DNA from: an uncultured Kordia sp.
GTDB lineage: Bacteria > Bacteroidota > Bacteroidia > Flavobacteriales > Flavobacteriaceae
NCBI RefSeq assembly: GCF_947496985.1
Contig: NZ_CANMEZ010000012.1
Span: 1 to 64,000, forward strand
Length of the DNA stretch: 64,000 nucleotides
Direction of reading: 5' to 3'
A program made the position numbers and the translations under genes. How positions within the stretch are numbered: position 1 is the stretch's first letter; every line of letters starts with the position of its first letter. A model generated the notes under the pieces. It worked only from the letters and a program-made list of their open reading frames with translations. It was not told the origin of the DNA and did no database searches. Of the stretch, positions 1-64,000 are shown piece by piece.

Positions 1-23
1 GAGCGACTGACGAAAGCGTGACC
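1..23. repeat. partial copy of composite intergenic repeat
   Basis: The first bases read GAGCGACTGACGAAAGCG and then TGACC. This closely matches the 3' part of the composite repeat at 57131-57255 (GAGCGACTACCGAAAGCG at 57215) and the one ending at 45267. The copy is cut by the window edge, so only its end is visible. It lies downstream of the porin gene on the minus strand, the same position relative to a gene 3' end as the two other copies. Confidence 0.45.
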
Positions 24-58
24 GTTTTTTTCTTTTAATTATCAAAAGAAAAAAACGG
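22..58 (-). terminator. 15-bp perfect inverted repeat after the porin gene
   Basis: A perfect 15-bp inverted repeat (22-36 with 44-58, CCG plus a T/C run) encloses a 7-base loop. It sits about 45 bases past the stop of the minus-strand porin gene. The A/T runs are inside the stem and no separate U tract follows, so it is a hairpin that probably terminates transcription, not a textbook terminator. Confidence 0.5.
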
Positions 59-103
59 AAAACCCAAATTCAGTAAATTCCGTGAATGTATTTTGAAAAA
101 TAT

Positions 104-2074
104 TTATGAGAAAAAGTTCCAAACGAGACCAAAACGCACTATGAAATCGCGATATGGATAGTTTGGCGCAGAGAAAAAGTTGTATCCAGTTATGGATGAA
201 TTTAGATGTTCTGCTTTGAGATAGATACGTGTTCGTCTAACTTTCGCATTAATGAACACATCTATACGTGGAAAGTTTCCAATTTTTTGCTGGTTTTGAC
301 TATAGAATTCTCCTAATAAAGGATTGTAGCCGTCCGCATTGTATTCTGTAAAGTAACTAAATGTAACTCCCGTTTGGATGAATAATGCTTTTTTGAACCA
401 TTGATCTGTAAAGTAGAGCGTATTTCGTGTTACAATTTCAGGAACATTAAATATGTCTCCCGTTTGCGTAACGTTTTGATACATTATTGTATTGTTTAAT
501 GCAAATTTCCCATAACGGAATTCTTTCCCCACTTTTACTTTTAAATAGGTTATAGCATCTGTTGATTGCAATGGAGTTATTTGCTGACTTGTATCCAGCC
601 CTGAAAAGTATGCGTAGTTATCCATTGATGTAAAGCTCACATCTGCATTTAACCATTTTTTAGATTTGAAACTAAAATTAAGGCTTTGTGTACGCTCTTT
701 ATCGAAGTTAGTTCGCCAATTGTAATTTGTGTAAGCACTTTGATTGATAATGAAATTGAAGTTTGGCGCTTTAGAGTTGATTACGATAGAGGCTTCCACA
801 TTTGCGTCATCATTAAATTTGTACTTGGCTTGTCCTTTAAAATAATTCCCGCCGAGTTCTCCTGATATATTTGCTAGTAAATCTGCGCGCAAATCAATTC
901 CTCCTATTTTATGTCGCCATTCTCCTCCTAACGCGATGACATCTCCTTCTATTCTGTTTGGAAGTACATTATTATTAATATATAGTATAGAATTAAAGAA
1001 GTAATTGTATTTGGTATGATTTGCTTTGAATTTTACATCACCAAAAGTTTTGGTTCTGTAACTTACACTACCTTCATTGGATAGTTTTCGAAGTTGTGCT
1101 CTATCACGCAAGTCTCTCCCCACAAAACTATCTCCAAATAATTCATTTGCTGAACCTTGATTGTATATGTAATATTTGGTTTCATAGTTAAATGTATGAC
1201 CAACTCTTAAGTTTGAATCGCGCAACGAATCTTTTTGCTTAAATATTTTATAGTCGTGCTCTAAGTAATAACGTTTTCCTACTAATATATTTTCAGCATC
1301 AGTAAATTGTATTGCAAGTCGTGATCTATCTGTGAATTCTGCTACACCATTTTCAAAATCAGCTAATCCAACATCTGTTAAACCACCGTTTTCATTATTC
1401 AGCACATCTTGCGAATAGAAATGTCCGCGAAGTGCATATCTATCATTTTTCGTTTTGTAATTCGCAGTAAATCTAAAATTCCCTGTACTACTAAGTATGT
1501 TTTGATATTTCCCAAGCGATCGCATTCCTTTATAAGCAACGGAAAGATTCATACGCTTCGAAGTATTCATCGTAATAAACGCATCTATTAATTGACCTTG
1601 CTCCATAGCCGTTTTGAAAAACAATTCAGTTGTTGGTGTTGGCACATTAAAGTAACGTACATCTTCTACTTCATCATAGTTAAAATGTTTTGCGCGCATT
1701 CCAATGCTTGGAAAAGCTGCAGGTCTATCAAATGAATACCCTAAACGGTTGTAGGTTTGTCCTAAGTTAGAAAACGGCAACAATTCAAAATCGTCTTTAC
1801 GTAAGTAATTGTATTTGTATTCTTTTTCAATTGTTAATGTAGTATCAAGAATTGTAGTATCACGTTGGTGTGTGATTATTTTATACAAATTGATATCGTA
1901 TTCTTTTCGTTTCCCTGTTTTGTCTTTTTCAGAAGATCCGTTTACATTATTAATGTCTCGTTCTCCTTGTTGATTAATCTTTTCTTTTTTCCCTGCTACA
2001 GGATTCAATTTGGTTTGTGCATTTACAGAAGAAATGGAAATACATAGAAATATAACGAAAAGGATATGCTTCAC
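104..2074 (-). CDS. putative outer-membrane porin (Porin_10-like)
   Basis: This is probably a beta-barrel protein of the outer membrane, resembling the putative porin family of Bacteroidetes. It has a signal peptide (KHILFVIFLCISISSVNAQ). A basic, low-complexity linker follows, then some 550 residues of alternating beta-strand-like segments. The protein ends in an aromatic strand (LVWNFFS), as outer-membrane barrels usually do. The open frame extends upstream to 2416, but that extension overlaps the divergent rnhB gene and has no signal-peptide character. I therefore chose the GTG at 2074, which directly precedes the signal peptide and lies downstream of a TACTTTTG promoter box. The resulting protein is 656 residues. 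Substrate and specificity cannot be read from the sequence. Confidence 0.75.
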   Translation of the reverse strand: MKHILFVIFLCISISSVNAQTKLNPVAGKKEKINQQGERDINNVNGSSEKDKTGKRKEYDINLYKIITHQRDTTILDTTLTIEKEYKYNYLRKDDFELLPFSNLGQTYNRLGYSFDRPAAFPSIGMRAKHFNYDEVEDVRYFNVPTPTTELFFKTAMEQGQLIDAFITMNTSKRMNLSVAYKGMRSLGKYQNILSSTGNFRFTANYKTKNDRYALRGHFYSQDVLNNENGGLTDVGLADFENGVAEFTDRSRLAIQFTDAENILVGKRYYLEHDYKIFKQKDSLRDSNLRVGHTFNYETKYYIYNQGSANELFGDSFVGRDLRDRAQLRKLSNEGSVSYRTKTFGDVKFKANHTKYNYFFNSILYINNNVLPNRIEGDVIALGGEWRHKIGGIDLRADLLANISGELGGNYFKGQAKYKFNDDANVEASIVINSKAPNFNFIINQSAYTNYNWRTNFDKERTQSLNFSFKSKKWLNADVSFTSMDNYAYFSGLDTSQQITPLQSTDAITYLKVKVGKEFRYGKFALNNTIMYQNVTQTGDIFNVPEIVTRNTLYFTDQWFKKALFIQTGVTFSYFTEYNADGYNPLLGEFYSQNQQKIGNFPRIDVFINAKVRRTRIYLKAEHLNSSITGYNFFSAPNYPYRDFIVRFGLVWNFFS

Positions 2075-2136
2075 TTGTTTTGTTTTTTTAACCTGTAAAT
2101 GATTCACAAATAAGTATCTCTTACATGTTTTGTTGA

Positions 2137-2144
2137 CAAAAGTA
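2137..2144 (-). promoter_or_regulatory. candidate -7 element for the porin gene
   Basis: On the minus strand the octamer is TACTTTTG, matching the Bacteroidetes -7 consensus TAnnTTTG. It lies about 63 bases before the GTG start chosen for the porin gene. No clear TTTG -33 box is seen at the right distance. It supports the shorter start. Confidence 0.4.
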
Positions 2145-2230
2145 TACTTTTTGAACGAAATAAAAAGCCTAGAATTGTTATTGAAATCATAAATTGTGTT
2201 TTTTAGCTGTAAACTGTTTCTATTTTCTAT

Positions 2231-2261
2231 TTTGATTTGAATACAAGATAGAATAGTTTTG
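2231..2261 (+). promoter_or_regulatory. rnhB promoter (TTTG-N19-TAGTTTTG)
   Basis: TTTG at 2231-2234 is followed after 19 bases by TAGTTTTG at 2254-2261, a good match to the flavobacterial promoter consensus. The -7 box overlaps the possible TTG start at 2259, which argues that rnhB starts at the ATG at 2280. Confidence 0.55.
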
Positions 2262-2279
2262 TTTGATACGAATTTACTT

Positions 2280-2876
2280 ATGTTAGCATTACAATTACTT
2301 GATGGATTAGAAGCAGGAACCGATGAAGCTGGTCGCGGATGCCTTGCCGGGCCTGTGACTGCCGCAGCTGTTATTTTACCCAAAAATTTTAAAAATGACA
2401 TTTTGAATGACTCCAAACAGCTAAGCGAAAAGAAACGTGATATTCTCCGTCCAGTAATTGAATTAGAAGCTACCGCTTTTGGTGTTGCTCATATTTTTCC
2501 TGTTGAAATTGATCAAATAAATATTTTGAACGCTTCAATTTTAGGAATGCACAAAGCTATTGATCAACTTTCTATTATTCCTGAACATATTGTGGTAGAC
2601 GGAAATAAATTTAAACCGTATAAAGATATTCCACATCAAACTATTATTAAAGGTGATGGAAAGTACATGAATATTGCAGCCGCCTCTGTATTAGCAAAAA
2701 CATATAGAGACGCGTATATGGAAAAGATTCATGAAGAATTTCCTATGTATAATTGGAAAAAAAATAAAGGATATCCAACAGTAGAACATCGTGAAGCCAT
2801 TAAAAAATATGGTACAACAAAGTATCACCGCATGTCTTTTCGTTTATTGCCAGAACAGTATTCGTTAGATTTATAA
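2280..2876 (+). CDS. rnhB: ribonuclease HII
   Basis: RNase HII cleaves the RNA strand of RNA-DNA hybrids and removes single ribonucleotides from DNA in the cytoplasm. The N-terminal signature is clear: [14 protein letters not shown] carries the paired catalytic Asp15 and Glu16 and the GRG loop. The third acidic residue is in [10 protein letters not shown] and the fourth in YRDAYM. The C-terminal part ([13 protein letters not shown]) is also typical. The length of 198 residues fits the family. A TTG codon 21 bases upstream is possible but lies inside the likely promoter. The gene is divergent from the porin gene. Confidence 0.95.
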
Positions 2877-2944
2877 GTTTTTTTTAATATCAGACGCAAC
2901 CTTTATATATATATGGTATCTACTAAATATTAAAACCGATTATT

Positions 2945-3322
2945 ATGAAATCTAAGTTATTCCTTTTAGTTATCTGTATTGGATTTTTCTTTTCATGTAA
3001 TAATGACGACAACGGAACTATTATATTGAACCCTATTAGTGGAACTTGGAAATTGATTGATGTAAGTTGTGAATGTGCTCCGGCAAACTTTCAAGCTAAT
3101 CATCTTTGGAATTTCAACCTATCTCAAAATGCAGTAACAGTTACCAATGCTGCTGATGAAAATTTACAGATATTAGATAGCGGAACGTACCCTTTTGTAA
3201 TAACCACAAACACTATTACTATAGAATCTGTAACTTATGATTACTACTTTGAAGGCGAAATTTTATTTTTAGCTGATGAACCTGAAAGTGATGGCCCTTT
3301 AATGAAGTTTGAAAGACAATAG
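2945..3322 (+). CDS. small lipoprotein, lipocalin-like
   Basis: A 125-residue secreted lipoprotein. Its signal peptide ends in a lipobox (IGFFFSC), so Cys18 would be lipidated, followed by an acidic stretch (NNDDNG). The mature part begins with ISGTWKLIDVSCEC, resembling the GxW start of lipocalin-like domains common in flavobacterial lipoproteins, and is beta-rich. Two close cysteines (SCEC) are present. Function is unknown. It follows rnhB by 68 bases and may be transcribed separately. Confidence 0.7.
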   Translation: MKSKLFLLVICIGFFFSCNNDDNGTIILNPISGTWKLIDVSCECAPANFQANHLWNFNLSQNAVTVTNAADENLQILDSGTYPFVITTNTITIESVTYDYYFEGEILFLADEPESDGPLMKFERQ

Positions 3323-3362
3323 CATAGATTTTATTATACTATTTTAGACTAAAAAACATATT

Positions 3363-3686
3363 ATGTGGGAAGAACGACTTAAAATTTTTGACGCTATTGT
3401 AGCAAAATGTCCTCGCTTTGAACGCAAAGGAAAAAATATGATTTACACATCTGCTAACGGGCACATGTTTGGATTGCTTAACAAAGCAGGCGAAATTGGC
3501 TTTCGATATGGAAAAGAAGTTCAAGAAAAATATATTACAGCATTTAATTCCGATTATTACAAATCGTATGGAGCTACCATGAAAGGTTATGTATTAATTC
3601 CTGAAGAAATGCTAACTGATTTAGATAAGCTTGCCAACTATTTAAATGAAAGTTACGATTATGTAATGTCGTTAGACCCGAAATAA
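3363..3686 (+). CDS. hypothetical protein, TfoX N-terminal-like
   Basis: A 107-residue cytoplasmic protein without signal peptide. The pattern of a short helix, then KGKNMIYTSANGHMFGLLN and a strand ending in GFRYGKEVQEKY, resembles the TfoX/Sxy N-terminal domain of small bacterial proteins. The resemblance is by eye only. The ATG at 3363 is the first in frame, 40 bases after the lipoprotein stop. A strong hairpin terminator follows. No function is assigned. Confidence 0.6.
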   Translation: MWEERLKIFDAIVAKCPRFERKGKNMIYTSANGHMFGLLNKAGEIGFRYGKEVQEKYITAFNSDYYKSYGATMKGYVLIPEEMLTDLDKLANYLNESYDYVMSLDPK

Positions 3687-3697
3687 AAATTACACAT

Positions 3698-3732
3698 AAA
3701 AAAACGCTTTCACCTTAGGTAAAAGCGTTTTT
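3698..3732. terminator. bidirectional rho-independent terminator
   Basis: The stem pairs AAAAACGCTTT (from 3698) with AAAGCGTTTTT (to 3732), extended by ACC/GGT around a short TTA loop. A runs on one side and T runs on the other let it serve both convergent genes: the 107-residue protein (plus) and the lanthipeptide-like precursor (minus). Confidence 0.8.
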
Positions 3733-3750
3733 CGACATTCATACAATTTC

Positions 3751-3951
3751 CTATCCACGACGGAAGCAACCTGCACTACCATGACAAATAACTGGAAGTG
3801 TAAATGGTGCGCAACCTAATGTTGCAGGAACAGTAACTCCTCCTGATGGTTGACAAGCTCCTCCGCTAATTCCTCCAACAACGGCAGCTGCTCCTAATTC
3901 AGAAACTGTACGTTTACTTAATGTCAATTTTTTTAAATTTCGTTTTTTCAT
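3751..3951 (-). CDS. class I lanthipeptide-like precursor peptide
   Basis: A 66-residue peptide with the layout of a ribosomally made, modified peptide. The leader MKKRNLKKLTLSKRTVSEL matches the class I lanthipeptide leader type common in Bacteroidetes (KKLxLxKxT[IV]SxL). It is followed by double-glycine motifs (VVGG at 24-27, ISGG at 28-31). The core is small-residue rich and holds Cys33, Cys47, Cys56 and Cys62 plus Ser/Thr at 29, 36, 40, 44, 51 and 59, which is what lanthionine ring formation needs. It ends in GCFRRG. No LanB, LanC, protease or transporter gene lies in the window, so the modifying enzymes would have to act from elsewhere. The family assignment is from the leader pattern; product and modification are inference. 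Confidence 0.75.
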   Translation of the reverse strand: MKKRNLKKLTLSKRTVSELGAAAVVGGISGGACQPSGGVTVPATLGCAPFTLPVICHGSAGCFRRG

Positions 3952-4100
3952 AATAATAAATTTTTATGTTATACCTATATGGGTATTATTTCAATTTTCA
4001 TTACCCAAAAAATGTATATTTATATAAATCACTCGTTTGATTGTTAATAACAACTGTAATTATATCCTGCCTACAATAATTTACAATCGCGTAAGTTTTA

Positions 4101-4108
4101 TACTTTTG
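4101..4108 (+). promoter_or_regulatory. candidate -7 element upstream of the 816-residue lipoprotein gene
   Basis: TACTTTTG matches TAnnTTTG and lies 57 bases before the ATG at 4165. A clear -33 TTTG box is not seen, so support is moderate. Confidence 0.4.
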
Positions 4109-4164
4109 TAACATTCATTCAACAAAGAGCCACAATAGCTTTACTGTTTTTAAATAGATTTTTT

Positions 4165-6615
4165 ATGAAAAGAATTCTGCTGTTAATTCTTACCATTTTT
4201 AGTATTGGTTGTACAACCGAAGAAACTCCAAAAGAATATGCTTTATTAAAATTTGCTCCGCAAAATGCAGCTGTCATTTTACAGATTAATGATTTTGAAG
4301 GATTTCAGAGTGAGCTTAAAAACAATCAACTATTACAATCATTTAAAAAACCAAAGTTTAAGCAAGACTTTACTGTGTTTGTTGACTATTTGAAATACAT
4401 TAAACCAAATTCAAAATCGTTGTTATGTTTTAATGAATTAGGAAAAGATAGTTTTGAATATACATTCATTACCAAATCACATCCTAATTTAATTGTATCA
4501 GACTCACTTCAAAAAGCAGCAACGAAGAAGATTACATATAATGACACGTCTATTATAGAAACAACAATTGGCGAACAAGTAAATTATTCTTTTTTTGCAG
4601 ATAGCATTTTTGTGAATTCTTCTTCAAAATTATTGATTGAAAATTGTATCCGATCCTACAAAAAAGCAATCATTCCAGAATCATTACAAAAAGTATACGC
4701 TACTATTGATGAAAGCAAATCGGCAACTTTATTAGCAACTCCAAAAGACATTTCACCTTTAATTCAGCATATTTTCCCTAATGCAAACACCAAATTTGTA
4801 GCAACTTTTGCAGAGCAAATGGCACTTGATATTGATATCCTACAAGATGAAATTAGTTTTACAGGAATCATCACCGAAAACGATTCGTTGTCGCATACAT
4901 TGAGCCCTTTAAAAAATACGTCGCCACGTGAACATAAAATGGCAAAAGTAATTCCGCCATTCTTCACATATTTCACTTCTATTACATTTGATTCATACAC
5001 TAATTTTCATCCTGAAAAGGAAAATTCATTATTAGATGCTTTGGAAGAAGTAAGTACATTTTCATTTAATGGAAATACATTTACAGGTTTACGTTTTATA
5101 TCTTCCAGCAATGAAGCCGCTACACAGTTAAAAAATAATCGTATTCAAAGTAATGCTAGAAATAGTTTTATACGTGAAAATGAAGATCCAGACCTTTTCA
5201 AAGAACATTTCACTCCTTTTATAAAAGAATTTAACAATCAATTTTTTTTAATTCTGGATGAATATATCATTTTCACAAATATTGATGGTGTGAAAGATTT
5301 GTTGATTTTATCACTCTTATACAGAGATGAACAAACATTACTATATCAAGATAATTACCAAGAAACGATTGGTAATTTAAGTGATGAGTCATCTATATTA
5401 ACATTCATAAACACTAAAAAATTTAAATCGACAATAGCTGAAAGCACGAAAAAATCGTATCAGAAAGAAATCAAAAGTATTAATCTAGATGATTATCCAT
5501 TTGCTGCGCTGCAATTCATTAATGAGAAAGGAAGCAATTATGCGCATGTTCACGGCCTGTTGAAACGAAATGATGTAAAACCAACTAAGAATTCAGTATC
5601 TCAATTTTTGAATATTGTATTGGATAATCCTGTAGCGACTGATCCACAGTTTGTAAAAAATCATATTACCAAACGAAAGGAGATTGTTGTACAAGATGAA
5701 TCAAATGTATTGTATTTGATTTCTACACAAGGGAAAATTCTATGGAAAAAACAGTTAAATGGAAAGATATTAGGTGATGTTTCTCAGGTAGACTTATATA
5801 AAAACGGACGTTTGCAGTTAGCAATCACTACGCCACAATTTTTTTATATTTTAGATAGAAATGGAAATGATGTAAAACCATATCCAGCTAAAGCAACATC
5901 AGGATATACGCAAGCTGTTGCTATTTTTGATTATGATAAATCAAAGAATTATCGTTTTGTATTTACGGAAGGAAATAAAGTTGCTATGCGTGATAAAGCT
6001 GGTAAAAAAGTAACAGGGTTTAAATTTTCAGGTTCTGAGAATGATTTCATCAATTCGCCGCAACATTTTAGAGTCATCACAAAAGACTATATCACATTTC
6101 AAGAAAGCAACGGAAAGCTTCATATTTTATCACGAACTGGCGCACCAAGAATTACGGTAAAGAAAAACATTCAATTTTCAGACAATAAAATATACATTCA
6201 TAACAACTTATTTACGACATCTGATCGCAATGGAAATTTGATTCAGGTAGATAGTAAAGGACAGATTGACAAAACAAAGTTGCCTGTAGAAGCAAATCAT
6301 GATGTAACTATGACAAGTAAAACTTTGGTGAGTTTCTTTGAAAACAAATTACGCATTAAAGACAAAACTATCGAACTTGATTTTGGTTCATATAGCAAGC
6401 CTGAAATTTTCTTTATCAAGAATAAAATTTATGTAGCTATTACAGATGTTGATGCGCAGAAAGTATACTTATATGATAGTAATGCAAAATCAATTCCTGG
6501 TTTTCCAGCTTTTGGAAGTTCGGCAATTGATTTAGGAAATTTTGACAAAGATCCAAAATTAGAGTTTGTAACAAAAGGAGAAAAAAACACGCTTTTAGTG
6601 TATAAGTTAAATTAA
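4165..6615 (+). CDS. large lipoprotein, DUF3352-like N-terminus with propeller-like C-terminus
   Basis: An 816-residue protein with a lipoprotein signal peptide (MKRILLLILTIFSIGC, Cys16 lipidated). Residues 25-450 read like the substrate-free DUF3352-type scaffold, with repeated alpha/beta stretches and mentions such as NAAVILQINDF. From about residue 500 to the end there are repeated short blades (ILWKKQLNGKILGDV, FFYILDRNGNDV, LHILSRTGAPR, FVTKGEKNTLLVY), suggesting a beta-propeller of PQQ/FG-GAP-like type. It is expected at the cell envelope. No enzymatic motif was recognised. It stands alone between the lanthipeptide-like gene and the convergent membrane-protein operon, which ends directly after its stop codon. 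Confidence 0.7.
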   Translation: MKRILLLILTIFSIGCTTEETPKEYALLKFAPQNAAVILQINDFEGFQSELKNNQLLQSFKKPKFKQDFTVFVDYLKYIKPNSKSLLCFNELGKDSFEYTFITKSHPNLIVSDSLQKAATKKITYNDTSIIETTIGEQVNYSFFADSIFVNSSSKLLIENCIRSYKKAIIPESLQKVYATIDESKSATLLATPKDISPLIQHIFPNANTKFVATFAEQMALDIDILQDEISFTGIITENDSLSHTLSPLKNTSPREHKMAKVIPPFFTYFTSITFDSYTNFHPEKENSLLDALEEVSTFSFNGNTFTGLRFISSSNEAATQLKNNRIQSNARNSFIRENEDPDLFKEHFTPFIKEFNNQFFLILDEYIIFTNIDGVKDLLILSLLYRDEQTLLYQDNYQETIGNLSDESSILTFINTKKFKSTIAESTKKSYQKEIKSINLDDYPFAALQFINEKGSNYAHVHGLLKRNDVKPTKNSVSQFLNIVLDNPVATDPQFVKNHITKRKEIVVQDESNVLYLISTQGKILWKKQLNGKILGDVSQVDLYKNGRLQLAITTPQFFYILDRNGNDVKPYPAKATSGYTQAVAIFDYDKSKNYRFVFTEGNKVAMRDKAGKKVTGFKFSGSENDFINSPQHFRVITKDYITFQESNGKLHILSRTGAPRITVKKNIQFSDNKIYIHNNLFTTSDRNGNLIQVDSKGQIDKTKLPVEANHDVTMTSKTLVSFFENKLRIKDKTIELDFGSYSKPEIFFIKNKIYVAITDVDAQKVYLYDSNAKSIPGFPAFGSSAIDLGNFDKDPKLEFVTKGEKNTLLVYKLN

Positions 6616-7089
6616 TTAGTTTCCTATAGTTGCTATTTCATCTTTGGTTTCTTGTTCTTTTTGCAATTGGTTTATCTGTTTGCGTAAAAAGACAGTTTCG
6701 TATATACTTAAAATTCCAAATAAAATAACAGGCACAAATACTACTGCTGAAATGATATCGTCACTTCTGTCATTCGTTGTAAAATTACCAATTATGGATA
6801 ATATTCCAAATAGTATACAATAAACACTATGCGCTATTGCGCAAATTTTTAAAACGGCAATCGTTTTATTTGCTTCTTTATAAGGCTTTGATTTTCTATA
6901 ATAACGAAAACTTTTAATATGATAAATTAGTGTAAACGCGCTTAATAAAAATCCCAAAACGACAAAAAGTAAGGCAATAATATATCCAGACTTGTTTCCA
7001 AATACGTCTTTAAGAAAAATCAACGCAAGTGACATAAAGAATAATAAAAAAATTGTAATTAGAATTAGTATAATTTTAAGTATGCGCAT
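6616..7089 (-). CDS. small four-TM membrane protein, paralog 5 of 5
   Basis: A 157-residue integral membrane protein. Hydrophobic helices lie at about residues 5-28, 36-58, 80-105 and 112-132. Between helices 2 and 3 sits the shared motif IYHIKSFRYYRK. The C-terminal cytoplasmic tail is charged (FLRKQINQLQKEQET) and ends in KDEIATIGN. Both motifs recur in the four genes upstream, so this is the last member of a tandem paralog array transcribed from lipB. Its stop abuts the stop of the convergent lipoprotein gene with no spacer. Function unknown. Confidence 0.8.
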   Translation of the reverse strand: MRILKIILILITIFLLFFMSLALIFLKDVFGNKSGYIIALLFVVLGFLLSAFTLIYHIKSFRYYRKSKPYKEANKTIAVLKICAIAHSVYCILFGILSIIGNFTTNDRSDDIISAVVFVPVILFGILSIYETVFLRKQINQLQKEQETKDEIATIGN

Positions 7090-7100
7090 GAATCGTCTTT

Positions 7101-7583
7101 TTATAAATTTAAACCAATTGTTTCAATATCGTTTTTAGTTTCGTGCTCTTTCTTGAGTTTCTTGATGCGTTTTTTTAACAAAAACAGCTCTAAGAAGCTA
7201 CACAATGCTGTGCCCAAAAAAAATAACACAAATAATATCTGCTTTAGATCAACATTATATCTCACATAACGTATAACACTATACAATCCTGCACCAGTAA
7301 CATAAAGTACAAAACTAGAGAAACAGATTGCTCCTACCCATAAAACTTTCGGTAGTTTTTTATTAAGATTTACATTTTCTTTCCGTCTGGAATATTGAAA
7401 ACTTACAATATGATATACAATATTGATTGTAGCCGTAATAAACCCTAAACTTAAGTATATAAATGCTTCTAAAGGAGCGTTAGAATTTGGCCGACCAATG
7501 ATTTCATAAAAAAACACGTAGAGTATCATTCCTATCAAAATAATAGAAGCTATTGTTAGCAATATTTTTAATAAGCGTAGCAT
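7101..7583 (-). CDS. small four-TM membrane protein, paralog 4 of 5
   Basis: A 160-residue membrane protein of the same family as its neighbours. It has four hydrophobic segments, the loop motif VYHIVSFQYSRRK, and the tail LLKKRIKKLKKEHET followed by KNDIETIG. It is separated from the next gene downstream by 11 bases, consistent with one transcript. The most similar sister by eye is the gene at 8066-8548 (LLKKRIKxLK tail). Function unknown. Confidence 0.8.
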   Translation of the reverse strand: MLRLLKILLTIASIILIGMILYVFFYEIIGRPNSNAPLEAFIYLSLGFITATINIVYHIVSFQYSRRKENVNLNKKLPKVLWVGAICFSSFVLYVTGAGLYSVIRYVRYNVDLKQILFVLFFLGTALCSFLELFLLKKRIKKLKKEHETKNDIETIGLNL

Positions 7584-7599
7584 TATTAGTGACTATTTT

Positions 7600-8058
7600 T
7601 TAAAGTGAAGAAATACCGATATCGTCAATTTCATTTGTTAATAATACTTTTTCTTCTACCCTTTTTATCATTCCGTGTAACTGTATAATTTCAAAAGCTC
7701 CCAAAACCGCAAAAATAAAAATGACACAATCAATAAATATACCTGAAAATGAACCATAAGATCCTATAATTCTATCAAATATTGAAAAGAATGTTTCATA
7801 AATAAGGTACAAATTAAAGCCAAGCGCACAAAGACCTAATACCAATAAAACCTTTTTTCCGAAACTCTTTAAAACCTTTTCATCATAATAAGTATAGCTT
7901 TTATAGTGATATATGACAACAGCAATCATCAACATCAATAAATAATAAATTCTTATTAATACTATATCTCCAACTGCCATTAAAAAAAAGATAGTACCTA
8001 TCAAGAATAAACAGAGTAAAATTGTAAATACTATAAGTAGATTTTTTATAATTCGCAT
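7600..8058 (-). CDS. small four-TM membrane protein, paralog 3 of 5
   Basis: A 152-residue membrane protein and the most divergent array member. It has four hydrophobic segments, a reduced loop motif (VIYHYKSYTYYDEK), and a tail that ends in LTNEIDDIGISSL, preserving the E-I-x-x-I-G ending shared by the family. It lacks the basic LLKKRIK segment of its neighbours. It lies 16 bases upstream of the next gene. Function unknown. Confidence 0.8.
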   Translation of the reverse strand: MRIIKNLLIVFTILLCLFLIGTIFFLMAVGDIVLIRIYYLLMLMIAVVIYHYKSYTYYDEKVLKSFGKKVLLVLGLCALGFNLYLIYETFFSIFDRIIGSYGSFSGIFIDCVIFIFAVLGAFEIIQLHGMIKRVEEKVLLTNEIDDIGISSL

Positions 8059-8065
8059 ATCAGTA

Positions 8066-8548
8066 TTATTTTTCTACACCTCTAATATCGTCAATTTCTT
8101 CTTTAATGCCGCGCTTAATTTTTAATTGTTTGATACGCTTTTTTAAGAGAGATACTTCTAAAAGGCCTAACAAGGCAGGGAAGAAAATGATGCTCATAAA
8201 CAAGAAATCATCTGATTTATAATCTAAAGACAAATATCTATTCCAATTATTATAGATTCCTTGTGCAACAAGAAATAGTAAAAAAGCATTAAAACTAGCA
8301 CTTCCTATCCAAAGAAACTTAGAAAGTTTTTTGTCTAAATTTTGTTTGCTTACTTTTCTGTAAAAACGGAAACTTCTAATTTGATATATAATATTAATTA
8401 TAGGCAATATAATAGCCAAAACAATGTAGGCATACACCAACACAGGAATCTTATTTTTTGAAAATTCAGCATCTTCTACAATTACAAAAGACATGGATAC
8501 TATAATAAGTATTGAGAATAATATCAGGAAGATCTTTATAAATCGCAT
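8066..8548 (-). CDS. small four-TM membrane protein, paralog 2 of 5
   Basis: A 160-residue membrane protein with four hydrophobic segments, the loop motif IYQIRSFRFYRK and the tail LLKKRIKQLKIKRG followed by KEEIDDIRG. Here the usual Gly of the I-x-x-I-G ending is shifted by an Arg. Only 7 bases separate it from the next gene downstream and 10 from the one upstream, so it is inside the lipB operon. Function unknown. Confidence 0.8.
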   Translation of the reverse strand: MRFIKIFLILFSILIIVSMSFVIVEDAEFSKNKIPVLVYAYIVLAIILPIINIIYQIRSFRFYRKVSKQNLDKKLSKFLWIGSASFNAFLLFLVAQGIYNNWNRYLSLDYKSDDFLFMSIIFFPALLGLLEVSLLKKRIKQLKIKRGIKEEIDDIRGVEK

Positions 8549-8558
8549 GGATTAAAAG

Positions 8559-9035
8559 TTACGAATCTGTATCACCACCAATCTCTTCTATATCTTCTTC
8601 AAGTTCGCGACGTTCTTTGTATGTTTCTACAAATTTATTGAGTTTATACGTTTCAATGAGTGTTAGCATTCCAAAAACCAAGAACCCAGTTCCGCCAATT
8701 AAACCATTTTGATTTAGTGCCAAATCATTCGCTTTTATTGCAGGAATGATCATTCCCATTCCTAATAAAAAAATAATAACACCAAAGGAAACATGAAGCG
8801 CCCAATACTTTTTAGAGAGTTCCACAATGGTTTTTTCAAAATCTTGTAATGGATAATACACGAATGTTTTCATGTGAAAAAAAATACTAAACGCACTTGT
8901 ACATGCTAAAAAGAAGAATGCAGAAGACGCTCCTTGAAAACTACGGCTACTGCTATACATTATAAAACTAAATACAAATAATAATATTGTAATGGCAATC
9001 GTAAAAACAAGCAATGCAATTTTTACAACTTTCAT
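8559..9035 (-). CDS. small four-TM membrane protein, paralog 1 of 5
   Basis: A 158-residue membrane protein, first of the tandem array. It has four hydrophobic segments, the loop motif FFHMKTFVYYPL and an acidic tail (ERRELEEDIEEIGGDTDS) that keeps the E-I-x-x-I-G pattern. Its ATG begins one base after the lipB stop, implying translational coupling with lipB. Function unknown; linkage to lipB may only reflect operon structure. Confidence 0.8.
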   Translation of the reverse strand: MKVVKIALLVFTIAITILLFVFSFIMYSSSRSFQGASSAFFFLACTSAFSIFFHMKTFVYYPLQDFEKTIVELSKKYWALHVSFGVIIFLLGMGMIIPAIKANDLALNQNGLIGGTGFLVFGMLTLIETYKLNKFVETYKERRELEEDIEEIGGDTDS

Positions 9036-9036
9036 A

Positions 9037-9744
9037 TTACGACTGCATTTTTAATTCAGCTTCAAATAATGTTTTAAAATGACGCAATAGTTTTTCTTTT
9101 ACTTCATTTTCATCTACATGAGTTTTGCCAAGTTCTACTTGTAAAGAAGTTACTGCTTTTCCACGAATTCCACATGGAATGATATTGTCAAAATAACCTA
9201 AATCAGCATTTACGTTTAACGCATAACCATGCATAGTTACCCAACGACTTGCACGAACGCCCATAGCGCAAATTTTACGCGCAAACGGAGTTCCTACATC
9301 TAACCAAACGCCTGTTTCACCTTCGCTCCTATCAGCTTTTAAACCGTATTCAGCCAAGGTTAAAATAATCATTTCTTCAAGTAAACGTAAGTATTTATGA
9401 ATATCTGTAAAGAAGTTTTCTAAATCTAAAATTGGATAACCCACAATTTGTCCCGGTCCATGATAAGTAATATCTCCACCACGATTAATTTTATAAAATG
9501 TAGCACCTTTTGCAGTAAGTTGCGCTTCATCTAACAATAAATTAGAAATATCACCGCTTTTCCCAAGTGTATATACATGCGGATGTTCTACAAATAAAAA
9601 ATGATTCGACGTTTCTAAATTTGCATCTTCACGCCTATTTCTAATTTTAGTATCTAAAATTTCCTTAAATAGTTCTTCTTGAAAATCCCAAGTTTCTTTA
9701 TAATCTTTCGTTCCTAAATCCTGTACTTGTATTGTTTTGTTCAA
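9037..9744 (-). CDS. lipB: octanoyl-[acyl-carrier-protein]-protein octanoyltransferase
   Basis: LipB moves octanoate from acyl carrier protein to lipoyl-domain lysines, the first step of lipoate synthesis. The family signatures are all present: RGGDITYHGPGQIVGYPILDL-like core (residues about 84-104), GEGETG-like GVWLD segment, MHGYALNVNADLGYF, and the catalytic Cys/Lys pair in NIIPCGIRGKAVTS. The length of 235 residues is normal. Its product would serve lipoyl enzymes such as the 2-oxoacid dehydrogenase E2 encoded at 46400-47716. It is the first gene of the operon with the five membrane paralogs. Confidence 0.95.
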   Translation of the reverse strand: MNKTIQVQDLGTKDYKETWDFQEELFKEILDTKIRNRREDANLETSNHFLFVEHPHVYTLGKSGDISNLLLDEAQLTAKGATFYKINRGGDITYHGPGQIVGYPILDLENFFTDIHKYLRLLEEMIILTLAEYGLKADRSEGETGVWLDVGTPFARKICAMGVRASRWVTMHGYALNVNADLGYFDNIIPCGIRGKAVTSLQVELGKTHVDENEVKEKLLRHFKTLFEAELKMQS

Positions 9745-9884
9745 AGCATGTATATTTTCAACTACAAAAATACGACATTATCAAAAAAGGAGATTCCTTT
9801 TAACAAAACTATTTGAAAAGTATAAATTCATTTTCTTTGCTTTACCAACATTTCGAAAGCACTGAATGTGACAAATAAAAACAA

Positions 9885-9919
9885 AAAAGCGGAAACACTA
9901 TAATCGTATTTCCGCTTTT
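9885..9919 (-). terminator. rho-independent terminator after the 252-residue lipoprotein gene
   Basis: AAAAGCGGAAA (9885-9895) pairs with TTTCCGCTTTT (9909-9919) as an 11-bp stem. It lies 22 bases beyond the stop of the minus-strand lipoprotein gene and upstream of lipB. Confidence 0.75.
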
Positions 9920-9941
9920 ATATATAATGTATTACGTTTTA

Positions 9942-10700
9942 TTATTTCTCTAACTCAACTTCTACATTTAGCATTTCTGGGTTTGTAATATATTGCAAAA
10001 AGTTCACTTCTAACGTAAAGCTTTTTCCATCTTCATTAATAGTTGCACCTTCTAAAGATACAGACTTAATTTTCTTAGGAAAATGATAGTTTAATGTATA
10101 ACCAGATGAAGCAAACATCATTTTAGCTTGCCCTAAACTATCTTTTACAGCTGCTAATTTGGCTTTATCTAATACGACTACTTCACGTTTAAAAACATTT
10201 CCTTTGAAAGAGTAATTTGTCTCAGTTACACCTTCCGAACCTAAAGCCGACATAGGATTTGCAGCTGCTTGCGAGTTAGGGTTTTTGTTTTTATCTACCT
10301 TTCCTGCTGCGTTCATTGCTGAAAACATATCTTGCAATTCACTCACACTATTAAAGTTAGCAAACATATCCATGCCCATTTTCTTTTTTTCAGCATCCAT
10401 AACCATGTGCATCTGAAAAGCTTCTAAATTCTTTAATTTATCCTGCTCTGCTTGCGACAACTTAGAAATACTATCTTGTTGATCTTTAAAAAGATCTTTA
10501 AATGAAATAATAGAATCAATTCTTTTTCCATCATTACTTTTCATCATTTCTTCGCCCATTATGTCCATTAATTCGGCTCCGTCCATGTTAAAAGAAACTT
10601 TTCCTGTTCCATCGTCATTGATGTAAATGTTTTCAGAAAATTGACAACTTGTAAATAATGTTAGAAACGCAATTACTGCTCCTAAATAGATTTTTTTCAT
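9942..10700 (-). CDS. conserved flavobacterial-type lipoprotein, function unknown
   Basis: A 252-residue lipoprotein with lipobox LTLFTSC (Cys19). The mature part starts FSENIYINDDGTGKVSFNMDGAEL, a beta-hairpin-like start seen in uncharacterised Bacteroidetes lipoproteins. It continues with a long Met- and Lys-rich helical middle (about 45-150) and a C-terminal beta-rich part (VFKREVVVLDKAKL to LNVEVELEK). The Met-rich helix (MHMVMDAEKKKMGMDMF) is unusual. It lies downstream of the Pmp3 gene on the same strand, 21 bases away, and probably shares its transcript. No catalytic motif was seen. Confidence 0.7.
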   Translation of the reverse strand: MKKIYLGAVIAFLTLFTSCQFSENIYINDDGTGKVSFNMDGAELMDIMGEEMMKSNDGKRIDSIISFKDLFKDQQDSISKLSQAEQDKLKNLEAFQMHMVMDAEKKKMGMDMFANFNSVSELQDMFSAMNAAGKVDKNKNPNSQAAANPMSALGSEGVTETNYSFKGNVFKREVVVLDKAKLAAVKDSLGQAKMMFASSGYTLNYHFPKKIKSVSLEGATINEDGKSFTLEVNFLQYITNPEMLNVEVELEK

Positions 10701-10721
10701 GTGTTTTAATTAAATATTTAT

Positions 10722-10880
10722 TTATTTGTTTGGATTATTTAAAATAACTAGTGCCGCAATGGTTCCAGGAACCCAACCGCATATCCACAAAAGAAAGACA
10801 ATTAATATTGATCCACAACCTTTATCTAATACTGATAACGGCGGGAATATAATTGCTAATAATACTCTCCAAATACTCAT
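10722..10880 (-). CDS. Pmp3/YqaE family membrane peptide
   Basis: A 52-residue, very hydrophobic protein found by translating the minus strand here. It begins MSIWRVLLAIIFPPLSVL, continues through KGCGSILIVFLLWICGWVPG and ends in IAALVILNNPNK. This is the complete Pmp3/YqaE (UPF0057) layout: two transmembrane helices, PP in the first helix, the DKGCG turn and the CGWVPG motif in the second. Family members are small plasma-membrane proteins linked to ion and stress tolerance. The gene is antisense to a longer open frame on the plus strand (10726-11007) that has no family features and is rejected. Confidence 0.93.
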   Translation of the reverse strand: MSIWRVLLAIIFPPLSVLDKGCGSILIVFLLWICGWVPGTIAALVILNNPNK

Positions 10881-10995
10881 AATGTTTTTTAATTTGATGA
10901 TTGATGATAACTATATGACTCATAAACAAGTAAAATGTTACACCAACTACATATCATATAAAATACCATACTGCAAATATTTCAAGATGAGTTCA

Positions 10996-11026
10996 TTGGT
11001 ATACTAATGAAATGTATTTATCTTTG
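10996..11026 (+). promoter_or_regulatory. lysS promoter (TTG-N20-TATCTTTG)
   Basis: TTG at 10996-10998 is followed after 20 bases by TATCTTTG at 11019-11026, matching the flavobacterial consensus. The lysS ATG is 27 bases downstream. Confidence 0.6.
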
Positions 11027-11053
11027 CGAACTTAAAATTTACACAAAAATACT

Positions 11054-12742
11054 ATGCAATTATCAGAACAAGAAATCGTTCGTAGAGAAAAACTATCAAA
11101 GTTGCGCGAACTAGGCATTAACCCGTATCCTGCAAATCTTTATCCTGTAAATCATACTTCGAAACAGATAAAGGAAAAATTTGCTGAAGGTAAACAGGTG
11201 GTAATTGCTGGTAGATTGATGTCGCGTCGTATTCAAGGTTCGGCTTCATTTGCAGAATTACAAGATGCTGACGGAAGAATTCAAGTGTATTTTAATAGAG
11301 ATGAAATTTGTCCTGGAGAAGATAAATCTCATTACAATGATGTCTATAAGAAATTACTAGATATTGGTGATTTTATCGGAATTGAAGGAGAATTGTTTAC
11401 AACGAAAGTTGGTGAAAAAACAGTAATGGTAAAAGGATTTACTTTATTAAGCAAAGCTTTAAAACCATTGCCACTTCCTAAAGAAAAAGATGGAGTTGTC
11501 TATGATAAGTTTGATGACCCTGAACAACGTTACCGTCAGCGTTACGCTGATTTAGTGGTAAATCCAGAAGTGAAAGAAGTGTTTGTAAAGCGTACAAAAT
11601 TATTCAACGCTATGCGTAATTTCTTTAATGAAGCTGGCTATTTTGAAGTAGAAACGCCAATTTTACAACCAATTCCTGGTGGAGCTGCGGCACGTCCGTT
11701 TGTAACACATCACAACTCATTGAATATTCCATTATATATGCGAATTGCCAATGAATTGTATTTAAAAAGATTGATTGTTGGTGGATTTGATGGTGTTTAT
11801 GAATTTTCTAAAAACTTCCGTAACGAAGGAATGGATCGTACGCACAATCCAGAATTTACAGCTATGGAAATCTATGTTTCATACAAAGATTACAACTGGA
11901 TGATGGATTTCGCAGAATCTTTGTTAGAACACTGTGCTATTGCCGTAAACGGGACAACAACAGCGACATTTGGTGAACATACAATTGATTTTAAAGCGCC
12001 TTATAAGCGTGTTACTATGACACAATCAATCATTGACTTTACAGGATTTGACATTACTGGAAAATCTGAAGACGAATTACGTGAAGCTGCCAAAGGCATG
12101 GGAATTGACGTTGATGAAACAATGGGTAAAGGAAAATTGATTGATGAGATTTTTGGTGAAAAATGTGAAGGAAATTATATTGAACCAACGTTCATTACAG
12201 ATTATCCAAAAGAGATGAGTCCGCTGTGTAAAGAACACCGTGAAAATCCTGAATTAACAGAACGTTTTGAATTAATGGTTTGTGGAAAAGAAATTGCAAA
12301 TGCATATTCTGAATTGAACGATCCTATTGATCAACGTGAACGCTTTGAACACCAATTAAAATTAGCTCAAAAAGGTGACGATGAAGCAACTGAATTTATA
12401 GATCATGACTTTTTACGTGCGTTAGAATACGGAATGCCTCCAACTTCTGGAATGGGAATTGGTATGGATCGTTTGATTATGTTTTTAACAAACAATCCTT
12501 CAATTCAGGAAGTATTATTCTTTCCTCAAATGAAACCTGAACGCAAGCAAGTTGCTTTGACTGACGAAGCAAAAGCAGTGTTAGAGATTTTAAAGAAAAC
12601 TGAAAAATTGCCATTAGCCGATTTAAAAGTGCAAGCTGGATTATCGAACAAAAAGTGGGATAAATCTATAAAAGAACTGACAAAAAACAACTTAGCAAAA
12701 GTTGAGAAAAACGATGATGGACTTTTTGTAGAAATCGTCTAA
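11054..12742 (+). CDS. lysS: lysyl-tRNA synthetase, class II
   Basis: This enzyme charges tRNA-Lys with lysine. The N-terminal OB-fold anticodon-binding domain covers roughly residues 50-150 (VVIAGRLMSRRIQGSASFAE). The class II core follows, with motif 1 around VETPILQPIPGGAAARPF, motif 2 in FRNEGMDRTHNPEF, and motif 3 in GMGIGMDRLIMFL. The length is 562 residues. About 60 residues beyond motif 3 (EAKAVLEILKKTEKLPLADL and on) form an extra C-terminal helical tail, as I recall from other Bacteroidetes LysRS. The gene stands alone with its own promoter and a terminator. Confidence 0.97.
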   Translation: MQLSEQEIVRREKLSKLRELGINPYPANLYPVNHTSKQIKEKFAEGKQVVIAGRLMSRRIQGSASFAELQDADGRIQVYFNRDEICPGEDKSHYNDVYKKLLDIGDFIGIEGELFTTKVGEKTVMVKGFTLLSKALKPLPLPKEKDGVVYDKFDDPEQRYRQRYADLVVNPEVKEVFVKRTKLFNAMRNFFNEAGYFEVETPILQPIPGGAAARPFVTHHNSLNIPLYMRIANELYLKRLIVGGFDGVYEFSKNFRNEGMDRTHNPEFTAMEIYVSYKDYNWMMDFAESLLEHCAIAVNGTTTATFGEHTIDFKAPYKRVTMTQSIIDFTGFDITGKSEDELREAAKGMGIDVDETMGKGKLIDEIFGEKCEGNYIEPTFITDYPKEMSPLCKEHRENPELTERFELMVCGKEIANAYSELNDPIDQRERFEHQLKLAQKGDDEATEFIDHDFLRALEYGMPPTSGMGIGMDRLIMFLTNNPSIQEVLFFPQMKPERKQVALTDEAKAVLEILKKTEKLPLADLKVQAGLSNKKWDKSIKELTKNNLAKVEKNDDGLFVEIV

Positions 12743-12782
12743 TTTCAAATTAACTCAACTTAGTAGTTAAAGTATATTATAA

Positions 12783-12863
12783 AAAAGCGGTCAAAAACAT
12801 ACTAAAAGCCTCATTCTGAATTTAATTCGGTTTGACGAAAATGTTACCTTTTAGACCGCTTTT
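12783..12863. terminator. bidirectional terminator region with long closing stem
   Basis: AAAAGCGGTC (12783-12792) pairs with GACCGCTTTT (12854-12863). The 60 bases between can fold into further short hairpins (AACAT with ATGTT; CTGAAT with ATTCGG using a GU pair). It separates the convergent lysS and the 469-residue membrane protein gene, whose stop is one base away. Confidence 0.65.
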
Positions 12864-12864
12864 C

Positions 12865-14274
12865 TTAGTTACGCCAAGCTTCAAAACTTGTAGGTACTTT
12901 TTCGTCGTGAAATAGCTTTAAGAACTCTGTCATGTTTTTTGCAATATATCTCGGCTTCATTCTAGGTTTTACTAAAATGATTTGACCTACATGTCCTTTT
13001 TTTCCTGGAAGCATATCTACAGCATAGGAAAATGTGTCATCATCATAAAAAGGAATCCAATACGGACTTGCGTATACAGGCAATAATCGTTCGTCAATTT
13101 CATCTTTTTTCGTAAGTGCATCAAGGGTTGCGTACTCATACCTTGCATATGATTTTTTTGTCTTTGAATAGAAAAAATTCCAATTAAGAAACGGACCATT
13201 TCCATCATGTCGTTTAAACATTCTTCTCAATTCATCTGGAAGTATATTGCCCGTTTCCAACGTAAATTTACATTCATACAATCCTCTTCTCTCTTCATTT
13301 GCTGGTCTTGAGCTATATGAAAATCTAAATTTAGCACGCATCTTTTCCCATGCTTTTTCTTCTTTAACAAGATCAACTGCTGCAATTTTTTCATCTTTTT
13401 TACCGTAGTCAGCAAATAGTTGTAGTTTTTCTTGCTTGTTTTTAAATACATCTTCACTTTTTTCATAATACCAATCATTTGCATAAAAACCATATAGCGG
13501 AGTTGGCGACTTGTATTCTGTTTTATATGCTTCAGCAGGCGTATGCAACAACTTCAAGTTATCATTTTCATAGAGTGCAATGAAGTAATCATAATACTTT
13601 TTTGGATATTTCTGTATTAAAAAGTTTTTAATTTGACTTACCAATACACAACCTTCTGCTCCTTTTAACTTTCCTGTTTCCTTTACGTCAATTAGCAACA
13701 ATAACTTGTGATCTTCAATTTTAGATAAAAGTGCAACTTGATCTGTGTTTAGGTGATATTCAGAAAACTGAAACTCTTCTTTTATGGTATACGAGATAGA
13801 ATCTGTAGCAAAACTAGGTGTAAGCTGTATACTTTGTTTATCGTTTGCAAACACTTCTTTCCTTTGTTCAACTCTTACCGCTTCTGCCGCTTTTTCTTCT
13901 TCGTATTTTGCTTCTTGCATCACTTCTTCTACATAAGCAGATCCGAAAAAGAGTATAGCAGAAACTAGTTTATACAAAATAAATATTGGCGCAATTAAAT
14001 GCCATATTGGTCTTCTGATTTTCTCCTGTTGTACAGCTTTTTTAATGTCTTCTGGGAAATTTTCCTTCGCGACCGTATTATGACAGTCTATACATTTTAC
14101 ATATAGTTCCTTTCGCAAAGGAATTACAGGAATCCAAAAGAAATGAAAATAGTGCGCTCTCCCTTTTAACATGTATGATTTTTTTCCCTGACAATAGGAA
14201 CAGTTTGTATTTGCGTTCAAGTATTTTTCGGTAAGCTTCGTTGCTCTGGATCCAAAAATTAAGAAATATGGCAT
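12865..14274 (-). CDS. zinc-ribbon membrane protein of unknown function
   Basis: A 469-residue protein. The N-terminus holds two Cys pairs (C25-x2-C28 and C61-x2-C64), consistent with a cytoplasmic zinc ribbon. It includes the phrase HYFHFFWIPVIPLRKELYVKC, typical of zinc-ribbon family proteins in Bacteroidetes. A transmembrane helix lies at about 92-115 (WHLIAPIFILYKLVSAILFF), then a charged coiled-coil-like stretch (EEVMQEAKYEEEKAAEAVR). The remaining 330 residues form a soluble domain rich in aromatic residues (YYDYFIALYEND, LYGFYANDWYYEK). A cytoplasmic sensor joined to an exported domain is a possible reading, but no function can be assigned. Confidence 0.65.
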   Translation of the reverse strand: MPYFLIFGSRATKLTEKYLNANTNCSYCQGKKSYMLKGRAHYFHFFWIPVIPLRKELYVKCIDCHNTVAKENFPEDIKKAVQQEKIRRPIWHLIAPIFILYKLVSAILFFGSAYVEEVMQEAKYEEEKAAEAVRVEQRKEVFANDKQSIQLTPSFATDSISYTIKEEFQFSEYHLNTDQVALLSKIEDHKLLLLIDVKETGKLKGAEGCVLVSQIKNFLIQKYPKKYYDYFIALYENDNLKLLHTPAEAYKTEYKSPTPLYGFYANDWYYEKSEDVFKNKQEKLQLFADYGKKDEKIAAVDLVKEEKAWEKMRAKFRFSYSSRPANEERRGLYECKFTLETGNILPDELRRMFKRHDGNGPFLNWNFFYSKTKKSYARYEYATLDALTKKDEIDERLLPVYASPYWIPFYDDDTFSYAVDMLPGKKGHVGQIILVKPRMKPRYIAKNMTEFLKLFHDEKVPTSFEAWRN

Positions 14275-14441
14275 GCTCTTGTGTAAAAGTGAATGAATTT
14301 CAAAACTAATTTTTTTGATTCAATTAAAATAAAAGTTTATTGATAAATTTTCTAAAGTACAATTCGATTTTTGGCAACAATTTCTCAGTTTTTAATTCCT
14401 TCTTTTATCGTTTACACTCGCTAAATTGCGACCACAACTCT

Positions 14442-14472
14442 TTTGTTTCATTTTTGATGTTTGATACTTTTA
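14442..14472 (+). promoter_or_regulatory. promoter-like TTTG-N19-TACTTTTA
   Basis: TTTG at 14442-14445 and TACTTTTA at 14465-14472 are 19 bases apart. They lie 29 bases before the ATG of the broken lanthipeptide-like gene. It suggests that this gene was once, or still is, transcribed. Confidence 0.45.
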
Positions 14473-14500
14473 CTTCATTATTAAAACAAACTTTTATATT

Positions 14501-14721
14501 ATGAAAAAGAAATTTAAACAACTTGATATTAAACAAAAAGTCAATTTCTAATCTAAGCGAAAAATTTGTAATTATTAGGTGGAAGAAATAAAATGTCTAT
14601 CATTATTAAATGTCTAATTGGGCCATCAAATGATACTTTAGATCGCGACTGCCCATCTTCTTGGTGTCAACCAATACAATTTAATCAAATTATAAAGAAG
14701 CCTAGGAAACTATTTACTTGA
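14501..14721 (+). pseudogene. frameshifted lanthipeptide-like precursor
   Basis: Three reading frames together give a recognisable precursor. From ATG 14501 the frame reads MKKKFKQLDIKQ and stops at 14549. In a second frame the same stretch continues as KSISNLSEKFVI. In the third frame, from 14575, it reads LGGRNKMSIIIKCLIG and later DRDCPSSWCQPI, ending at the TGA at 14719. Put together this is a class I leader (MKKxxKxLxIxxKSISNL), a double glycine and a short core with Cys, Ser and Thr. The layout is that of the intact peptide at 3751-3951. At least two frameshifts would be needed, so I call it a pseudogene. The rest of the 14275-14806 gap shows only the promoter-like element. Confidence 0.5.
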
Positions 14722-14806
14722 GCTTTTTTATTTACAATACATCTCGACTAACTAGAATTGTATTTTTCATATCTTTAACACAAATTAAAACTCAAACTAC
14801 AATTAG

Positions 14807-15856
14807 GTGAAGCGTTCTCGAGATTCCAGATATGATAAAAAACGTTCGCGCGACAAGAAAGACGATAAGCGAAAATTAAAATTTAGTACGAAAAGTACTG
14901 AAAGTAGAGATAAAAACGAACGCTCTCGATCTAGTAATAAGGATGAAAGAAGAAAACTTCCTGAAAAAAGAACGCCAAAATCTGAAATTCAGAATGTTCC
15001 TAAAGAACAACCTATACTTCAAGAAAAAGTACTTCCAACGCCAGAACGTTCTGTAGATTATGAAGTTTTTTCACAAGGAGATAAGAAGTATCAAGAACGT
15101 ACTACACATCGGAAAAAGAAAAGTGGTTATCCTAAAATTGCATTGCCACTTGCTGTTGTTGGGATTCTTTTCCTTTTTAGAATTTTATTAAATATTGGCG
15201 GTTCTGATTCTGGATCAAGTTCTACTAATATTCCTGAAAGGTACGATCCTGTATATGAAGATAGAGTCACAACAACGACAACGACACCCACAAGAAAACG
15301 CAAAAAAATCAATGCTGCTGCCTTTATCATTGGAAAAGGAAAGCGTTTACGAGAGATTACACAACTTGAAAAAGATTCTACCATCCCTATTATTCCGAAT
15401 GTAAAAGTTCGTTTATTTAAAGGATTTCATGTATATGATTCGAAAGAGTTTCCTAGTATTCCAATACTAGCTTCGTATTCTAAATATCACTTTTTCTATG
15501 ATGTTCAAAAGAAAAATCCTGAGCAATCCATGAGTGAACAATGGAGCATTATACGTGAAAAACTTGCCGAAAGAGCGTATAAGGGATATTTTGTATATCA
15601 ATATCCTAAAGAATATAAAGTTGACGATTTGTTAATAAACGAAACTGAGTTTTCAATTTCGACAAAAGGCAATATTGTATATGGTGTAGCTACGCTTGTC
15701 GAATATAAAAACAAACGTTATTTCTTTCAATTTATCTCCAAAGAAAAAGAAGATAAAGAGCCTAATTATAATTATCTACGAAAGTACCTCAACTATTATT
15801 TAAAGATCAAAGCTGCAAATGGATCATATGATAGCGCTGATGATTTGAGTAGTTAA
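14807..15856 (+). CDS. basic-tail single-pass membrane protein, function unknown
   Basis: A 349-residue protein starting at GTG. No earlier in-frame start is credible because the upstream sequence is AT-rich and without coding character. Residues 1-105 are extremely basic and polar (KRSRDSRYDKKRSRDKKDDK and similar), so this part is probably cytoplasmic and possibly nucleic-acid or phospholipid associated. One transmembrane helix lies at about 109-130 (PKIALPLAVVGILFLFRILL), followed by a Ser/Thr-rich linker with a run of Thr. An exported domain of about 170 residues (VRLFKGFHVYDSKEF to YYLKIKAANG) completes it. No family was recognised. It diverges from the zinc-ribbon gene. Confidence 0.6.
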   Translation: MKRSRDSRYDKKRSRDKKDDKRKLKFSTKSTESRDKNERSRSSNKDERRKLPEKRTPKSEIQNVPKEQPILQEKVLPTPERSVDYEVFSQGDKKYQERTTHRKKKSGYPKIALPLAVVGILFLFRILLNIGGSDSGSSSTNIPERYDPVYEDRVTTTTTTPTRKRKKINAAAFIIGKGKRLREITQLEKDSTIPIIPNVKVRLFKGFHVYDSKEFPSIPILASYSKYHFFYDVQKKNPEQSMSEQWSIIREKLAERAYKGYFVYQYPKEYKVDDLLINETEFSISTKGNIVYGVATLVEYKNKRYFFQFISKEKEDKEPNYNYLRKYLNYYLKIKAANGSYDSADDLSS

Positions 15857-15889
15857 TATCTATTTGAGATAGCTTCATTTACTTTCAGA

Positions 15890-17392
15890 CTAACTTGCTT
15901 TCACCAATGCTAACGTAGTTTGATATAAATCGGTTTTGTTCATTTTGGCTTTTAGCCAAGCATAAAAACTCATCACAAAAATATCTTCTTGTTCTGGAGA
16001 TTTCCATTCAAAAGAAGCTTCTACTGTTGACAAAAATTCTTCAGAAGTTACATTTTCTGGTGTTTGATAATAACTTTTCACAAACTTCAAAAAAGTAATT
16101 ACACGTTGTTCTCCAGATTTTTTTAAAAATGGATAATACTTGCGTTGGAAACTTACAAAACGTGAATCGACATAGGAAATATTTCCTAATTCAATATGTA
16201 ATAAGAGCTCAATTAAGTTTTTCTTAATCACCCATTCAACTCCTGCTTTTTCTTCATACCATTTGTCTGTATGATAGAATTTTGAAAATACTTGTTGTGC
16301 TTTTTTAAATTCTCCTTGTTGAAAGTAAAATACAATCAAACTCAAATGCACATCTAGCATCACTTCTAAATCAAACTTCTTTACTTGACTTATGGTTTCC
16401 AAAATTGAAATAGCCTCTGTGGCATTTCCTGAATAGTTATGATTTAGCGCCACCAAACATTGATATGGCAACAACGAAGCTTTGTAAAATTTTCGCTTTT
16501 GCCGTTCCATTTCTTGATGCATCAAGTCTAAATACTCCAAGCTTTCCGCGAATGCTTTCTTCCTAAAAAAGATATTCGCAATAATATATAATACTTTTAT
16601 ATGATAAAATAAATGCTTGTCGGTTTGTTTCAATCGGTTGGAAATATCTTTGTAGTTCTCCAATAAAAATGGTGTAATTGTAAAAAAGTCTTTCGTTACT
16701 GAAGCTGCCGAACTTACCATTTGTGCTAATTGATACAACGATTTATAGGTTAATCCTATTTCTTGTGAAATTCCAAAACGCGTATACGTTTCTTGAATCA
16801 ATTGCTGAAATGAGATAATTTCACCTTTATACACCACTTTTTGTACATTTTCTTTTATCACAGCATATGCCATGTTCAACTTTTCTTCTTGTAGAAAATC
16901 TTTTTGATTTGCAGTAAACTTTTCAATTAATTTTTCTAATGGCGGTGCAAACGAAGTTGTGTGTGCATATTGTATTTGTGTATGATATACTTCATTTAAC
17001 AATGAAAAATGCAAAATATCGCGTGCTTTCTTTTCTGCTTTGTTTAATACTTTGAAAGCCGTTTTGTACTGTTTCTGTAATAATAAGTTACGAGCAACCA
17101 ACACTCGCTTGGTAATATCGAGTTCATCTGAAACTTCATGCGTCAAACTTTGTGTTGCCATAAAATCAAGTAATGAACTCCACAAACGTTTCCGCAAAGC
17201 ATGATACGCGCTCTTATTATCCTTTCCATATAGCTTTTTAGGAATTTCCTTAGCAGGATAATTTACTAATAACAACTTAAACAATTGTACATTTTTCGTA
17301 TCGTGTCGCTTGTTTTTATAAGTAAGATATTTTACAAATTCTTGTTGTTCTTCTTTAGAAAACTGAGAAATCATCACATCAATTGCAATCAT
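15890..17392 (-). CDS. helical-repeat (TPR-like) protein of unknown function
   Basis: A 500-residue cytoplasmic protein that is almost entirely helical. Helix pairs recur at about 35-40 residues (for example LVARNLLLQKQYKTAFKVLNKAEKK, YILANIFFRKKAFAESLEYLDL and VFYFQQGEFKKAQQVFSKFY; shown in pieces here). This spacing suggests a TPR-like solenoid used for protein binding. The start MIAIDVMISQFSKEEQQEF has no signal peptide. It is convergent with the basic-tail membrane protein gene. Function unknown. Confidence 0.65.
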   Translation of the reverse strand: MIAIDVMISQFSKEEQQEFVKYLTYKNKRHDTKNVQLFKLLLVNYPAKEIPKKLYGKDNKSAYHALRKRLWSSLLDFMATQSLTHEVSDELDITKRVLVARNLLLQKQYKTAFKVLNKAEKKARDILHFSLLNEVYHTQIQYAHTTSFAPPLEKLIEKFTANQKDFLQEEKLNMAYAVIKENVQKVVYKGEIISFQQLIQETYTRFGISQEIGLTYKSLYQLAQMVSSAASVTKDFFTITPFLLENYKDISNRLKQTDKHLFYHIKVLYIIANIFFRKKAFAESLEYLDLMHQEMERQKRKFYKASLLPYQCLVALNHNYSGNATEAISILETISQVKKFDLEVMLDVHLSLIVFYFQQGEFKKAQQVFSKFYHTDKWYEEKAGVEWVIKKNLIELLLHIELGNISYVDSRFVSFQRKYYPFLKKSGEQRVITFLKFVKSYYQTPENVTSEEFLSTVEASFEWKSPEQEDIFVMSFYAWLKAKMNKTDLYQTTLALVKAS

Positions 17393-17571
17393 TATATCGT
17401 TTGTTTTAAAATATTCAAATGACTTATAATCAATAAATTAAATTATTTATATCAATATAAATATAGTCCTTTTTATTGAAAAATTGAATTTTGCAACTAA
17501 AAATCTCACCGCATATTTGTCCTGTAATCAAAAACAAAAATTAAATCAAGTAACATTTAAATTATAGTATT

Positions 17572-18045
17572 ATGGAAAATCAAACATTTTTAAATTCAGA
17601 AGAAGAAAAAAAGAATTCTATAAACATTAAAAAAGAAGAAAAAAACCCTTTTAAACCAACACCTGCATTTATTTCAGCATCATGGGCAGCCTTATTAATT
17701 GGAATGGTTGCGTATTGTGTAGGATTGTGGAATGCAGGCATGGAACTCAACGAAAAAGGATACTACTTTACTATATTATTATTCGGATTATTCTCGGTAG
17801 TTTCTGTTCAGAAAGCCGTAAGAGATAGAATGGAAGGAATTCCAGTCACAGACATTTATTATGGAATAAGCTGGTTTACAACTTTAGCCTCTGTTCTATT
17901 ATTAATTGTCGGATTGTGGAATGCCGAATTAGAATTGAGTGAAAAAGGATTTTACGGAATGTCATTCGCCTTAAGCTTATTTGCTTCCGTAGCCGTACAA
18001 AAAAATACCAGAGATTTACACGCATTAAAACAACAAGAAGCTTAA
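17572..18045 (+). CDS. YiaA/YiaB-like inner membrane protein
   Basis: A 157-residue membrane protein built from two copies of the YiaA/B two-helix unit. The first unit has [30 protein letters not shown] and [10 protein letters not shown]. The second has [30 protein letters not shown] and [10 protein letters not shown]. The internal duplication is obvious from the repeated GLWNA-x-xEL-x-EKG-[YF]Y and VQK-x-x-RD motifs. A charged cytoplasmic N-terminus of about 35 residues precedes it. The physiological role of the family is unknown. Upstream, TTTTG at 17487 and CATATTTG about 18 bases later form a weak promoter. Confidence 0.85.
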
Positions 18046-18064
18046 ATGTTGGTTGATTACCAAG

Positions 18065-18109
18065 AACCTCGTAACGATATGATTGTCGATTGTTGCGAGG
18101 TTTGTTTTT
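18065..18109 (+). terminator. rho-independent terminator after the YiaA-like gene
   Basis: AACCTCGTAAC (18065-18075) pairs with GTTGCGAGGTT (18092-18102) with one mismatch, followed by TGTTTTTA. It overlaps the region before the 161-residue gene and argues against a start upstream of 18141 for that gene. Confidence 0.75.
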
Positions 18110-18140
18110 AATAAAACGCTTTCAACCTAAATTTAACACA

Positions 18141-18626
18141 ATGAAATATCTCAAACTATTTTTAGCACACATACTAATATTCGCATTATCTAATTTCATT
18201 TTTATTTACTTTCATTCATTCTATGAAAATACGCTTTTTGAAATTACAGCTATTGTTTTTCATCTAGCATTAGTTATAGTGATTTATATAGGAAGCGGTT
18301 ATTATGCTACAACTAAAACAGAGAAATTTAAACCTCTGAGTTATTCAATTATTGCAATTATTGGCATCTGTATTTGGCTTATTGCTTTTATAGATTCACC
18401 AACAGACTTAAATTGGAAAAATGGAAATGGAGGCTTATTCTGGCTACTTTATAGGATTTATATAATTCCTACTGAGCTACCTTTTTGCTTTTCTGATTAT
18501 GTATCAATTGATAAATTTAATATTATCATGAAACATATCAGCTTGGTTACTTTTACGATACTGCCTTCAATCTTTCAAGCATATGGTGGATTTTTAAAAA
18601 CAAAAAGAAATATTAAACCAGCTTAA
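18141..18626 (+). CDS. hypothetical four-TM membrane protein
   Basis: A 161-residue membrane protein, MKYLKLFLAHILIFALSNF at its start, with four hydrophobic stretches (about 5-24, 35-55, 68-88, 130-150). Between helices 3 and 4 a loop holds DSPTDLNWKNGNGGLFWLLY. The frame opens further upstream with a TTG at 18090. That part lies in the terminator of the previous gene, so the ATG at 18141 is chosen. It precedes the DUF2157 gene by 55 bases. Function unknown. Confidence 0.65.
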   Translation: MKYLKLFLAHILIFALSNFIFIYFHSFYENTLFEITAIVFHLALVIVIYIGSGYYATTKTEKFKPLSYSIIAIIGICIWLIAFIDSPTDLNWKNGNGGLFWLLYRIYIIPTELPFCFSDYVSIDKFNIIMKHISLVTFTILPSIFQAYGGFLKTKRNIKPA

Positions 18627-18681
18627 CAAAGCATTTTATAATGTATTGACTAACTTAGTTTTACTTATTAATATTCAACAT

Positions 18682-19971
18682 ATGAGTTCAAAAATTAAAC
18701 AAGCACTTCCGGAATTGGTCGAAAACGGCATCATTACGGAAGAAATTGCTCAAAATATAAAAACCTATTACCAAAAAAATGAAGCATCTGGCTCTAGTCG
18801 ATTGTTTACAGTTTTTGGAACTTTAGGAGCTACCTTAATCGGATTAGGAATTATCTTAATTATGGCGCACAATTGGGATAATTTTTCACGCTTAACAAAA
18901 GTATTTTTAGCTTTTCTACCCATGCTAATTGGGCAAGTTGGATTAGGTTATAGTATCTATAAAAACAAAAGTAATACTTGGAAAGAAACCGCTACTGTGT
19001 TTCTGTTTTTCAGTGTTGGCGCGTGCATTTCTCTAGTAAGTCAAATTTATAATATTCCTGGAGATTTGGAATCGTTTTTACTCGCCTGGATTGTGTTGTG
19101 TCTTCCTTTATTATATGTTACCAAGTCTAGATCAGCAATCATTTTACACTTAGTATTTATTACATATTACGCGTTTGAAGCAGGTTATCGTTTTTACGGA
19201 CATAATTCTACAATTCCGCACACGTACTTTTTATTGCTCTTGTTTCCATTGTTTAGCTATTTTAAAATGATGCGAAACCACGTGAAGTCATCAATCTTAC
19301 CTATTTTACATTGGTTATTTCCGTTGAGTATAATTATTTCTTTACCTGTTTGTATTGATAGAAGTGAAGGTGTTGGATTCTTAATGTATATGTTTTTATT
19401 TGGAATACTATATAATATTGGACAACTTTCGTACTTTAAAAACAACTCATTACTTCAAAACGGATATCGCTTTTTAGGTTCATTAGGAACTGTAATTGTA
19501 TTGCTTATTTTAAGTTTTCGCTATATCTGGAAACATGAATTTAATGATGTAAATTTTTACTCTCTAGAGTTTTGTTGTGCTGTAATTTTGTTTTGTATTG
19601 CGAGTATTGCCTTGTATACCAGTGTCAGGTCTAAACAAGAGAAAGGTGTGAATTTATTTCAATATGTATTCCTCATATTTAGTGTCATCTTTATGCTTGG
19701 CCTTTTTGACGATGTAATGCCTACTATTTTAATAAACATTTTGTTATTCATTTTAGGAGTGATGGCTATAAAAATTGGCACAGACTCATACAGTTTTGGA
19801 ATTCTAAATTACGGAATGCTCATTATTGCCGTATTAATTGCATGTCGATTTTTTGACGACACCATTCCTTTTGAATTAAGAGGATTACTATTTGTATTGG
19901 CTGGTGCAGGTTTTTTCACTGCAAATTACATCATGCTAAAAAAACAAAAATCTAAACAACAAGAACAATGA
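18682..19971 (+). CDS. DUF2157 domain membrane protein
   Basis: A 429-residue multi-pass membrane protein. The N-terminal cytoplasmic segment (SSKIKQALPELVENGIITE and on) and the first helices (GTLGATLIGLGIILIMAHNW) are the DUF2157 signature. About twelve hydrophobic helices follow to the C-terminus (ANYIMLKKQKSKQQEQ). A TTG start 36 bases upstream is possible in frame, but the ATG at 18682 gives the usual family N-terminus. The last four bases overlap the start of the GDYXXLXY gene (ATGA), so the two are translationally coupled, a pairing I know from other bacteria. Function unknown; the pair may form an envelope complex. Confidence 0.88.
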   Translation: MSSKIKQALPELVENGIITEEIAQNIKTYYQKNEASGSSRLFTVFGTLGATLIGLGIILIMAHNWDNFSRLTKVFLAFLPMLIGQVGLGYSIYKNKSNTWKETATVFLFFSVGACISLVSQIYNIPGDLESFLLAWIVLCLPLLYVTKSRSAIILHLVFITYYAFEAGYRFYGHNSTIPHTYFLLLLFPLFSYFKMMRNHVKSSILPILHWLFPLSIIISLPVCIDRSEGVGFLMYMFLFGILYNIGQLSYFKNNSLLQNGYRFLGSLGTVIVLLILSFRYIWKHEFNDVNFYSLEFCCAVILFCIASIALYTSVRSKQEKGVNLFQYVFLIFSVIFMLGLFDDVMPTILINILLFILGVMAIKIGTDSYSFGILNYGMLIIAVLIACRFFDDTIPFELRGLLFVLAGAGFFTANYIMLKKQKSKQQEQ

Positions 19972-20522
19972 AAAAATCATATATATACGCACTTTTTGGT
20001 TTAATGGTATTAGCTCAAATCGTGGCTTCCGCGCAAATTGTTTACAAATACGAACGCACTATTGCTTCTAATAATGTATACAAATTCAAAACAGCTCCAG
20101 TAGATCCAAATGATCCATTTAGAGGAAAATACATTACACTAGATTATCAGATCAATTCTTTTAAAACCTCAGACGAAAGTTGGGATGATTATGACGTTGG
20201 TTATGCCTATTTTTCAAAAGATGAAAATGGTTTTGCCGTATTAGAAACGCTCGTTAAAGAACCGTATTCAGCTAGCAAATTTGATTATATACAAGTAGAA
20301 ATCAACAATCATTATGATGGTTATATTCATTTCGATTTACCCCTTGATCGTTACTATATGGAAGAATCAAAAGCCTATGATGCTGAAGTGCTTTCCAGAG
20401 AGTTAAATCGTAATGGTACAACAGATGACATCTATGCGGTTATACATATTGAAAGTAATATCCACGTATTAACGGATGTTGTTGTAAATGGCGTTTCTAT
20501 GAAAGATGCTGTTGCCAAATAA
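19968..20522 (+). CDS. GDYXXLXY domain protein
   Basis: A 184-residue membrane-anchored protein. Its N-terminal hydrophobic segment (IYALFGLMVLAQIVASAQIV) serves as a signal anchor. The domain-defining motif is present as FRGKYITLDYQ at about residues 46-56, where GKY-x-x-LDY corresponds to GDY-x-x-L-x-Y. The C-terminal half includes RYYMEESKAYDAEVLSREL and VVVNGVSMKDA. It overlaps the DUF2157 gene by four bases and presumably acts with it. Biochemical role unknown. Confidence 0.85.
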   Translation: MKKSYIYALFGLMVLAQIVASAQIVYKYERTIASNNVYKFKTAPVDPNDPFRGKYITLDYQINSFKTSDESWDDYDVGYAYFSKDENGFAVLETLVKEPYSASKFDYIQVEINNHYDGYIHFDLPLDRYYMEESKAYDAEVLSRELNRNGTTDDIYAVIHIESNIHVLTDVVVNGVSMKDAVAK

Positions 20523-20534
20523 TTTTTGATTGTT

Positions 20535-20750
20535 ATGAAAGAACTCTTAAAAAAACAATGGAAATACACTTTATATGTCAATGAAGTTGGCGCATACATT
20601 TTAACAGTAATTTGCGGAACTATTGGTTTGTATGAAGTAGAACATGTGTTAACAAACGAACAATTACTAAAATACAAAAACCAAGGAGAAACTTTTATAG
20701 ATGCTTTGGCAAATGATATTAGTTATACTCCAAAGAAGTATTTAAAGTAA
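20535..20750 (+). CDS. small hypothetical protein in the DUF2157 operon
   Basis: A 71-residue protein starting MKELLKKQWKYTLYVNEVG. It has a mildly hydrophobic patch (AYILTVICGTIGLYEVEHVL), then a polar end (NDISYTPKKYLK). A TTG nine bases upstream is an alternative start. It follows the GDYXXLXY gene by 12 bases and is presumably cotranscribed. No family recognised. Confidence 0.55.
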   Translation: MKELLKKQWKYTLYVNEVGAYILTVICGTIGLYEVEHVLTNEQLLKYKNQGETFIDALANDISYTPKKYLK

Positions 20751-20790
20751 AGTCATAGAAAATCTTGCATACTTAAATAGTAATCAAAAA

Positions 20791-21054
20791 ATGGAATTGT
20801 TATTTGACATTAGTAACTTCTACATTGAATTACCAAATGACTCAATGCAATAAGGTTATTCATCAAAACGAATCAGATCTGTTGATGATATCATGTTTAA
20901 CGAGCTTACTACAACATACACGTTAAAAAAAATCATAAAAAGATTCACTAGTCTATATCAATCATTTTCAGATCTTAAAGGAGAGAAACTAGAAATTATC
21001 GGATTTAATGGTTTTTCTAATATTTCTGGCGATATTCGTATCTACAAAAAATAA
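20791..21054 (+). pseudogene. small gene interrupted by one in-frame stop
   Basis: From ATG 20791 the frame reads MELLFDISNFYIELPNDSMQ, then TAA at 20851-20853. It continues open in the same frame for 66 codons (GYSSKRIRSVDDIMFNELTT, then YTLKKIIKRFTSLYQSF and EKLEIIGFNGFSN) to TAA at 21052. Everything else about it looks coding: codon usage, operon spacing, and a stop only six bases before the next ATG. The codon before the stop is CAA, and a CAA to TAA change would explain the interruption. An internal ATG at 20893 could still give a 53-residue product. No family recognised. Confidence 0.6.
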
Positions 21055-21060
21055 TACCAA

Positions 21061-21663
21061 ATGCAAAACCTCTGGACATTTCCAAAGTCTACTGATAACT
21101 CATTAATCTTTATAAAGGATAATACAATCTATATTAGTATAAAACAAGGAGAAACATTAGTCAATCAACTCAAAAGTATTAAAGCGGATCGACTTCCTAA
21201 AGATTTAACTGAAATTCATTTTGAGGATATTGAACAGGTTATTTTTCACAAAAACAAAATCGAAATTCACCAAAAAGATGCTAAAAAGACTCTTTTTATT
21301 GATGATAATGATCAAATTAATGAAGTCTTTTATTCCCTAAAAGAAGAAATTCTAGCATTAAAATACACAGTTACACAATCAAGTGTCATAAGTCATATTA
21401 AAATTCATTTGTTATTTGCCATTTTAGTTTTTGCTCGTTTGATGTATTATCTATTTGAAATTGCAGACATTGGTCAAAGAGCAGAATTATCGTCTTTACA
21501 AGAATACTATGGTGTTGCGTATGGTAACTTTGTTCATGGTTTTGCAAGTTTTGGGCTTACTGGAGTTGTTATAATTGGAATTGTATATATCTTAATTGCG
21601 TTATTCTTTTTAAATAATTCTGCAGAAAAAAGACCGTATACAAAAACACTAAAGCGTGTATAA
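21061..21663 (+). CDS. hypothetical protein with two C-terminal TM helices
   Basis: A 200-residue protein. The N-terminal 115 residues look soluble and beta-rich (NTIYISIKQGETLVNQLKSI, FEDIEQVIFHKNKIEIHQKD), reminiscent of a PH-like fold, but this is a guess. Two hydrophobic helices follow at about 119-137 (LLFAILVFARLMYYLFEIA) and 165-187 (TGVVIIGIVYILIALFFL). It starts six bases after the interrupted small gene and closes the DUF2157 gene run. Function unknown. Confidence 0.6.
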   Translation: MQNLWTFPKSTDNSLIFIKDNTIYISIKQGETLVNQLKSIKADRLPKDLTEIHFEDIEQVIFHKNKIEIHQKDAKKTLFIDDNDQINEVFYSLKEEILALKYTVTQSSVISHIKIHLLFAILVFARLMYYLFEIADIGQRAELSSLQEYYGVAYGNFVHGFASFGLTGVVIIGIVYILIALFFLNNSAEKRPYTKTLKRV

Positions 21664-21845
21664 ACTTTTAATCTTCTAATCCTTTTATTGAATCAATAAT
21701 AGCAAGAATACGATCATTATTTACGAGCTGAATTACGATTTAAAAACTATTAATTGCTTGTTAAACAAATCCTAAAATCATTTTTTAATTAAACCTTCCG
21801 AAATGTTTTAAGTCATAGAAGCAAATAATTTAAAACAACAGAAAC

Positions 21846-22319
21846 ATGAAAAACATTGTATATGTACTCGCTATAATTTTCACATTAAATGTAGCTGCAC
21901 AAGAAGGAACGGATCAAACAGATCGTCGTGAACGAAAGGAAATGAAGAAAGGAAAAGGTAAAAAGTTTATGAAAGATTTGACGCCTGAACAAATGGCCGA
22001 ATTGAAAACAAAACAACTAACATTAGCGTTAGATTTATCTAAAAATCAACAACAACAAATATTGGCATTAAATACCGCTACAGCTAAAGTTAGAAAACAA
22101 AAAATGGAAGCTCGCAAAGTAAAAAAGGACAAAAAAGAAAAGCCTACAAGCGAAGAAAAGTATGCCATGATGAATGAACGCTTAGATGCTAAAATTGCAT
22201 ATAAGCAAAAAATGAAGCAAATTCTATCAGAAGATCAATATCAAAGATGGGAGAAAATGGCGGCACGCAAAGGCAAAGGAAAGCAGCGAAAAAAAGGAAA
22301 ACATAGCAAAAGAAAATAA
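21846..22319 (+). CDS. secreted basic helical protein, Spy/CpxP-like
   Basis: A 157-residue exported protein with a signal peptide (MKNIVYVLAIIFTLNVAAQ). The mature chain is helical and highly charged. The LTPEQMAELKTKQLTLALDL segment followed by LSEDQYQRWEKM resembles the LTxxQ-type repeats of periplasmic Spy-like chaperone proteins. The C-terminus is a run of Lys, Arg and Gly (ARKGKGKQRKKGKHSKRK), unusual for an exported protein and possibly binding polyanions. A second Spy-like gene follows, separated by a terminator. Role inferred only from general resemblance. Confidence 0.65.
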   Translation: MKNIVYVLAIIFTLNVAAQEGTDQTDRRERKEMKKGKGKKFMKDLTPEQMAELKTKQLTLALDLSKNQQQQILALNTATAKVRKQKMEARKVKKDKKEKPTSEEKYAMMNERLDAKIAYKQKMKQILSEDQYQRWEKMAARKGKGKQRKKGKHSKRK

Positions 22320-22331
22320 CGAATATCAACG

Positions 22332-22359
22332 AAGAGAAGTTAAAAAGCTTCTCTTTTTT
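22332..22359 (+). terminator. rho-independent terminator
   Basis: AAGAGAAG (22332-22339) pairs with CTTCTCTT (22348-22355) followed by a T run, 13 bases after the stop of the basic Spy-like gene. Confidence 0.8.
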
Positions 22360-22423
22360 GTTATTTCTCTACAATTTTAGTATTATTGAGTTATTATTTA
22401 GCTAACACCAACCAACAACAGTT

Positions 22424-22756
22424 ATGAAAAAATATATTACACTATTCACTTTTGTATGTGTATTGTTTTTAGGAATTCAAACAGCAAGTGCACAAGAAAG
22501 TGCTGAATTAAAAGCAAAGAACAGAACAGTTCAGTTACAAAAAACACTAGAACTTGACACAGATCAATCAAAGAAAATTTACGAAATCTTCTTAGCATAT
22601 GAAAAAGAAAATCGTGTGTTAAATGCAGATGCGCTTGACGCAGCAAGAAAAAAAGTTAGTGAACTTTTAGAACCTGCACAACGTATTGAGTTCAAAAAAT
22701 CTTTCATGAAAGAGAAAATGAGACATGAAAAGATAAAAGGTGCTCGCGCAAATTAA
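22424..22756 (+). CDS. small secreted helical protein
   Basis: A 110-residue exported protein with a clear signal peptide (MKKYITLFTFVCVLFLGIQT, cleaved after ASA). The mature part is helical: QLQKTLELDTDQSKKIYEIF, then ARKKVSELLEPAQRIEFKKS. The LxLDTDQSxKI and LEPAQRIEF phrases resemble the repeated helices of Spy/CpxP-like or DUF4168-like periplasmic proteins. It follows the larger Spy-like gene, suggesting related envelope roles, but each has its own terminator. Confidence 0.65.
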   Translation: MKKYITLFTFVCVLFLGIQTASAQESAELKAKNRTVQLQKTLELDTDQSKKIYEIFLAYEKENRVLNADALDAARKKVSELLEPAQRIEFKKSFMKEKMRHEKIKGARAN

Positions 22757-22781
22757 AAAGATAAATACTCTTTATATATCA

Positions 22782-22812
22782 AAAAAAACTCGGCAAATTG
22801 CCGAGTTTTTTT
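22782..22812. terminator. bidirectional rho-independent terminator
   Basis: A run of A then ACTCGGCAA pairs with TTGCCGAGT then a run of T, with a minimal loop. It lies between the convergent small secreted protein gene and hemL. Confidence 0.85.
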
Positions 22813-22833
22813 ATAACTATATTTTTCTATCAT

Positions 22834-24117
22834 TTATAATGTTTTAGCCACATCTTCTATTGCTGTAATGGTTTTATCTAAATCCTCATATGATAAGGCA
22901 TCTGACAAAAACCATGTTTCAAAAGCTGATGGTGCAATGTACACTCCTCTATCTAACAATCCGTGGAAAAACTTTTTAAACGTATCATTATTTCCTTTTG
23001 CTGACGAAGCAAAATCAACAACAGCTTCTTCACAAAAATGTACTGAAATCATAGAACCGATACGATTGATTTGATATGTAATTCCTGCTTCAGTTAAAAC
23101 TTTGTCGATTCCTTTGTGTAGATATGCTGTTTTATCATGTAGCCTTTGAAAAACGTCACCTTCATTCAGCTCTTGCAACATTGCCAATCCTGCGGCCATT
23201 GCCAAAGGATTCCCGCTTAATGTTCCTGCCTGATACACAGGTCCAAGCGGTGCTAAATGCTCCATAATTTCTTTTCGGGCTGCAAAAGCTCCTACAGGTA
23301 ATCCGCCACCAATTACTTTTCCAAAGCAAACAATATCAGCATCAACACCTAATAACTCTTGCACACCTCCTTTTGCCAACCTGAATCCTGTCATCACCTC
23401 ATCAAACACTAATAATATATTGTGCGCATCACATAACGTGCGTAATCCTTCTAAAAATCCTTCAACTGGTGGAATACAGCCCATGTTTCCAGCTACAGGT
23501 TCGATAATAATACACGCTATTTCGCCTTCATTCTGGGCAATAATTTCTTTTACATTTTCTAAATCATTGAAACGAGCCAACAAGGTATCTTTTGCAGTTC
23601 CCTGTGTAACACCTGGACTATTTGGACTTCCAAAAGTAACGGCTCCACTTCCTGCTTGAATCAAGAAAGCATCACTATGCCCATGATAACAACCTGCAAA
23701 TTTGATCATTTTATCTTTTCCTGTAAACCCTCGCGCCAAGCGAACAGCACTCATACACGCTTCTGTTCCACTATTTACAAAACGAATCATATCAATATTT
23801 GGCACCATAGAAACCGCTAATTCTGCGATCTCCGTTTCAATTGCAGTTGGCATTCCAAAGGAAGTTCCTTTTTTAGCTTTTTCTACAACGGCATCAATAA
23901 CAGGTTTGTGTGCATGCCCCAGAATCATTGGACCCCACGAATTGATGTATTCTATATATTGCTTATCATCTTCATCAATGATATAAGCACCTTTGGCTTC
24001 TTTTGCAAAAATTGGTGTTCCGCCTACGGCTTTGAACGCACGAACAGGTGAATTTACACCACCTGGAATCACTTTTTGTGCTTCTGCAAATAGCGCACTG
24101 CTACGTTTATATTCCAT
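22834..24117 (-). CDS. hemL: glutamate-1-semialdehyde 2,1-aminomutase
   Basis: This PLP enzyme converts glutamate-1-semialdehyde to 5-aminolevulinate in C5 haem synthesis. The whole family pattern is visible: [16 protein letters not shown] near the N-terminus, [36 protein letters not shown], the PLP Asp in [12 protein letters not shown], and the Schiff-base lysine in [16 protein letters not shown]. The length of 427 residues is normal. It is the last gene of a four-gene minus-strand run (ACC-deaminase-like, glucosaminidase, unknown, hemL). It starts six bases after the unknown gene's stop. Confidence 0.97.
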
Positions 24118-24123
24118 TCTATT

Positions 24124-24639
24124 TTATAATTTATATATTTCAACATCTAAAGAAGTTATAAGCTCTTCAAATGTATCAGCATTATTTATTGTATTAATCA
24201 GTTCTTTTATTATTTCCTCCTTTTCAGGATATAAATCTTCTATAAACTCTTTCAAACTGTCATTAACAGTTCTTTTAAACTTCGGCAATTCTACACAACC
24301 TGCAATTTCTCCTGCATAAGAACAACCTTGCGCAAATTTTGCACTATATATTTTGTGATCTACAGTATATTGAATCCCGTTACTATCCGTAATGAGTTCA
24401 TTATTATCATTCACATCTTTCTCTCCTGACAAATCCCAGCCCCAATGTCCACTCATTGATTCTGTCACTATTTCTTCACTATTATAAAATACTCTAAATT
24501 CATTAGGAAAGTCATCATTCCTATGCAGAATAGGAAACTGAATTCCTAATGAATGATTTTGTGAATCAACAGTTTTCTTTTGTGATATGAGTTGATTATT
24601 TTTTGTTGTAAAGAAAAATTTCCTCAGTTGACTGAACAT
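24124..24639 (-). CDS. hypothetical protein
   Basis: A 171-residue soluble protein without signal peptide. Recognisable stretches include SGHWGWDLSGEKDVNDNNEL and an acidic helical C-terminus (LKEFIEDLYPEKEEIIKELI). Two cysteines (CSYAGEIAGC) lie close together in the middle. It lies one base after the glucosaminidase gene stop and six before hemL, so it is in that operon. Not recognised. Confidence 0.6.
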   Translation of the reverse strand: MFSQLRKFFFTTKNNQLISQKKTVDSQNHSLGIQFPILHRNDDFPNEFRVFYNSEEIVTESMSGHWGWDLSGEKDVNDNNELITDSNGIQYTVDHKIYSAKFAQGCSYAGEIAGCVELPKFKRTVNDSLKEFIEDLYPEKEEIIKELINTINNADTFEELITSLDVEIYKL

Positions 24640-24640
24640 T

Positions 24641-25483
24641 TTAAAAGTCCTTTGGAAGTGGTTTTATAAATAAAACTTGACCTACGAATATCTCATTCGT
24701 TTCAAGTCCATTTAACGATTTTAATTTGTCTACAGACAGTTTATGTTTTTTAGCAATACTGTACAAAGTATCTCCTTTCACAACCGTATAACGATCGTTG
24801 TGTGTTGTTACTTTTTTTGCATCTTCTGGTTTTTTTCCCAAAACTTCTGCATCATATTTGTATAATTCGTAACGTTCTATTAAAGCAATTAATTTTTTAG
24901 GATACTTACGATCTGTAGCGTAACCTGCTTTTTTCAAGCCTCTCGCCCAACCTTTGTAATCGTCTTTTGGTAATTTGAATAATGATGCATAACGCGATCT
25001 TCCTGTTAGGAATAAGGAATGATCTGTGAATGAGTATGCTGGATTTGCATATTTTCGAAAACATTCTTGATCTTCGTCATCATCATGATATACACGTTGT
25101 CCTTTCCAACCTCTGTGACATTTGATTCCAAAGTGATTATTTGATTTCATTGTCAATTCTCCTTTTCCTGAACCCGATTCTAAAATTCCTTGTGCAAGTG
25201 TAATACTCGCAGGAATCCCATGACGTTCCATTTCTTTTTTGGCAACTTCACTATAGGTTTCTATATACAATTCTGTTTTGCTTTTTGTAGACGTTTTTGG
25301 AGTTTTCACCTCAACTTTCGGAGTCGTTTTTACAACTTCTACAGGTTCGGTTTTTGGAGTTGTCGTTTTGACTACACGCGTTGTTTTTTTAGTTTTCTTT
25401 TTTGACTTTGCTACACGGTTTTGCGTTCCGCAACTTGCTAATAAGAATAAACCTAAAAGTGTATATATTATGTGCTTTTTCAT
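24641..25483 (-). CDS. glucosaminidase (GH73-type) lipoprotein with LysM
   Basis: A 280-residue cell-wall hydrolase anchored as a lipoprotein (LLGLFLLASC, Cys18). After a basic linker rich in Lys and Thr (residues 20-70), the glucosaminidase domain covers about 72-215. It begins YIETYSEVAKKEMERHGIPA, has the catalytic-Glu segment LAQGILESGSGKGELTMKSN and the HFGIKCHRGWKG turn, and continues to WARGLKKAGYATDRKYPKKL. A single LysM domain ends the protein (YTVVKGDTLYSIAKKHKLSV to VGQVLFIKPL). It would cut N-acetylglucosaminyl bonds of peptidoglycan in the periplasm. It lies four bases after the ACC-deaminase-like gene. Confidence 0.92.
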   Translation of the reverse strand: MKKHIIYTLLGLFLLASCGTQNRVAKSKKKTKKTTRVVKTTTPKTEPVEVVKTTPKVEVKTPKTSTKSKTELYIETYSEVAKKEMERHGIPASITLAQGILESGSGKGELTMKSNNHFGIKCHRGWKGQRVYHDDDEDQECFRKYANPAYSFTDHSLFLTGRSRYASLFKLPKDDYKGWARGLKKAGYATDRKYPKKLIALIERYELYKYDAEVLGKKPEDAKKVTTHNDRYTVVKGDTLYSIAKKHKLSVDKLKSLNGLETNEIFVGQVLFIKPLPKDF

Positions 25484-25487
25484 ATGA

Positions 25488-26399
25488 CTATAGGATTGTT
25501 TTTTGTCCTTTTCTTTGTAGTTTTCTGTTCATACCTTCAATACCCTGCAATCCACCTGTATGAATTGCTAAAATACGGTTTTGTTTGGCAAAATGCCCTT
25601 TTTTGATTAAATCTATGATTCCATACAGCATTTTCCCTGTATATATTGGATCTAATGGAATTTCAGTTTGATTTTTAAAGGTATTGATAAATTGAATTAA
25701 TTCATCCGTTACTTTTCCATAACCTCCAAAATGATACGCATTGATCAATGTCCAATTATCTGTAGAAACGTATGGCTTTATTTCTTCCTGTAAAAAATCA
25801 CCTTTCAACGCAGGAAATCCTATTACTTTTTGATGCGCATACGCACCTTTACTTATTCCTGCAATTGTTCCACCAGTTCCTACGGCACAACAAATGGTAT
25901 CAAAATCTTTTTCAGTTTCAGTAATGATTTCAGCACAACCTTTTACAGCCAAACTATTTGTTCCACCTTCTGGTATGGTATAAAAACGTCCAAACTCTGC
26001 TGTTAATTGTCCTAAGAATTCTTTTGATGTTTTTTTACGATAATTTTCACGGGTTATAAACTTTAATTGCATTCCGTTATCGACAGCAAATTGTAATGTA
26101 GGATTGGTTTCTACTTTAGAGATTAATTCCTCTCCTCTAATAATTCCGATTGTTTGAAATTTATGAATTTTTCCTGCTGCCGCAACTGCTGCAATATGAT
26201 TAGAAAATGCACCACCAAAGGTTAGTAATGTTCTTTGATTTTGTTTATTGGCTTCCGCCAGATTGTACTTAAGTTTTCTAAATTTATTCCCAGAAACAAA
26301 CGGATGAATCATATCTTCCCGCTTGATAAACAAACGGACGTCTGCATCAAAATTGAGTAGAACTTCTTGAATAGGTATATGTGCTGTTTCAATCTGCAT
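25488..26399 (-). CDS. ACC deaminase/D-cysteine desulfhydrase family PLP enzyme
   Basis: A 303-residue fold-type II PLP enzyme. The PLP lysine lies in FVSGNKFRKLKYNL. TFGGAFSNHIAAVAAAGK provides the substrate carboxylate-binding loop, and AVGTGGTIAGISKG the phosphate-binding glycine loop. The family covers 1-aminocyclopropane-1-carboxylate deaminase and D-cysteine desulfhydrase. The sequence alone does not tell which; flavobacterial members are usually annotated as either. It is slightly shorter than the usual 330 residues. It heads the operon leading to hemL. Confidence 0.88.
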   Translation of the reverse strand: MQIETAHIPIQEVLLNFDADVRLFIKREDMIHPFVSGNKFRKLKYNLAEANKQNQRTLLTFGGAFSNHIAAVAAAGKIHKFQTIGIIRGEELISKVETNPTLQFAVDNGMQLKFITRENYRKKTSKEFLGQLTAEFGRFYTIPEGGTNSLAVKGCAEIITETEKDFDTICCAVGTGGTIAGISKGAYAHQKVIGFPALKGDFLQEEIKPYVSTDNWTLINAYHFGGYGKVTDELIQFINTFKNQTEIPLDPIYTGKMLYGIIDLIKKGHFAKQNRILAIHTGGLQGIEGMNRKLQRKGQKTIL

Positions 26400-26455
26400 T
26401 GAGTCTACAAAAATACTGCAAATTTGGCAATTCTCAAGTGTTTATAAAACATAAA

Positions 26456-26502
26456 AAAATCACTCAGAAACAACAAACCAAATTGTTACTTAGAGTGATT
26501 TT
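26456..26502 (-). terminator. rho-independent terminator after the VIT-vWA gene
   Basis: AAAATCACTC (26456-26465) pairs with GAGTGATTTT (26493-26502). An inner AACAA/TTGTT pair extends the hairpin. It lies 34 bases past the stop of the 1158-residue gene. Confidence 0.75.
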
Positions 26503-26535
26503 CAATCCAATAAACATAATTTTATAAACCGTATG

Positions 26536-29500
26536 CTATTGAATTTCTTTTGTGAAGAATAAACTTCCTATTTCCAATTCACCTGACGCATCTGCCAATC
26601 GGACAATGGATACTTCTTTTTGCTCATCTTTTGTTCCGTAATTTTTATAAAGTGTCACTTTTAAAATAGTCGGCCCTGATATTTTCTGAACATTATTTGA
26701 GTAGTGATTTACGTATACTTTATATTCTCCTTTGGAAGCTTTCTTCAATAGGAATTCTTCCGGACCATATCCTTGTGTCAAATCATCAGACATACGTCCA
26801 CCAATTACTGTTTCTTTATGACCATAGAATGCTTTTTCTCCATTTGGGTCAAATACCCACAAATCTATATCGGTATTATTATGATTCCAATCGATTGTAA
26901 TACGAACATCTACAGGCATTTTAGTAAATTTATTTTTCACTTCTGCAGGTATATTCAGTTTATTCCCATACATAGTGATCAATCGCGTAAGCTCTATAAA
27001 TACAATCTTCTCAATTCCTGTAAATCGACTTCCTTCATCTTTTCCTAGCAATTGCCCATCGTATAATTGGAATAATAAATCATAACTTTTCTGGTAGGCA
27101 CCAACCTGTTCATACGCCAATGCCAAATCGCGATACGATTGTGGTTCTTCAGGACGTAATTCTAATACTTTTTCATATGCAATCACAGCCATATCATAAC
27201 GTTTGAAATATTCTAACTTGTACGCCATTGCTTTTAACAATTCATAATTATTCAACTCTACTTCCATCAAATTTGTAATGACAGTTGTAGCGATTGCTGA
27301 TGCTTTTCTTTCGTTGAAAAAATCAGCAACATCTAAATAAAATGTTGGCATGTTTGCATACGATTCTCTTATTTTTAAATATTTATTGTAAGCGTCCTCA
27401 ATAGTAGTTTCTTTCTCTAATTCTATAATATACGGTTGATTTGCGTTCCAAGGTTTCATTTCTATAGTATTGGCAATTTTTTCTTCTAGAGCTTCTATTG
27501 CTGCTTTATTTTCTTCAAAACCATTTTTAGTAGTAATCACCATTACGCCATTTGCGCCCCTATTTCCATATAATGCTGTAGCTGATGAATTCTTTATTAC
27601 AGACATTTCCTTAATATCCTCTTGTTGTAATTTTTTAAATGTACTTGCATCAGAAGGGACTCCATTAATAACATATAATGGCTCTGCATTTCCGCTGATC
27701 GAAGCTCTTCCTCTAAGTACTACATTATCACTGTGCCTTGGTTGCCCTGAGTCTTCAGAGCCATTTGAAATTCGGAGTCCAGCTGCTTGTCCTTGTAATA
27801 TTTGCTCCCTTGAAGCAGTTGGAACTTGCTCTATAGATTCAGATTTTACAACAGAAACCGCAGAGGTGACACTTCTACTACGTTTTTCTGTTCCGTAAGC
27901 AACCACCACAACTTCTTCTAAAGTGCTACCAGGTTTTAATTCCATATGTAAAGTATTTTCAGTTGCATCAACAGTATGCGCTATCGTTAAATATCCAACA
28001 TAGCTAAACACAATAACTTCTCCTGTACGCATCCCAATACTGTATTTCCCGTCAAAATCAGTAGTAACTCCAACGGAAGTTCCTCTAATATTAATGGAAG
28101 CGCCAGGCAATGGCAAACCAGATTCATCTGTAACAGTTCCTGAAATAGTACGCAATGAATTGGCATTATTTTGTTGTGTATTATTTTCAGCACGAGTAGT
28201 TTCTGTATTTGTATTTTCTTGCACTACTACTTGTGTTCTTTCTTCAGTTTGTTTTTTAACTTCCTTTACAGTTTCTTTTACTACATACTCTTTATCATAC
28301 CATCTTAAAAGATCATTGTATTTCTTTGTCAACGCTCTTTTTTGATACGCAATTCGCTCTTTTTTAGCGGTTTCTCTATTTTTATCATTCGCCAAACGTT
28401 GTTTGTACTGCTCCATCAATTCTTTTGGCGGCTCTATTCGGTAACGCACATAATCTTGTAACCTGTCTAAAATTAACATTGATGTATAATCTGTGATTAA
28501 ATCATACTGTTTCCCTAATGAAATAATTTGTTGTTTATTTCGTTTTTTATTTCGATTTAAATCAATCAATTTTTGTTTTGCCCACAAACGTTTTACAACT
28601 TTAGTTCCTCGTCCTCTTAATATCTTTACAGAAACTTTCTCAGTAACTTTTCCACCATAACCAAATAACAATTCAACTGTAGTTGATTCTTTAAACTTTC
28701 CTGTAATGACAAAATCTTGATATACATTTGTACGCTGTTTAGGGTATATTTCTCGTACTGTTTCATCATGATTGGCGCCTAAAAACTGATAGATTTCTTC
28801 TTTTAACATTTTTGTTGCTTCTGATGCTGCCACACGTGTTAGGTTGATATAGCTTCCGCCAGATTGTGTTGCCACGTCAATTAAGTGTTGATGATTGGAA
28901 GAAACCAATGAATTTATTGTATATACAGGTACTTTTTTATGTAATAGAAATTCTCCTAAATTCCCCAAGCCATCTGAAAACAATAATACTTCGTCCGCCT
29001 TTATTTTTATATTTTTAAAGACATCTAGCTTTGTTCCTCCATCATATTGGACACTTTTTATACGATCAATTAATGTTGAAACACCTCCTTTTCTAATTCG
29101 GATTTCTTCTGTTTTCTGAATTGTATTATTAAACGTAATCAAAGTCACCTTTAGATTTTGTAAATAGTCAATATAATCTGTTAGTACCTTTAACTCATTA
29201 TCAAGGTTTCTATTTCGCAAAGAATACGACGCATCCCAAAGTATGGTTACTTTTTTTGGCTTCGATTTTAATCGGGAAGCTGGTGTTAATGCTTTGTAAT
29301 ATTGAAAATATCCATTGTATGTAGAAAGACTTTCTTGATTTTCCTTGTTTGGAATTTGCACTACAATTGGTTTTGTAGGCGCATGAGTTGTTTGCGTAAT
29401 TTTGGCAACATACGATGCATTGCTTTTCTTAAAAAAGAAATCTTTATACGGCGTTTTGCTTACTATAGGTTGCTGTGCATTGAATACTGAGATAGCTACT

Positions 29501-30012
29501 GAAAAGTTATCTAACGTTTCAGTAATACCCAAAGGCAACTCATATGTTTGCATTCCATTTAATGTACTAAGCTCTTGTTCAAATTTGATGACAATATGCT
29601 TGTGTTTCTTGGCAAATATTGGATATACACGTGCTTTGTAATTGTTACCTTCTGTTTTTTCTAACAAGCCAGGATCTATTTTTCTTCTAATTGTAGTTTC
29701 AAAAGCAACTCTTGCCAATTCTTTTTCTACAATTACCGCGTCTCGCAGCTTACCATTTACATCCATGGCAAACCCTGAAACTACTTGTCCTTCTCCCAAT
29801 GGAAATACTAATTGTCCTTCTAAAGTTCTATCCAATTCATTATAAAACTTCATGTCATAAGTTGTTACTGCGAGGTTTCCAACAATATCAACATGTACTT
29901 TTAAATCTGTTAGCTTTAGTTCTTTATCACCTGAAAGTGTAACTTTAGGTAGTTGCTGTGCCAACACCGTTAAGCTGATGAAGTAGAACAAGAAATGTAA
30001 CTTTGTTTTCAT
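26536..30012 (-). CDS. VIT-vWA protein fused to CarboxypepD_reg, TonB plug, TPR and DUF2135-like domains
   Basis: A 1158-residue exported protein with a signal peptide (MKTKLHFLFYFISLTVLA). Domains in order:
- VIT domain, about 20-160 (VTTYDMKFYNELDRTLEGQL).
- von Willebrand A domain, about 250-400, with an intact MIDAS (Asp260, Ser262, Ser264 in DASYS; Asp347 in FSDG).
- A basic, Gln-rich linker.
- CarboxypepD_reg-like beta-sandwich, about 621-705 (ISGTVTDESGLPLPGASI).
- A TonB-dependent receptor plug, about 700-830 (EEVVVVAYGTEKRS, AEPLYVINGVPSD, LYGNRGANGVMVITTKNG).
- TPR helices, about 900-985.
- A DUF2135-like domain, about 1035-1140 (IDLWVFDPNGEKAFYGH).
The plug comes without any beta-barrel, so it cannot be a transporter by itself. 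It may dock to a SusC/TonB partner. Confidence 0.88.
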   Translation of the reverse strand: MKTKLHFLFYFISLTVLAQQLPKVTLSGDKELKLTDLKVHVDIVGNLAVTTYDMKFYNELDRTLEGQLVFPLGEGQVVSGFAMDVNGKLRDAVIVEKELARVAFETTIRRKIDPGLLEKTEGNNYKARVYPIFAKKHKHIVIKFEQELSTLNGMQTYELPLGITETLDNFSVAISVFNAQQPIVSKTPYKDFFFKKSNASYVAKITQTTHAPTKPIVVQIPNKENQESLSTYNGYFQYYKALTPASRLKSKPKKVTILWDASYSLRNRNLDNELKVLTDYIDYLQNLKVTLITFNNTIQKTEEIRIRKGGVSTLIDRIKSVQYDGGTKLDVFKNIKIKADEVLLFSDGLGNLGEFLLHKKVPVYTINSLVSSNHQHLIDVATQSGGSYINLTRVAASEATKMLKEEIYQFLGANHDETVREIYPKQRTNVYQDFVITGKFKESTTVELLFGYGGKVTEKVSVKILRGRGTKVVKRLWAKQKLIDLNRNKKRNKQQIISLGKQYDLITDYTSMLILDRLQDYVRYRIEPPKELMEQYKQRLANDKNRETAKKERIAYQKRALTKKYNDLLRWYDKEYVVKETVKEVKKQTEERTQVVVQENTNTETTRAENNTQQNNANSLRTISGTVTDESGLPLPGASINIRGTSVGVTTDFDGKYSIGMRTGEVIVFSYVGYLTIAHTVDATENTLHMELKPGSTLEEVVVVAYGTEKRSRSVTSAVSVVKSESIEQVPTASREQILQGQAAGLRISNGSEDSGQPRHSDNVVLRGRASISGNAEPLYVINGVPSDASTFKKLQQEDIKEMSVIKNSSATALYGNRGANGVMVITTKNGFEENKAAIEALEEKIANTIEMKPWNANQPYIIELEKETTIEDAYNKYLKIRESYANMPTFYLDVADFFNERKASAIATTVITNLMEVELNNYELLKAMAYKLEYFKRYDMAVIAYEKVLELRPEEPQSYRDLALAYEQVGAYQKSYDLLFQLYDGQLLGKDEGSRFTGIEKIVFIELTRLITMYGNKLNIPAEVKNKFTKMPVDVRITIDWNHNNTDIDLWVFDPNGEKAFYGHKETVIGGRMSDDLTQGYGPEEFLLKKASKGEYKVYVNHYSNNVQKISGPTILKVTLYKNYGTKDEQKEVSIVRLADASGELEIGSLFFTKEIQ

Positions 30013-30151
30013 GAGTCCTTATTTTATAAGTTCGTCACAAAACTCCTGATTAATAAGACGCTAGAAAAGGGATAATGAGTAGGCAGGTTGTTTGAATGAG
30101 TTAATGGTGTTTTTCTTTACCAAAAAAGTGAAATGCTTTATTTAATTAATA

Positions 30152-30182
30152 AAGCCCTCATTTCTTAAAACAATGAAGGCTT
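30152..30182 (-). terminator. hairpin after the GH2 gene
   Basis: AAGCCCTCATT (30152-30162) pairs with AATGAAGGCTT (30172-30182) with one mismatch and a 9-base loop. It lies 19 bases past the stop of the minus-strand GH2 gene. Confidence 0.65.
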
Positions 30183-30200
30183 ATATTTAGTACCATTAAT

Positions 30201-33107
30201 TTACTTAGTCCAAGCAATAGAAATTTGTAGCCACTCCTGATTCCAACCTTTTAACCACAACTCTGGAGTTCCTTCTTTTCCATCGTATTGAAATTCTATC
30301 TGATTAGATTGCGTTTCTATACTTTTTAAAGAAAAATAATTATGCTCATAAAATACTGGCAATACACGTTCTCCTACTTTTCCTGATGCTACAGGTTTTC
30401 TAACTTGAAGTCTATTCCAGAAAGAAAGTTGGTCTGAATTGTTTTTAAAGCTTGTTTGCAACACATAATTACCGTTTGCGTCTTTGCTTCCTTTCGCAAT
30501 TGTCATTATTGATGGTGTTGCGTATTGCCCTATTTCTTGGTAATGCCCAGTTTTACTCAACCAATACATGTTTCTAGAAAGTACTTTGCCTTCTTGCTCC
30601 AGTTCCAACACTACAAAATAGATATCAGAAGTCAATTCTGATAGAATTTTAGTTAAATCTAAATCGCCAATTTTAGTGGTCGAAGATCCTAAACTCTTGA
30701 TTTCGGCTAGTATCTTTCCAGAACCAATAGCTCCTTTCAGTCCATAGGCATTCCAATTCAATTTTAGGTTCCCTAGTTCTTGTAGTGTATGGTTAACCAC
30801 GTTTACTTCATATGAGGTTTCTTTAGGATAATTGATAAAGTTCAATTGTACATGAATGGGTTCACAAGCATCTTTAACGCCCCAATATCCACCATTTTGT
30901 TCTAAAAACCAATCATAAAGTTTAGCCCTTACGCCTGTCCAACAACCTTGGGATTTCCAAATAATTAAACCTGTATACCAGTCCCACATGTTCGTTAAAT
31001 ATCCTTCCCACAATCCTTTATATTGCATGTAATTAGTTAACTGTGCCTGATCGCAAAAGGCATCTATATCTTTAGGGGCTCCATAAGTATACAATTGATC
31101 ATCAAAATCTTTAGTTTGACCACCTACATTAAAATCAACAAAATATTGACTGTATTTTAATTGTTGCCAACTTTCATTTACAACAGGCAAATCTATGTGA
31201 TAAGCGCTATATTGAGCAAACTTTTTGGGAGGTTTGGTTAAACTAGTTCCTCGTATCATACGCCGAATACTTTCAACAGGTGGAATTCCCAAAGACCCAA
31301 TTTCTGGGTTTAAAGGATTCGTCCAACCATTTGGCATTTCTTTAAAATAGTTATTCAACTTTAAAATTCCATAAGGTCCATCTGTTCCGACAAAATCTCC
31401 ATGAACCATTAATGAGTTTTTAACTAATAAACGAGTATCCAATGCTTGCGTTCCTTGACCGATATATCCTTCTAATTTAGTCATTAATGAAGCAGGTGGT
31501 TGCGATTCATTGGCTGCGCACCAAAATAACAAGCTAGCATGATTTCGTAACATCAAAATAGTATCTTGAGCACATTGAGCAAATAGCTTTTTATAGCTTT
31601 CGGGCAATAACTTATAAGGTCCTCTATAACCTGGATTCGGATTTACATATTTTGGAGTTGCTTGCTCACTAAAAATAAACTCACTAGAAAACCAAAATTC
31701 CTGCATTACCATAATTCCTAATTCATCGCACGCCTGGTAAAACTCAGGACGCTCTATAAGTCCGCCACCCCAAACACGTATCATATTCAGATTCATCTCT
31801 TTGTGCATACGAACTTCATTTCTGTATCGAGTAGCATCACCTCTAAACAAGGTATCCATGCCCATCCAATTTCCTCCTCTGATAAATACTGGTACTCCAT
31901 TCACTAAGAACTGACGTTTTTTAGGAGCATCCAAAGGTATCATCGTATGTGTAAATTCTCTCATCCCAACACGAAGCGTATGTTGATCAGATAGCGAATC
32001 TGTATTCACTTCATTTGTCATTGATGCGTACAAATTCAATGTATATAATTCTGGAGGATTCTTGGGGTTTTTAGGATCTGTTCCATTCGGCCACCACAAA
32101 CGTGCATTTCCAATTTCGAAAGGATCAAATTGTACTGAAATTGTTTTACCCGCGGCAACTGTTATGGATTGTTGATGTGTATTTCCTTCTAATTCATAGC
32201 TAACAAAACCTGTTTGTACTACAGCTGTTGAATTATGCACCTGGATTTGAATAGTAACATTAGCCGTAGTTCCTTTTATTTTTGTGGTAACTTTCGGGTT
32301 CTTTAGCTGTAATGCCTTCGTAGTAGACACAGAAACTTGATCCCACAAACCTGTACTTCTGTCGGGAATAGAAATGGTCCAATCCCAACCAACAGTATGA
32401 CGTATAGCTATATGCTCTCCAATATTGGGTTTACCAGGATCGCCACCATTTCCTCCATTTGGTGTACCTGGTGCGTCTGGTGGCACAATTCGAATTGCAA
32501 GTCGGTAAATCCCATCTTTGCTTGGATACTCGGTAATATCAAAAGAATTACGCAAAAACATTCCTTGCAATTGTTTTTCTTTATTTAATTGAACTCCATT
32601 TATAAAAACATTTGCTGTATAGTTGATTCCTCTTAGGTTTAACCAAAAACGTTGATTTTTAGCGAACGTGTCTAACGTAAACTCTGTATAATACCAATAG
32701 GTATAAAGATCTACACCTCCATCAATGGAAGCATCTGGTATAAATTTTTGATTGATATCGAAAAACGGATCAAAGAAATCGGTATCAATACTTGCAGCTC
32801 TTTCCTTGAACGGATGTACTGTACCATCTTTGTCTGTATATGATTTCTTTATATTCGCTTTCAACCAATTCCTATCTCGTAACAATGTATTTAAGATAGT
32901 TCCAGGAACAACAGCTGGAATGGTATTTTCTGTTCCAACTCCATGTATAGAATAGGCTATCCCTTGTTTTGTAATCGCTGGCAAATCTTGATCTCCCGAT
33001 GGAGTCTTAGAAATTTTGTCCTTCACCACTACCCAGTTATTATTGGTTGAATTCAAAAGATGTGGCTTTGTAATTTTAGGACATACTGACTCCATTAGTA
33101 TTGGCAT
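30201..33107 (-). CDS. glycoside hydrolase family 2, beta-mannosidase/exo-glucosaminidase-like
   Basis: A 968-residue GH2 enzyme. An N-terminal jelly-roll sugar-binding domain (about 60-270; FWLNLRGINYTANVFINGVQ) is followed by an Ig-like domain (270-390) and the TIM barrel (about 395-720). The barrel starts VNGVPVFIRGGNWMGMDTLF. Glu534 in CAANES is the expected acid/base and Glu602 in NPEIGS the expected nucleophile. The N-terminus (MPILMESVCPKITKPHLL) has no signal peptide, so the protein seems cytoplasmic unless a start lies elsewhere. Substrate (beta-mannoside, glucosaminide or other) cannot be decided. No transport or polysaccharide-utilisation genes flank it. Confidence 0.85.
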   Translation of the reverse strand: MPILMESVCPKITKPHLLNSTNNNWVVVKDKISKTPSGDQDLPAITKQGIAYSIHGVGTENTIPAVVPGTILNTLLRDRNWLKANIKKSYTDKDGTVHPFKERAASIDTDFFDPFFDINQKFIPDASIDGGVDLYTYWYYTEFTLDTFAKNQRFWLNLRGINYTANVFINGVQLNKEKQLQGMFLRNSFDITEYPSKDGIYRLAIRIVPPDAPGTPNGGNGGDPGKPNIGEHIAIRHTVGWDWTISIPDRSTGLWDQVSVSTTKALQLKNPKVTTKIKGTTANVTIQIQVHNSTAVVQTGFVSYELEGNTHQQSITVAAGKTISVQFDPFEIGNARLWWPNGTDPKNPKNPPELYTLNLYASMTNEVNTDSLSDQHTLRVGMREFTHTMIPLDAPKKRQFLVNGVPVFIRGGNWMGMDTLFRGDATRYRNEVRMHKEMNLNMIRVWGGGLIERPEFYQACDELGIMVMQEFWFSSEFIFSEQATPKYVNPNPGYRGPYKLLPESYKKLFAQCAQDTILMLRNHASLLFWCAANESQPPASLMTKLEGYIGQGTQALDTRLLVKNSLMVHGDFVGTDGPYGILKLNNYFKEMPNGWTNPLNPEIGSLGIPPVESIRRMIRGTSLTKPPKKFAQYSAYHIDLPVVNESWQQLKYSQYFVDFNVGGQTKDFDDQLYTYGAPKDIDAFCDQAQLTNYMQYKGLWEGYLTNMWDWYTGLIIWKSQGCWTGVRAKLYDWFLEQNGGYWGVKDACEPIHVQLNFINYPKETSYEVNVVNHTLQELGNLKLNWNAYGLKGAIGSGKILAEIKSLGSSTTKIGDLDLTKILSELTSDIYFVVLELEQEGKVLSRNMYWLSKTGHYQEIGQYATPSIMTIAKGSKDANGNYVLQTSFKNNSDQLSFWNRLQVRKPVASGKVGERVLPVFYEHNYFSLKSIETQSNQIEFQYDGKEGTPELWLKGWNQEWLQISIAWTK

Positions 33108-33277
33108 CTGCTAGTAGTTTATAAGGTGATTAATAAGTATGGTTTTGCCCTAATATAAGTTTAATAATTTCATTTGAGACAAAAATTAGAAAAGAAAGCG
33201 GTTGATAAATTATGATCATGAAATTATTGAAAAATCACTTTGAGACTAATGACATTGTATATAAAACTCATACATTC

Positions 33278-33801
<524 letters not shown>

Positions 33802-33938
33802 TTATTTATGGATCATATCTTTATGAAATATAAAAAAGCTACTGCACATTTTCATCGTGTAGATATTCGCTATCCCTAGCATATGTTAAAACATCTATTT
33901 TTTTAACATCATGAATAACTACATAATTTTAAACAGAA

Positions 33939-35927
33939 ATGACAGTACAAGAACATATTTTACAAGGAATACCAGATACATTACCAAATCTGAAACCATA
34001 CGATCCTGCTATCAATCACGCGCCAAAGCGTAAAGAAATATTATCTCCAGAAGAAAAAAAGCTAGCATTGCGAAACGCACTGCGCTATTTTGACAAAAAA
34101 CATCACGAAGTATTATTACCCGAATTCAAAAACGAATTAGAAACTTATGGAAGAATCTATATGTATCGTTTTCGTCCTGATTATAAAATGTATGCACGTC
34201 CGATAGATGAGTATCCAGGAAAGACGAATCAGGCAAAAGCGATTATGTTGATGATTCAAAACAATTTGGATTATGCAGTCGCACAACATCCACATGAGTT
34301 AATTACCTATGGTGGAAATGGCGGTGTGTTTCAAAACTGGGCACAATATTTATTGGTCATGAAATATTTGGCTGAAATGAACGAAGAACAAACTTTGGTC
34401 ATGTATTCAGGACATCCATTAGGTTTGTTTCCTTCGCACAAAGATGCCCCGAGAGTTGTAGTTACCAATGGAATGATGATTCCCAACTATTCGCAACCTG
34501 ATGATTGGGAAAAGTTTAATGCACTTGGTGTAACACAATACGGGCAAATGACTGCAGGAAGTTACATGTACATTGGTCCTCAAGGAATTGTCCACGGAAC
34601 AACGATTACGGTTTTAAATGGTGGTCGAAAAATTTCTAAAAATGGTGAAGGCTTAGCTGGAAAACTATTCTTAACTGCCGGATTAGGTGGAATGAGTGGT
34701 GCACAGCCAAAAGCTGGAAATATTGCAGGTTGTATTACCGTTTGTGCTGAAGTAAACCCGAAAGCTACCGAAACGCGTCATTCACAAGGTTGGGTTGATG
34801 AAGTAGTGTATGATTTAGACAAATTGGTCACAAGAGTAAATTCTGCAAAAGCAAACAAAGAAATCATTTCCATTGCTTATCAAGGAAACATTGTAGAGGT
34901 TTGGGAAAAGTTTGATGAAGCAAATGTATATGTTGATTTAGGAAGTGATCAAACATCCTTACACAATCCGTGGGCTGGCGGTTATTACCCAGTGGATTTG
35001 TCATACAAAGAATCTAATGAAATGATGGCTAATAACCCTGAACTGTTTAAAGAAAAAATACAAGAAACTTTACGCAGACATGCAGCTGCCGTTAATAAAC
35101 ATACTGAAAAAGGAACCTACTTTTTCGATTATGGAAATGCTTTCTTACTTGAAGCTTCACGTGCTGGTGCCGATATTATGGCGAAAAACGGTATTGACTT
35201 TAAGTATCCTAGTTATGTGCAAGACATTATGGGACCTATGTGTTTCGATTATGGTTTTGGACCTTTCCGTTGGGTTTGTGCTTCTGGAAAAGCTGAAGAT
35301 TTAGCAAAGACAGATCAAATTGCTTGTGAGGTTTTAGAAGAAATCATGAAAGTTTCTCCTCAAGAAATTCAACAGCAAATGGCGGATAATATTCGTTGGA
35401 TTAAAGGCGCGCAAGAAAATAAATTAGTCGTAGGATCGCAAGCACGTATTTTATATGCAGATGCTGAAGGGCGTATGAAAATTGCACAAGCATTTAACGA
35501 AGCTATTGAACGTGGAGCTATTGGACCTGTAATTTTAGGACGAGATCATCATGATGTCTCTGGTACTGACTCTCCATATAGAGAGACTTCTAATATTTAT
35601 GATGGCTCAAAATTCACAGCAGATATGGCTATTCACAACGTAATTGGTGATAGTTTTAGAGGTGCTACTTGGGTTTCCATTCACAATGGTGGAGGCGTTG
35701 GTTGGGGCGAAGTTATGAATGGTGGATTCGGCATGGTTCTTGATGGTACTAAGGAAGCGTCAAGACGTTTACATTCGATGTTATTTTGGGATGTAAATAA
35801 TGGAATAGCAAGAAGAAGTTGGGCACGAAATGAAGAGGCTATATTTGCTATAAAACGTGCTATGGAAGTAGAACCAAATTTAAAAGTAACACTTCCAAAT
35901 ATCGTTGATGATGCTTTGTTAGAGTAG
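33939..35927 (+). CDS. hutU: urocanate hydratase
   Basis: Urocanase converts urocanate to imidazolone propionate in histidine breakdown, using bound NAD. The 662-residue length matches the longer form that I associate with Bacteroidetes. The motifs fit: LITYGGNGGVFQNWAQYLL near the N-terminus, the NAD-binding LTAGLGGMSGAQPKAGNIAG, and YPSYVQDIMGPMCFDYGFGP with the family's conserved Cys region. GPVILGRDHHDVSGTDSPYR and GVGWGEVMNGGFGMVLDGT are near the C-terminus. The other hut genes (hutH, hutI, hutG) are not in the window. Confidence 0.96.
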   Translation: MTVQEHILQGIPDTLPNLKPYDPAINHAPKRKEILSPEEKKLALRNALRYFDKKHHEVLLPEFKNELETYGRIYMYRFRPDYKMYARPIDEYPGKTNQAKAIMLMIQNNLDYAVAQHPHELITYGGNGGVFQNWAQYLLVMKYLAEMNEEQTLVMYSGHPLGLFPSHKDAPRVVVTNGMMIPNYSQPDDWEKFNALGVTQYGQMTAGSYMYIGPQGIVHGTTITVLNGGRKISKNGEGLAGKLFLTAGLGGMSGAQPKAGNIAGCITVCAEVNPKATETRHSQGWVDEVVYDLDKLVTRVNSAKANKEIISIAYQGNIVEVWEKFDEANVYVDLGSDQTSLHNPWAGGYYPVDLSYKESNEMMANNPELFKEKIQETLRRHAAAVNKHTEKGTYFFDYGNAFLLEASRAGADIMAKNGIDFKYPSYVQDIMGPMCFDYGFGPFRWVCASGKAEDLAKTDQIACEVLEEIMKVSPQEIQQQMADNIRWIKGAQENKLVVGSQARILYADAEGRMKIAQAFNEAIERGAIGPVILGRDHHDVSGTDSPYRETSNIYDGSKFTADMAIHNVIGDSFRGATWVSIHNGGGVGWGEVMNGGFGMVLDGTKEASRRLHSMLFWDVNNGIARRSWARNEEAIFAIKRAMEVEPNLKVTLPNIVDDALLE

Positions 35928-35970
35928 TATATGAAAAAGAAAAATACATTAACCCAAAAAAAGCAGTGAT

Positions 35971-36516
35971 ATGAAAACAATTAAATTACTTTTCCCGGTA
36001 GTCGCGTTACTACTTGTTACCTCTTGTGTCTCGATCAGAGTTGCCTCTGATTACGATCAACAAACTGATTTTAATTCATACAAAACATTTGCGTTTTATA
36101 AAACTGGAATTGACCAAGCTGAGATTTCAGATTTAGATAAGAAAAGAATTCTTCGTTCTATTGAGAAAGAAATGTTAGCGAAAGGTTTTGTCAAATCGGA
36201 CAATCCAGACCTTTTGGTAAATATAATGACAAAAGCGAATAAGCGAATTAATATAAATAACAATGCCTGGGGCGGCTGGGGCTGGGGAATTAATCCTTGG
36301 TTTTGGGGCGGTGGTCCAATGATGAATACCGTGAGTACTCGTACCGAGGGTGTATTGTATATTGACTTGATAGATACCAAACAAAAAGAATTGGTTTGGC
36401 AAGGAAAAGGAACAGGAACATTGCTTCGTGACGATAGAGAAAAGAAGACAGAACGTATACAAAAGTTTGTTTCTGAAATTATGAAAGAATATCCCCCAAT
36501 GGCAGAAGCTAGATAA
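35971..36516 (+). CDS. DUF4136 lipoprotein
   Basis: A 181-residue lipoprotein (LLLVTSC, Cys19). The DUF4136 pattern is visible: VASDYDQQTDFNSYKTFAFY, then LDKKRILRSIEKEMLAKGF, the Trp/Gly-rich centre (WGGWGWGINPWFWGGGP), and VLYIDLIDTKQKELVWQGKG. It follows hutU by 43 bases and is probably cotranscribed with it up to the strong terminator. The function of the family is unknown. Confidence 0.9.
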   Translation: MKTIKLLFPVVALLLVTSCVSIRVASDYDQQTDFNSYKTFAFYKTGIDQAEISDLDKKRILRSIEKEMLAKGFVKSDNPDLLVNIMTKANKRININNNAWGGWGWGINPWFWGGGPMMNTVSTRTEGVLYIDLIDTKQKELVWQGKGTGTLLRDDREKKTERIQKFVSEIMKEYPPMAEAR

Positions 36517-36540
36517 CTAGATTCACATATGAAAATTGAA

Positions 36541-36570
36541 ACCTCGAAGTTAAAACTTCGAGGTTTTTTT
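36541..36570 (+). terminator. strong rho-independent terminator
   Basis: ACCTCGAAGTT (36541-36551) pairs perfectly with AACTTCGAGGT (36554-36564) over a two-base loop and runs into a T tract. It ends the hutU-DUF4136 transcript. From 36571 to 36750 I see no gene. Confidence 0.9.
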
Positions 36571-36750
36571 ATGCATATACCTCAATTCTACACCGCTGCA
36601 GAGATTTTGAGCAGCCGTGCAAAAAAAGTGCTACACCTTTACTCTGATTCTGAGCTGCTGTACTCAACACTTTTTCCTCCTTTACTCATGAAAACGAGTT
36701 TCTGAGCGCATAAAATCCTCTTTTTTTAACGCAAAATTTCCTTTTATTCG

Positions 36751-36782
36751 CTTTGATTTTGAGCAGAATTCGTTTAGTTTTA
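36751..36782 (+). promoter_or_regulatory. promoter-like repeat, copy 1 (TTTG-N19-TAGTTTTA)
   Basis: TTTG at 36752-36755 and TAGTTTTA at 36775-36782 are 19 bases apart, a near-perfect flavobacterial promoter. The whole 32-base stretch, spacer included (GATTTTGAGCAGAATTCG), recurs exactly at 38779-38810. It lies 54 bases before the esterase-like gene. Confidence 0.65.
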
Positions 36783-36836
36783 AAAACAAGATTTCCTATT
36801 ATATATACATTATAGAACTTGATAAAAATCTAACAC

Positions 36837-37964
36837 ATGAAGCTATTATTTCTTTTCGTTACTTTCTCTTTTCTAACTACAATATCTCTAGCACAAGAAA
36901 ACAATTCTCAAATTACTGTTGGGACAAATCATATTATTAAAACACCTTTTTTGAATGAAAAAATAGCAATTCAAGTGTATACACCAGATGGATATTCTAA
37001 ATCAAAACAAAAATACCCAGTACTATATATATTAGATGGCGAACGATACTTTTTAAGTGGCGTAGGTATTCAAAAAGCCTTACATAGACCTCGTGCTATT
37101 CCGAAAATGATCATTGTAGGTATTACCAGTAAAGAATCATTAAGGTGGTCATGGTTTGGAGATGAAAAAGAGAAGTTCTCAAACTTTTTGATTGATGAAA
37201 TTACACCTTTTATCGACACTAATTATCGAACAAATGAAGTCCGTATTATTTTTGGTAGAGAAGCAGCTGCTTATTATGTTAGTGAATTGATTTTAAAACA
37301 CCCTGAAGTTTTTAATGGGGGAATCACAAGTAACGGAGGTTATGCTTCTAAAGAATTACTCAAAGATTTCAATACTGCCAAAGCTACTTATTTATATGTA
37401 GCTAATTCAAAAAAAGACATTTATAACATAAGCTACACCAATGAATTTCATGAGATTTTAAAAGAACATAGTCCACAAAACCTTGTTTGGAAATACCATT
37501 TAGACAATGAAGAGATACATGAAAGTTTAGCACACTCGGCACTATATAAAGGGTTGAAATTTTACTACCACAACTATAATTCACTCGTTTTTGAAAGTAT
37601 ACAACAGTACATTGATTTGGGCGGAATGGATTATTTAAAAACATACTTTAAAGAACGAGCAAAACGATTTGGTAAAGACGAAACCATAGACGATGGCACA
37701 AAAAACTCATTAATTTGGTTGGCATGGAACAGAGATAATTTTGAACACTTCAAGCTGTTTATGACTGAATTCAAAGATGTGTTAACAACAAAAAGATATG
37801 CTTCTGCATATTGGCAAAATCGTTTTGGACAATTCTACTTAAAACATAAAGACTACCAAAATGCTATTAAATATTTTAATGCAGGACTTACTACATATCC
37901 AAATTCAAGATTTGAAAAGCAGATGAAAGAAGGACTCATTGAAGCAAAAAACAGGAAAGATTAA
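36837..37964 (+). CDS. esterase-like alpha/beta-hydrolase, catalytic Ser replaced
   Basis: A 375-residue exported protein (signal peptide MKLLFLFVTFSFLTTISLAQ). Residues 25-245 follow the Fes/IroE-like putative esterase fold: IAIQVYTPDGYSKSKQKYPV, LYILDGERYFL, FSNFLIDEITPFIDTNYRTN. Where active members have the nucleophile elbow GHSMGG, this protein has IIFGREAAAYYV: Glu142 stands at the serine position. The C-terminal His region (IHESLAHSALYKGLKFYY) is kept. The remaining 120 residues are helical with one TPR-like unit (FYLKHKDYQNAIKYFNAGLT). It is probably a non-catalytic relative. It is preceded by the 32-base promoter repeat. Confidence 0.78.
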   Translation: MKLLFLFVTFSFLTTISLAQENNSQITVGTNHIIKTPFLNEKIAIQVYTPDGYSKSKQKYPVLYILDGERYFLSGVGIQKALHRPRAIPKMIIVGITSKESLRWSWFGDEKEKFSNFLIDEITPFIDTNYRTNEVRIIFGREAAAYYVSELILKHPEVFNGGITSNGGYASKELLKDFNTAKATYLYVANSKKDIYNISYTNEFHEILKEHSPQNLVWKYHLDNEEIHESLAHSALYKGLKFYYHNYNSLVFESIQQYIDLGGMDYLKTYFKERAKRFGKDETIDDGTKNSLIWLAWNRDNFEHFKLFMTEFKDVLTTKRYASAYWQNRFGQFYLKHKDYQNAIKYFNAGLTTYPNSRFEKQMKEGLIEAKNRKD

Positions 37965-37985
37965 TAGAAAGAAAATATACTATTA

Positions 37986-38452
37986 GTGCTATGGATAATC
38001 TTCGGGTTTATTTTTGTAAATGCCGTTGATTCAATATTATATTTCATTATTTATTTGTTTTATTTTGGTTTAGCGGAATTGGAAGTTTCATATACTATAA
38101 TGACATATCTCTTTCCTGTAGCTTCGCTGATCCTATATTCTCTTACAGCTTTCTTTTAAAGAAATTCAAAACAAAATCAAAAGCTTCTGGAATTTATCTT
38201 ACTGAATTCCCTAAAAAGTCAATCATTATATTGAGCATTGTAATTTTCACACTGACACCTTTGACAAATAAATTATCTGGAATGTATGCCAAATATATTT
38301 ATGAAAACACAAATATAGAAATGACAGAATATTTAATGTTTTATGGTTGGTTTAATGTCGGGTTTGTTATTTCTCAGGCACTTGTATTAATTACTATTTT
38401 CGGGTTTTTAATAACAAAACTGGATGGTATGAAAATTGACAAAGTCACATAA
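37986..38452 (+). pseudogene. frameshifted multi-TM membrane protein
   Basis: From about 37986 (GTG) one frame encodes a hydrophobic sequence (LWIIFGFIFVNAVDSILYFI, later MTYLFPVASLILYSLTAFF) that stops at about 38156. Shifting by one base at the T-rich AGCTTTCTTTTAAAG, the same protein continues as FLLKKFKTKSKASGIYLTEF, FPKKSIIILSIVIFTLTP and on to GFLITKLDGMKIDKVT, ending at 38452. A single missing T explains the break. No ATG is found at the 5' end, where TAG stands in front of AAAGAAAAT. It looks like a once four-helix membrane protein. The longest intact piece is 73 codons (38231-38452). Confidence 0.6.
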
Positions 38453-38478
38453 AGAAGTCAAAAGAAATTATCTAACTC

Positions 38479-38733
38479 ATGAACCCTATTACATCATTAA
38501 GTATCTTCTTCTTTATATTTACTTCAATTCAATTGAATGCGTACGAATCCGTTTCTAATCAAATGATGTTATTATTGCTTCTGTAACTGAAGTCATATCT
38601 AAAGGACAGCATATTGGAATTATTCATGGAGATTATGACGGCATAAGTAAACTTAAAGTTTGTTCTAAAAAAATAAAAAAAGAATGAAATTCCTAAGGAT
38701 GAATTGTCTGAATGGGAAAAGATTGAAACCTGA
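38479..38733 (+). pseudogene. frameshifted small secreted protein
   Basis: ATG 38479 begins a signal-peptide-like MNPITSLSIFFFIFTSIQLN, which runs out of frame into MMLLLLL and a stop. In another frame the text continues as NDVIIASVTEVISKGQHIGI and HGDYDGISKLKVCSKKIKKE, then stops in a poly-A run. A third frame adds NEIPKDELSEWEKIET and ends at the TGA at 38731. Two indels in homopolymer-like stretches would explain it. It follows the other decayed gene directly. Confidence 0.5.
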
Positions 38734-38778
38734 AAATAAAGAATTTGATTATTCTCAGTATCAAATTTCTTTCATTTA

Positions 38779-38810
38779 CTTTGATTTTGAGCAGAATTCG
38801 TTTAGTTTTA
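38779..38810 (+). promoter_or_regulatory. promoter-like repeat, copy 2 (TTTG-N19-TAGTTTTA)
   Basis: An exact 32-base copy of 36751-36782, with TTTG at 38780-38783 and TAGTTTTA at 38803-38810. It lies 32 bases before the PAP2-like gene. The two copies share only a few bases outside the 32. Confidence 0.65.
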
Positions 38811-38842
38811 GGACAAATCAATCTTATCATACATAAATTGAA

Positions 38843-39571
38843 ATGAATAAAATAGCTAAAGTAATTTCAATTGTAGGGCATCCTTTATTATTTTTACCCA
38901 TACTGATCGGATTAACATTAATTTCATTAGAAGGTATTAGAACAAGTATTCAAAGCCTTGGAATATTGGCTGGTTTGTCTATAATTCCCACTACAATTTG
39001 GGTATTTATTAAAACAAAGAACGGATCGTATACAAATTTTGATGTTTCTAATCAGCGACAAAGAAGAACACTGTTTCCTTTTATAATTATACTTCTCACA
39101 CTCACAACATTCGTATTATATATTACAAACATGCCTGAATATTTATGTTTAGGGCTTCTTATTTGCACAGGACTTATTCTAATTTCGTTCTTTGTTAATT
39201 TTAAAATTAAAAGCTCTTTACATGTTTCTATGACTGCATACGCAGCACTCTGTATTAGCTTTATAAGCATTTCTTTATCAATAGGATTGTTTCTTTTTAC
39301 TATTAGTATAGCTTGGTCTAGAGTCGTATTAAAAAGACATAGCGTTCTTGAAGTATGCACTGGATTGCTATTAGGTAGTATTGCAGGATTTATTTTCATA
39401 AACATGTATCAAGCTGAGAATCCTCAAGGAAAATTATCAAATTCAGCTATTACTTCTTGTACTTTTATAGAAACGATATCGACATCAGCACCTGTATTTA
39501 AAGTATTTCCTAAAGAATCATTTATTGATGAACCTGTAAACATAAGCGTCTCAAGATTAGCTTCTTTTTAA
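38843..39571 (+). CDS. PAP2-like membrane protein
   Basis: A 242-residue protein with about six hydrophobic helices. The last third carries the phosphatidic-acid-phosphatase pattern: SSLHVSMTAYAAL (motif SxH) and, after one helix, WSRVVLKRHSVLEVCTGLLL (motif SRxxxxxHxxxE, where the usual Asp is Glu). Members dephosphorylate lipid phosphates or undecaprenyl pyrophosphate at the membrane. The first PAP2 motif (KxxxxxxRP) is not clear, so activity is uncertain. A 50-residue polar tail follows the last helix. It is driven by copy 2 of the promoter repeat. Confidence 0.7.
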   Translation: MNKIAKVISIVGHPLLFLPILIGLTLISLEGIRTSIQSLGILAGLSIIPTTIWVFIKTKNGSYTNFDVSNQRQRRTLFPFIIILLTLTTFVLYITNMPEYLCLGLLICTGLILISFFVNFKIKSSLHVSMTAYAALCISFISISLSIGLFLFTISIAWSRVVLKRHSVLEVCTGLLLGSIAGFIFINMYQAENPQGKLSNSAITSCTFIETISTSAPVFKVFPKESFIDEPVNISVSRLASF

Positions 39572-39671
39572 GTGGTTACACTATATATAAAAGTAACTAA
39601 CGGAATGGTATACAGTGGAATTCAGAAGCATGTTACAAAGCTGACAAACTACCCAAACGGGTAAAAAACAA

Positions 39672-39704
39672 AAACCTCGAAAGCTGTACTTTCGAGGTTT
39701 TTTT
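39672..39704. terminator. bidirectional rho-independent terminator
   Basis: AAACCTCGAAAG (39672-39683) pairs perfectly with CTTTCGAGGTTT (39689-39700), loop CTGTA, followed by T. It lies between the convergent PAP2-like gene and the 525-residue secreted protein gene. Confidence 0.85.
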
Positions 39705-39725
39705 ATGTTAAAAAAAGTAAGTCTA

Positions 39726-41303
39726 CTATAATTCTAACTTTAGAATCCTAGTTTTCTTTTTCTTTTTCCCTAATAATATAATTTCAGCACCATTAGCACT
39801 TACTTCACCTTGATTTACTTTATAATGTACTTTAGACTCTTTATCATCTACTAGTTTTTTATAACTAATTTCCCCGCTTTCATCTATTTTCAACATATAT
39901 AAATTTGATTTTTTAGGAGTTGCCTGTTTAAAAAACAAACGTCCATCTTTCTTTTTCTTAATTTTATCTGCACAATTAATAAAGAAGTAAGATGATCCAC
40001 CTATTGATGTTGAGGTAAAAGAACTATTGTTAGGATTGGTTTGTGCTTTGTTTATGTTTCTAGCCCATTTTAGGTTTCCTTCTTTATCCATACGGATAGA
40101 CATGATATCATTAAAATGAAATCTTGTTCTTGTATTGGTAAAACCACTACTATTGGTTGTAGTGTAAGTTGTAACAAAAAACTCTTCAGCATTTACAACA
40201 ACATCTCCATTACTTAAAACATGTAAAGATTTAAAGTCCATATTGTAAATCCCTTTATCTTTTTTTCTTTTCTTCTTACCTTTTCTATCTCCATATTTAT
40301 CCGATAAAAACTGATCAGAAAATTCGTTGAATTTCTTGTTTTTTATAGTCAATGTCTTCGGGTCAATATCAAACAAACACACTCCGTGGTAGCGCCCTAC
40401 ATCTTTTTTCGCATAAAACCCAACACATGTTAGCTTATCATCATTAAACAATAAAGTCATTGAATTTATTAACTTTTCAGACGTTTTAAAATTAACTTGT
40501 GTCTCTCCGTCTTTGTTAATTTTATTCAACTCATAATGATAATTGACTTTTCCTTTTTTCTTTTCTCTTCGTGATTTATTTTCATACGCCTTTCCTAAAA
40601 AGTATAATGTTCCATCATTGTCATCAATATCAACACTATTATAAGAGAAAAGTTTATCCTTTATATCTTTTACAATCAGTTTCTCATATATTTTATTAAA
40701 GTCAGTATCAAATACAAATACTTTATGTGATTCTTTTTCTTTGTTTTTGAAATCAAAGTTAATCGCAACATACTTCTTATTTTTCGATATGATTACTTCT
40801 CCTAAATGATCTCCATCCGCCTGATTAATTCCATTGGTGATGAAAACTGGGATCAAAATCGCAAATCCAAAGTATTGTTTAACGTTGTCGTCTGAGAAGG
40901 TTAGCAACTCCTTTTTGGTAAACTTTAGGTCATTCAAATTTGCAGTTGCAGCAGACATGGTAATTCTATCTTCTTTTTTGATATGCTCAAACTCTATCAA
41001 ATTTAATTTTCCATCTTTTATAAAGGCATTTCGGATACTGTTTCCTTCATACTTATAATCCAATTCTTTTATTAAATTCAAATTCGAATCAAAATATTGG
41101 ATGTAATATCCTTTTAACTTTTTAAACAAGCCACCTCTATAGCTTCGGATGGTTACCAAACCTCCATTATCATCAGATAGTGCAAATGATAAATAACTGT
41201 GTTTCTTTTTGTCTTTAAATATATCACTTTTCGTTATTTTCACTTCTTGCCCAAAAGAAATAGAAAAAACAAATAATAATATAACTAGTAATTTACTTTT
41301 CAT
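39726..41303 (-). CDS. secreted protein of unknown function, propeller-like
   Basis: A 525-residue exported protein (signal peptide MKSKLLVILLFVFSISFG). The mature part shows repeated blade-like strands of the form YIQYFDSNLNLIKELDY, VFVFDTDFNKIYEKLIV, GVCLFDIDPKTLTIKNKKF and MSIRMDKEGNLKWARNI. These suggest a beta-propeller. It contains several very basic patches (KYGDRKGKKKRKKDKG, LLGKKKKKTRILKLEL). No enzymatic motif was recognised. Confidence 0.6.
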   Translation of the reverse strand: MKSKLLVILLFVFSISFGQEVKITKSDIFKDKKKHSYLSFALSDDNGGLVTIRSYRGGLFKKLKGYYIQYFDSNLNLIKELDYKYEGNSIRNAFIKDGKLNLIEFEHIKKEDRITMSAATANLNDLKFTKKELLTFSDDNVKQYFGFAILIPVFITNGINQADGDHLGEVIISKNKKYVAINFDFKNKEKESHKVFVFDTDFNKIYEKLIVKDIKDKLFSYNSVDIDDNDGTLYFLGKAYENKSRREKKKGKVNYHYELNKINKDGETQVNFKTSEKLINSMTLLFNDDKLTCVGFYAKKDVGRYHGVCLFDIDPKTLTIKNKKFNEFSDQFLSDKYGDRKGKKKRKKDKGIYNMDFKSLHVLSNGDVVVNAEEFFVTTYTTTNSSGFTNTRTRFHFNDIMSIRMDKEGNLKWARNINKAQTNPNNSSFTSTSIGGSSYFFINCADKIKKKKDGRLFFKQATPKKSNLYMLKIDESGEISYKKLVDDKESKVHYKVNQGEVSANGAEIILLGKKKKKTRILKLEL

Positions 41304-41416
41304 ATTTATAAACGGTTTTTATTTGTGGCACAATAATAGAAAATTATTATCATTGTATATTATAATTCCGATTCAAATTACTATACACTACACTGTTTTT
41401 ATAAACTATAAACGCT

Positions 41417-42241
41417 ATGACTAAAAAATTCTTACTTTCTTTAACCGTATGCTTTATATTTACAACTTTTTTATTTGCTCAAAATGAGTTTTATATTAAG
41501 CTTGATAGGAAAAATCGGGTACGAGAAGCTGGTTCGTTGGTAAATGATAAAAAAGAAGGGGTTTGGTTTTCGTTTAAGCGCAATGGAAAACATAAGAAGA
41601 AATATTACATAAACGGAAAAAAGCAGCAACTTTCAGATGTTACCATTGAAAAACGACATGATATTGAAAAAGATGAGAACAGCTTCGGTATTTTCAAAAA
41701 TGGAAAGAAGGAAGGTATTTGGTTTTCGTTTAATGCTGACAATGTAATATCAAGTATTCAATACTACAAAGCAGGAATTCTTGAAGGCGTTTCTTATCGT
41801 TTTCATTCTGATGGAGAAGTACTCGGCATTGACAACTATGCAAACGGCAAGAAACATGGTATTTGCAAAGAATTTCATAGTGGTCGTGTGTTGCATTATA
41901 GTACTGAATATATAAACGGAGAAATTGCAGATGGAAAAAACATCTACTATTATCCAAGTGGAAAGATCAAGTTTGTCGACTATTATAAAAACGGATTTAA
42001 ATTTGGCAGAAGTACTTCTTATTATAAATCAGGTGCGCTTGAAATAGAAGGACAATATGGTACTGATGGTGTTGAAGAAGGACTTTGGAAAGAGTATTTT
42101 GAAAACGGCACTATTAAAGAAGAATATAATTATAAGAACGGACTTTTTCATGGAAAATATACAATTTATGATGAAAAAGGAACAATTACGCAACAGTATT
42201 TATACGAGAATGATAAGTTGATTAAAACAATTGTGGAGTGA
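41417..42241 (+). CDS. MORN-repeat secreted protein (YwqK-like)
   Basis: A 274-residue exported protein (signal peptide MTKKFLLSLTVCFIFTTFLFAQ). It consists of tandem MORN-type repeats with the pattern Y-x-x-G-x-x-x-G-x-W/x-x-Y/F: KKEGVWFSFKRNGKHKKKYY, KKEGIWFSFNADN, GISKEF-like KKHGICKEFHSGRV, GLWKEYFENGTIKEEYNYKN and GLFHGKYTIYDEKGT. Such proteins are often annotated as toxin-antitoxin YwqK-family antitoxins, without good evidence in this phylum. Its function is unknown; no toxin gene is next to it. Confidence 0.82.
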   Translation: MTKKFLLSLTVCFIFTTFLFAQNEFYIKLDRKNRVREAGSLVNDKKEGVWFSFKRNGKHKKKYYINGKKQQLSDVTIEKRHDIEKDENSFGIFKNGKKEGIWFSFNADNVISSIQYYKAGILEGVSYRFHSDGEVLGIDNYANGKKHGICKEFHSGRVLHYSTEYINGEIADGKNIYYYPSGKIKFVDYYKNGFKFGRSTSYYKSGALEIEGQYGTDGVEEGLWKEYFENGTIKEEYNYKNGLFHGKYTIYDEKGTITQQYLYENDKLIKTIVE

Positions 42242-42298
42242 CTCGTTGCGCTTTTGATATTCATTTCTAAAATGCCGTACTAAGTTTGATTCAGCATC

Positions 42299-42778
42299 TC
42301 AATATTTCATAAAGTCATCTATCTTATTCTTTAAAAAGTTTACGAGTTTTATCAAATTATTATTGATCTCAAAATCCGAATTCCAATTGATTTTTTTCTC
42401 CTTAGTGGCAAATTGACAATAAAAACCATCTAACATAATTCCCTTAAATTCAACTAAATCTAATTTCTTAGCCAACAATACATTCAATTGATTTGATTCA
42501 GTTTGACTCAAAACGATAGTATGCTCACGAATTGCCAAGCGATCTAAGTTAAAAACGCCTGTTTTAAAGCGATTCCAATCGTAATCAGCATCCCAAATTT
42601 TCACAAATAATTCAGTTGCGTTTTTTTCAAAACTACTTACAGAAAGACCATAGGTCATAAAATGAGGAATCTCCAAATAGGTAAATCGTGGAGAAATACC
42701 TTTTGGAGATTTAACTGTTGAGAGTTCCGTTTTTATTTGATTGAAAAATTCGTCTTTGTTATTTGTAAAACGTTCCAT
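42299..42778 (-). CDS. hypothetical protein after the E1 gene
   Basis: A 159-residue soluble protein without signal peptide (MERFTNNKDEFFNQIKTEL). A mixed alpha/beta pattern with KGISPRFTYLEIPHFMTYGL and VKIWDADYDWNRFKTGVFNL is seen, but no family. The gene starts two bases after the E1 stop, so it is the last gene of the branched-chain operon. Confidence 0.6.
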   Translation of the reverse strand: MERFTNNKDEFFNQIKTELSTVKSPKGISPRFTYLEIPHFMTYGLSVSSFEKNATELFVKIWDADYDWNRFKTGVFNLDRLAIREHTIVLSQTESNQLNVLLAKKLDLVEFKGIMLDGFYCQFATKEKKINWNSDFEINNNLIKLVNFLKNKIDDFMKY

Positions 42779-42780
42779 TC

Positions 42781-44853
42781 TTAATAATTCATCAACTCTG
42801 CTATTTTTGCTTTTACTTTTTCCGTAGACGGAATCATGGTTTGTTCTAAAGTACTATTTAATGGAATTGCTGGCATGTTTTCTGAACCAATAATCATTAC
42901 TGGTGCGTCTAAATATTTGAAACATTTTTCCTGAATCATTCCACATAAAGCTCTTGCAAACGAATTGTTTACAGGTTCTTCTGTAACAACTAAGCATTTT
43001 CCTGTTTTCTTTACAGATTCGATGATTGTTTCTTCATCTAATGGAAATAATGTTCGTAAATCAATAATTTCAATGTTTTCACGCTGTCCTTCCGAAGCGT
43101 TCATCGCCCAATGTGTTCCCATTCCATACGTAATGACTGTCATGGTTTCTTTTTCGTCCTGTTTCCAAATTTCTTGCAATACATTTGCTTTTCCAAATGG
43201 CAACATATAATCTTCTGATGGTTCTACCGAAGTTGCTCCTTTGGTTCCTGGTACTTTAGACCAATACAAACCTTTATGCTCTAAAATTACTACCGGATTT
43301 GGATCGTGATAGGCAGCTTTCATCAAACCTTTTAAATCGGCTCCATTACTTGGATAGGCAATTTTGATTCCTCTTATATTTGTTAATACAGATTCTACCG
43401 AAGAAGAATGATATGGTCCACCACTTCCATAGGCACCAATTGGCACACGTAAAATCATGGAAACTGGCCATTTTCCATTTGATAAATAACATGAACGACT
43501 TACCTCTGTAAATAACTGATTGAGTCCTGGCCAAATGTAATCGGCAAACTGCACTTCTACAATTGGCTTCAATCCTACAGCGCTCATTCCTACGGTTGAA
43601 CCGACAATAAATGCTTCCTGAATTGGTGTATTAAATACACGATCGTCTCCAAATTTTTGCGCTAAGGTTGCTGCTTCACGAAAAACTCCTCCTAAACGCC
43701 CACCAACATCTTGTCCGTATAATAAACATTCTTTGTGTTCGCGCATGAGTTCCTCTACGGCAAATAAAGCACAATCAACCATGACTACTTTTTCTTCACG
43801 CTCTGGACTTCGTTCTCCTACTTCTGAAGTTACAGGCGTTGGTGCAAAGTCATGTGTGAATAAATCAGCTGGTGTTGGATCTTCTGCTTTTACTGCTTCA
43901 TCAAAGTCTGCTTGTACTTGTGCAATTGCGTCTGCTTCTATTTCTGAAACATCAGCTACTGAGAAACCATTATCTAATAATTGTTGTTTTATTACTGGAT
44001 ACGGATCACGTGAACGCGCTTCTTCCAAATCATCACGATACCATTCCATACGTACACCAGAAGTATGATGATTTAGTAATGGAACTTTGGCATGTACCAA
44101 GATTGGTCGACGCTCTTCACGAATTGTTTTTATCACTTTTTCAAGTGTTTCATAGCTTTCTGTAAAATTAGCCCCATCAATAGAAACGGCATCTAATCCT
44201 TTGAAACCTTCTGCATATTCAGCAGCGTTTTGCGCTCTAGTTTCTGCGGCATTCGCCGAAATATCCCAGCCATTATCTTGTACTAAGTATAATATTGGCA
44301 ATTGCTTCAAAGCTGCCATTTGAAACGCTTCTGCAATTTCTCCTTCTGTCACCGATGCATCTCCTAATGAACATACCGTAATTGGATTCAAATCACGTGT
44401 TTCATCAAAGGGAGAATCTTTTGCCGCCTGATCTGCAATGCCTTGCATTTCTTTGTATTTCATTCCCATAGCAACTCCTGTAGCAGGAATGGTTTGCATT
44501 CCTGTAGCTGAAGATTGATGTGGAATTTTTGGTTTATCAGCATCTTTTAAACTTGGATGCGAATAATAGGTTCGTCCACCCGAAAAAGGATCTTCTTTTT
44601 TTGCTAAAAGTTGCAACATTAAATCATACGGACGCATTCCTATAGATAATAACATAGCGTCATCTCTGTAATATGGAAATGCATAGTCTTGAGGAACTAA
44701 TTGCATTCCTAACGCACACTGAATTGCTTCATGTCCGCGCGATGTTGCGTGTACATATTTAGATACTTGCTTGAAGTTGTCTTCGTATAATGTTGCCATT
44801 GCTTTAGCTGTGCAAAGCAATGAGAATCCTTTTTGTAGTGTGTTTTTGTTCAT
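42781..44853 (-). CDS. branched-chain 2-oxoacid dehydrogenase E1, alpha-beta fusion
   Basis: A 690-residue thiamine-diphosphate enzyme in which the alpha and beta subunits are one chain. Residues 1-330 are the alpha part (HATSRGHEAIQCALGMQLVP; ThDP-binding GDASVTEGEIAEAF through VQDNGWDIS). About 355-690 are the beta part (LLYGQDVGGRLGGVFREAAT, PIVEVQFADYIWPGLNQLF, RVPIGAYGSGGPYHSSSVES). It decarboxylates 2-oxo acids derived from Val, Leu and Ile and passes the acyl group to the E2 lipoyl domain. Operon partners are E2 (46400-47716) and ilvE (45274-46332). The substrate class is inferred from these neighbours. Confidence 0.9.
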   Translation of the reverse strand: MNKNTLQKGFSLLCTAKAMATLYEDNFKQVSKYVHATSRGHEAIQCALGMQLVPQDYAFPYYRDDAMLLSIGMRPYDLMLQLLAKKEDPFSGGRTYYSHPSLKDADKPKIPHQSSATGMQTIPATGVAMGMKYKEMQGIADQAAKDSPFDETRDLNPITVCSLGDASVTEGEIAEAFQMAALKQLPILYLVQDNGWDISANAAETRAQNAAEYAEGFKGLDAVSIDGANFTESYETLEKVIKTIREERRPILVHAKVPLLNHHTSGVRMEWYRDDLEEARSRDPYPVIKQQLLDNGFSVADVSEIEADAIAQVQADFDEAVKAEDPTPADLFTHDFAPTPVTSEVGERSPEREEKVVMVDCALFAVEELMREHKECLLYGQDVGGRLGGVFREAATLAQKFGDDRVFNTPIQEAFIVGSTVGMSAVGLKPIVEVQFADYIWPGLNQLFTEVSRSCYLSNGKWPVSMILRVPIGAYGSGGPYHSSSVESVLTNIRGIKIAYPSNGADLKGLMKAAYHDPNPVVILEHKGLYWSKVPGTKGATSVEPSEDYMLPFGKANVLQEIWKQDEKETMTVITYGMGTHWAMNASEGQRENIEIIDLRTLFPLDEETIIESVKKTGKCLVVTEEPVNNSFARALCGMIQEKCFKYLDAPVMIIGSENMPAIPLNSTLEQTMIPSTEKVKAKIAELMNY

Positions 44854-44900
44854 ATTATTTTATAGTAGTGAGATTTTAGTAGTGAGTATTGAGACATTAT

Positions 44901-44924
44901 TCTCGACTGCGCTCGAACTGACAT
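44901..44924 (+). repeat. palindromic repeat, TCGACTGCGCTCGA type
   Basis: The sequence reads TCTCGACTGCGCTCGA, then ACTGACAT. TCGA arms surround CTGCGC. The same unit lies at 63327-63350, where it is followed by CATGACAT. Both lie in spacers of minus-strand operons and share a TGACAT tail with the ATCAAGT-type palindromes. Confidence 0.65.
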
Positions 44925-45013
44925 TATCGTATTTGAATAATCGCAGTGTTCAATACTTAATACTAATAGCTCATTTCTTTTTACTTTTCCTTCTAAGTTC
45001 TTCTCAATAGATA

Positions 45014-45034
45014 CTGAATCAAGTTCAGCATGAC
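45014..45034 (+). repeat. ATCAAGT-loop palindrome, copy 1
   Basis: CTGA-ATCAAGT-TCAG, then C and ATGAC. Same loop and tail as 53557-53579, 59731-59753 and 62078-62100, with different but complementary arms. Confidence 0.65.
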
Positions 45035-45273
45035 GGTTTTTGTTTTGATTTGCCTCAATACTCAATTCTAATATCTCATATCTCTTTTCCGCGTTAGCGA
45101 TTGAGGCGGCATCCTTTTTTGCTTTGCTACGTTATTACGAGGAGTTAGCGACAAAGTAATCTGCTTCTTTGTTAGAGATTGCCACAACATAATTATAAAT
45201 TTGTCTCGCAATGATTTCTTTAAAAAAAGATATAGCCGAAAGCGCGACCCGCAAGGGAAGCGCCCAAATTATA

Positions 45274-46332
45274 TTATTTCACAACGGAAACCATCCAATT
45301 GTGCTTGTCTTCTAGTTTTCCTGAACGAACGCCATTGATGGTATCCATTACAAGTTGCCCTACAGGACTTTCGTCAGATACGTGAATTTCATCCTCTTTG
45401 TGTCCTATAGTCTGAATCATAGCAATACCAACCGCCGTTCCTGTTCCAAACGCTTCTTCTAGTGTTCCGTTTGCTGCAGCTTCTTTTATTTCTGAAAGTT
45501 TTATTGGTCGCTGTTCTACTTCATAGCCATTGTCTTCTAAGATTGTTATGACACTTTTGCGCGTGATTCCGTCTAAGATAGCGCCGTCTAAACTTGGTGT
45601 GATGAATTTCCCATTGATTTTAAAGAAAATATTCATCGTTCCTACTTCTTGTATGTATTCAAATTCGTGAGCATCTAACCATAATACTTGATCAAATCCT
45701 TTTGATTTTGCAATTTCTGTTGGACGAATGGCCGCCGCGTAGTTTCCTGCTGCTTTTGCTTCTCCTGTTCCTCCTTCGGCTGCACGAATAAATTTTGTTT
45801 CAGCATATAGTTTGATGCGTTTTGTAAAGAACGGTCCTGCTGGTGATGCAATAATCATGAAATGATAGCTTGTTGCTGCACGCATTCCAATAAATGGCTC
45901 TGTTGCATACATAAAAGGTCGTAAGTATAAAGCGCTTCCTTCTTGTGGAGGAATCCAACCGCGTTCCATATTGACAATTCTTTTTAACCCTTCTACAAAT
46001 AATTCTTCTGGGAATTCTGGCATTCCCATACGACGTGCACTAAAGTTTAATCGCTTTGCATTTTCTTCCGGACGAAATAACAATGGTTCACCTGTTGCAT
46101 TTACCGTTGCTTTCATTCCTTCAAAAATAGCTTGTCCGTAATGCAATGCCATTGCTGCAGGATGCGTAGGAATCATTCCTAATGGTTGAATTTTTGGTGT
46201 TTGCCATGCACCATCTTCATAGGAACAAATAAACATATGATCTGTAAAAGTTCTTCCTAGTGGAATGTTGTCAAAATCAAGTTTTGATACATTTGATTCC
46301 GCTGCTTTTGTGATTTCTATAGTTTGTGTCAT
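45274..46332 (-). CDS. ilvE: branched-chain amino acid aminotransferase
   Basis: A class IV PLP aminotransferase exchanging amino groups between Val, Leu or Ile and 2-oxoglutarate. The length of 352 residues fits the eukaryote-like BCAT2 type. Visible motifs: MALHYGQAIFEGMKA, SALYLRPFMYATEPFIG, the PLP lysine region TGEAKAAGNYAAAIRPTEIA, FEYIQEVGTMNIFF, and DGAILDGITRKSVITILEDN. It sits between E2 and E1 of the branched-chain complex, so it likely feeds 2-oxo acids to that complex (catabolism), or runs in reverse for synthesis. Confidence 0.94.
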   Translation of the reverse strand: MTQTIEITKAAESNVSKLDFDNIPLGRTFTDHMFICSYEDGAWQTPKIQPLGMIPTHPAAMALHYGQAIFEGMKATVNATGEPLLFRPEENAKRLNFSARRMGMPEFPEELFVEGLKRIVNMERGWIPPQEGSALYLRPFMYATEPFIGMRAATSYHFMIIASPAGPFFTKRIKLYAETKFIRAAEGGTGEAKAAGNYAAAIRPTEIAKSKGFDQVLWLDAHEFEYIQEVGTMNIFFKINGKFITPSLDGAILDGITRKSVITILEDNGYEVEQRPIKLSEIKEAAANGTLEEAFGTGTAVGIAMIQTIGHKEDEIHVSDESPVGQLVMDTINGVRSGKLEDKHNWMVSVVK

Positions 46333-46399
46333 TTTTTGTTGCTTGTTGTTGGTTGTTAGTATTTAGGGGTTAGGTCGTTTTCTTCCTATTTTTGAACTT

Positions 46400-47716
46400 T
46401 TATATTTTCCTTTTTGGATCGAATTCTTCTAGGTAATCTCCAACTTTTCTTAGGAATGATCCTCCTAAGTAACCATCAACGACTCTGTGGTCAAATGATA
46501 ATGAAAGATACATCATGCTACGAATAGCAATTTCATCGCCTTTTTCGGTAGTGATTACTTCTGGGCGTTTTTTGATGATTCCTAAGGCTAAAATTGCAAC
46601 TTCAGGTTGGTTAATGATAGGTGTCCCCATTAAACTACCAAAGGTTCCAACATTAGAGATTGTGAACGTACTCCCTTGAATTTCTTCTGGTTTAAGTTTG
46701 TTATTACGTGAAGCATTTGCTAAGTGATTTACTTCTGCAGCTAATCCTTTTAGATTTTTGTCATCTGCATTTTTCACCACAGGAACAATTAGGTTTCCAC
46801 TTGGTAATGCCGTTGCCATTCCTATATTGATGTCTTTACGTTCTATGATTTTCTTTCCATCTTCTGACACCGAAGCATTGATTCCTGGGAAATCGATGAC
46901 TGCTTTTGCAACAGCTTCTACAAATAATGGTGTAAACGTAAGTCGTTGATTGTATTTTTCTTGAAAAGGAATTTTATTAGCATTTCGCCAATTTACCATA
47001 TTGGTTACATCTATTTCAATGTATGCTGTTACGTGTGGCGATGTATGCTTTGAATACACCATATGATCTGCGATCATTTTTCGCATACGATCCATTTCAA
47101 CTACATTGTCATGTCCTTCTACATATTTTATTGGTGGTGGATTGTAACTACTTTTAGCAACTTTTGGAGTTGCTTGTGGGCGACTTGTTAATGGATATTG
47201 TCTATTTTTTAAATAGTTAAACACATCACTTTTACGAATACGTCCTTCTGCACCAGTTCCAGGAATGCTTTGCACTTCCTCAATGGTCATGTTTTCTTTT
47301 TTTGCGATACTTACAATAAGTGGCGATAGGAATGCATCTGGGTTTCGTATAAACTCCGTATTTCGAGCATTCAATTCAGAATTACTCGAAGTTGACTTAC
47401 TTGCCGTTTTTGGTTCTTTTGAAGATTCTTTTTTTACTTCTTCATTCGATATTTCTTGTTGAATATTCGAAATTTCAGAAGCGTCAATTAATGCAATCGT
47501 TTCTCCAACAGGCACTACATCATTTGGCATAAAGAGTAGTTCGGTAATGACACCTGTACATGGTGATGGTACTTCTGAATCAACTTTATCTGTCGCTACT
47601 TCTAAAATGGTTTCTTCAATTTCAATCGTATCTCCTACATCTTTCATCCAACTTATGATAGTGGCTTCTGAGATACTTTCTCCCATTTTGGGCATTTTCA
47701 GCGGTATTATAGGCAT
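46400..47716 (-). CDS. 2-oxoacid dehydrogenase E2 (dihydrolipoamide acyltransferase)
   Basis: The 438-residue E2 core of the complex. A single N-terminal lipoyl domain (residues 1-77) carries the lipoyl lysine in VATDKVDSEVPSP. The E1/E3-binding domain lies at about 128-170 (FLSPLIVSIAKKENMTIEEV, GAEGRIRKSDVFNYL). The catalytic acyltransferase domain covers about 200-438 with the active-site His in SFDHRVVDGYLGG and the ITISNVGTFGS-like segment. The partner E1 and ilvE follow on the same strand. LipB (9037-9744) would supply its lipoylation. Substrate is inferred from the operon. Confidence 0.92.
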   Translation of the reverse strand: MPIIPLKMPKMGESISEATIISWMKDVGDTIEIEETILEVATDKVDSEVPSPCTGVITELLFMPNDVVPVGETIALIDASEISNIQQEISNEEVKKESSKEPKTASKSTSSNSELNARNTEFIRNPDAFLSPLIVSIAKKENMTIEEVQSIPGTGAEGRIRKSDVFNYLKNRQYPLTSRPQATPKVAKSSYNPPPIKYVEGHDNVVEMDRMRKMIADHMVYSKHTSPHVTAYIEIDVTNMVNWRNANKIPFQEKYNQRLTFTPLFVEAVAKAVIDFPGINASVSEDGKKIIERKDINIGMATALPSGNLIVPVVKNADDKNLKGLAAEVNHLANASRNNKLKPEEIQGSTFTISNVGTFGSLMGTPIINQPEVAILALGIIKKRPEVITTEKGDEIAIRSMMYLSLSFDHRVVDGYLGGSFLRKVGDYLEEFDPKRKI

Positions 47717-47762
47717 GAGCGCGTGTATTTAAATTTATTCCTGCTTTGAAGTAAAAAGCGAA

Positions 47763-47792
47763 CAAAAATACTAATTTTCTACTTTATCAAAA
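47763..47792 (-). promoter_or_regulatory. promoter of the E2-ilvE-E1 operon
   Basis: On the minus strand TTTG (47791-47788) is followed after 17 bases by TATTTTTG (47770-47763). That is a good Bacteroidetes promoter, 46 bases before the E2 start. It lies in the spacer shared with the divergent Lrp/AsnC regulator. Confidence 0.6.
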
Positions 47793-47914
47793 TGAATACA
47801 CTATAATTGATTCTTATTTGTAGTGTTTTTTTCTTTATTTTTGACTTTTAAATGTATTTTTTTCTTTTAGAAGCTATTTGATATGGTTTTTATATAATTT
47901 TTATCCGAATCCTT

Positions 47915-48382
47915 ATGAAATTAGATCAAGTCGATTTGAAGATTTTGAAATTATTGCAACAGAATAGTAATCGGACAACCAAAAGTTTGGCTGAAGAATT
48001 GCAAATGTCAACAACTCCTGTTTTTGAGCGAATTAAAAAGCTTGAAAAAGAAGGTTATATTGACGATTATGTTGCTTTGCTAAATGCTAAAAAATTAGGT
48101 TTAAAACAAACCGTTTTTATTGGAATTACGCTACAAGGTCATACACGCAGTTATTTGGAGAAGTTTGTAAAACAAATAAACGATTTCCCTGAAGTGGTAG
48201 AATGTCATCGTGTAACAGGAAATTTTGATTATTTGTTGAAGTTAATTGTAGAAGATGTAGAAGCGTATGAGAAGTTTATTATTACCAAACTAACACTACT
48301 TCCGTATTTGGGAAGTGTACAAAGTTACATTACGTTGTCAAAAGGAAAACAAACGCACGAGTTGAATTTGGCTGATTTATAA
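47915..48382 (+). CDS. Lrp/AsnC family transcriptional regulator
   Basis: A 155-residue leucine-responsive-type regulator. The N-terminal winged helix-turn-helix starts KLDQVDLKILKLLQQNSNRT and contains SLAEELQMSTTPVFERIKKL. The C-terminal RAM effector domain follows (VFIGITLQGHTRSYLEKFVK, HRVTGNFDYLLKLIVEDVEA). It is transcribed divergently from the branched-chain catabolic operon across a 198-base spacer. Control of that operon by a branched-chain amino acid is therefore the obvious hypothesis. It is not shown by a visible operator. Confidence 0.93.
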   Translation: MKLDQVDLKILKLLQQNSNRTTKSLAEELQMSTTPVFERIKKLEKEGYIDDYVALLNAKKLGLKQTVFIGITLQGHTRSYLEKFVKQINDFPEVVECHRVTGNFDYLLKLIVEDVEAYEKFIITKLTLLPYLGSVQSYITLSKGKQTHELNLADL

Positions 48383-48571
48383 TATTCTTTTTCATTTTTG
48401 GTTTGATTCAAAAATGAAAAAATTAAGTTTTAGATAGAAAATCGCTACGTATCATTCATACTAAAGTTACATGCGTTAAACTCCGCTTCGTGCTTTCACT
48501 TTGTTGTTCATTATTTCTTACTAAAACCATTACATGCTCATTATATTTGGAATAAATAGTATTTTTAAGTT

Positions 48572-48982
48572 ATGGTAAACTTTAAACTTGATTTTTTGGA
48601 TCATGTTGCGATTCGTGTAGAAGATATGGACGCTTCTGTTGCTTGGTATAAAAAGGTTTTAGGATTGAAACGGTATCGACTTCCTAAATGGGGCGATTTT
48701 CCAATTTTTATGTTGTCTGGAAAAACAGGAATTGCACTGTTTCCTGCAAATACGAACGATCCGAGATTTGACAAAATATCTAAGAATGTAAAGATTGATC
48801 ATTTTGCGTTTCAGGTAAGTCAGGAAGCATTCGCGAAAGCACAAAAGCATTATCAAGATTTAGGACTCACGTATTCTTTTCAAGATCATCATTATTTCCA
48901 TTCAATTTACACCAAAGATTTAGACGAACATGTTGTTGAATTGACAACATTGGTCGTAAATGAAAAAGAGTTTTATACGTAA
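48572..48982 (+). CDS. VOC family (glyoxalase-like) protein
   Basis: A 136-residue single-module pair of beta-alpha-beta-beta-beta units. The first begins LDHVAIRVEDMDASVAWYKK, the second IDHFAFQVSQEAFAKAQKHY. Metal ligands would be His of LDHVA, His of IDHFA and Glu of EHVVELTT, the usual VOC pattern. The substrate is not deducible. It precedes the YD-repeat-like gene by 10 bases. Confidence 0.88.
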   Translation: MVNFKLDFLDHVAIRVEDMDASVAWYKKVLGLKRYRLPKWGDFPIFMLSGKTGIALFPANTNDPRFDKISKNVKIDHFAFQVSQEAFAKAQKHYQDLGLTYSFQDHHYFHSIYTKDLDEHVVELTTLVVNEKEFYT

Positions 48983-48992
48983 AATTTAATCC

Positions 48993-49928
48993 ATGAAATT
49001 CTCTTTAATAACTATTTTAAGTTTTTTTTCAATTCATTTCACGTATTCACAAGTTACAAACACAAAAGAAGCAATCGTAAAAAACAAAGTGAAATCGTCT
49101 ACAGAAAGATATTGTTTTACTAATTCTTCAGAAAGCTGTACTACGGTTTATCAAGCATATGATAAACGCGGAAATACTGTTGAATGGGATATGCAACGTT
49201 TAGGAACTAAATATAAATATGTGTATGATTCCAAAAACAGAAAGATAGCTAAATTTTGGATTAACAAATCTGCTACTACAAAAATTGACACTACACAGTA
49301 TATCTATGACACATACAATCAAATTATTTCTAAAAAAACTCCTGAGTATAACAAGGTTTACAAGAATAGTTATGATGAAAAAAATCGCCTAGTCAAACGA
49401 ATTTATACATTTACAAATCAAGATAAAGATTCTACAGCAGAAATAGAAATTTATACATGGACGTCTTTTAATAAAATCAAATCTGAATATTTTTTCACCC
49501 TAAAAAAAGGGCAAGAAAAAGACACTTTGCATTCGACCTTTAACTCTTTTGAATATGATATTTATGAGAATTTGACACGTGAAATACATTATAAAGACAA
49601 CAAAATCATAAATACAATTTGTTATGATTATGACACTTCTTTAAGATTGAGTGAACAAAAAGAATATGATGATGAAAGTATTGAATTTTGGAACAGTGAG
49701 TATGCTGAATATAAAGATCGAATTGAATATTACGTAACTAAAATAACCTACGATTCTAAAGGAAGAATTGAAGAAAAATACACTTATTTTAATGATCCTT
49801 GTATGAGTTTGGACGATCATTTTACGTTTAAACATTTTTATAAGAAAAATGATTTATTACAAAAAATAGAAGTTATTGCTAAAGATAAAATTATGTTTAC
49901 AATAAGTTTCACATATACTTTTTATTAA
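48993..49928 (+). CDS. secreted protein with YD-like repeats
   Basis: A 311-residue exported protein (signal peptide MKFSLITILSFFSIHFTYSQ). Short repeats of the type Y-x-Y-D-x-x-x-R recur through its length: YQAYDKRGNTVEW, YVYDSKNRKIAKF, YIYDTYNQIISKK, SYDEKNRLVKRIY, YDTSLRLSEQKEY, TYDSKGRIEEKYTYF. This is reminiscent of RHS/YD-repeat strands but without the RHS core or toxin end. A C-terminal piece of a related gene survives at 52266-52391. Function unknown. A terminator follows. Confidence 0.65.
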   Translation: MKFSLITILSFFSIHFTYSQVTNTKEAIVKNKVKSSTERYCFTNSSESCTTVYQAYDKRGNTVEWDMQRLGTKYKYVYDSKNRKIAKFWINKSATTKIDTTQYIYDTYNQIISKKTPEYNKVYKNSYDEKNRLVKRIYTFTNQDKDSTAEIEIYTWTSFNKIKSEYFFTLKKGQEKDTLHSTFNSFEYDIYENLTREIHYKDNKIINTICYDYDTSLRLSEQKEYDDESIEFWNSEYAEYKDRIEYYVTKITYDSKGRIEEKYTYFNDPCMSLDDHFTFKHFYKKNDLLQKIEVIAKDKIMFTISFTYTFY

Positions 49929-49955
49929 TTACTTCCATATAAAATCAGACCATAA

Positions 49956-49983
49956 AAAAGCCATTTCTAAAGAAACGGCTTTT
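49956..49983. terminator. bidirectional rho-independent terminator
   Basis: AAAAGCC and TTTCT pair with AGAAA and GGCTTTT around a short A-rich loop with one mismatch pair. It separates the convergent YD-like gene and the NHL lipoprotein gene. Confidence 0.7.
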
Positions 49984-49995
49984 GCTTTTGAATGT

Positions 49996-50943
49996 TTAAA
50001 AACCAGTAATCATACGAATGCTACCTGAACCACCTTGCGCTACATATAAGGTATTTCCATCTGCGGAAGCCACAATACCATTGGGCGTATTGAATGTTGC
50101 TACATCACCATTACCATCTACGCCTCCTGCAATGCCTTTTTTTCCGGCAATGATTTCCGCGACTCCTTGCATATTAATCTTATAAATAACATTATCTGTA
50201 ATAGCCGTTGTATAGAAGTATCCATTGGAATATATAATAAAACCTATTCCTCCATTTATTGGTAGGTTTACAAATGTAGATTTAGCACCACTTATTGCAT
50301 CAATTTTAATAATTTTCCCAGAAGCATAATCAGAGACATATATGTTATTATCTGCATCTAATGTAACACTGCTATTGTTATAAATGGAATGACTTATAGT
50401 GGCTTTTGTTCCGTTAGGATCAATTTTTGTTACTGCACTATTTACATTGTTGTTTGTGTACAGGTTTCCATCTGAATCAAATGCCAATGCTATTGTTCCT
50501 AACACATTGTCTGCAATGGTTTGTATTACGGCTCCTTGACCTGAAATTTCAACAATATCTGATACATTGTACCTTGCTAAATATAATTTCCCTTCATCGT
50601 TAAATACCATGCCTGCAGCTCCATGCTGATTTTGAGCAAATAGAGAAACCGATTGATTTGTGTCTATTTTATATACTTTAGAATCCCCATAATTGGATGC
50701 AAACAAATTTCCGTTGCTATCAATTGCTAATCCATCTGCAGCGAATAAAGAAACATATGTAGAAACTTGTACAGAAGACGTTGGTGGGTCGACAGGATCA
50801 ACAGGATCTGGCGGATTTTCTCCAATATCAGGATTTTGAGGCATTATACTTATATCATCCGAACTGCCATCAGAACAACTTAATATTGGTACAAGAAAGA
50901 GAAGTAAAATGACGGTTTTAGTTACTGTTAATGTGTTTTTCAT
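49996..50943 (-). CDS. NHL-repeat beta-propeller lipoprotein
   Basis: A 315-residue lipoprotein (LFLVPILSC, Cys23) with an acidic and Pro-rich linker. Six NHL/SMP-30-like blades follow: LFAADGLAIDSNGNLFASNY, QHGAAGMVFNDEGKLYLARY, GTIALAFDSDGNLYTNNN, SSVTLDADNNIYVSDY, GIGFIIYSNGYFYTTAI and FNTPNGIVASADGNTLYVAQ. It is an exposed or periplasmic binding propeller, and no catalytic residues are obvious. It lies 85 bases downstream of an AraC-type regulator on the same strand. Confidence 0.88.
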   Translation of the reverse strand: MKNTLTVTKTVILLLFLVPILSCSDGSSDDISIMPQNPDIGENPPDPVDPVDPPTSSVQVSTYVSLFAADGLAIDSNGNLFASNYGDSKVYKIDTNQSVSLFAQNQHGAAGMVFNDEGKLYLARYNVSDIVEISGQGAVIQTIADNVLGTIALAFDSDGNLYTNNNVNSAVTKIDPNGTKATISHSIYNNSSVTLDADNNIYVSDYASGKIIKIDAISGAKSTFVNLPINGGIGFIIYSNGYFYTTAITDNVIYKINMQGVAEIIAGKKGIAGGVDGNGDVATFNTPNGIVASADGNTLYVAQGGSGSIRMITGF

Positions 50944-51028
50944 AATTGCATTTTTATAGTTTTAATACCGCAATTATATAAACTCATCTAGTGGAAATCG
51001 TTCAAAATCATGATTTGGAACCCATTAT

Positions 51029-52138
51029 TTACTCTTTTTCTTGTTCTTTCACGAATTGAAATGGTGTTTTCCCCATATACTTTTTAAACTTTGTATTGAA
51101 CGTTGTTTTTGAATTAAATCCAGCTTCATACGCTAAAGCTAAAATTGTCATTTTTTTACTTTCTCCTTTTCTAACAAGACTCATAAATTCTTGAATACGA
51201 TATTCATTTACAAAATCATTAAAGTTTTTTTTGAATTCTTCATTAATAACATACGAAACAATATTGATCCGAACATTCATCATTTCTGCTAATTCTTGAA
51301 GTGTTAATCTAGGTTTTAGATATGGTTTTTCAGCTAACATCAAAGCAGTCAATTTTTCCTTTAATAATGTAGATTCACTACTACTCAACAACAGCTGTTT
51401 CTCCTTTTTAGTTACTACTGGCATTTTGAATAATTTAGGTTGAATCATTGCAAAAAATGCCAATACATACGTCAAGAACACCATTGTAAACCATATAACT
51501 ATATATCCATACATACTTAACGGATTGTAATATCCCGAAACCCAAGATATATAGGAAAAAAGCCAAGCTGTTAAACACACTCCTATTAATATCAGAATTA
51601 CCGAAAGATAGGTTGGAGATTGTTTAAAAGAGAAGTTATTATGAGTGCTTTTTTTGTAACGACGTAATTGTATTATATTTAACAGTAAGTAAAATATATT
51701 TAAGAAAACAGCAGCACCTTCTATAATAATAAAGCGAAGTCGAATATGCTGTGACCATAGTATTCGCAAGGGATTTGACTCTTCTAACAGCAATGGAATT
51801 TCAGACAGCAAAAATATACATGCTGGAATCAAGTGAATTAAGAATTCTTTCTTATTAAAGCTATAGGTTGATAAGAGTTTTTTAAAATAAAAATATAAGA
51901 TTGGCCCATATAAATATATAATTGCATCTGGTAGTGCTAAAAAATTTGGTAGTTTTTTTATTAGGTTTGTATCAATAACAACTCTGCCCAACATTGTACA
52001 GACGAGCATACATATAAATACAGATAGAAACTTATTTGCTTCTTTGTTTCTATCTTTAATTCTAAATAAAAGTATGACAAAAATGGAACCTTGTAAGATC
52101 CCTAAAATCAATAATACAGTAAAAAAAGTAAATTTCAT
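51029..52138 (-). CDS. membrane-bound AraC-type transcriptional regulator
   Basis: A 369-residue protein with seven predicted N-terminal transmembrane helices (about 1-240; for example FFTVLLILGILQGSIFVILL). A cytoplasmic AraC-type DNA-binding domain lies at about 270-365. Its two helix-turn-helix units are LTLQELAEMMNVRINIVSYV and ILALAYEAGFNSKTTFNTKF, ending in KYMGKTPFQF. Membrane-anchored AraC regulators of this layout are common in flavobacteria and presumably sense envelope or extracellular signals. The frame opens 11 codons earlier, but MKFTFFTVLL at 52138 gives a normal start. The downstream NHL gene is a possible target. Confidence 0.88.
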   Translation of the reverse strand: MKFTFFTVLLILGILQGSIFVILLFRIKDRNKEANKFLSVFICMLVCTMLGRVVIDTNLIKKLPNFLALPDAIIYLYGPILYFYFKKLLSTYSFNKKEFLIHLIPACIFLLSEIPLLLEESNPLRILWSQHIRLRFIIIEGAAVFLNIFYLLLNIIQLRRYKKSTHNNFSFKQSPTYLSVILILIGVCLTAWLFSYISWVSGYYNPLSMYGYIVIWFTMVFLTYVLAFFAMIQPKLFKMPVVTKKEKQLLLSSSESTLLKEKLTALMLAEKPYLKPRLTLQELAEMMNVRINIVSYVINEEFKKNFNDFVNEYRIQEFMSLVRKGESKKMTILALAYEAGFNSKTTFNTKFKKYMGKTPFQFVKEQEKE

Positions 52139-52265
52139 AGCACTCAAATATACATTAAAGTATATGTGCATATTTTATAACAATTGTTAAAATTTATCAG
52201 AAAAGAGCTTCTTTAGCACTTCATGAAATCGTGTAAGGTTTTGTAAAATGCATCTTGCTTAGGGC

Positions 52266-52391
52266 AATTATTTTACGCTTAAATATTTTTATAAGAGAAG
52301 TGATATACTAGATAGAATAGAGGTTTTTGAAGAAAGCAAATCAAGATTTATGATTAGCTACGAGCATCCTTTTTATTTAACATTTGGTTAA
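52266..52391 (+). pseudogene. C-terminal remnant of a YD-like secreted protein
   Basis: An open stretch of 41 codons without a start reads FTLKYFYKRSDILDRIEVFE and then SYEHPFYLTFG before TAA at 52389. It aligns with the end of the 311-residue protein at 48993-49928 (FTFKHFYKKNDLLQKIEV, then the end ISFTYTFY). A TAG stands six bases before its first codon. Only this 3' end of a related gene survives. The rest of the 52139-52480 gap shows no gene. Confidence 0.6.
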
Positions 52392-52480
52392 ATTGACATC
52401 TTGGCTTGAAACAAAGAAATAATTCTTTTTTGTAACAAGATTATTTTTACAGATACATATACAATAAAGCCATTTAAAAG

Positions 52481-52897
52481 ATGAATTTGATAACACTAAA
52501 AACATTTGATAATTTTATTGACGCTCACTTACTAAAATCTAAATTGAAAAGTGAAAACATTGATAGTTTTTTATATGATGAAAACATTGTCACTTTAGAT
52601 CCTGTTATGAGCAATACTTTTGGTGGAATCAAACTTAAGATTAATGAATTTGATTTTGAAAAAGCTAATGAAATCATATCTTTTATTGAGAACAAACCTT
52701 TTATCGATGATAACAAAAAAGTGTTGATTTGCCCAAATTGTAATTCTCAAAAATTATATGCTGGATTTAAATCCATGAAAGGAATTAAAGGAGTCTTATC
52801 CATTATTGTTTCATTTGTTTTGCTAGTATTTCCAATCTATCAAAAATCTGTATTTAAATGTAAAGATTGTGACACTGAGTTTACCTACAAGAGATAA
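52481..52897 (+). CDS. DUF2007 protein with zinc ribbon and one TM helix
   Basis: A 138-residue protein. Residues 1-68 match DUF2007 (LITLKTFDNFIDAHLLKSKL, GIKLKINEFDFEKANEII), a small PII-like fold. A zinc ribbon is split by a hydrophobic helix: CPNCNSQ at about 84-90, the helix VLSIIVSFVLLVFPIY at about 107-122, then CKDCDTEF near the C-terminus. Annotated members are called putative signal-transducing proteins, but the function is unproven. It is convergent with paaY. Confidence 0.85.
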   Translation: MNLITLKTFDNFIDAHLLKSKLKSENIDSFLYDENIVTLDPVMSNTFGGIKLKINEFDFEKANEIISFIENKPFIDDNKKVLICPNCNSQKLYAGFKSMKGIKGVLSIIVSFVLLVFPIYQKSVFKCKDCDTEFTYKR

Positions 52898-52902
52898 TTA
52901 TA

Positions 52903-53499
52903 CTACTTCCCCATAAAATCACGCAGTGTATCATAAAACGCTTCTTGTGTTGGACGATCTTTTGGAACTTCGCGTAAAGGCTGAACTTCGCGTAAAGTTT
53001 CATGACAATCTTTTGGCAATTGTTGATAGAGTTGTGTGCCTTTGGTTTTCCAAGCAATCATTTCGTCGCTTACTTGCTTGATCACTTTTGCAGGATTTCC
53101 AACTACTAAACTACGGCTTGGAATCTCAGTCTTCGCTTTCACAAATGCCATAGCACCAATGATACTTTCATCTCCAATTTCGGCATCATCCATGATTACA
53201 GTATTCATTCCAACCAAAACATTACGACCAATATTTGCACCGTGAATGATAGCACCATGACCAATATGTGCACTTTCTTTTAGTACAATAGATTTCCCCG
53301 GAAACATATGTACCGTACAATTTTCTTGCACATTTACGCCATCTTCTAAAATAATTTCTCCCCAATCGCCACGAATTGCCGCTCCAGGACCGATATAGCA
53401 ATCCTTTCCAATAATTACATTTCCAGTAACTGCCGCTAATGGATGTACAAAACTACTTTCGTGTACAACTGGTATGTATCCTTTGAATTCGTAGATCAT
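52903..53499 (-). CDS. paaY: PaaY-like thioesterase (hexapeptide-repeat, gamma-CA fold)
   Basis: A 198-residue left-handed beta-helix protein. Hexapeptide repeats run from VTGNVIIGKDCYIGPGAAIR to IGAMAFVKAKTEI. The metal-binding histidines are in HMFPGKS, AHIGHGAIIHGA. The C-terminal helix (MIAWKTKGTQLYQQLPKDCH, LREVQPLREVP) follows the PaaY sequence closely, distinguishing it from ordinary gamma-carbonic anhydrases. PaaY hydrolyses dead-end CoA thioesters of the phenylacetate pathway. It is the last gene of the paa run in this window, 138 bases beyond the enoyl-CoA hydratase gene. Confidence 0.9.
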   Translation of the reverse strand: MIYEFKGYIPVVHESSFVHPLAAVTGNVIIGKDCYIGPGAAIRGDWGEIILEDGVNVQENCTVHMFPGKSIVLKESAHIGHGAIIHGANIGRNVLVGMNTVIMDDAEIGDESIIGAMAFVKAKTEIPSRSLVVGNPAKVIKQVSDEMIAWKTKGTQLYQQLPKDCHETLREVQPLREVPKDRPTQEAFYDTLRDFMGK

Positions 53500-53556
53500 G
53501 TTTTTAGTATTGAGATTTTAGTAATGAGTATTAAGACATCGTAATATGAAAAAAGA

Positions 53557-53579
53557 TTTCGCATCAAGTGCGAAATGAC
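53557..53579 (+). repeat. ATCAAGT-loop palindrome, copy 2
   Basis: TTTCGC-ATCAAGT-GCGAA and then ATGAC in the paaY/enoyl-CoA hydratase spacer. The arms GCGAAA and TTTCGC are fully complementary. Confidence 0.7.
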
Positions 53580-53637
53580 AATTTGTATTGAGTAGTAAGA
53601 AAATCTTAATTCTCCCTACTCAATATTAGTATCTATT

Positions 53638-54390
53638 TTACGCAAATCGCTTCAAAGTCTCTTTCGTAAACTCAGAAAGTACCAAACGTCCTGAGATTGC
53701 AGCGCGTTCCGCCAATAAGTTATCCCAATCTTCCGTTCCTGTCCAAAATGCTTTTTTCATTTCTGCCATCGCTTCTGGGTTGTACGTACATAAATGGTTT
53801 GCAAAAGCGGTTACAGCTTCATCTAATTCTTCATTGGTTTCGTATACTTTCATGTATAAACCTTTGCTTCTCGCCCATTCTGCATCATAGAAACTGTTGG
53901 CATCAATAGCAATTTGCGACATTCCACTTAAGCCAAGTTTACGTTCTACGGCTGGTCCAACCACAAAAGGTCCAATTCCCACATTTAACTCACTTAGTTT
54001 GATGGATGCAAATTTAGATGCCATGCAATAATCTACAGCAGAAGCTAATCCAACGCCGCCACCAACTGTTTTTCCTTGCACACGCCCGATGATAAATTTT
54101 GGACATTTACGCATCGCGTTGATCACATTTGCAAATCCTGAAAAGAAGATCCTTCCAGTTTCTGCATCGTTGATATTGATGAGTTCTTTGAAACTTGCGC
54201 CTGCGCAAAATGTTCTATCTCTTCCGCTTTTTAGGACGATCACCTTGATCTCATCGTTGGTTCCCGCATCAGTAATAGTTTGTGCTAGTTTAGCTAGTAT
54301 ATCTCCTGGCAACGAGTTGTGCGCTGGATGAAAAAATTCGATGGTTGCTACACCGTTTTGTATGTCTTGTTTTACGTATGGATCACTCAT
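53638..54390 (-). CDS. enoyl-CoA hydratase/isomerase family protein
   Basis: A 250-residue crotonase-fold protein. The oxyanion-hole segments are FCAGASFKELININDAETG and GKTVGGGVGLASAVDYCMAS, then LSELNVGIGPFVVGPAVERK. The start MSDPYVKQDIQNGVATIEFF is ordinary. It differs clearly from the PaaG-like protein at 60697-61482, so the cluster has two crotonase members. This one could be the hydratase (PaaF role) of ring-opened intermediates, but this is inferred from position between paaZ and paaY only. Confidence 0.82.
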   Translation of the reverse strand: MSDPYVKQDIQNGVATIEFFHPAHNSLPGDILAKLAQTITDAGTNDEIKVIVLKSGRDRTFCAGASFKELININDAETGRIFFSGFANVINAMRKCPKFIIGRVQGKTVGGGVGLASAVDYCMASKFASIKLSELNVGIGPFVVGPAVERKLGLSGMSQIAIDANSFYDAEWARSKGLYMKVYETNEELDEAVTAFANHLCTYNPEAMAEMKKAFWTGTEDWDNLLAERAAISGRLVLSEFTKETLKRFA

Positions 54391-54488
54391 AATTTAGATG
54401 TTAGTAGTGAGTCATTAGTATAGAGACTCGCTACTTGTGTTTATGTTATCTTTTTTCTTTTTCAATTCTAACTACTCAATTCTCAATA

Positions 54489-56981
54489 CTATAAAAGATT
54501 GAATTGTTCGAAATGGTGGTTGAAGTGTTTCGTATTCATCAAACTCCACTCAAATTTATCTAAGTTTCCAAAAACTGCATTTTTCGTAGTTGCTTCAGGG
54601 TTTTCTTTGAAGTATAACTCAAATGCATCGTATGCTTCTAACAATTTCGTTTTGGCTTCCGCCAGATTTTCATAACGCGATTCACTAATTAATCCTTCTA
54701 ATAGTTTTGGCGCGTCAAAGTTTCTTGGCATTTTATCGTGCGTATACAAACTGTCTTGTACTTTTTCAAGATATTTTTCTGGTGTTTCTATTTCGAAATC
54801 TTGGATTTCTCCAGAAGCAACTTTCAACGTATATTCTAAATGTTCTACCATTTGTTGCGCAGACATTGTTCCCCAAACTGGTTTTGTGTCTTCTGTCAAT
54901 TTTCCTAAGTAGTTTTGAATTGTTTTTTTGTTGATCGTTGCAAACGGGTTTTTCTTTTGAACCATTGTCAAAATCGTCGCAATGGCAACTAATTCATCTT
55001 CCTGATCGAATACCTCAACGAACCATTTTACAATTCCACTTGGCAATTCTTTCCCACGTGAATCTCTATCAATTCTTTCTTTACATGTCAAACGTACATA
55101 AATGGTATCATTATGATAAATTGGACGTAAGAAACGACATTCTTCTAAACCATAATTTGCAGCTACTGGACCTTTGTTTGGATATACAAATAATCCTGCG
55201 GCAGCAGCAATGATAAAGTATCCGTGTGCTGTACGTTTTTCAAAAATACTTCCCTCTAACGAAGTGATATCTGTATGTGCATAGAAATGATCCCAAGTCA
55301 AGTTTGCAAAGTTGATAATGTCTGTATCAGTAACTGTACGCTTGTGCGTTTTTAAAGACATTCCTGCTTCGATATCTTCCCAATGATATGCAAATGGATG
55401 TTTTGGTGTTTCTTTGTATTCGGCATTCGCCTGATAGATTCCTGTGACTTCTGTTAATGTGGTTGGCGAACCTTGAATGGCGCAACGTTGCATGTAATGT
55501 TTGATGCCTCGCATTCCACCCATTTCTTCTCCTCCACCTGCACGTCCTGGACCACCATGCACCAATAATGGTAATGGCGAACCATGACCTGTACTTTGTT
55601 TTGCCATGTCGCGATTTCCGACTAAGATTCTTCCATGATGTGAAGCCGCTCCAACTACATATTCTTTTGCACGTTTGTCATCATTTGTGAAGATTGAAGA
55701 TACTAAAGATCCTTTCCCCATTTGTGCTAATTCAATAGCTTCATCCATGTTTTTGTACGGCATAATGGTACTTACAGGTCCAAATGCTTCTATTTCGTGA
55801 ACTGCTGTATTTTTGAATGGATTGTTTTCTCTTAGTAAGATTGGACTTAAGAAAGCTCCTTTTTCTCCATCCGCACCAACGGCATCAATGGTATCTAAAC
55901 TTCCGTATACGATATCTGCAGTTTGTGCTAGTTTAGACACTTGGTCTTTTACAGATTGCACTTGCGCTTTGTTGATTAATGCGCCCATACGTACTTCTTT
56001 CAGTCTTGGATCACCAATCGTAACTTTATCTAACTGTTTTCCTAAAGCAATTTGCACATCTTCTACTAAGTTTTCTGGAACGATAATTCTTCGAATAGCC
56101 GTACATTTTTGACCTGTTTTTACGGTCATTTCTTTTCGAACTTCTTTGATAAACAAATTAAATTCTGGAGTTCCTGGCACTGCATCTTCTCCTAAGACTG
56201 AACAGTTTAAGGAATCGGCTTCCATTGTGAATGGAACTGCTTCTTGTGTCAATCTTGGATGTGCTTTTAAGATGCGACCTGTATGTGCAGAACCTGTAAA
56301 GGTTACTACATCTTGCGATTCTACGGTATCAAGAATTGATCGTGTCATTCCACTTAGTAACTGTAGTGAACCTTCTGGTAAGATCCCAGAATCAACAATA
56401 ACTCTTACAACGGCTTCTGTTAAATATGCTGTTTGTGGCGCAGGTAACACAACTGCTGCCATTCCTGCCATCCAGTTTACGGCACATTTTTCTAACATTC
56501 CCCATACTGGGAAATTGAATGCATTAATATGAACTGCAACTCCACGTTTTGGTACTAGGATATGATGCGCCATGAATCGTCCACCACGAGAAAGATCGAT
56601 TGGGTCGCCTTCTACGTGATATGGCTGATTTGGAAATAGTTTACGAAGCGATGCATTTGCGAATAAGTTTCCGAATCCACCTTCAATATCTATCCAACTG
56701 TCTACACGCGTTGCTCCAGTTTTGTAACTGATATCGTAGAATTGTTCTTTTCGTTTGTTGAGATATAAAGCTAATTTTTTAAGCATGTTTCCACGCTCTT
56801 GGAAGGTCATTTTTCGAAGTTTTTCGCCTCCTTTTGTTCTTCCATACGCAAGTGCCGCTGGAATATCAAGTCCTTCTGTAGTTGCAAATCCGATAGTTTC
56901 TCCTGTTACGGCATCAAACATTGGTGAACCGTCGCCAGTTCCTTGTGTCCATTGTCCGTTGATATAGCTTTGTAGAATCAT
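54489..56981 (-). CDS. paaZ: PaaZ bifunctional ring-opening enzyme with extra C-terminal domain
   Basis: An 830-residue protein. Residues 1-510 are the aldehyde dehydrogenase domain with Glu254 (FTMEADSLN) and Cys293 (TGQKCTAIRR). Residues 525-680 are the MaoC-like oxepin-CoA hydrolase domain with Asp564 and His569 in TWDHFYAHTD. It hydrolyses oxepin-CoA and oxidises the resulting semialdehyde, opening the ring. Unlike the roughly 680-residue enterobacterial PaaZ, this chain continues with about 145 helical residues (685-830). That part resembles the DinB-like DUF1569 fold (His714 in VEHLEY; HFNHHFEQF at the end). The role of the extension is unknown. Confidence 0.93.
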   Translation of the reverse strand: MILQSYINGQWTQGTGDGSPMFDAVTGETIGFATTEGLDIPAALAYGRTKGGEKLRKMTFQERGNMLKKLALYLNKRKEQFYDISYKTGATRVDSWIDIEGGFGNLFANASLRKLFPNQPYHVEGDPIDLSRGGRFMAHHILVPKRGVAVHINAFNFPVWGMLEKCAVNWMAGMAAVVLPAPQTAYLTEAVVRVIVDSGILPEGSLQLLSGMTRSILDTVESQDVVTFTGSAHTGRILKAHPRLTQEAVPFTMEADSLNCSVLGEDAVPGTPEFNLFIKEVRKEMTVKTGQKCTAIRRIIVPENLVEDVQIALGKQLDKVTIGDPRLKEVRMGALINKAQVQSVKDQVSKLAQTADIVYGSLDTIDAVGADGEKGAFLSPILLRENNPFKNTAVHEIEAFGPVSTIMPYKNMDEAIELAQMGKGSLVSSIFTNDDKRAKEYVVGAASHHGRILVGNRDMAKQSTGHGSPLPLLVHGGPGRAGGGEEMGGMRGIKHYMQRCAIQGSPTTLTEVTGIYQANAEYKETPKHPFAYHWEDIEAGMSLKTHKRTVTDTDIINFANLTWDHFYAHTDITSLEGSIFEKRTAHGYFIIAAAAGLFVYPNKGPVAANYGLEECRFLRPIYHNDTIYVRLTCKERIDRDSRGKELPSGIVKWFVEVFDQEDELVAIATILTMVQKKNPFATINKKTIQNYLGKLTEDTKPVWGTMSAQQMVEHLEYTLKVASGEIQDFEIETPEKYLEKVQDSLYTHDKMPRNFDAPKLLEGLISESRYENLAEAKTKLLEAYDAFELYFKENPEATTKNAVFGNLDKFEWSLMNTKHFNHHFEQFNLL

Positions 56982-57130
56982 GTTTGTTGTTAGTTTTTTG
57001 TTGTTGGTTGTGTCGCTTACTCAGATGTTTTTTGTCACGAATTCACAAATTGTTTTGTTTCTCTTTATTTTAAATTGACTCGAATTGCGCTTTGAAACCT
57101 CTCAATACTCAATACTAAACTCTCAATTCT

Positions 57131-57255
57131 AGTTTCTCGCGTTAGCGATTGAGGTTTTGTTGGAGCTCCTCACTTCGACTCCGCTCAGTGAACTCGTTTA
57201 TTTAAGAGTTGTGAGAGCGACTACCGAAAGCGCGACCCTTGCGGTAACGCCCAAA
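57131..57255. repeat. composite intergenic repeat between thiolase and paaZ genes
   Basis: It begins CGCGTTAGCGATTGAGG and ends with GAGCGACTACCGAAAGCG, CGACCC and CGCCCAAATT, nine bases from the thiolase stop. The same ends occur at 45090-45267 after ilvE, and the last part also at 1-23. The middle (CTTCGACTCCGCTCAGTG) is a separate palindrome-like insert. No ORF is present. Confidence 0.7.
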
Positions 57256-57263
57256 TTTATATT

Positions 57264-58475
57264 TTAATTATTTACGTTTTCAATGATGGCAGCATAGCCT
57301 TGTCCGACACCAATACACATGGTAATTAGTGCGTAACGTTTGCCAGTTTCCTGCAATTGCAACGCCGCAGAATAGGCAATACGCGCGCCTGTAACTCCGA
57401 GTGGATGACCAATTGCAATGGCACCACCATTTGGATTGATTCTGGCATCATCGTCTGCCAATCCCCATTCGCGAATACAGGCTAAACTTTGCGCTGCAAA
57501 GGCTTCATTGAGTTCTATTAAGTCCATGTCATCCATGGTTAACCCTGCTTTTTCCAATGCTTTGTTGGAAGCATTTACAGGACCAATTCCCATGATACGC
57601 GGTTCTACACCAACAACTGCCGAACTTACAATTCGCGCCATAGGCTTGAGATTGTATTTTTTGACGGCTGCTTCGGAAGCCACGATTGTTGCTGCTGCTC
57701 CATCGTTTAAACCTGATGCATTTCCTGCCGTGACACTTCCACCTTCTTTTTTGAACGCCGCTCTTAGTTTTGCTAAGATTTCTGGTGTTGTGGTTGGTTT
57801 TATGAATTCATCTTGATTGAAGATGATTGGATCTTTTTTACGTTGTGGAATTTCTACCGCTACTATTTCTTTGGCTAATCGTCCCGAATTTTGTGCTGCA
57901 GTTGCTTTCATTTGACTTCTGTAGGCAAACGCATCTTGATCTTCACGAGAGATGTTATATTTCTCAACTAGATTTTCCGCCGTTACGCCCATTCCGTCTG
58001 TTCCATAAGCCGCATGCATTTTTGGATTGATGAATCGCCATCCGAAACTCGTATCATACATTTTAGCATCCGTACCGAAAGCGCTTGAAGGTTTTGCTAT
58101 TGCGTATGGTCCGCGTGTCATATTTTCCACTCCGCCAGCAATGAATAGATCGCCGTCGCCAGCTTTGATTGCTCTATTGGCATGAATGATGGCAGATAAT
58201 CCAGAACTACAGAGTCTGTTTACCGTTTCGCCAGGAACCGTATATGGCAATCCTGCTAATAGTAACGACATACGTGCTACATTTCGATTGTCTTCTCCTG
58301 CTTGGTTTGCACAACCGATAATGACATCGTCATACGCATCTTTTGGAATGCTTGGATTGCGATCCGTAACTTCTTTGATAACTATAGCTCCTAAATCATC
58401 GACACGTGTGGTTGCCAATGTTCCTTTGAATTTTCCTATGGGAGTTCGAACTCCGTCTATGATGTATGCTTCCAT
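57264..58475 (-). CDS. paaJ: 3-oxoadipyl-CoA thiolase
   Basis: A 403-residue thiolase. The nucleophilic Cys lies in VNRLCSSGLSAI, the catalytic His in NPNGGAIAIGHPLGVTGA and the second Cys in LITMCIGVGQGYA. The N-terminus (EAYIIDGVRTPIGKFKG) and length match the PaaJ/PcaF group, which splits 3-oxoadipyl-CoA to succinyl-CoA and acetyl-CoA and also acts earlier on 3-oxo-5,6-dehydrosuberyl-CoA. The position in the paa run supports this over a general acetyl-CoA acetyltransferase. Confidence 0.92.
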   Translation of the reverse strand: MEAYIIDGVRTPIGKFKGTLATTRVDDLGAIVIKEVTDRNPSIPKDAYDDVIIGCANQAGEDNRNVARMSLLLAGLPYTVPGETVNRLCSSGLSAIIHANRAIKAGDGDLFIAGGVENMTRGPYAIAKPSSAFGTDAKMYDTSFGWRFINPKMHAAYGTDGMGVTAENLVEKYNISREDQDAFAYRSQMKATAAQNSGRLAKEIVAVEIPQRKKDPIIFNQDEFIKPTTTPEILAKLRAAFKKEGGSVTAGNASGLNDGAAATIVASEAAVKKYNLKPMARIVSSAVVGVEPRIMGIGPVNASNKALEKAGLTMDDMDLIELNEAFAAQSLACIREWGLADDDARINPNGGAIAIGHPLGVTGARIAYSAALQLQETGKRYALITMCIGVGQGYAAIIENVNN

Positions 58476-58559
58476 TTTTGAAATGTAAAACTCTAAATGT
58501 AAAATTTTAAAGTGTTTGTTTTGATTATCAAACTGTATTTAGTGTTTTATCTTTGATAT

Positions 58560-58922
58560 TTATTTTTTGTTTGACGTTTTTATGCTTGTTGTAAAGATAG
58601 CTACTAATTCGCTACACTCTTTTTGATTTTTTTCAAACTCAATCTTGTTACTTACTAAGTTTGCCGCTACCATGATCTCCATGTTGACTTGAGATTCTCT
58701 TAATTCTTTTAAGCAGATTTTCATTTTATGGATGAAATCTCTTTTTGATTCAGCTGATTGTGCTTCTCCATAGTTTAAAGCTGCTGATGTAGACGAACGA
58801 ATCAATTGTTTAATTAAATGCTCGGATGCATATTCTTTTTTTAAAGCGGAAGAATTTACGATAACATTTGCTGAAAATTTCACCAAACGTTTTTGTAAAT
58901 CATATTGTTTCTTTTTTTCCAC
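58560..58922 (-). CDS. four-helix bundle protein (S23/IVS type)
   Basis: A 120-residue helical protein: KKQYDLQKRLVKFSANVIVN, LIKQLIRSSTSAALNYGEAQ and LKELRESQVNMEIMVAANLV. It matches the four-helix bundle family named after proteins encoded in intervening sequences of 23S rRNA genes. Members occur as free-standing genes in many Bacteroidetes. It lies between paaJ and paaI and has no known role in phenylacetate breakdown. It may be a passenger with the repeats that flank it. Confidence 0.9.
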   Translation of the reverse strand: MEKKKQYDLQKRLVKFSANVIVNSSALKKEYASEHLIKQLIRSSTSAALNYGEAQSAESKRDFIHKMKICLKELRESQVNMEIMVAANLVSNKIEFEKNQKECSELVAIFTTSIKTSNKK

Positions 58923-58964
58923 TTTATAATTTTTAATTTAAAATTTTACATTTAGCATTTATTT

Positions 58965-59372
58965 TTATTCTTCCCAATCTTTTTGTGTTCGGTATACAAC
59001 GCCTTTGAATAGTGCAATGAGTTCGTCACCACGTTTGACTTCAATGATGTTGAAACCGAGTTTGTTTTTTACTTTTTCTATGACTGATTCTGCTACAATG
59101 AAATCGCCTTCTTCCAAAGCTTCTATGTGATTGATAGATGTTTCTATAGATACTGCATATTTACCGTGCGTATTTGCGGCAAATCCAAATGCTGTGTCTG
59201 CTAAAGAATAACTGATTCCTCCATGCGCTTTCCCCATACTGTTGAGCATGTCTTTTTTGACCGTTAACCCAACTTTGCATCTTCCGATTTCACATTCTAA
59301 TATCTCTATTCCAAGCCATGTACTGAATGGGTCGAGACTAAGCATTTTATGTGGTATTTTGTTTCCTTGCAT
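58965..59372 (-). CDS. paaI: hydroxyphenylacetyl-CoA thioesterase
   Basis: A 135-residue hotdog-fold thioesterase. The family motif GKAHGGISYSLADTAFGFAA contains the HGG and the catalytic Asp. AVSIETSINHIEALEEGDFI and the end ELIALFKGVVYRTQKDW are typical of PaaI. It removes CoA from stalled pathway intermediates and may act as a housekeeping safety valve. It lies within the paa run. Confidence 0.92.
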   Translation of the reverse strand: MQGNKIPHKMLSLDPFSTWLGIEILECEIGRCKVGLTVKKDMLNSMGKAHGGISYSLADTAFGFAANTHGKYAVSIETSINHIEALEEGDFIVAESVIEKVKNKLGFNIIEVKRGDELIALFKGVVYRTQKDWEE

Positions 59373-59439
59373 TTATGTATTTTAAATGTTGAATGCTAAA
59401 TTTTAAATTAAACATTTTACATTTTGACTTTTAGATTTA

Positions 59440-60624
59440 TTATTGAAAAAACTTCGTTCCTTCTCTATTTAATTTCCTAAGCAATGGCGAACAACGATAT
59501 CTATCTTCATGGTATTCGTCGTATAAAGCATCTAATGTTTTCACGCACCAATCGATTCCTTTTTCATCTGCCCAAGCGAGTAATCCTTTTGGATAGTTGA
59601 CACCTTTGGTCATTGCATTGTCAATGTCTTCCGCGGAAGCAATGTTTAGGAATAATGCATCGGCAGCTTCGTTGATTAACATAACTAAGACACGATCGAA
59701 TATTTGATTTGCTAGCTCATTGTTATTTGATTCTGAATCAAGTTCAGAATGACGTGTTATTTGTTTACCATTTTCATCATAGTCATAGTATCCTTTTCCA
59801 GTTTTTCTACCTAAATATCCAGCTTCAGATAAACGTTTTTGCGTGAATGATGGTTTGTATCTTGCATCAAAATAGAATGCTGTAAAAACCGTTTCTGTTA
59901 CCGTATAGTTTACATCGTTTCCAATGAAATCCATGAGCTGAAATGGTCCCATGCGGAATCCACCAAGTGTTCGTAATGCTTTGTCAATCGTTGCGAAATC
60001 AGCTAAACCCTCTTCGTAGATTCGTAATGATTCACCATAGAAAGGACGTGCAACTCTGTTTACAATGAAACCTGGTGTGTCTTTTGCGACAGCAACTACT
60101 TTTTTCCAATCGGCAATCGTTTGTGTTGCTTTATCAAGTACTTCTTGTGAAGTTTGAATCGCTGGAATGACCTCAACTAATTTCATCAATGGTGCTGGAT
60201 TGAAGAAGTGAATCCCGATACAACGTTCTGGTTTTTGTAATGATGAAGCGATAGAAGCTATAGATAGTGACGATGTGTTTGAAGCAATGATTGCCTCGTC
60301 TGAAAGATATGTTTCTAGTTCTGAAAATACTTTTTGCTTGATATCCAGATTTTCAATGATTGCTTCAATCGTAAGATCTGAATCGCCTAAATCCTTAAGT
60401 GAATCTACATAGGAAATATTTCCTTGAATTCTACTTTTTTCAGCTTCATCGATACGTCCTTTTTGAATGAGACGATTTAATATTTTTTCTAAAGCAGCTT
60501 TACTTTTGTCCAAAGCAACTTGTTTTGTATCGTATAGTTTTACAATGCATCCTGCGGTTGCAGCTACTTGTGCAATCCCGCTTCCCATTGTTCCTGATCC
60601 AATGATCCCAACTTTTTTGATCAT
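59440..60624 (-). CDS. paaH: 3-hydroxyadipyl-CoA dehydrogenase
   Basis: A 394-residue NAD-dependent 3-hydroxyacyl-CoA dehydrogenase. The Rossmann motif is GIIGSGTMGSGIAQ (7-20), the catalytic His lies in GIHFFNPAPLMKLVEV, and the second dimerisation helix domain starts at about 185 (GFIVNRVARPFYGESLRIYE). An insertion at about 291-301 (RHSELDSESNN) is encoded by one of the short palindromic repeats at 59731-59753. The insertion lies between the two C-terminal helical domains (DYDENGKQIT and ELANQIFDRVLVML), so it probably forms a tolerated surface loop. Confidence 0.93.
   Translation of the reverse strand: MIKKVGIIGSGTMGSGIAQVAATAGCIVKLYDTKQVALDKSKAALEKILNRLIQKGRIDEAEKSRIQGNISYVDSLKDLGDSDLTIEAIIENLDIKQKVFSELETYLSDEAIIASNTSSLSIASIASSLQKPERCIGIHFFNPAPLMKLVEVIPAIQTSQEVLDKATQTIADWKKVVAVAKDTPGFIVNRVARPFYGESLRIYEEGLADFATIDKALRTLGGFRMGPFQLMDFIGNDVNYTVTETVFTAFYFDARYKPSFTQKRLSEAGYLGRKTGKGYYDYDENGKQITRHSELDSESNNNELANQIFDRVLVMLINEAADALFLNIASAEDIDNAMTKGVNYPKGLLAWADEKGIDWCVKTLDALYDEYHEDRYRCSPLLRKLNREGTKFFQ
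59731..59753 (+). repeat. ATCAAGT-loop palindrome, copy 3, inside paaH
   Basis: TTCTGA-ATCAAGT-TCAGA then ATGAC. Read on the coding strand it encodes HSELDSE in frame. It is the only copy of the family found inside a gene in this window. Confidence 0.75.
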
Positions 60625-60650
60625 AAATTTTAAATGTTAAATTATGAATG

Positions 60651-60672
60651 TTAAATGTAGTTTTACATTTAA
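60651..60672. repeat. AT-rich palindrome in the paaG/paaH spacer
   Basis: TTAAATGTA (60651-60659) pairs perfectly with TACATTTAA (60664-60672) over a GTTT loop. Related AAATGTAAAAT-type stretches fill the spacers at 58480-58513, 58925-58960 and 59375-59420. Confidence 0.6.
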
Positions 60673-60696
60673 ACTTTACATTTTACTGTTTTGTAT

Positions 60697-61482
60697 TTAT
60701 TTCCCTTTGAAGTTTGGTTTTCTTTTTTCAACAAATGAAGCTACACCTTCACGATAGTCTTCTGATTCACTTGCTTCTATTTGATGTTTTGATTCTAAAG
60801 CTAATTGTGATTCTAAGTCGTTTGAAAGTGATTGATTCAATACTTTCTTCGTTAAACCTAATGCTTTTGTTGGCATTTTTGCTAGTTTTTCAGCTAAAGC
60901 TGTAACGTCTTCTTTGAATGTTTCTAGTGGCAATACTTTGTATAGCATTCCTAACTTTTCTGCTTCTTCTGCACCTACTTTATCGCCTAACATCATGAGT
61001 GCTGATGCTTTCTGAAATCCGATTAATCGTGGTAAAAAGAATGTTCCTGCACTATCAGGAATTAGTCCAATTTTACTGAATGCTTGAATGAAACTTACTT
61101 TTTCATGTGCAACTACAATATCACATGCTAACGCAATGTTTGCTCCAGCTCCAGCAGCTACTCCATTTACAGCACCAACAATTGGCTTTTCAATGGTACG
61201 AATTCGCTGAATGATTGGATTGTAATGTTCTTCTAGTATTTTTTTGAATCCTGGATTGAGTTCTGGATGTGTGACTTCTTTTAAGTCTTGTCCTGCACAA
61301 AATGCTTTTCCTTCTCCAGTTAATACAATCGCTCGTACTTCATCATTTTGCTCACATTGATCTAGTGTATCTTGTAAACGCAATGCCATTTCACGATTGA
61401 AACTGTTGAATACTTCAGGACGATTTAGCGTTATATACGCTACATTGTTTTCAATTTTTAATTCAATTGAATTGTTACTCAT
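60697..61482 (-). CDS. paaG: PaaG-like ring-1,2-epoxyphenylacetyl-CoA isomerase
   Basis: A 261-residue crotonase-fold enzyme that would isomerise ring-1,2-epoxyphenylacetyl-CoA to oxepin-CoA. Motifs: FCAGQDLKEVTHPELNPGFK, VNGVAAGAGANIALACDIVV, and the PaaG-type KIGLIPDSAGTFFLPRLIGF with the catalytic Asp. The C-terminus (YREGVASFVEKRKPNFKGK) is also that of PaaG. The next genes upstream are the epoxidase subunits, which supports the assignment. Confidence 0.9.
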   Translation of the reverse strand: MSNNSIELKIENNVAYITLNRPEVFNSFNREMALRLQDTLDQCEQNDEVRAIVLTGEGKAFCAGQDLKEVTHPELNPGFKKILEEHYNPIIQRIRTIEKPIVGAVNGVAAGAGANIALACDIVVAHEKVSFIQAFSKIGLIPDSAGTFFLPRLIGFQKASALMMLGDKVGAEEAEKLGMLYKVLPLETFKEDVTALAEKLAKMPTKALGLTKKVLNQSLSNDLESQLALESKHQIEASESEDYREGVASFVEKRKPNFKGK

Positions 61483-61514
61483 ACCTTATTTTTTTATTTC
61501 TATTTTAAATAGAG

Positions 61515-61534
61515 ATTCCCACTTGCGTGGGAAT
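61515..61534. repeat. palindrome in the paaD/paaG spacer
   Basis: ATTCCCAC (61515-61522) pairs perfectly with GTGGGAAT (61527-61534) over TTGC. It lies 2 bases from the paaD stop and may terminate or protect the 3' end. Confidence 0.65.
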
Positions 61535-61536
61535 TA

Positions 61537-62037
61537 TTATTTTAAGCATTTAAAGTAATCAAAAGGCTCTAAACAGTCTTCGCATTTGAATAATGCTTTG
61601 CATGCCGTGGAACCGAATTGACTGACTAGTTTTGTATTTGTTGAATTACAGTTGGTACATTTTACAATGCGCTTGTCTCCTAGCAACGCATCTTTGTCTG
61701 CATCTGGATTTAGTGGCGGTGCAATTCCGTATTCTCTGAGTGCACTTCTTCCGCGTTCTGTAATCCAATCGGTTGTCCAAGCTGGCACTAAAATTAGTTT
61801 TACTTTGGAATCATATCCACTTTCTTTTAATGCTTTTGTGATATCATCACCGATTACATCCATTGCAGGACAACCTGAATATGTTGGTGTAATACTTACT
61901 TCTGCAATTCCATTAATCAACTGAGCTGAACGCACAACTCCCATATCCATAATAGAAAGCACAGGAATTTCTGGATCCGATACTTTTTCTAAGATTGGAA
62001 TTAGAATTTCGTCTATATGTTGATTAGTTGCGATCAT
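61537..62037 (-). CDS. paaD: 1,2-phenylacetyl-CoA epoxidase, subunit PaaD
   Basis: A 166-residue protein needed for maturation of the epoxidase. The MIP18/DUF59 domain (HIDEILIPILEKVSDPEIPV, DMGVVRSAQLINGIAEVSIT, YSGCPAMDVI) is followed by a Cys-rich C-terminal zinc or iron-sulfur motif (KCTNCNSTNTKLVSQFGSTA, CKALFKCEDCLEPF). The frame extends 51 bases upstream to 62088, but that part lies over a palindromic repeat. I chose the ATG at 62037, which gives the usual N-terminus. Confidence 0.92.
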   Translation of the reverse strand: MIATNQHIDEILIPILEKVSDPEIPVLSIMDMGVVRSAQLINGIAEVSITPTYSGCPAMDVIGDDITKALKESGYDSKVKLILVPAWTTDWITERGRSALREYGIAPPLNPDADKDALLGDKRIVKCTNCNSTNTKLVSQFGSTACKALFKCEDCLEPFDYFKCLK

Positions 62038-62077
62038 AGTTAGATAAATGTCGAATACTGATTTTTGATTGATGAGA

Positions 62078-62100
62078 TTCCGCATCAAGTGCGGAATGAC
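62078..62100 (+). repeat. ATCAAGT-loop palindrome, copy 4
   Basis: TTCCGC-ATCAAGT-GCGGA then ATGAC in the paaC/paaD spacer, ending five bases before the paaC stop. The arms are perfectly complementary. Confidence 0.75.
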
Positions 62101-62104
62101 GTTG

Positions 62105-62857
62105 TCACCACTTCATATTCGGATAGGTTCTTTGCATGTATTGCATGTCTGAAAGTAAATATCCCATATGTTCTGTGTGAATCCCTGCTTTCCCTCCTTT
62201 TTGGAAATATTTTGACTCAGGAACTGTTAAAGTTCCTTCTTCCAATAAAGCTGTTACTTTTTCGTAATATGCTTCTTTTAATGTTGAAACATCAACTGCA
62301 ATTCCTTCTTCAGCCAATTCTTTTGCTTCTTCAGTCACTTCAAACAACTCATTTGTGTATATCCAAAGTCCGTCAATAGCTGTTTGCATTTTCTCATGAC
62401 TTATTTCTGTTCCATCACCTAAACGCTTGATCCAATCACCTGTAAAACGCACATGATACGATACTTCTTTGATTGACTTTTTTGCAATTGCACTTAGTGT
62501 TAAATCTTGACTAAACTGAAGCTTTTCTAGTAATAATAAATGAAAAACATCAAATAAATATTGTCTTGCTATTGTATATGCAAAGTCGCGATTTGGCTGC
62601 TCTACTAGTAATATATTTTTATATTCACGTTCGGTACGTAAAAACGCAATGCTATCTTCTGTAGCATCTTTACCTTTGATTTCAGCTGCATATTGAAAAT
62701 AACTACGTGTTTGTCCAAATAAGTCTAAAGAAATGTTTGTACATGCAATGTCAGTTTCTAAACTTGGTCCGTGACCACATAATTCTCCTAATCGCTGACC
62801 TGCTATTAAACAGTTGTCTGCTAGCTCAAGTATGTAGTTGTATAGATTTGTTTTCAT
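62105..62857 (-). CDS. paaC: 1,2-phenylacetyl-CoA epoxidase, subunit PaaC
   Basis: A 250-residue structural partner of the di-iron subunit PaaA, from the same ferritin-like fold. Motifs: ADNCLIAGQRLGELCGHGPS, the long helix FLRTEREYKNILLVEQPNRD, SYHVRFTGDWIKRLGDGTEI, and the end GIHTEHMGYLLSDMQYMQRT. The length matches PaaC. It lies downstream of paaB across a spacer with two palindromes. Confidence 0.95.
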   Translation of the reverse strand: MKTNLYNYILELADNCLIAGQRLGELCGHGPSLETDIACTNISLDLFGQTRSYFQYAAEIKGKDATEDSIAFLRTEREYKNILLVEQPNRDFAYTIARQYLFDVFHLLLLEKLQFSQDLTLSAIAKKSIKEVSYHVRFTGDWIKRLGDGTEISHEKMQTAIDGLWIYTNELFEVTEEAKELAEEGIAVDVSTLKEAYYEKVTALLEEGTLTVPESKYFQKGGKAGIHTEHMGYLLSDMQYMQRTYPNMKW

Positions 62858-62863
62858 ATTTAT

Positions 62864-62881
62864 TTCCCGTGAAAACGGGAA
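62864..62881. repeat. GAAA-tetraloop palindrome in the paaB/paaC spacer
   Basis: TTCCCGT (62864-62870) pairs with ACGGGAA (62875-62881) over a GAAA tetraloop, directly upstream of paaC. Its 3' partner hairpin in the same spacer is at 62938-62957. Confidence 0.65.
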
Positions 62882-62937
62882 TCTTTTTGTTGTTAAACTT
62901 TAGAGTACACTTCGACTCGTTCAGCGTACAGATTTGG

Positions 62938-62957
62938 ATTCCTGCCTTCGCAGAAAT
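62938..62957. repeat. palindrome in the paaB/paaC spacer
   Basis: The sequence ATTCCTGC-CTTC-GCAGAAAT forms an imperfect hairpin (one mismatch) 12 bases downstream of the paaB stop. Confidence 0.55.
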
Positions 62958-62968
62958 AACGCAAATCG

Positions 62969-63253
62969 TTACATATGTTTTATCTCGTCTGGTAACGTAT
63001 AAAAAGTTGGGTGACGATATATTTTGTCTTGTGCTGGTTCAAATAATTCTCCGTTATTTTCAGGATTTGAAGCTGTAATATTTTTAGATTCTACAACCCA
63101 AATACTTACACCTTCGCTTCTACGTGTGTACACATCTCTAGCATTTTCTAATGCCATTTCTGCATCTGCAGCGTGTAAACTTCCAAAGTGTCTATGTTCT
63201 AATCCGTTTTTACTTCTTACGAATATTTCCCAAAGAGGCCAGTTTTTTTCCAT
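62969..63253 (-). CDS. paaB: 1,2-phenylacetyl-CoA epoxidase, subunit PaaB
   Basis: A 94-residue small subunit that links PaaA-PaaC dimers. The family sequence is clear: WPLWEIFVRSKNGLEHRHFG, LHAADAEMALENARDVYTRR and GVSIWVVESKNI, ending KIYRHPTFYTLPDEIKHM. It is the second gene of the run, 109 bases after paaA. Confidence 0.95.
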   Translation of the reverse strand: MEKNWPLWEIFVRSKNGLEHRHFGSLHAADAEMALENARDVYTRRSEGVSIWVVESKNITASNPENNGELFEPAQDKIYRHPTFYTLPDEIKHM

Positions 63254-63261
63254 TTTCTATG

Positions 63262-63275
63262 CCCACGTAAGTGGG
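63262..63275. repeat. palindrome in the paaA/paaB spacer
   Basis: CCCAC-GTAA-GTGGG, eight bases upstream of the paaB start. A different arm sequence from its relatives but the same size and position. Confidence 0.6.
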
Positions 63276-63326
63276 TAACTTTTAGTTAGTTTTCTATTTT
63301 TTAGTAGCTGTATCTGTCTTGATGTG

Positions 63327-63350
63327 TCTCGACTGCGCTCGACATGACAT
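63327..63350 (+). repeat. palindromic repeat, TCGACTGCGCTCGA type
   Basis: TCTCGACTGCGCTCGA, then CATGACAT, 13 bases from the paaA stop. It is identical over the first 16 bases to 44901-44916. Confidence 0.65.
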
Positions 63351-63362
63351 TTACAGTAATAT

Positions 63363-64000
63363 TTATACCGCTTTCGCTGAATTTTCTTTTTTGATTTTTT
63401 GTTTTTCTGCGTAGCTCATTGCTGCATCACGAACCCAAGTTCCACGTTTCCATGCGCCAACTCTGGCGTTCATACGTTCTTTGTTACATGGCCCATGACC
63501 TTTAACTACTTGCCAGAATTCGTCCCAGTCGATTTCTCCAAAATCATAATGTCCTGTTTTTTCATTCCATTTTAGGTCTGGATCTGGAACTGTTATTCCT
63601 AAAATGTCTGCTTGCGGAACGGTTTGATCTATGAATTGCTGACGTAATTCGTCGTTTGTTTTACGCTTTAGTTTCCACTTCATAGATTGTTCTGTATGTA
63701 CAGATTCTGAATCAGTTGGCCCTAACATCATTAATGATGGCCACCACCAACGATTTAGTGCATCTTGTGCCATTTGCTTTTGTTCTTCTGTTCCGTTGCA
63801 TAAAGACATCATGATTTCAAATCCTTGACGTTGGTGAAAACTTTCTTCTTTACATACACGAATCATTGCTCTTGCATATGGTCCATATGACGTGTTACAC
63901 AATGGTACTTGATTGATGATTGCTGCACCATCTACCAACCAACCAATTGCTCCCATATCTGCCCAAGTTACTGTTGGATAGTTAAAGATACTAGAGTATT
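63363..64000 (-). CDS. paaA: 1,2-phenylacetyl-CoA epoxidase, catalytic subunit PaaA (partial)
   Basis: PaaA holds the di-iron centre that epoxidises phenylacetyl-CoA. Only the C-terminal part is in the window; the frame stays open to base 64000 ([20 protein letters not shown]), so the start lies outside. Visible di-iron and core segments are [40 protein letters not shown] and [20 protein letters not shown]. It ends [18 protein letters not shown]. It is the first visible gene of the paa run. Confidence 0.95.

What the first reader, a model, noticed from the sequence alone, without database searches (positions are those of the whole stretch)
3751..3951. Orphan class I lanthipeptide-like precursor
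The sequence shows a leader of the KKLxLxKxTVSxL type, two double-glycine motifs and a core with four Cys and six Ser/Thr. Bacteroidetes class I leaders of this type are known (established knowledge of the family). No dehydratase, cyclase, protease or exporter lies within the 64 kb, so a shared remote machinery acting on scattered precursors is inferred. It could be a natural product not yet described.
Basis: partly seen in the sequence, partly recalled or inferred. Interest (0 to 1): 0.72.

Follow-up and report, generated by a model that had tools for sequence, protein, structure and literature searches.

The report
Scattered lanthipeptide precursor with remote enzymes
The small gene encodes a predicted precursor of a thioether-ringed peptide, one of about two hundred such genes scattered over this marine bacterium's genome that seem to share a single remote set of modifying and export enzymes; no product has been shown.

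Summary
In detail: window 3751-3951, minus strand, encodes a 66-aa peptide with a KKLxLxKxTVSxL leader, GG motifs and a core with 4 Cys and 6 Ser/Thr. It is not alone. The genome (genus Kordia, inferred) holds at least 206 places with this leader: 181 peptides kept from those read, plus 25. The 181 form 118 groups at 2 kb. There is one split LanB dehydratase, with LanC, a C39 peptidase-ABC exporter and two precursors beside it, on another contig. A leader profile built only from LanB-adjacent peptides finds the window peptide (E 1.2e-7) and 169 of 179 scattered peptides at E<=1e-3, against 0 of 905 shuffled. Leader and LanB co-occur across 299 family genomes. The window core is under purifying selection (dN 0.048, dS 1.13). 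Ser/Thr lie N-terminal to Cys as thioether rings need. Chemistry is unproven. The leader type and Kordia's RiPP richness are in print; one LanB for over 200 dispersed precursors I did not find described (nine searches).

The parts
3751..3951 (-). Precursor gene, 66 aa, complete ORF with stop
   Evidence: orthologues
3871..3951 (-). Leader, residues 1-27, ending in GG (MKKRNLKKLTLSKRTVSELGAAAVVGG)
   Evidence: profile matches (not circular; its profile holds this leader); the cleavage after GG27 is inferred, GG31 is an alternative
3754..3870 (-). Core, residues 28-66; Ser/Thr at 29, 36, 40, 44, 51, 59 and Cys at 33, 47, 56, 62; inferred rings 29-33, 44-47, 51-56, 59-62
   Evidence: the Thr three before Cys47 is Ser in the G009 orthologue; the ring pattern is inference
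3700..3732 (.). Stable hairpin with A/T tails just beyond the stop codon (-20.4 kcal/mol for 3692-3740, z -7.4), probably a two-way terminator shared with the 107-aa gene 3363-3686
   Evidence: the terminator role is inferred
3961..3964 (-). A-run at -10 to -13, part of the start signal shared by the family (A at -12 in 163 of 181, A at -3 in 160 of 181)
3981..4006 (.). Inverted repeat upstream of the gene (GGGTA-N16-TACCC read on the gene's strand); whole in the G009 orthologue, GGGTA...ACCC in G004; possible operator
   Evidence: found upstream of this gene alone among 181
14505..14561 (+). Remnant of another leader of the family, broken by frame shifts (described only)

Best explanation
The gene encodes the precursor of one member of a large family of class I lanthipeptides. 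Its leader is read by the genome's only LanB pair (751-aa glutamylation part and 308-aa elimination part), which would dehydrate Ser/Thr of the core; a LanC would close thioether rings to the four Cys; the C39 peptidase-ABC exporter beside LanB would cut after GG and release the product. The same machinery would serve at least 206 precursor places dispersed over the genome. Shown: the gene, its conservation, the leader family, the single LanB, the single C39-ABC exporter among the genome's C39 matches, the co-occurrence of leader and LanB. Inferred: binding, dehydration, rings, cleavage, export. The role of the product is unknown; conserved cores suggest individually selected functions, signals or antibacterials, rather than a random library.
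For: One PF04738 gene in the genome, E 1.1e-151, in a row LanC, LanB-N, LanB-C (PF14028, TIGR03891) near two same-leader precursors, HlyD and a C39-ABC protein. Of the three other C39 matches one stands alone among zinc-uptake genes and two are VKOR proteins with a weak C39 match. LanB-N aligns nearly end to end with solved LanB proteins including NisB; LanC keeps CYG and CHG motifs (that these bind zinc is recalled). A profile of 51 LanB-adjacent leaders matches the window peptide at E 1.2e-7, 169 of 179 scattered peptides at E<=1e-3 and 0 of 905 shuffled ones. Peptides of this type lie within the 8-kb flanks of LanB in 19 of 20 fetched loci. Leader over cut-off in 13 of 25 LanB-positive and 1 of 274 LanB-negative family genomes; among C39-positive genomes 13 of 25 against 1 of 69. 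All 174 cores with a GG cut hold Cys and Ser/Thr; Cys is 11.6% of cores and 0.02% of leaders. All Cys can be paired with an upstream Ser/Thr in 159 of 166 cores, expected 121.7, highest of 2000 shuffles 137. In 34 filtered orthologue pairs Cys is kept at 98.1% of 160 core positions and Ser/Thr stay Ser or Thr at 223 of 250.
Against: No expression or mass data. NF038153 scores the window peptide below its cut-off. 12 of 25 LanB-positive genomes lack a leader over the cut-off, and G199 has one without LanB. Ser/Thr are also enriched at +2 of Cys (z 8.5), which rings do not explain. Three further LANC_like genes exist, so the cyclase that acts is uncertain. TIGR04149, an rSAM-modified RiPP leader model, weakly matches 4 of 62 leaders.
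Confidence: 0.8

Rival explanations
1. The leader serves only the C39 exporter: the peptide is a double-glycine secreted, Cys-rich peptide that stays undehydrated (disulfides, as in unmodified bacteriocins).
For: A GG leader and a C39-ABC exporter are enough for export; a bacteriocin leader model weakly matches 1 of 62 leaders; the core is Cys-rich and its Cys are kept; the genome has two VKOR proteins, a disulfide-forming kind (role recalled).
Against: Leaders track LanB, not C39: over cut-off in 1 of 69 C39-positive LanB-negative genomes against 13 of 25 LanB-positive ones. Ser/Thr lie upstream of Cys far beyond shuffles, which disulfides do not need. 80 of 174 cores have an odd number of Cys.
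Confidence: 0.1
2. The precursor is modified by another RiPP enzyme of the genome (radical SAM, or the class V-like kinase/HopA1/LanC set at C1:150-154 kb, or the second LanC with a nucleotidyltransferase on C15) and not by LanB.
For: Such LanC gene sets exist; PMC11118758 assigns some Kordia precursors to rSAM (section 7 read). A radical SAM search of the genome was not made.
Against: The window leader fits the LanB-adjacent leader profile. The C15 precursors have their own leader variant (MKKKFSRSLxLNKKSVASL, two of three); the class V-like set has its own 460-aa repeat protein beside it.
Confidence: 0.07
3. A decaying or unexpressed family member without function.
For: A broken leader of the family lies at window 14505-14561, so members do decay.
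Against: Core dN 0.048 against dS 1.13, 36 of 39 core residues identical to the G004 orthologue; the same lipoprotein-like gene nearby in G004 and G009; intact start signal.
Confidence: 0.03

Closest known systems
Bacteroidetes class I lanthipeptide precursors with LxLxKx5L leaders and GG, served by C39 proteases (PMC7268733, passages read); pinensins with split LanB (named there)
   Same: Leader motif, GG, split LanB with separate elimination part, LanC, C39 exporter beside LanB
   Different: Here one LanB for at least 206 precursor places, nearly all away from it; clusters mined around LanB or LanC would miss the window gene
Prochlorosins and the SyncM system of marine picocyanobacteria: one promiscuous LanM for many precursors (PMC10783134, abstract start in listing; PMC12328550, passages: 79 precursors and one LanM)
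   Same: One synthetase, many precursors with a common leader and diverse cores, marine bacteria (that many of those precursors lie apart from the synthetase is recalled)
   Different: Class I chemistry with split LanB and LanC, another leader type, larger number (at least 206); cores of the orthologue pairs tested are under selection
Kordia as RiPP-rich genus; up to 176 RiPP precursors per Bacteroidota genome (PMC11118758, section 7 and passages read)
   Same: The richness of the genus in lanthipeptide-type precursors

Membership tests
Class I lanthipeptide precursor (LanA), Bacteroidetes leader type | Leader LxLxKx5L ending in GG | tested here: met
   Sequence; LanB-adjacent leader profile E 1.2e-7
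Class I lanthipeptide precursor (LanA), Bacteroidetes leader type | Score over the curated cut-off of NF038153 lant_leader_L1a | tested here: not met
   16.1 of 22 bits; 15.9 bits. 61 of 62 leaders of A1 match the model at E<=1
Class I lanthipeptide precursor (LanA), Bacteroidetes leader type | Core with Ser/Thr and Cys able to form rings | tested here: met
   4 Cys, 6 Ser/Thr, every Cys pairable with an upstream Ser/Thr
Class I lanthipeptide precursor (LanA), Bacteroidetes leader type | LanB dehydratase and LanC cyclase in the genome | tested here: met
   One split LanB, four LANC_like genes
Class I lanthipeptide precursor (LanA), Bacteroidetes leader type | LanB or LanC beside the precursor gene | tested here: not met
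   None on contig C12, where the window lies
Class I lanthipeptide precursor (LanA), Bacteroidetes leader type | Lanthionine or methyllanthionine in the product | not testable with these tools
   Needs mass spectrometry or NMR
Prochlorosin-type system (one synthetase, many precursors) | Single synthetase for many precursors with common leader | tested here: inconclusive
   Genomic pattern met; use of one enzyme not shown
Prochlorosin-type system (one synthetase, many precursors) | Class II LanM as the synthetase | tested here: not met
   The dehydratase found is LanB; the four LANC_like genes have open frames of 640 aa or less, short of a LanM (size recalled); no search with a LanM model was made
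rSAM-modified GG peptide of Bacteroidales (TIGR04149) | Leader match to TIGR04149 | tested here: not met
   No match of the window peptide at E<=10; 4 of 62 family leaders match weakly, best E 0.0092

The most novel reading that the evidence does not exclude
One split class I dehydratase and one exporter mature more than 200 different dispersed precursors in this genome, and on a like scale in its genus (117 to at least 150 leaders in each of ten other Kordia genomes by capped counts): the largest one-enzyme lanthipeptide repertoire, and of class I, in which single products such as that of the window gene are individually conserved and so have dedicated functions.
Probability: 0.5. Interest if true: 0.78.

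Novelty: new variant of a known kind. Interest (0 to 1): 0.64.

Why it matters
If one LanB acts on about 200 cores that share little but a leader, it is a natural test of how far a class I dehydratase tolerates substrates; the well-known many-substrate lanthipeptide enzymes, ProcM and SyncM, are of class II. It would also be a ready source of class I scaffolds. Genome mining that looks beside LanB misses nearly all of these genes: 179 of the 181 kept peptides lie more than about 20 kb from it. The conserved cores raise a testable question: what a marine bacterium does with some 200 ringed peptides.

Tried and rejected
Shared promoter: gapped words in 150 bases upstream of 181 precursors against 264 long ORFs gave mostly A/T-rich words, so no regulon motif was found by this crude test; GGGTAATGA stands upstream of 4 of 181. 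The ECF sigma factor in the LanB cluster is therefore not tied to the precursors. A Pfam hit of the window peptide to SopE_GEF (E 0.3) is taken as chance. The second strong C39 gene (C7) sits with zinc-uptake genes, and two weak C39 matches are VKOR proteins; none is taken as the exporter.

Rows dropped: of 185 places, all read, I dropped 4 (no proper start or no leader), leaving 181; 7 of these have no GG at residues 15-46, leaving 174; 8 near-duplicates left 166. The line labelled 'shuffling non-Cys' in fact permuted whole cores (75.9 expected); one search is the proper control. Of 25 further places 14 were read. Of 108 peptides read from sister genomes 48 were reciprocal best hits and 34 passed 50% core identity over 70% of the core, a filter that lowers dN. 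The 40 sister stretches were chosen from the best leader scores listed, in three genomes (18 in G004, 12 in G009, 10 in G001). The A1 profile has the window leader as its first row, so searches are circular for it; (leave-one-out, and LanB-adjacent) is not.

Not done: structure prediction; the plasmid, phage, E. coli, viral and metagenome collections; genome-wide search with LanM or radical SAM models; other protease or exporter families in the window; a complete count in the sister genomes.

Full report
OBSERVATION. Window 3751-3951, minus strand, encodes a complete 66-aa peptide. The stated leader, Cys and Ser/Thr counts are right; there are three GG pairs, not two. The gene lies between a 107-aa gene and an 816-aa lipoprotein-like gene, both on the plus strand. 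In G009 both genes are near, but the precursor lies on the other side of the 107-aa gene; in G004 only the lipoprotein-like one was seen. Orthologues: G004, 85%; G009, 73%. Against G004 the core has 36 of 39 identical residues, dN 0.048, dS 1.13; the leader 20 of 27, dN 0.14, dS 0.33. So here the core is kept better than the leader. The residue three before Cys47 is Thr in G000 and G004 and Ser in G009, an exchange that keeps a ring possible. A stable hairpin follows the stop codon.

FAMILY IN THE GENOME. The peptide as query gave 115 places in the own genome at E<=10, NCBIfam NF038153 gave 131 at E<=1, 35 of them marked over the cut-off by my count of the rows; together 185 distinct sites. 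I read the 185 and kept 181. A profile of 62 leaders (A1, consensus MKKxxxKxLxLNKxxISxLxxxxxxGG) then gave 150 matches at E<=0.01, the full 150 scored of 405 candidates; 25 were new, so at least 206. Of the 25, 14 lay in stretches already held and were read; these 14 have leader, GG and Cys core. The 181 form 118 groups at 2 kb, 74 of them single genes, on 18 contigs; two lie near LanB. They share a start signal: A at -12 in 163 and at -3 in 160 of 181. In 174 cores Cys is 11.6%, in leaders 0.02%, in 30 long ORFs of the window 0.75%; each of the 174 holds Cys and Ser/Thr, 168 at least two Cys.

MACHINERY. One PF04738 gene, four PF05147 genes, four PF03412 matches. The cluster on C1 reads: ECF sigma factor, TPR protein, LanC, LanB-N (751 aa), LanB-C (308 aa), TPR-AraC regulator, a small peptide, two same-leader precursors, and on the opposite strand HlyD and a C39-ABC protein, the latter like ComA and PCAT exporters. 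The other strong C39 gene is a 200-aa protein among zinc-uptake genes; the two weak ones are VKOR proteins. None of these lies on the window's contig C12.

LINK OF LEADER AND LANB. (a) In 299 family genomes PF04738 rings in 25 and NF038153 is over its cut-off in 14; 13 of the 14 have LanB, the exception being G199 (Fisher p 4e-15). At E<=0.01 it is 14 of 17. 12 of the 25 LanB genomes have no leader over the cut-off. (b) C39 rings in 94 of 299, in each of the 25 LanB-positive genomes; of the 69 C39-positive genomes without LanB one has a leader over the cut-off. So the leader follows LanB and not C39 alone. (c) The 11 Kordia genomes searched, own included, have one LanB each and 117 to 150 leaders (150 is a cap); five LanB-negative genomes have none; four other LanB-positive ones 52, 16, 7 and 1. 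The profile comes from the own genome and may miss other leader kinds. (d) Of 20 LanB loci fetched with names, 19 have at least one same-leader peptide within the 8-kb flanks, the Aminicenantes one none; the 19 are titled Kordia, Lacinutrix, Leptobacterium, Psychroserpens, Aquimarina or Flavobacteriaceae. LanB of the own genome is 97% identical to that of Kordia jejudonensis, from which I infer the genus. (e) A profile of the 51 distinct LanB-adjacent leaders, from those loci and the own cluster, matches 169 of 179 scattered peptides at E<=1e-3, the window peptide at 1.2e-7, shuffled peptides 0 of 905 (1 of 905 at E<=0.1). The adjacent peptides were picked by a leader pattern, so this shows likeness of the two sets, not that every adjacent peptide is a substrate.

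CORES. With Cys held in place and other letters shuffled, an upstream Ser/Thr for every Cys is possible in 159 of 166 cores against 121.7 expected (sd 4.6, highest of 2000: 137); downstream pairing is possible in 36 against 50.5. Ser/Thr are enriched at -3 to -6 of Cys (z 3.2 to 5.8) and depleted at -1 and -2, as expected of small rings; the enrichment at +2 (z 8.5) is not explained by rings and may come from CP[ST] repeats. In 34 orthologue pairs of 48 reciprocal best hits Cys is kept at 98.1% of 160 positions; Ser/Thr stay Ser or Thr at 223 of 250 (identical: Thr 80.5%, Ser 77.1%); other residues are identical at 620 of 889. Strung together, the pairs with G004 give core dN 0.157, dS 1.14 over 945 codons, leader dN 0.127, dS 0.81 over 681. 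The filter on core identity biases this, yet dS above 1 shows that the kept cores are selected. Over the 34 pairs cores are not better kept than leaders (means 0.74 and 0.78; core ahead in 14).

PRIOR KNOWLEDGE. PMC7268733 (passages): class I precursors of Bacteroidetes with LxLxKx5L, often GG and C39. PMC11118758 (section 7 and passages): up to 176 RiPP precursors per Bacteroidota genome, Kordia as example, LanC with nucleotidyltransferase near Kordia precursors. PMC10734526, PMC7477175 and PMC13101523 (passages): Kordia rich in biosynthetic clusters, lanthipeptide among the types found in Kordia antarctica. PMC12328550 (passages): one LanM, SyncM, with 79 precursors, called the most flexible. 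The nine searches listed no paper whose title or shown abstract start describes one LanB with many dispersed precursors; most of the listed papers were not opened, and subscription papers and supplements could not be read.

VERDICT. A real, selected gene; most likely a class I lanthipeptide precursor of the Bacteroidetes leader type served by remote, shared enzymes. The kind is known; the scale and dispersal around one class I dehydratase are unusual.

Noticed in passing
L156:5399-10271 (own genome C1:149398-154270): A 460-aa Cys/Thr-rich repeat protein (GPTGTQGCTQP repeats) followed by an APH-like kinase, a HopA1-like protein and a LanC: resembles a class V lanthipeptide set (label recalled) with a giant repeat substrate.
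   Followed up: partly
L148:5359-8613 (own genome C15, about 9.7-13.0 kb): Three precursors with a leader variant of their own, a nucleotidyltransferase and a second LanC; the genome's one LanB is elsewhere. Such a pairing in Kordia is mentioned in PMC11118758.
   Followed up: partly
window 14505-14561: Frame-shifted remnant of a same-family leader.
   Followed up: yes
window 3981-4006: Inverted repeat GGGTA-N16-TACCC upstream of the precursor, whole in G009 and GGGTA...ACCC in G004; GGGTAATGA also upstream of three other precursors.
   Followed up: partly
L154:14623-16338 and L148:1598-3289: TPR-AraC type regulators near LanB and near a precursor on C15; they may be linked to precursor control.
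   Followed up: partly
L159:6794-8356 and L047:1459-3039: Two VKOR proteins of 520 and 526 aa with a weak C39-like stretch at the N-terminus, found as C39 matches.
   Followed up: partly
L188, L189, L195, L197 (Aquimarina): LanB loci with short repeated same-leader peptides ending in GGIGCHMF- or CPPPGMQCF-like tails.
   Followed up: no
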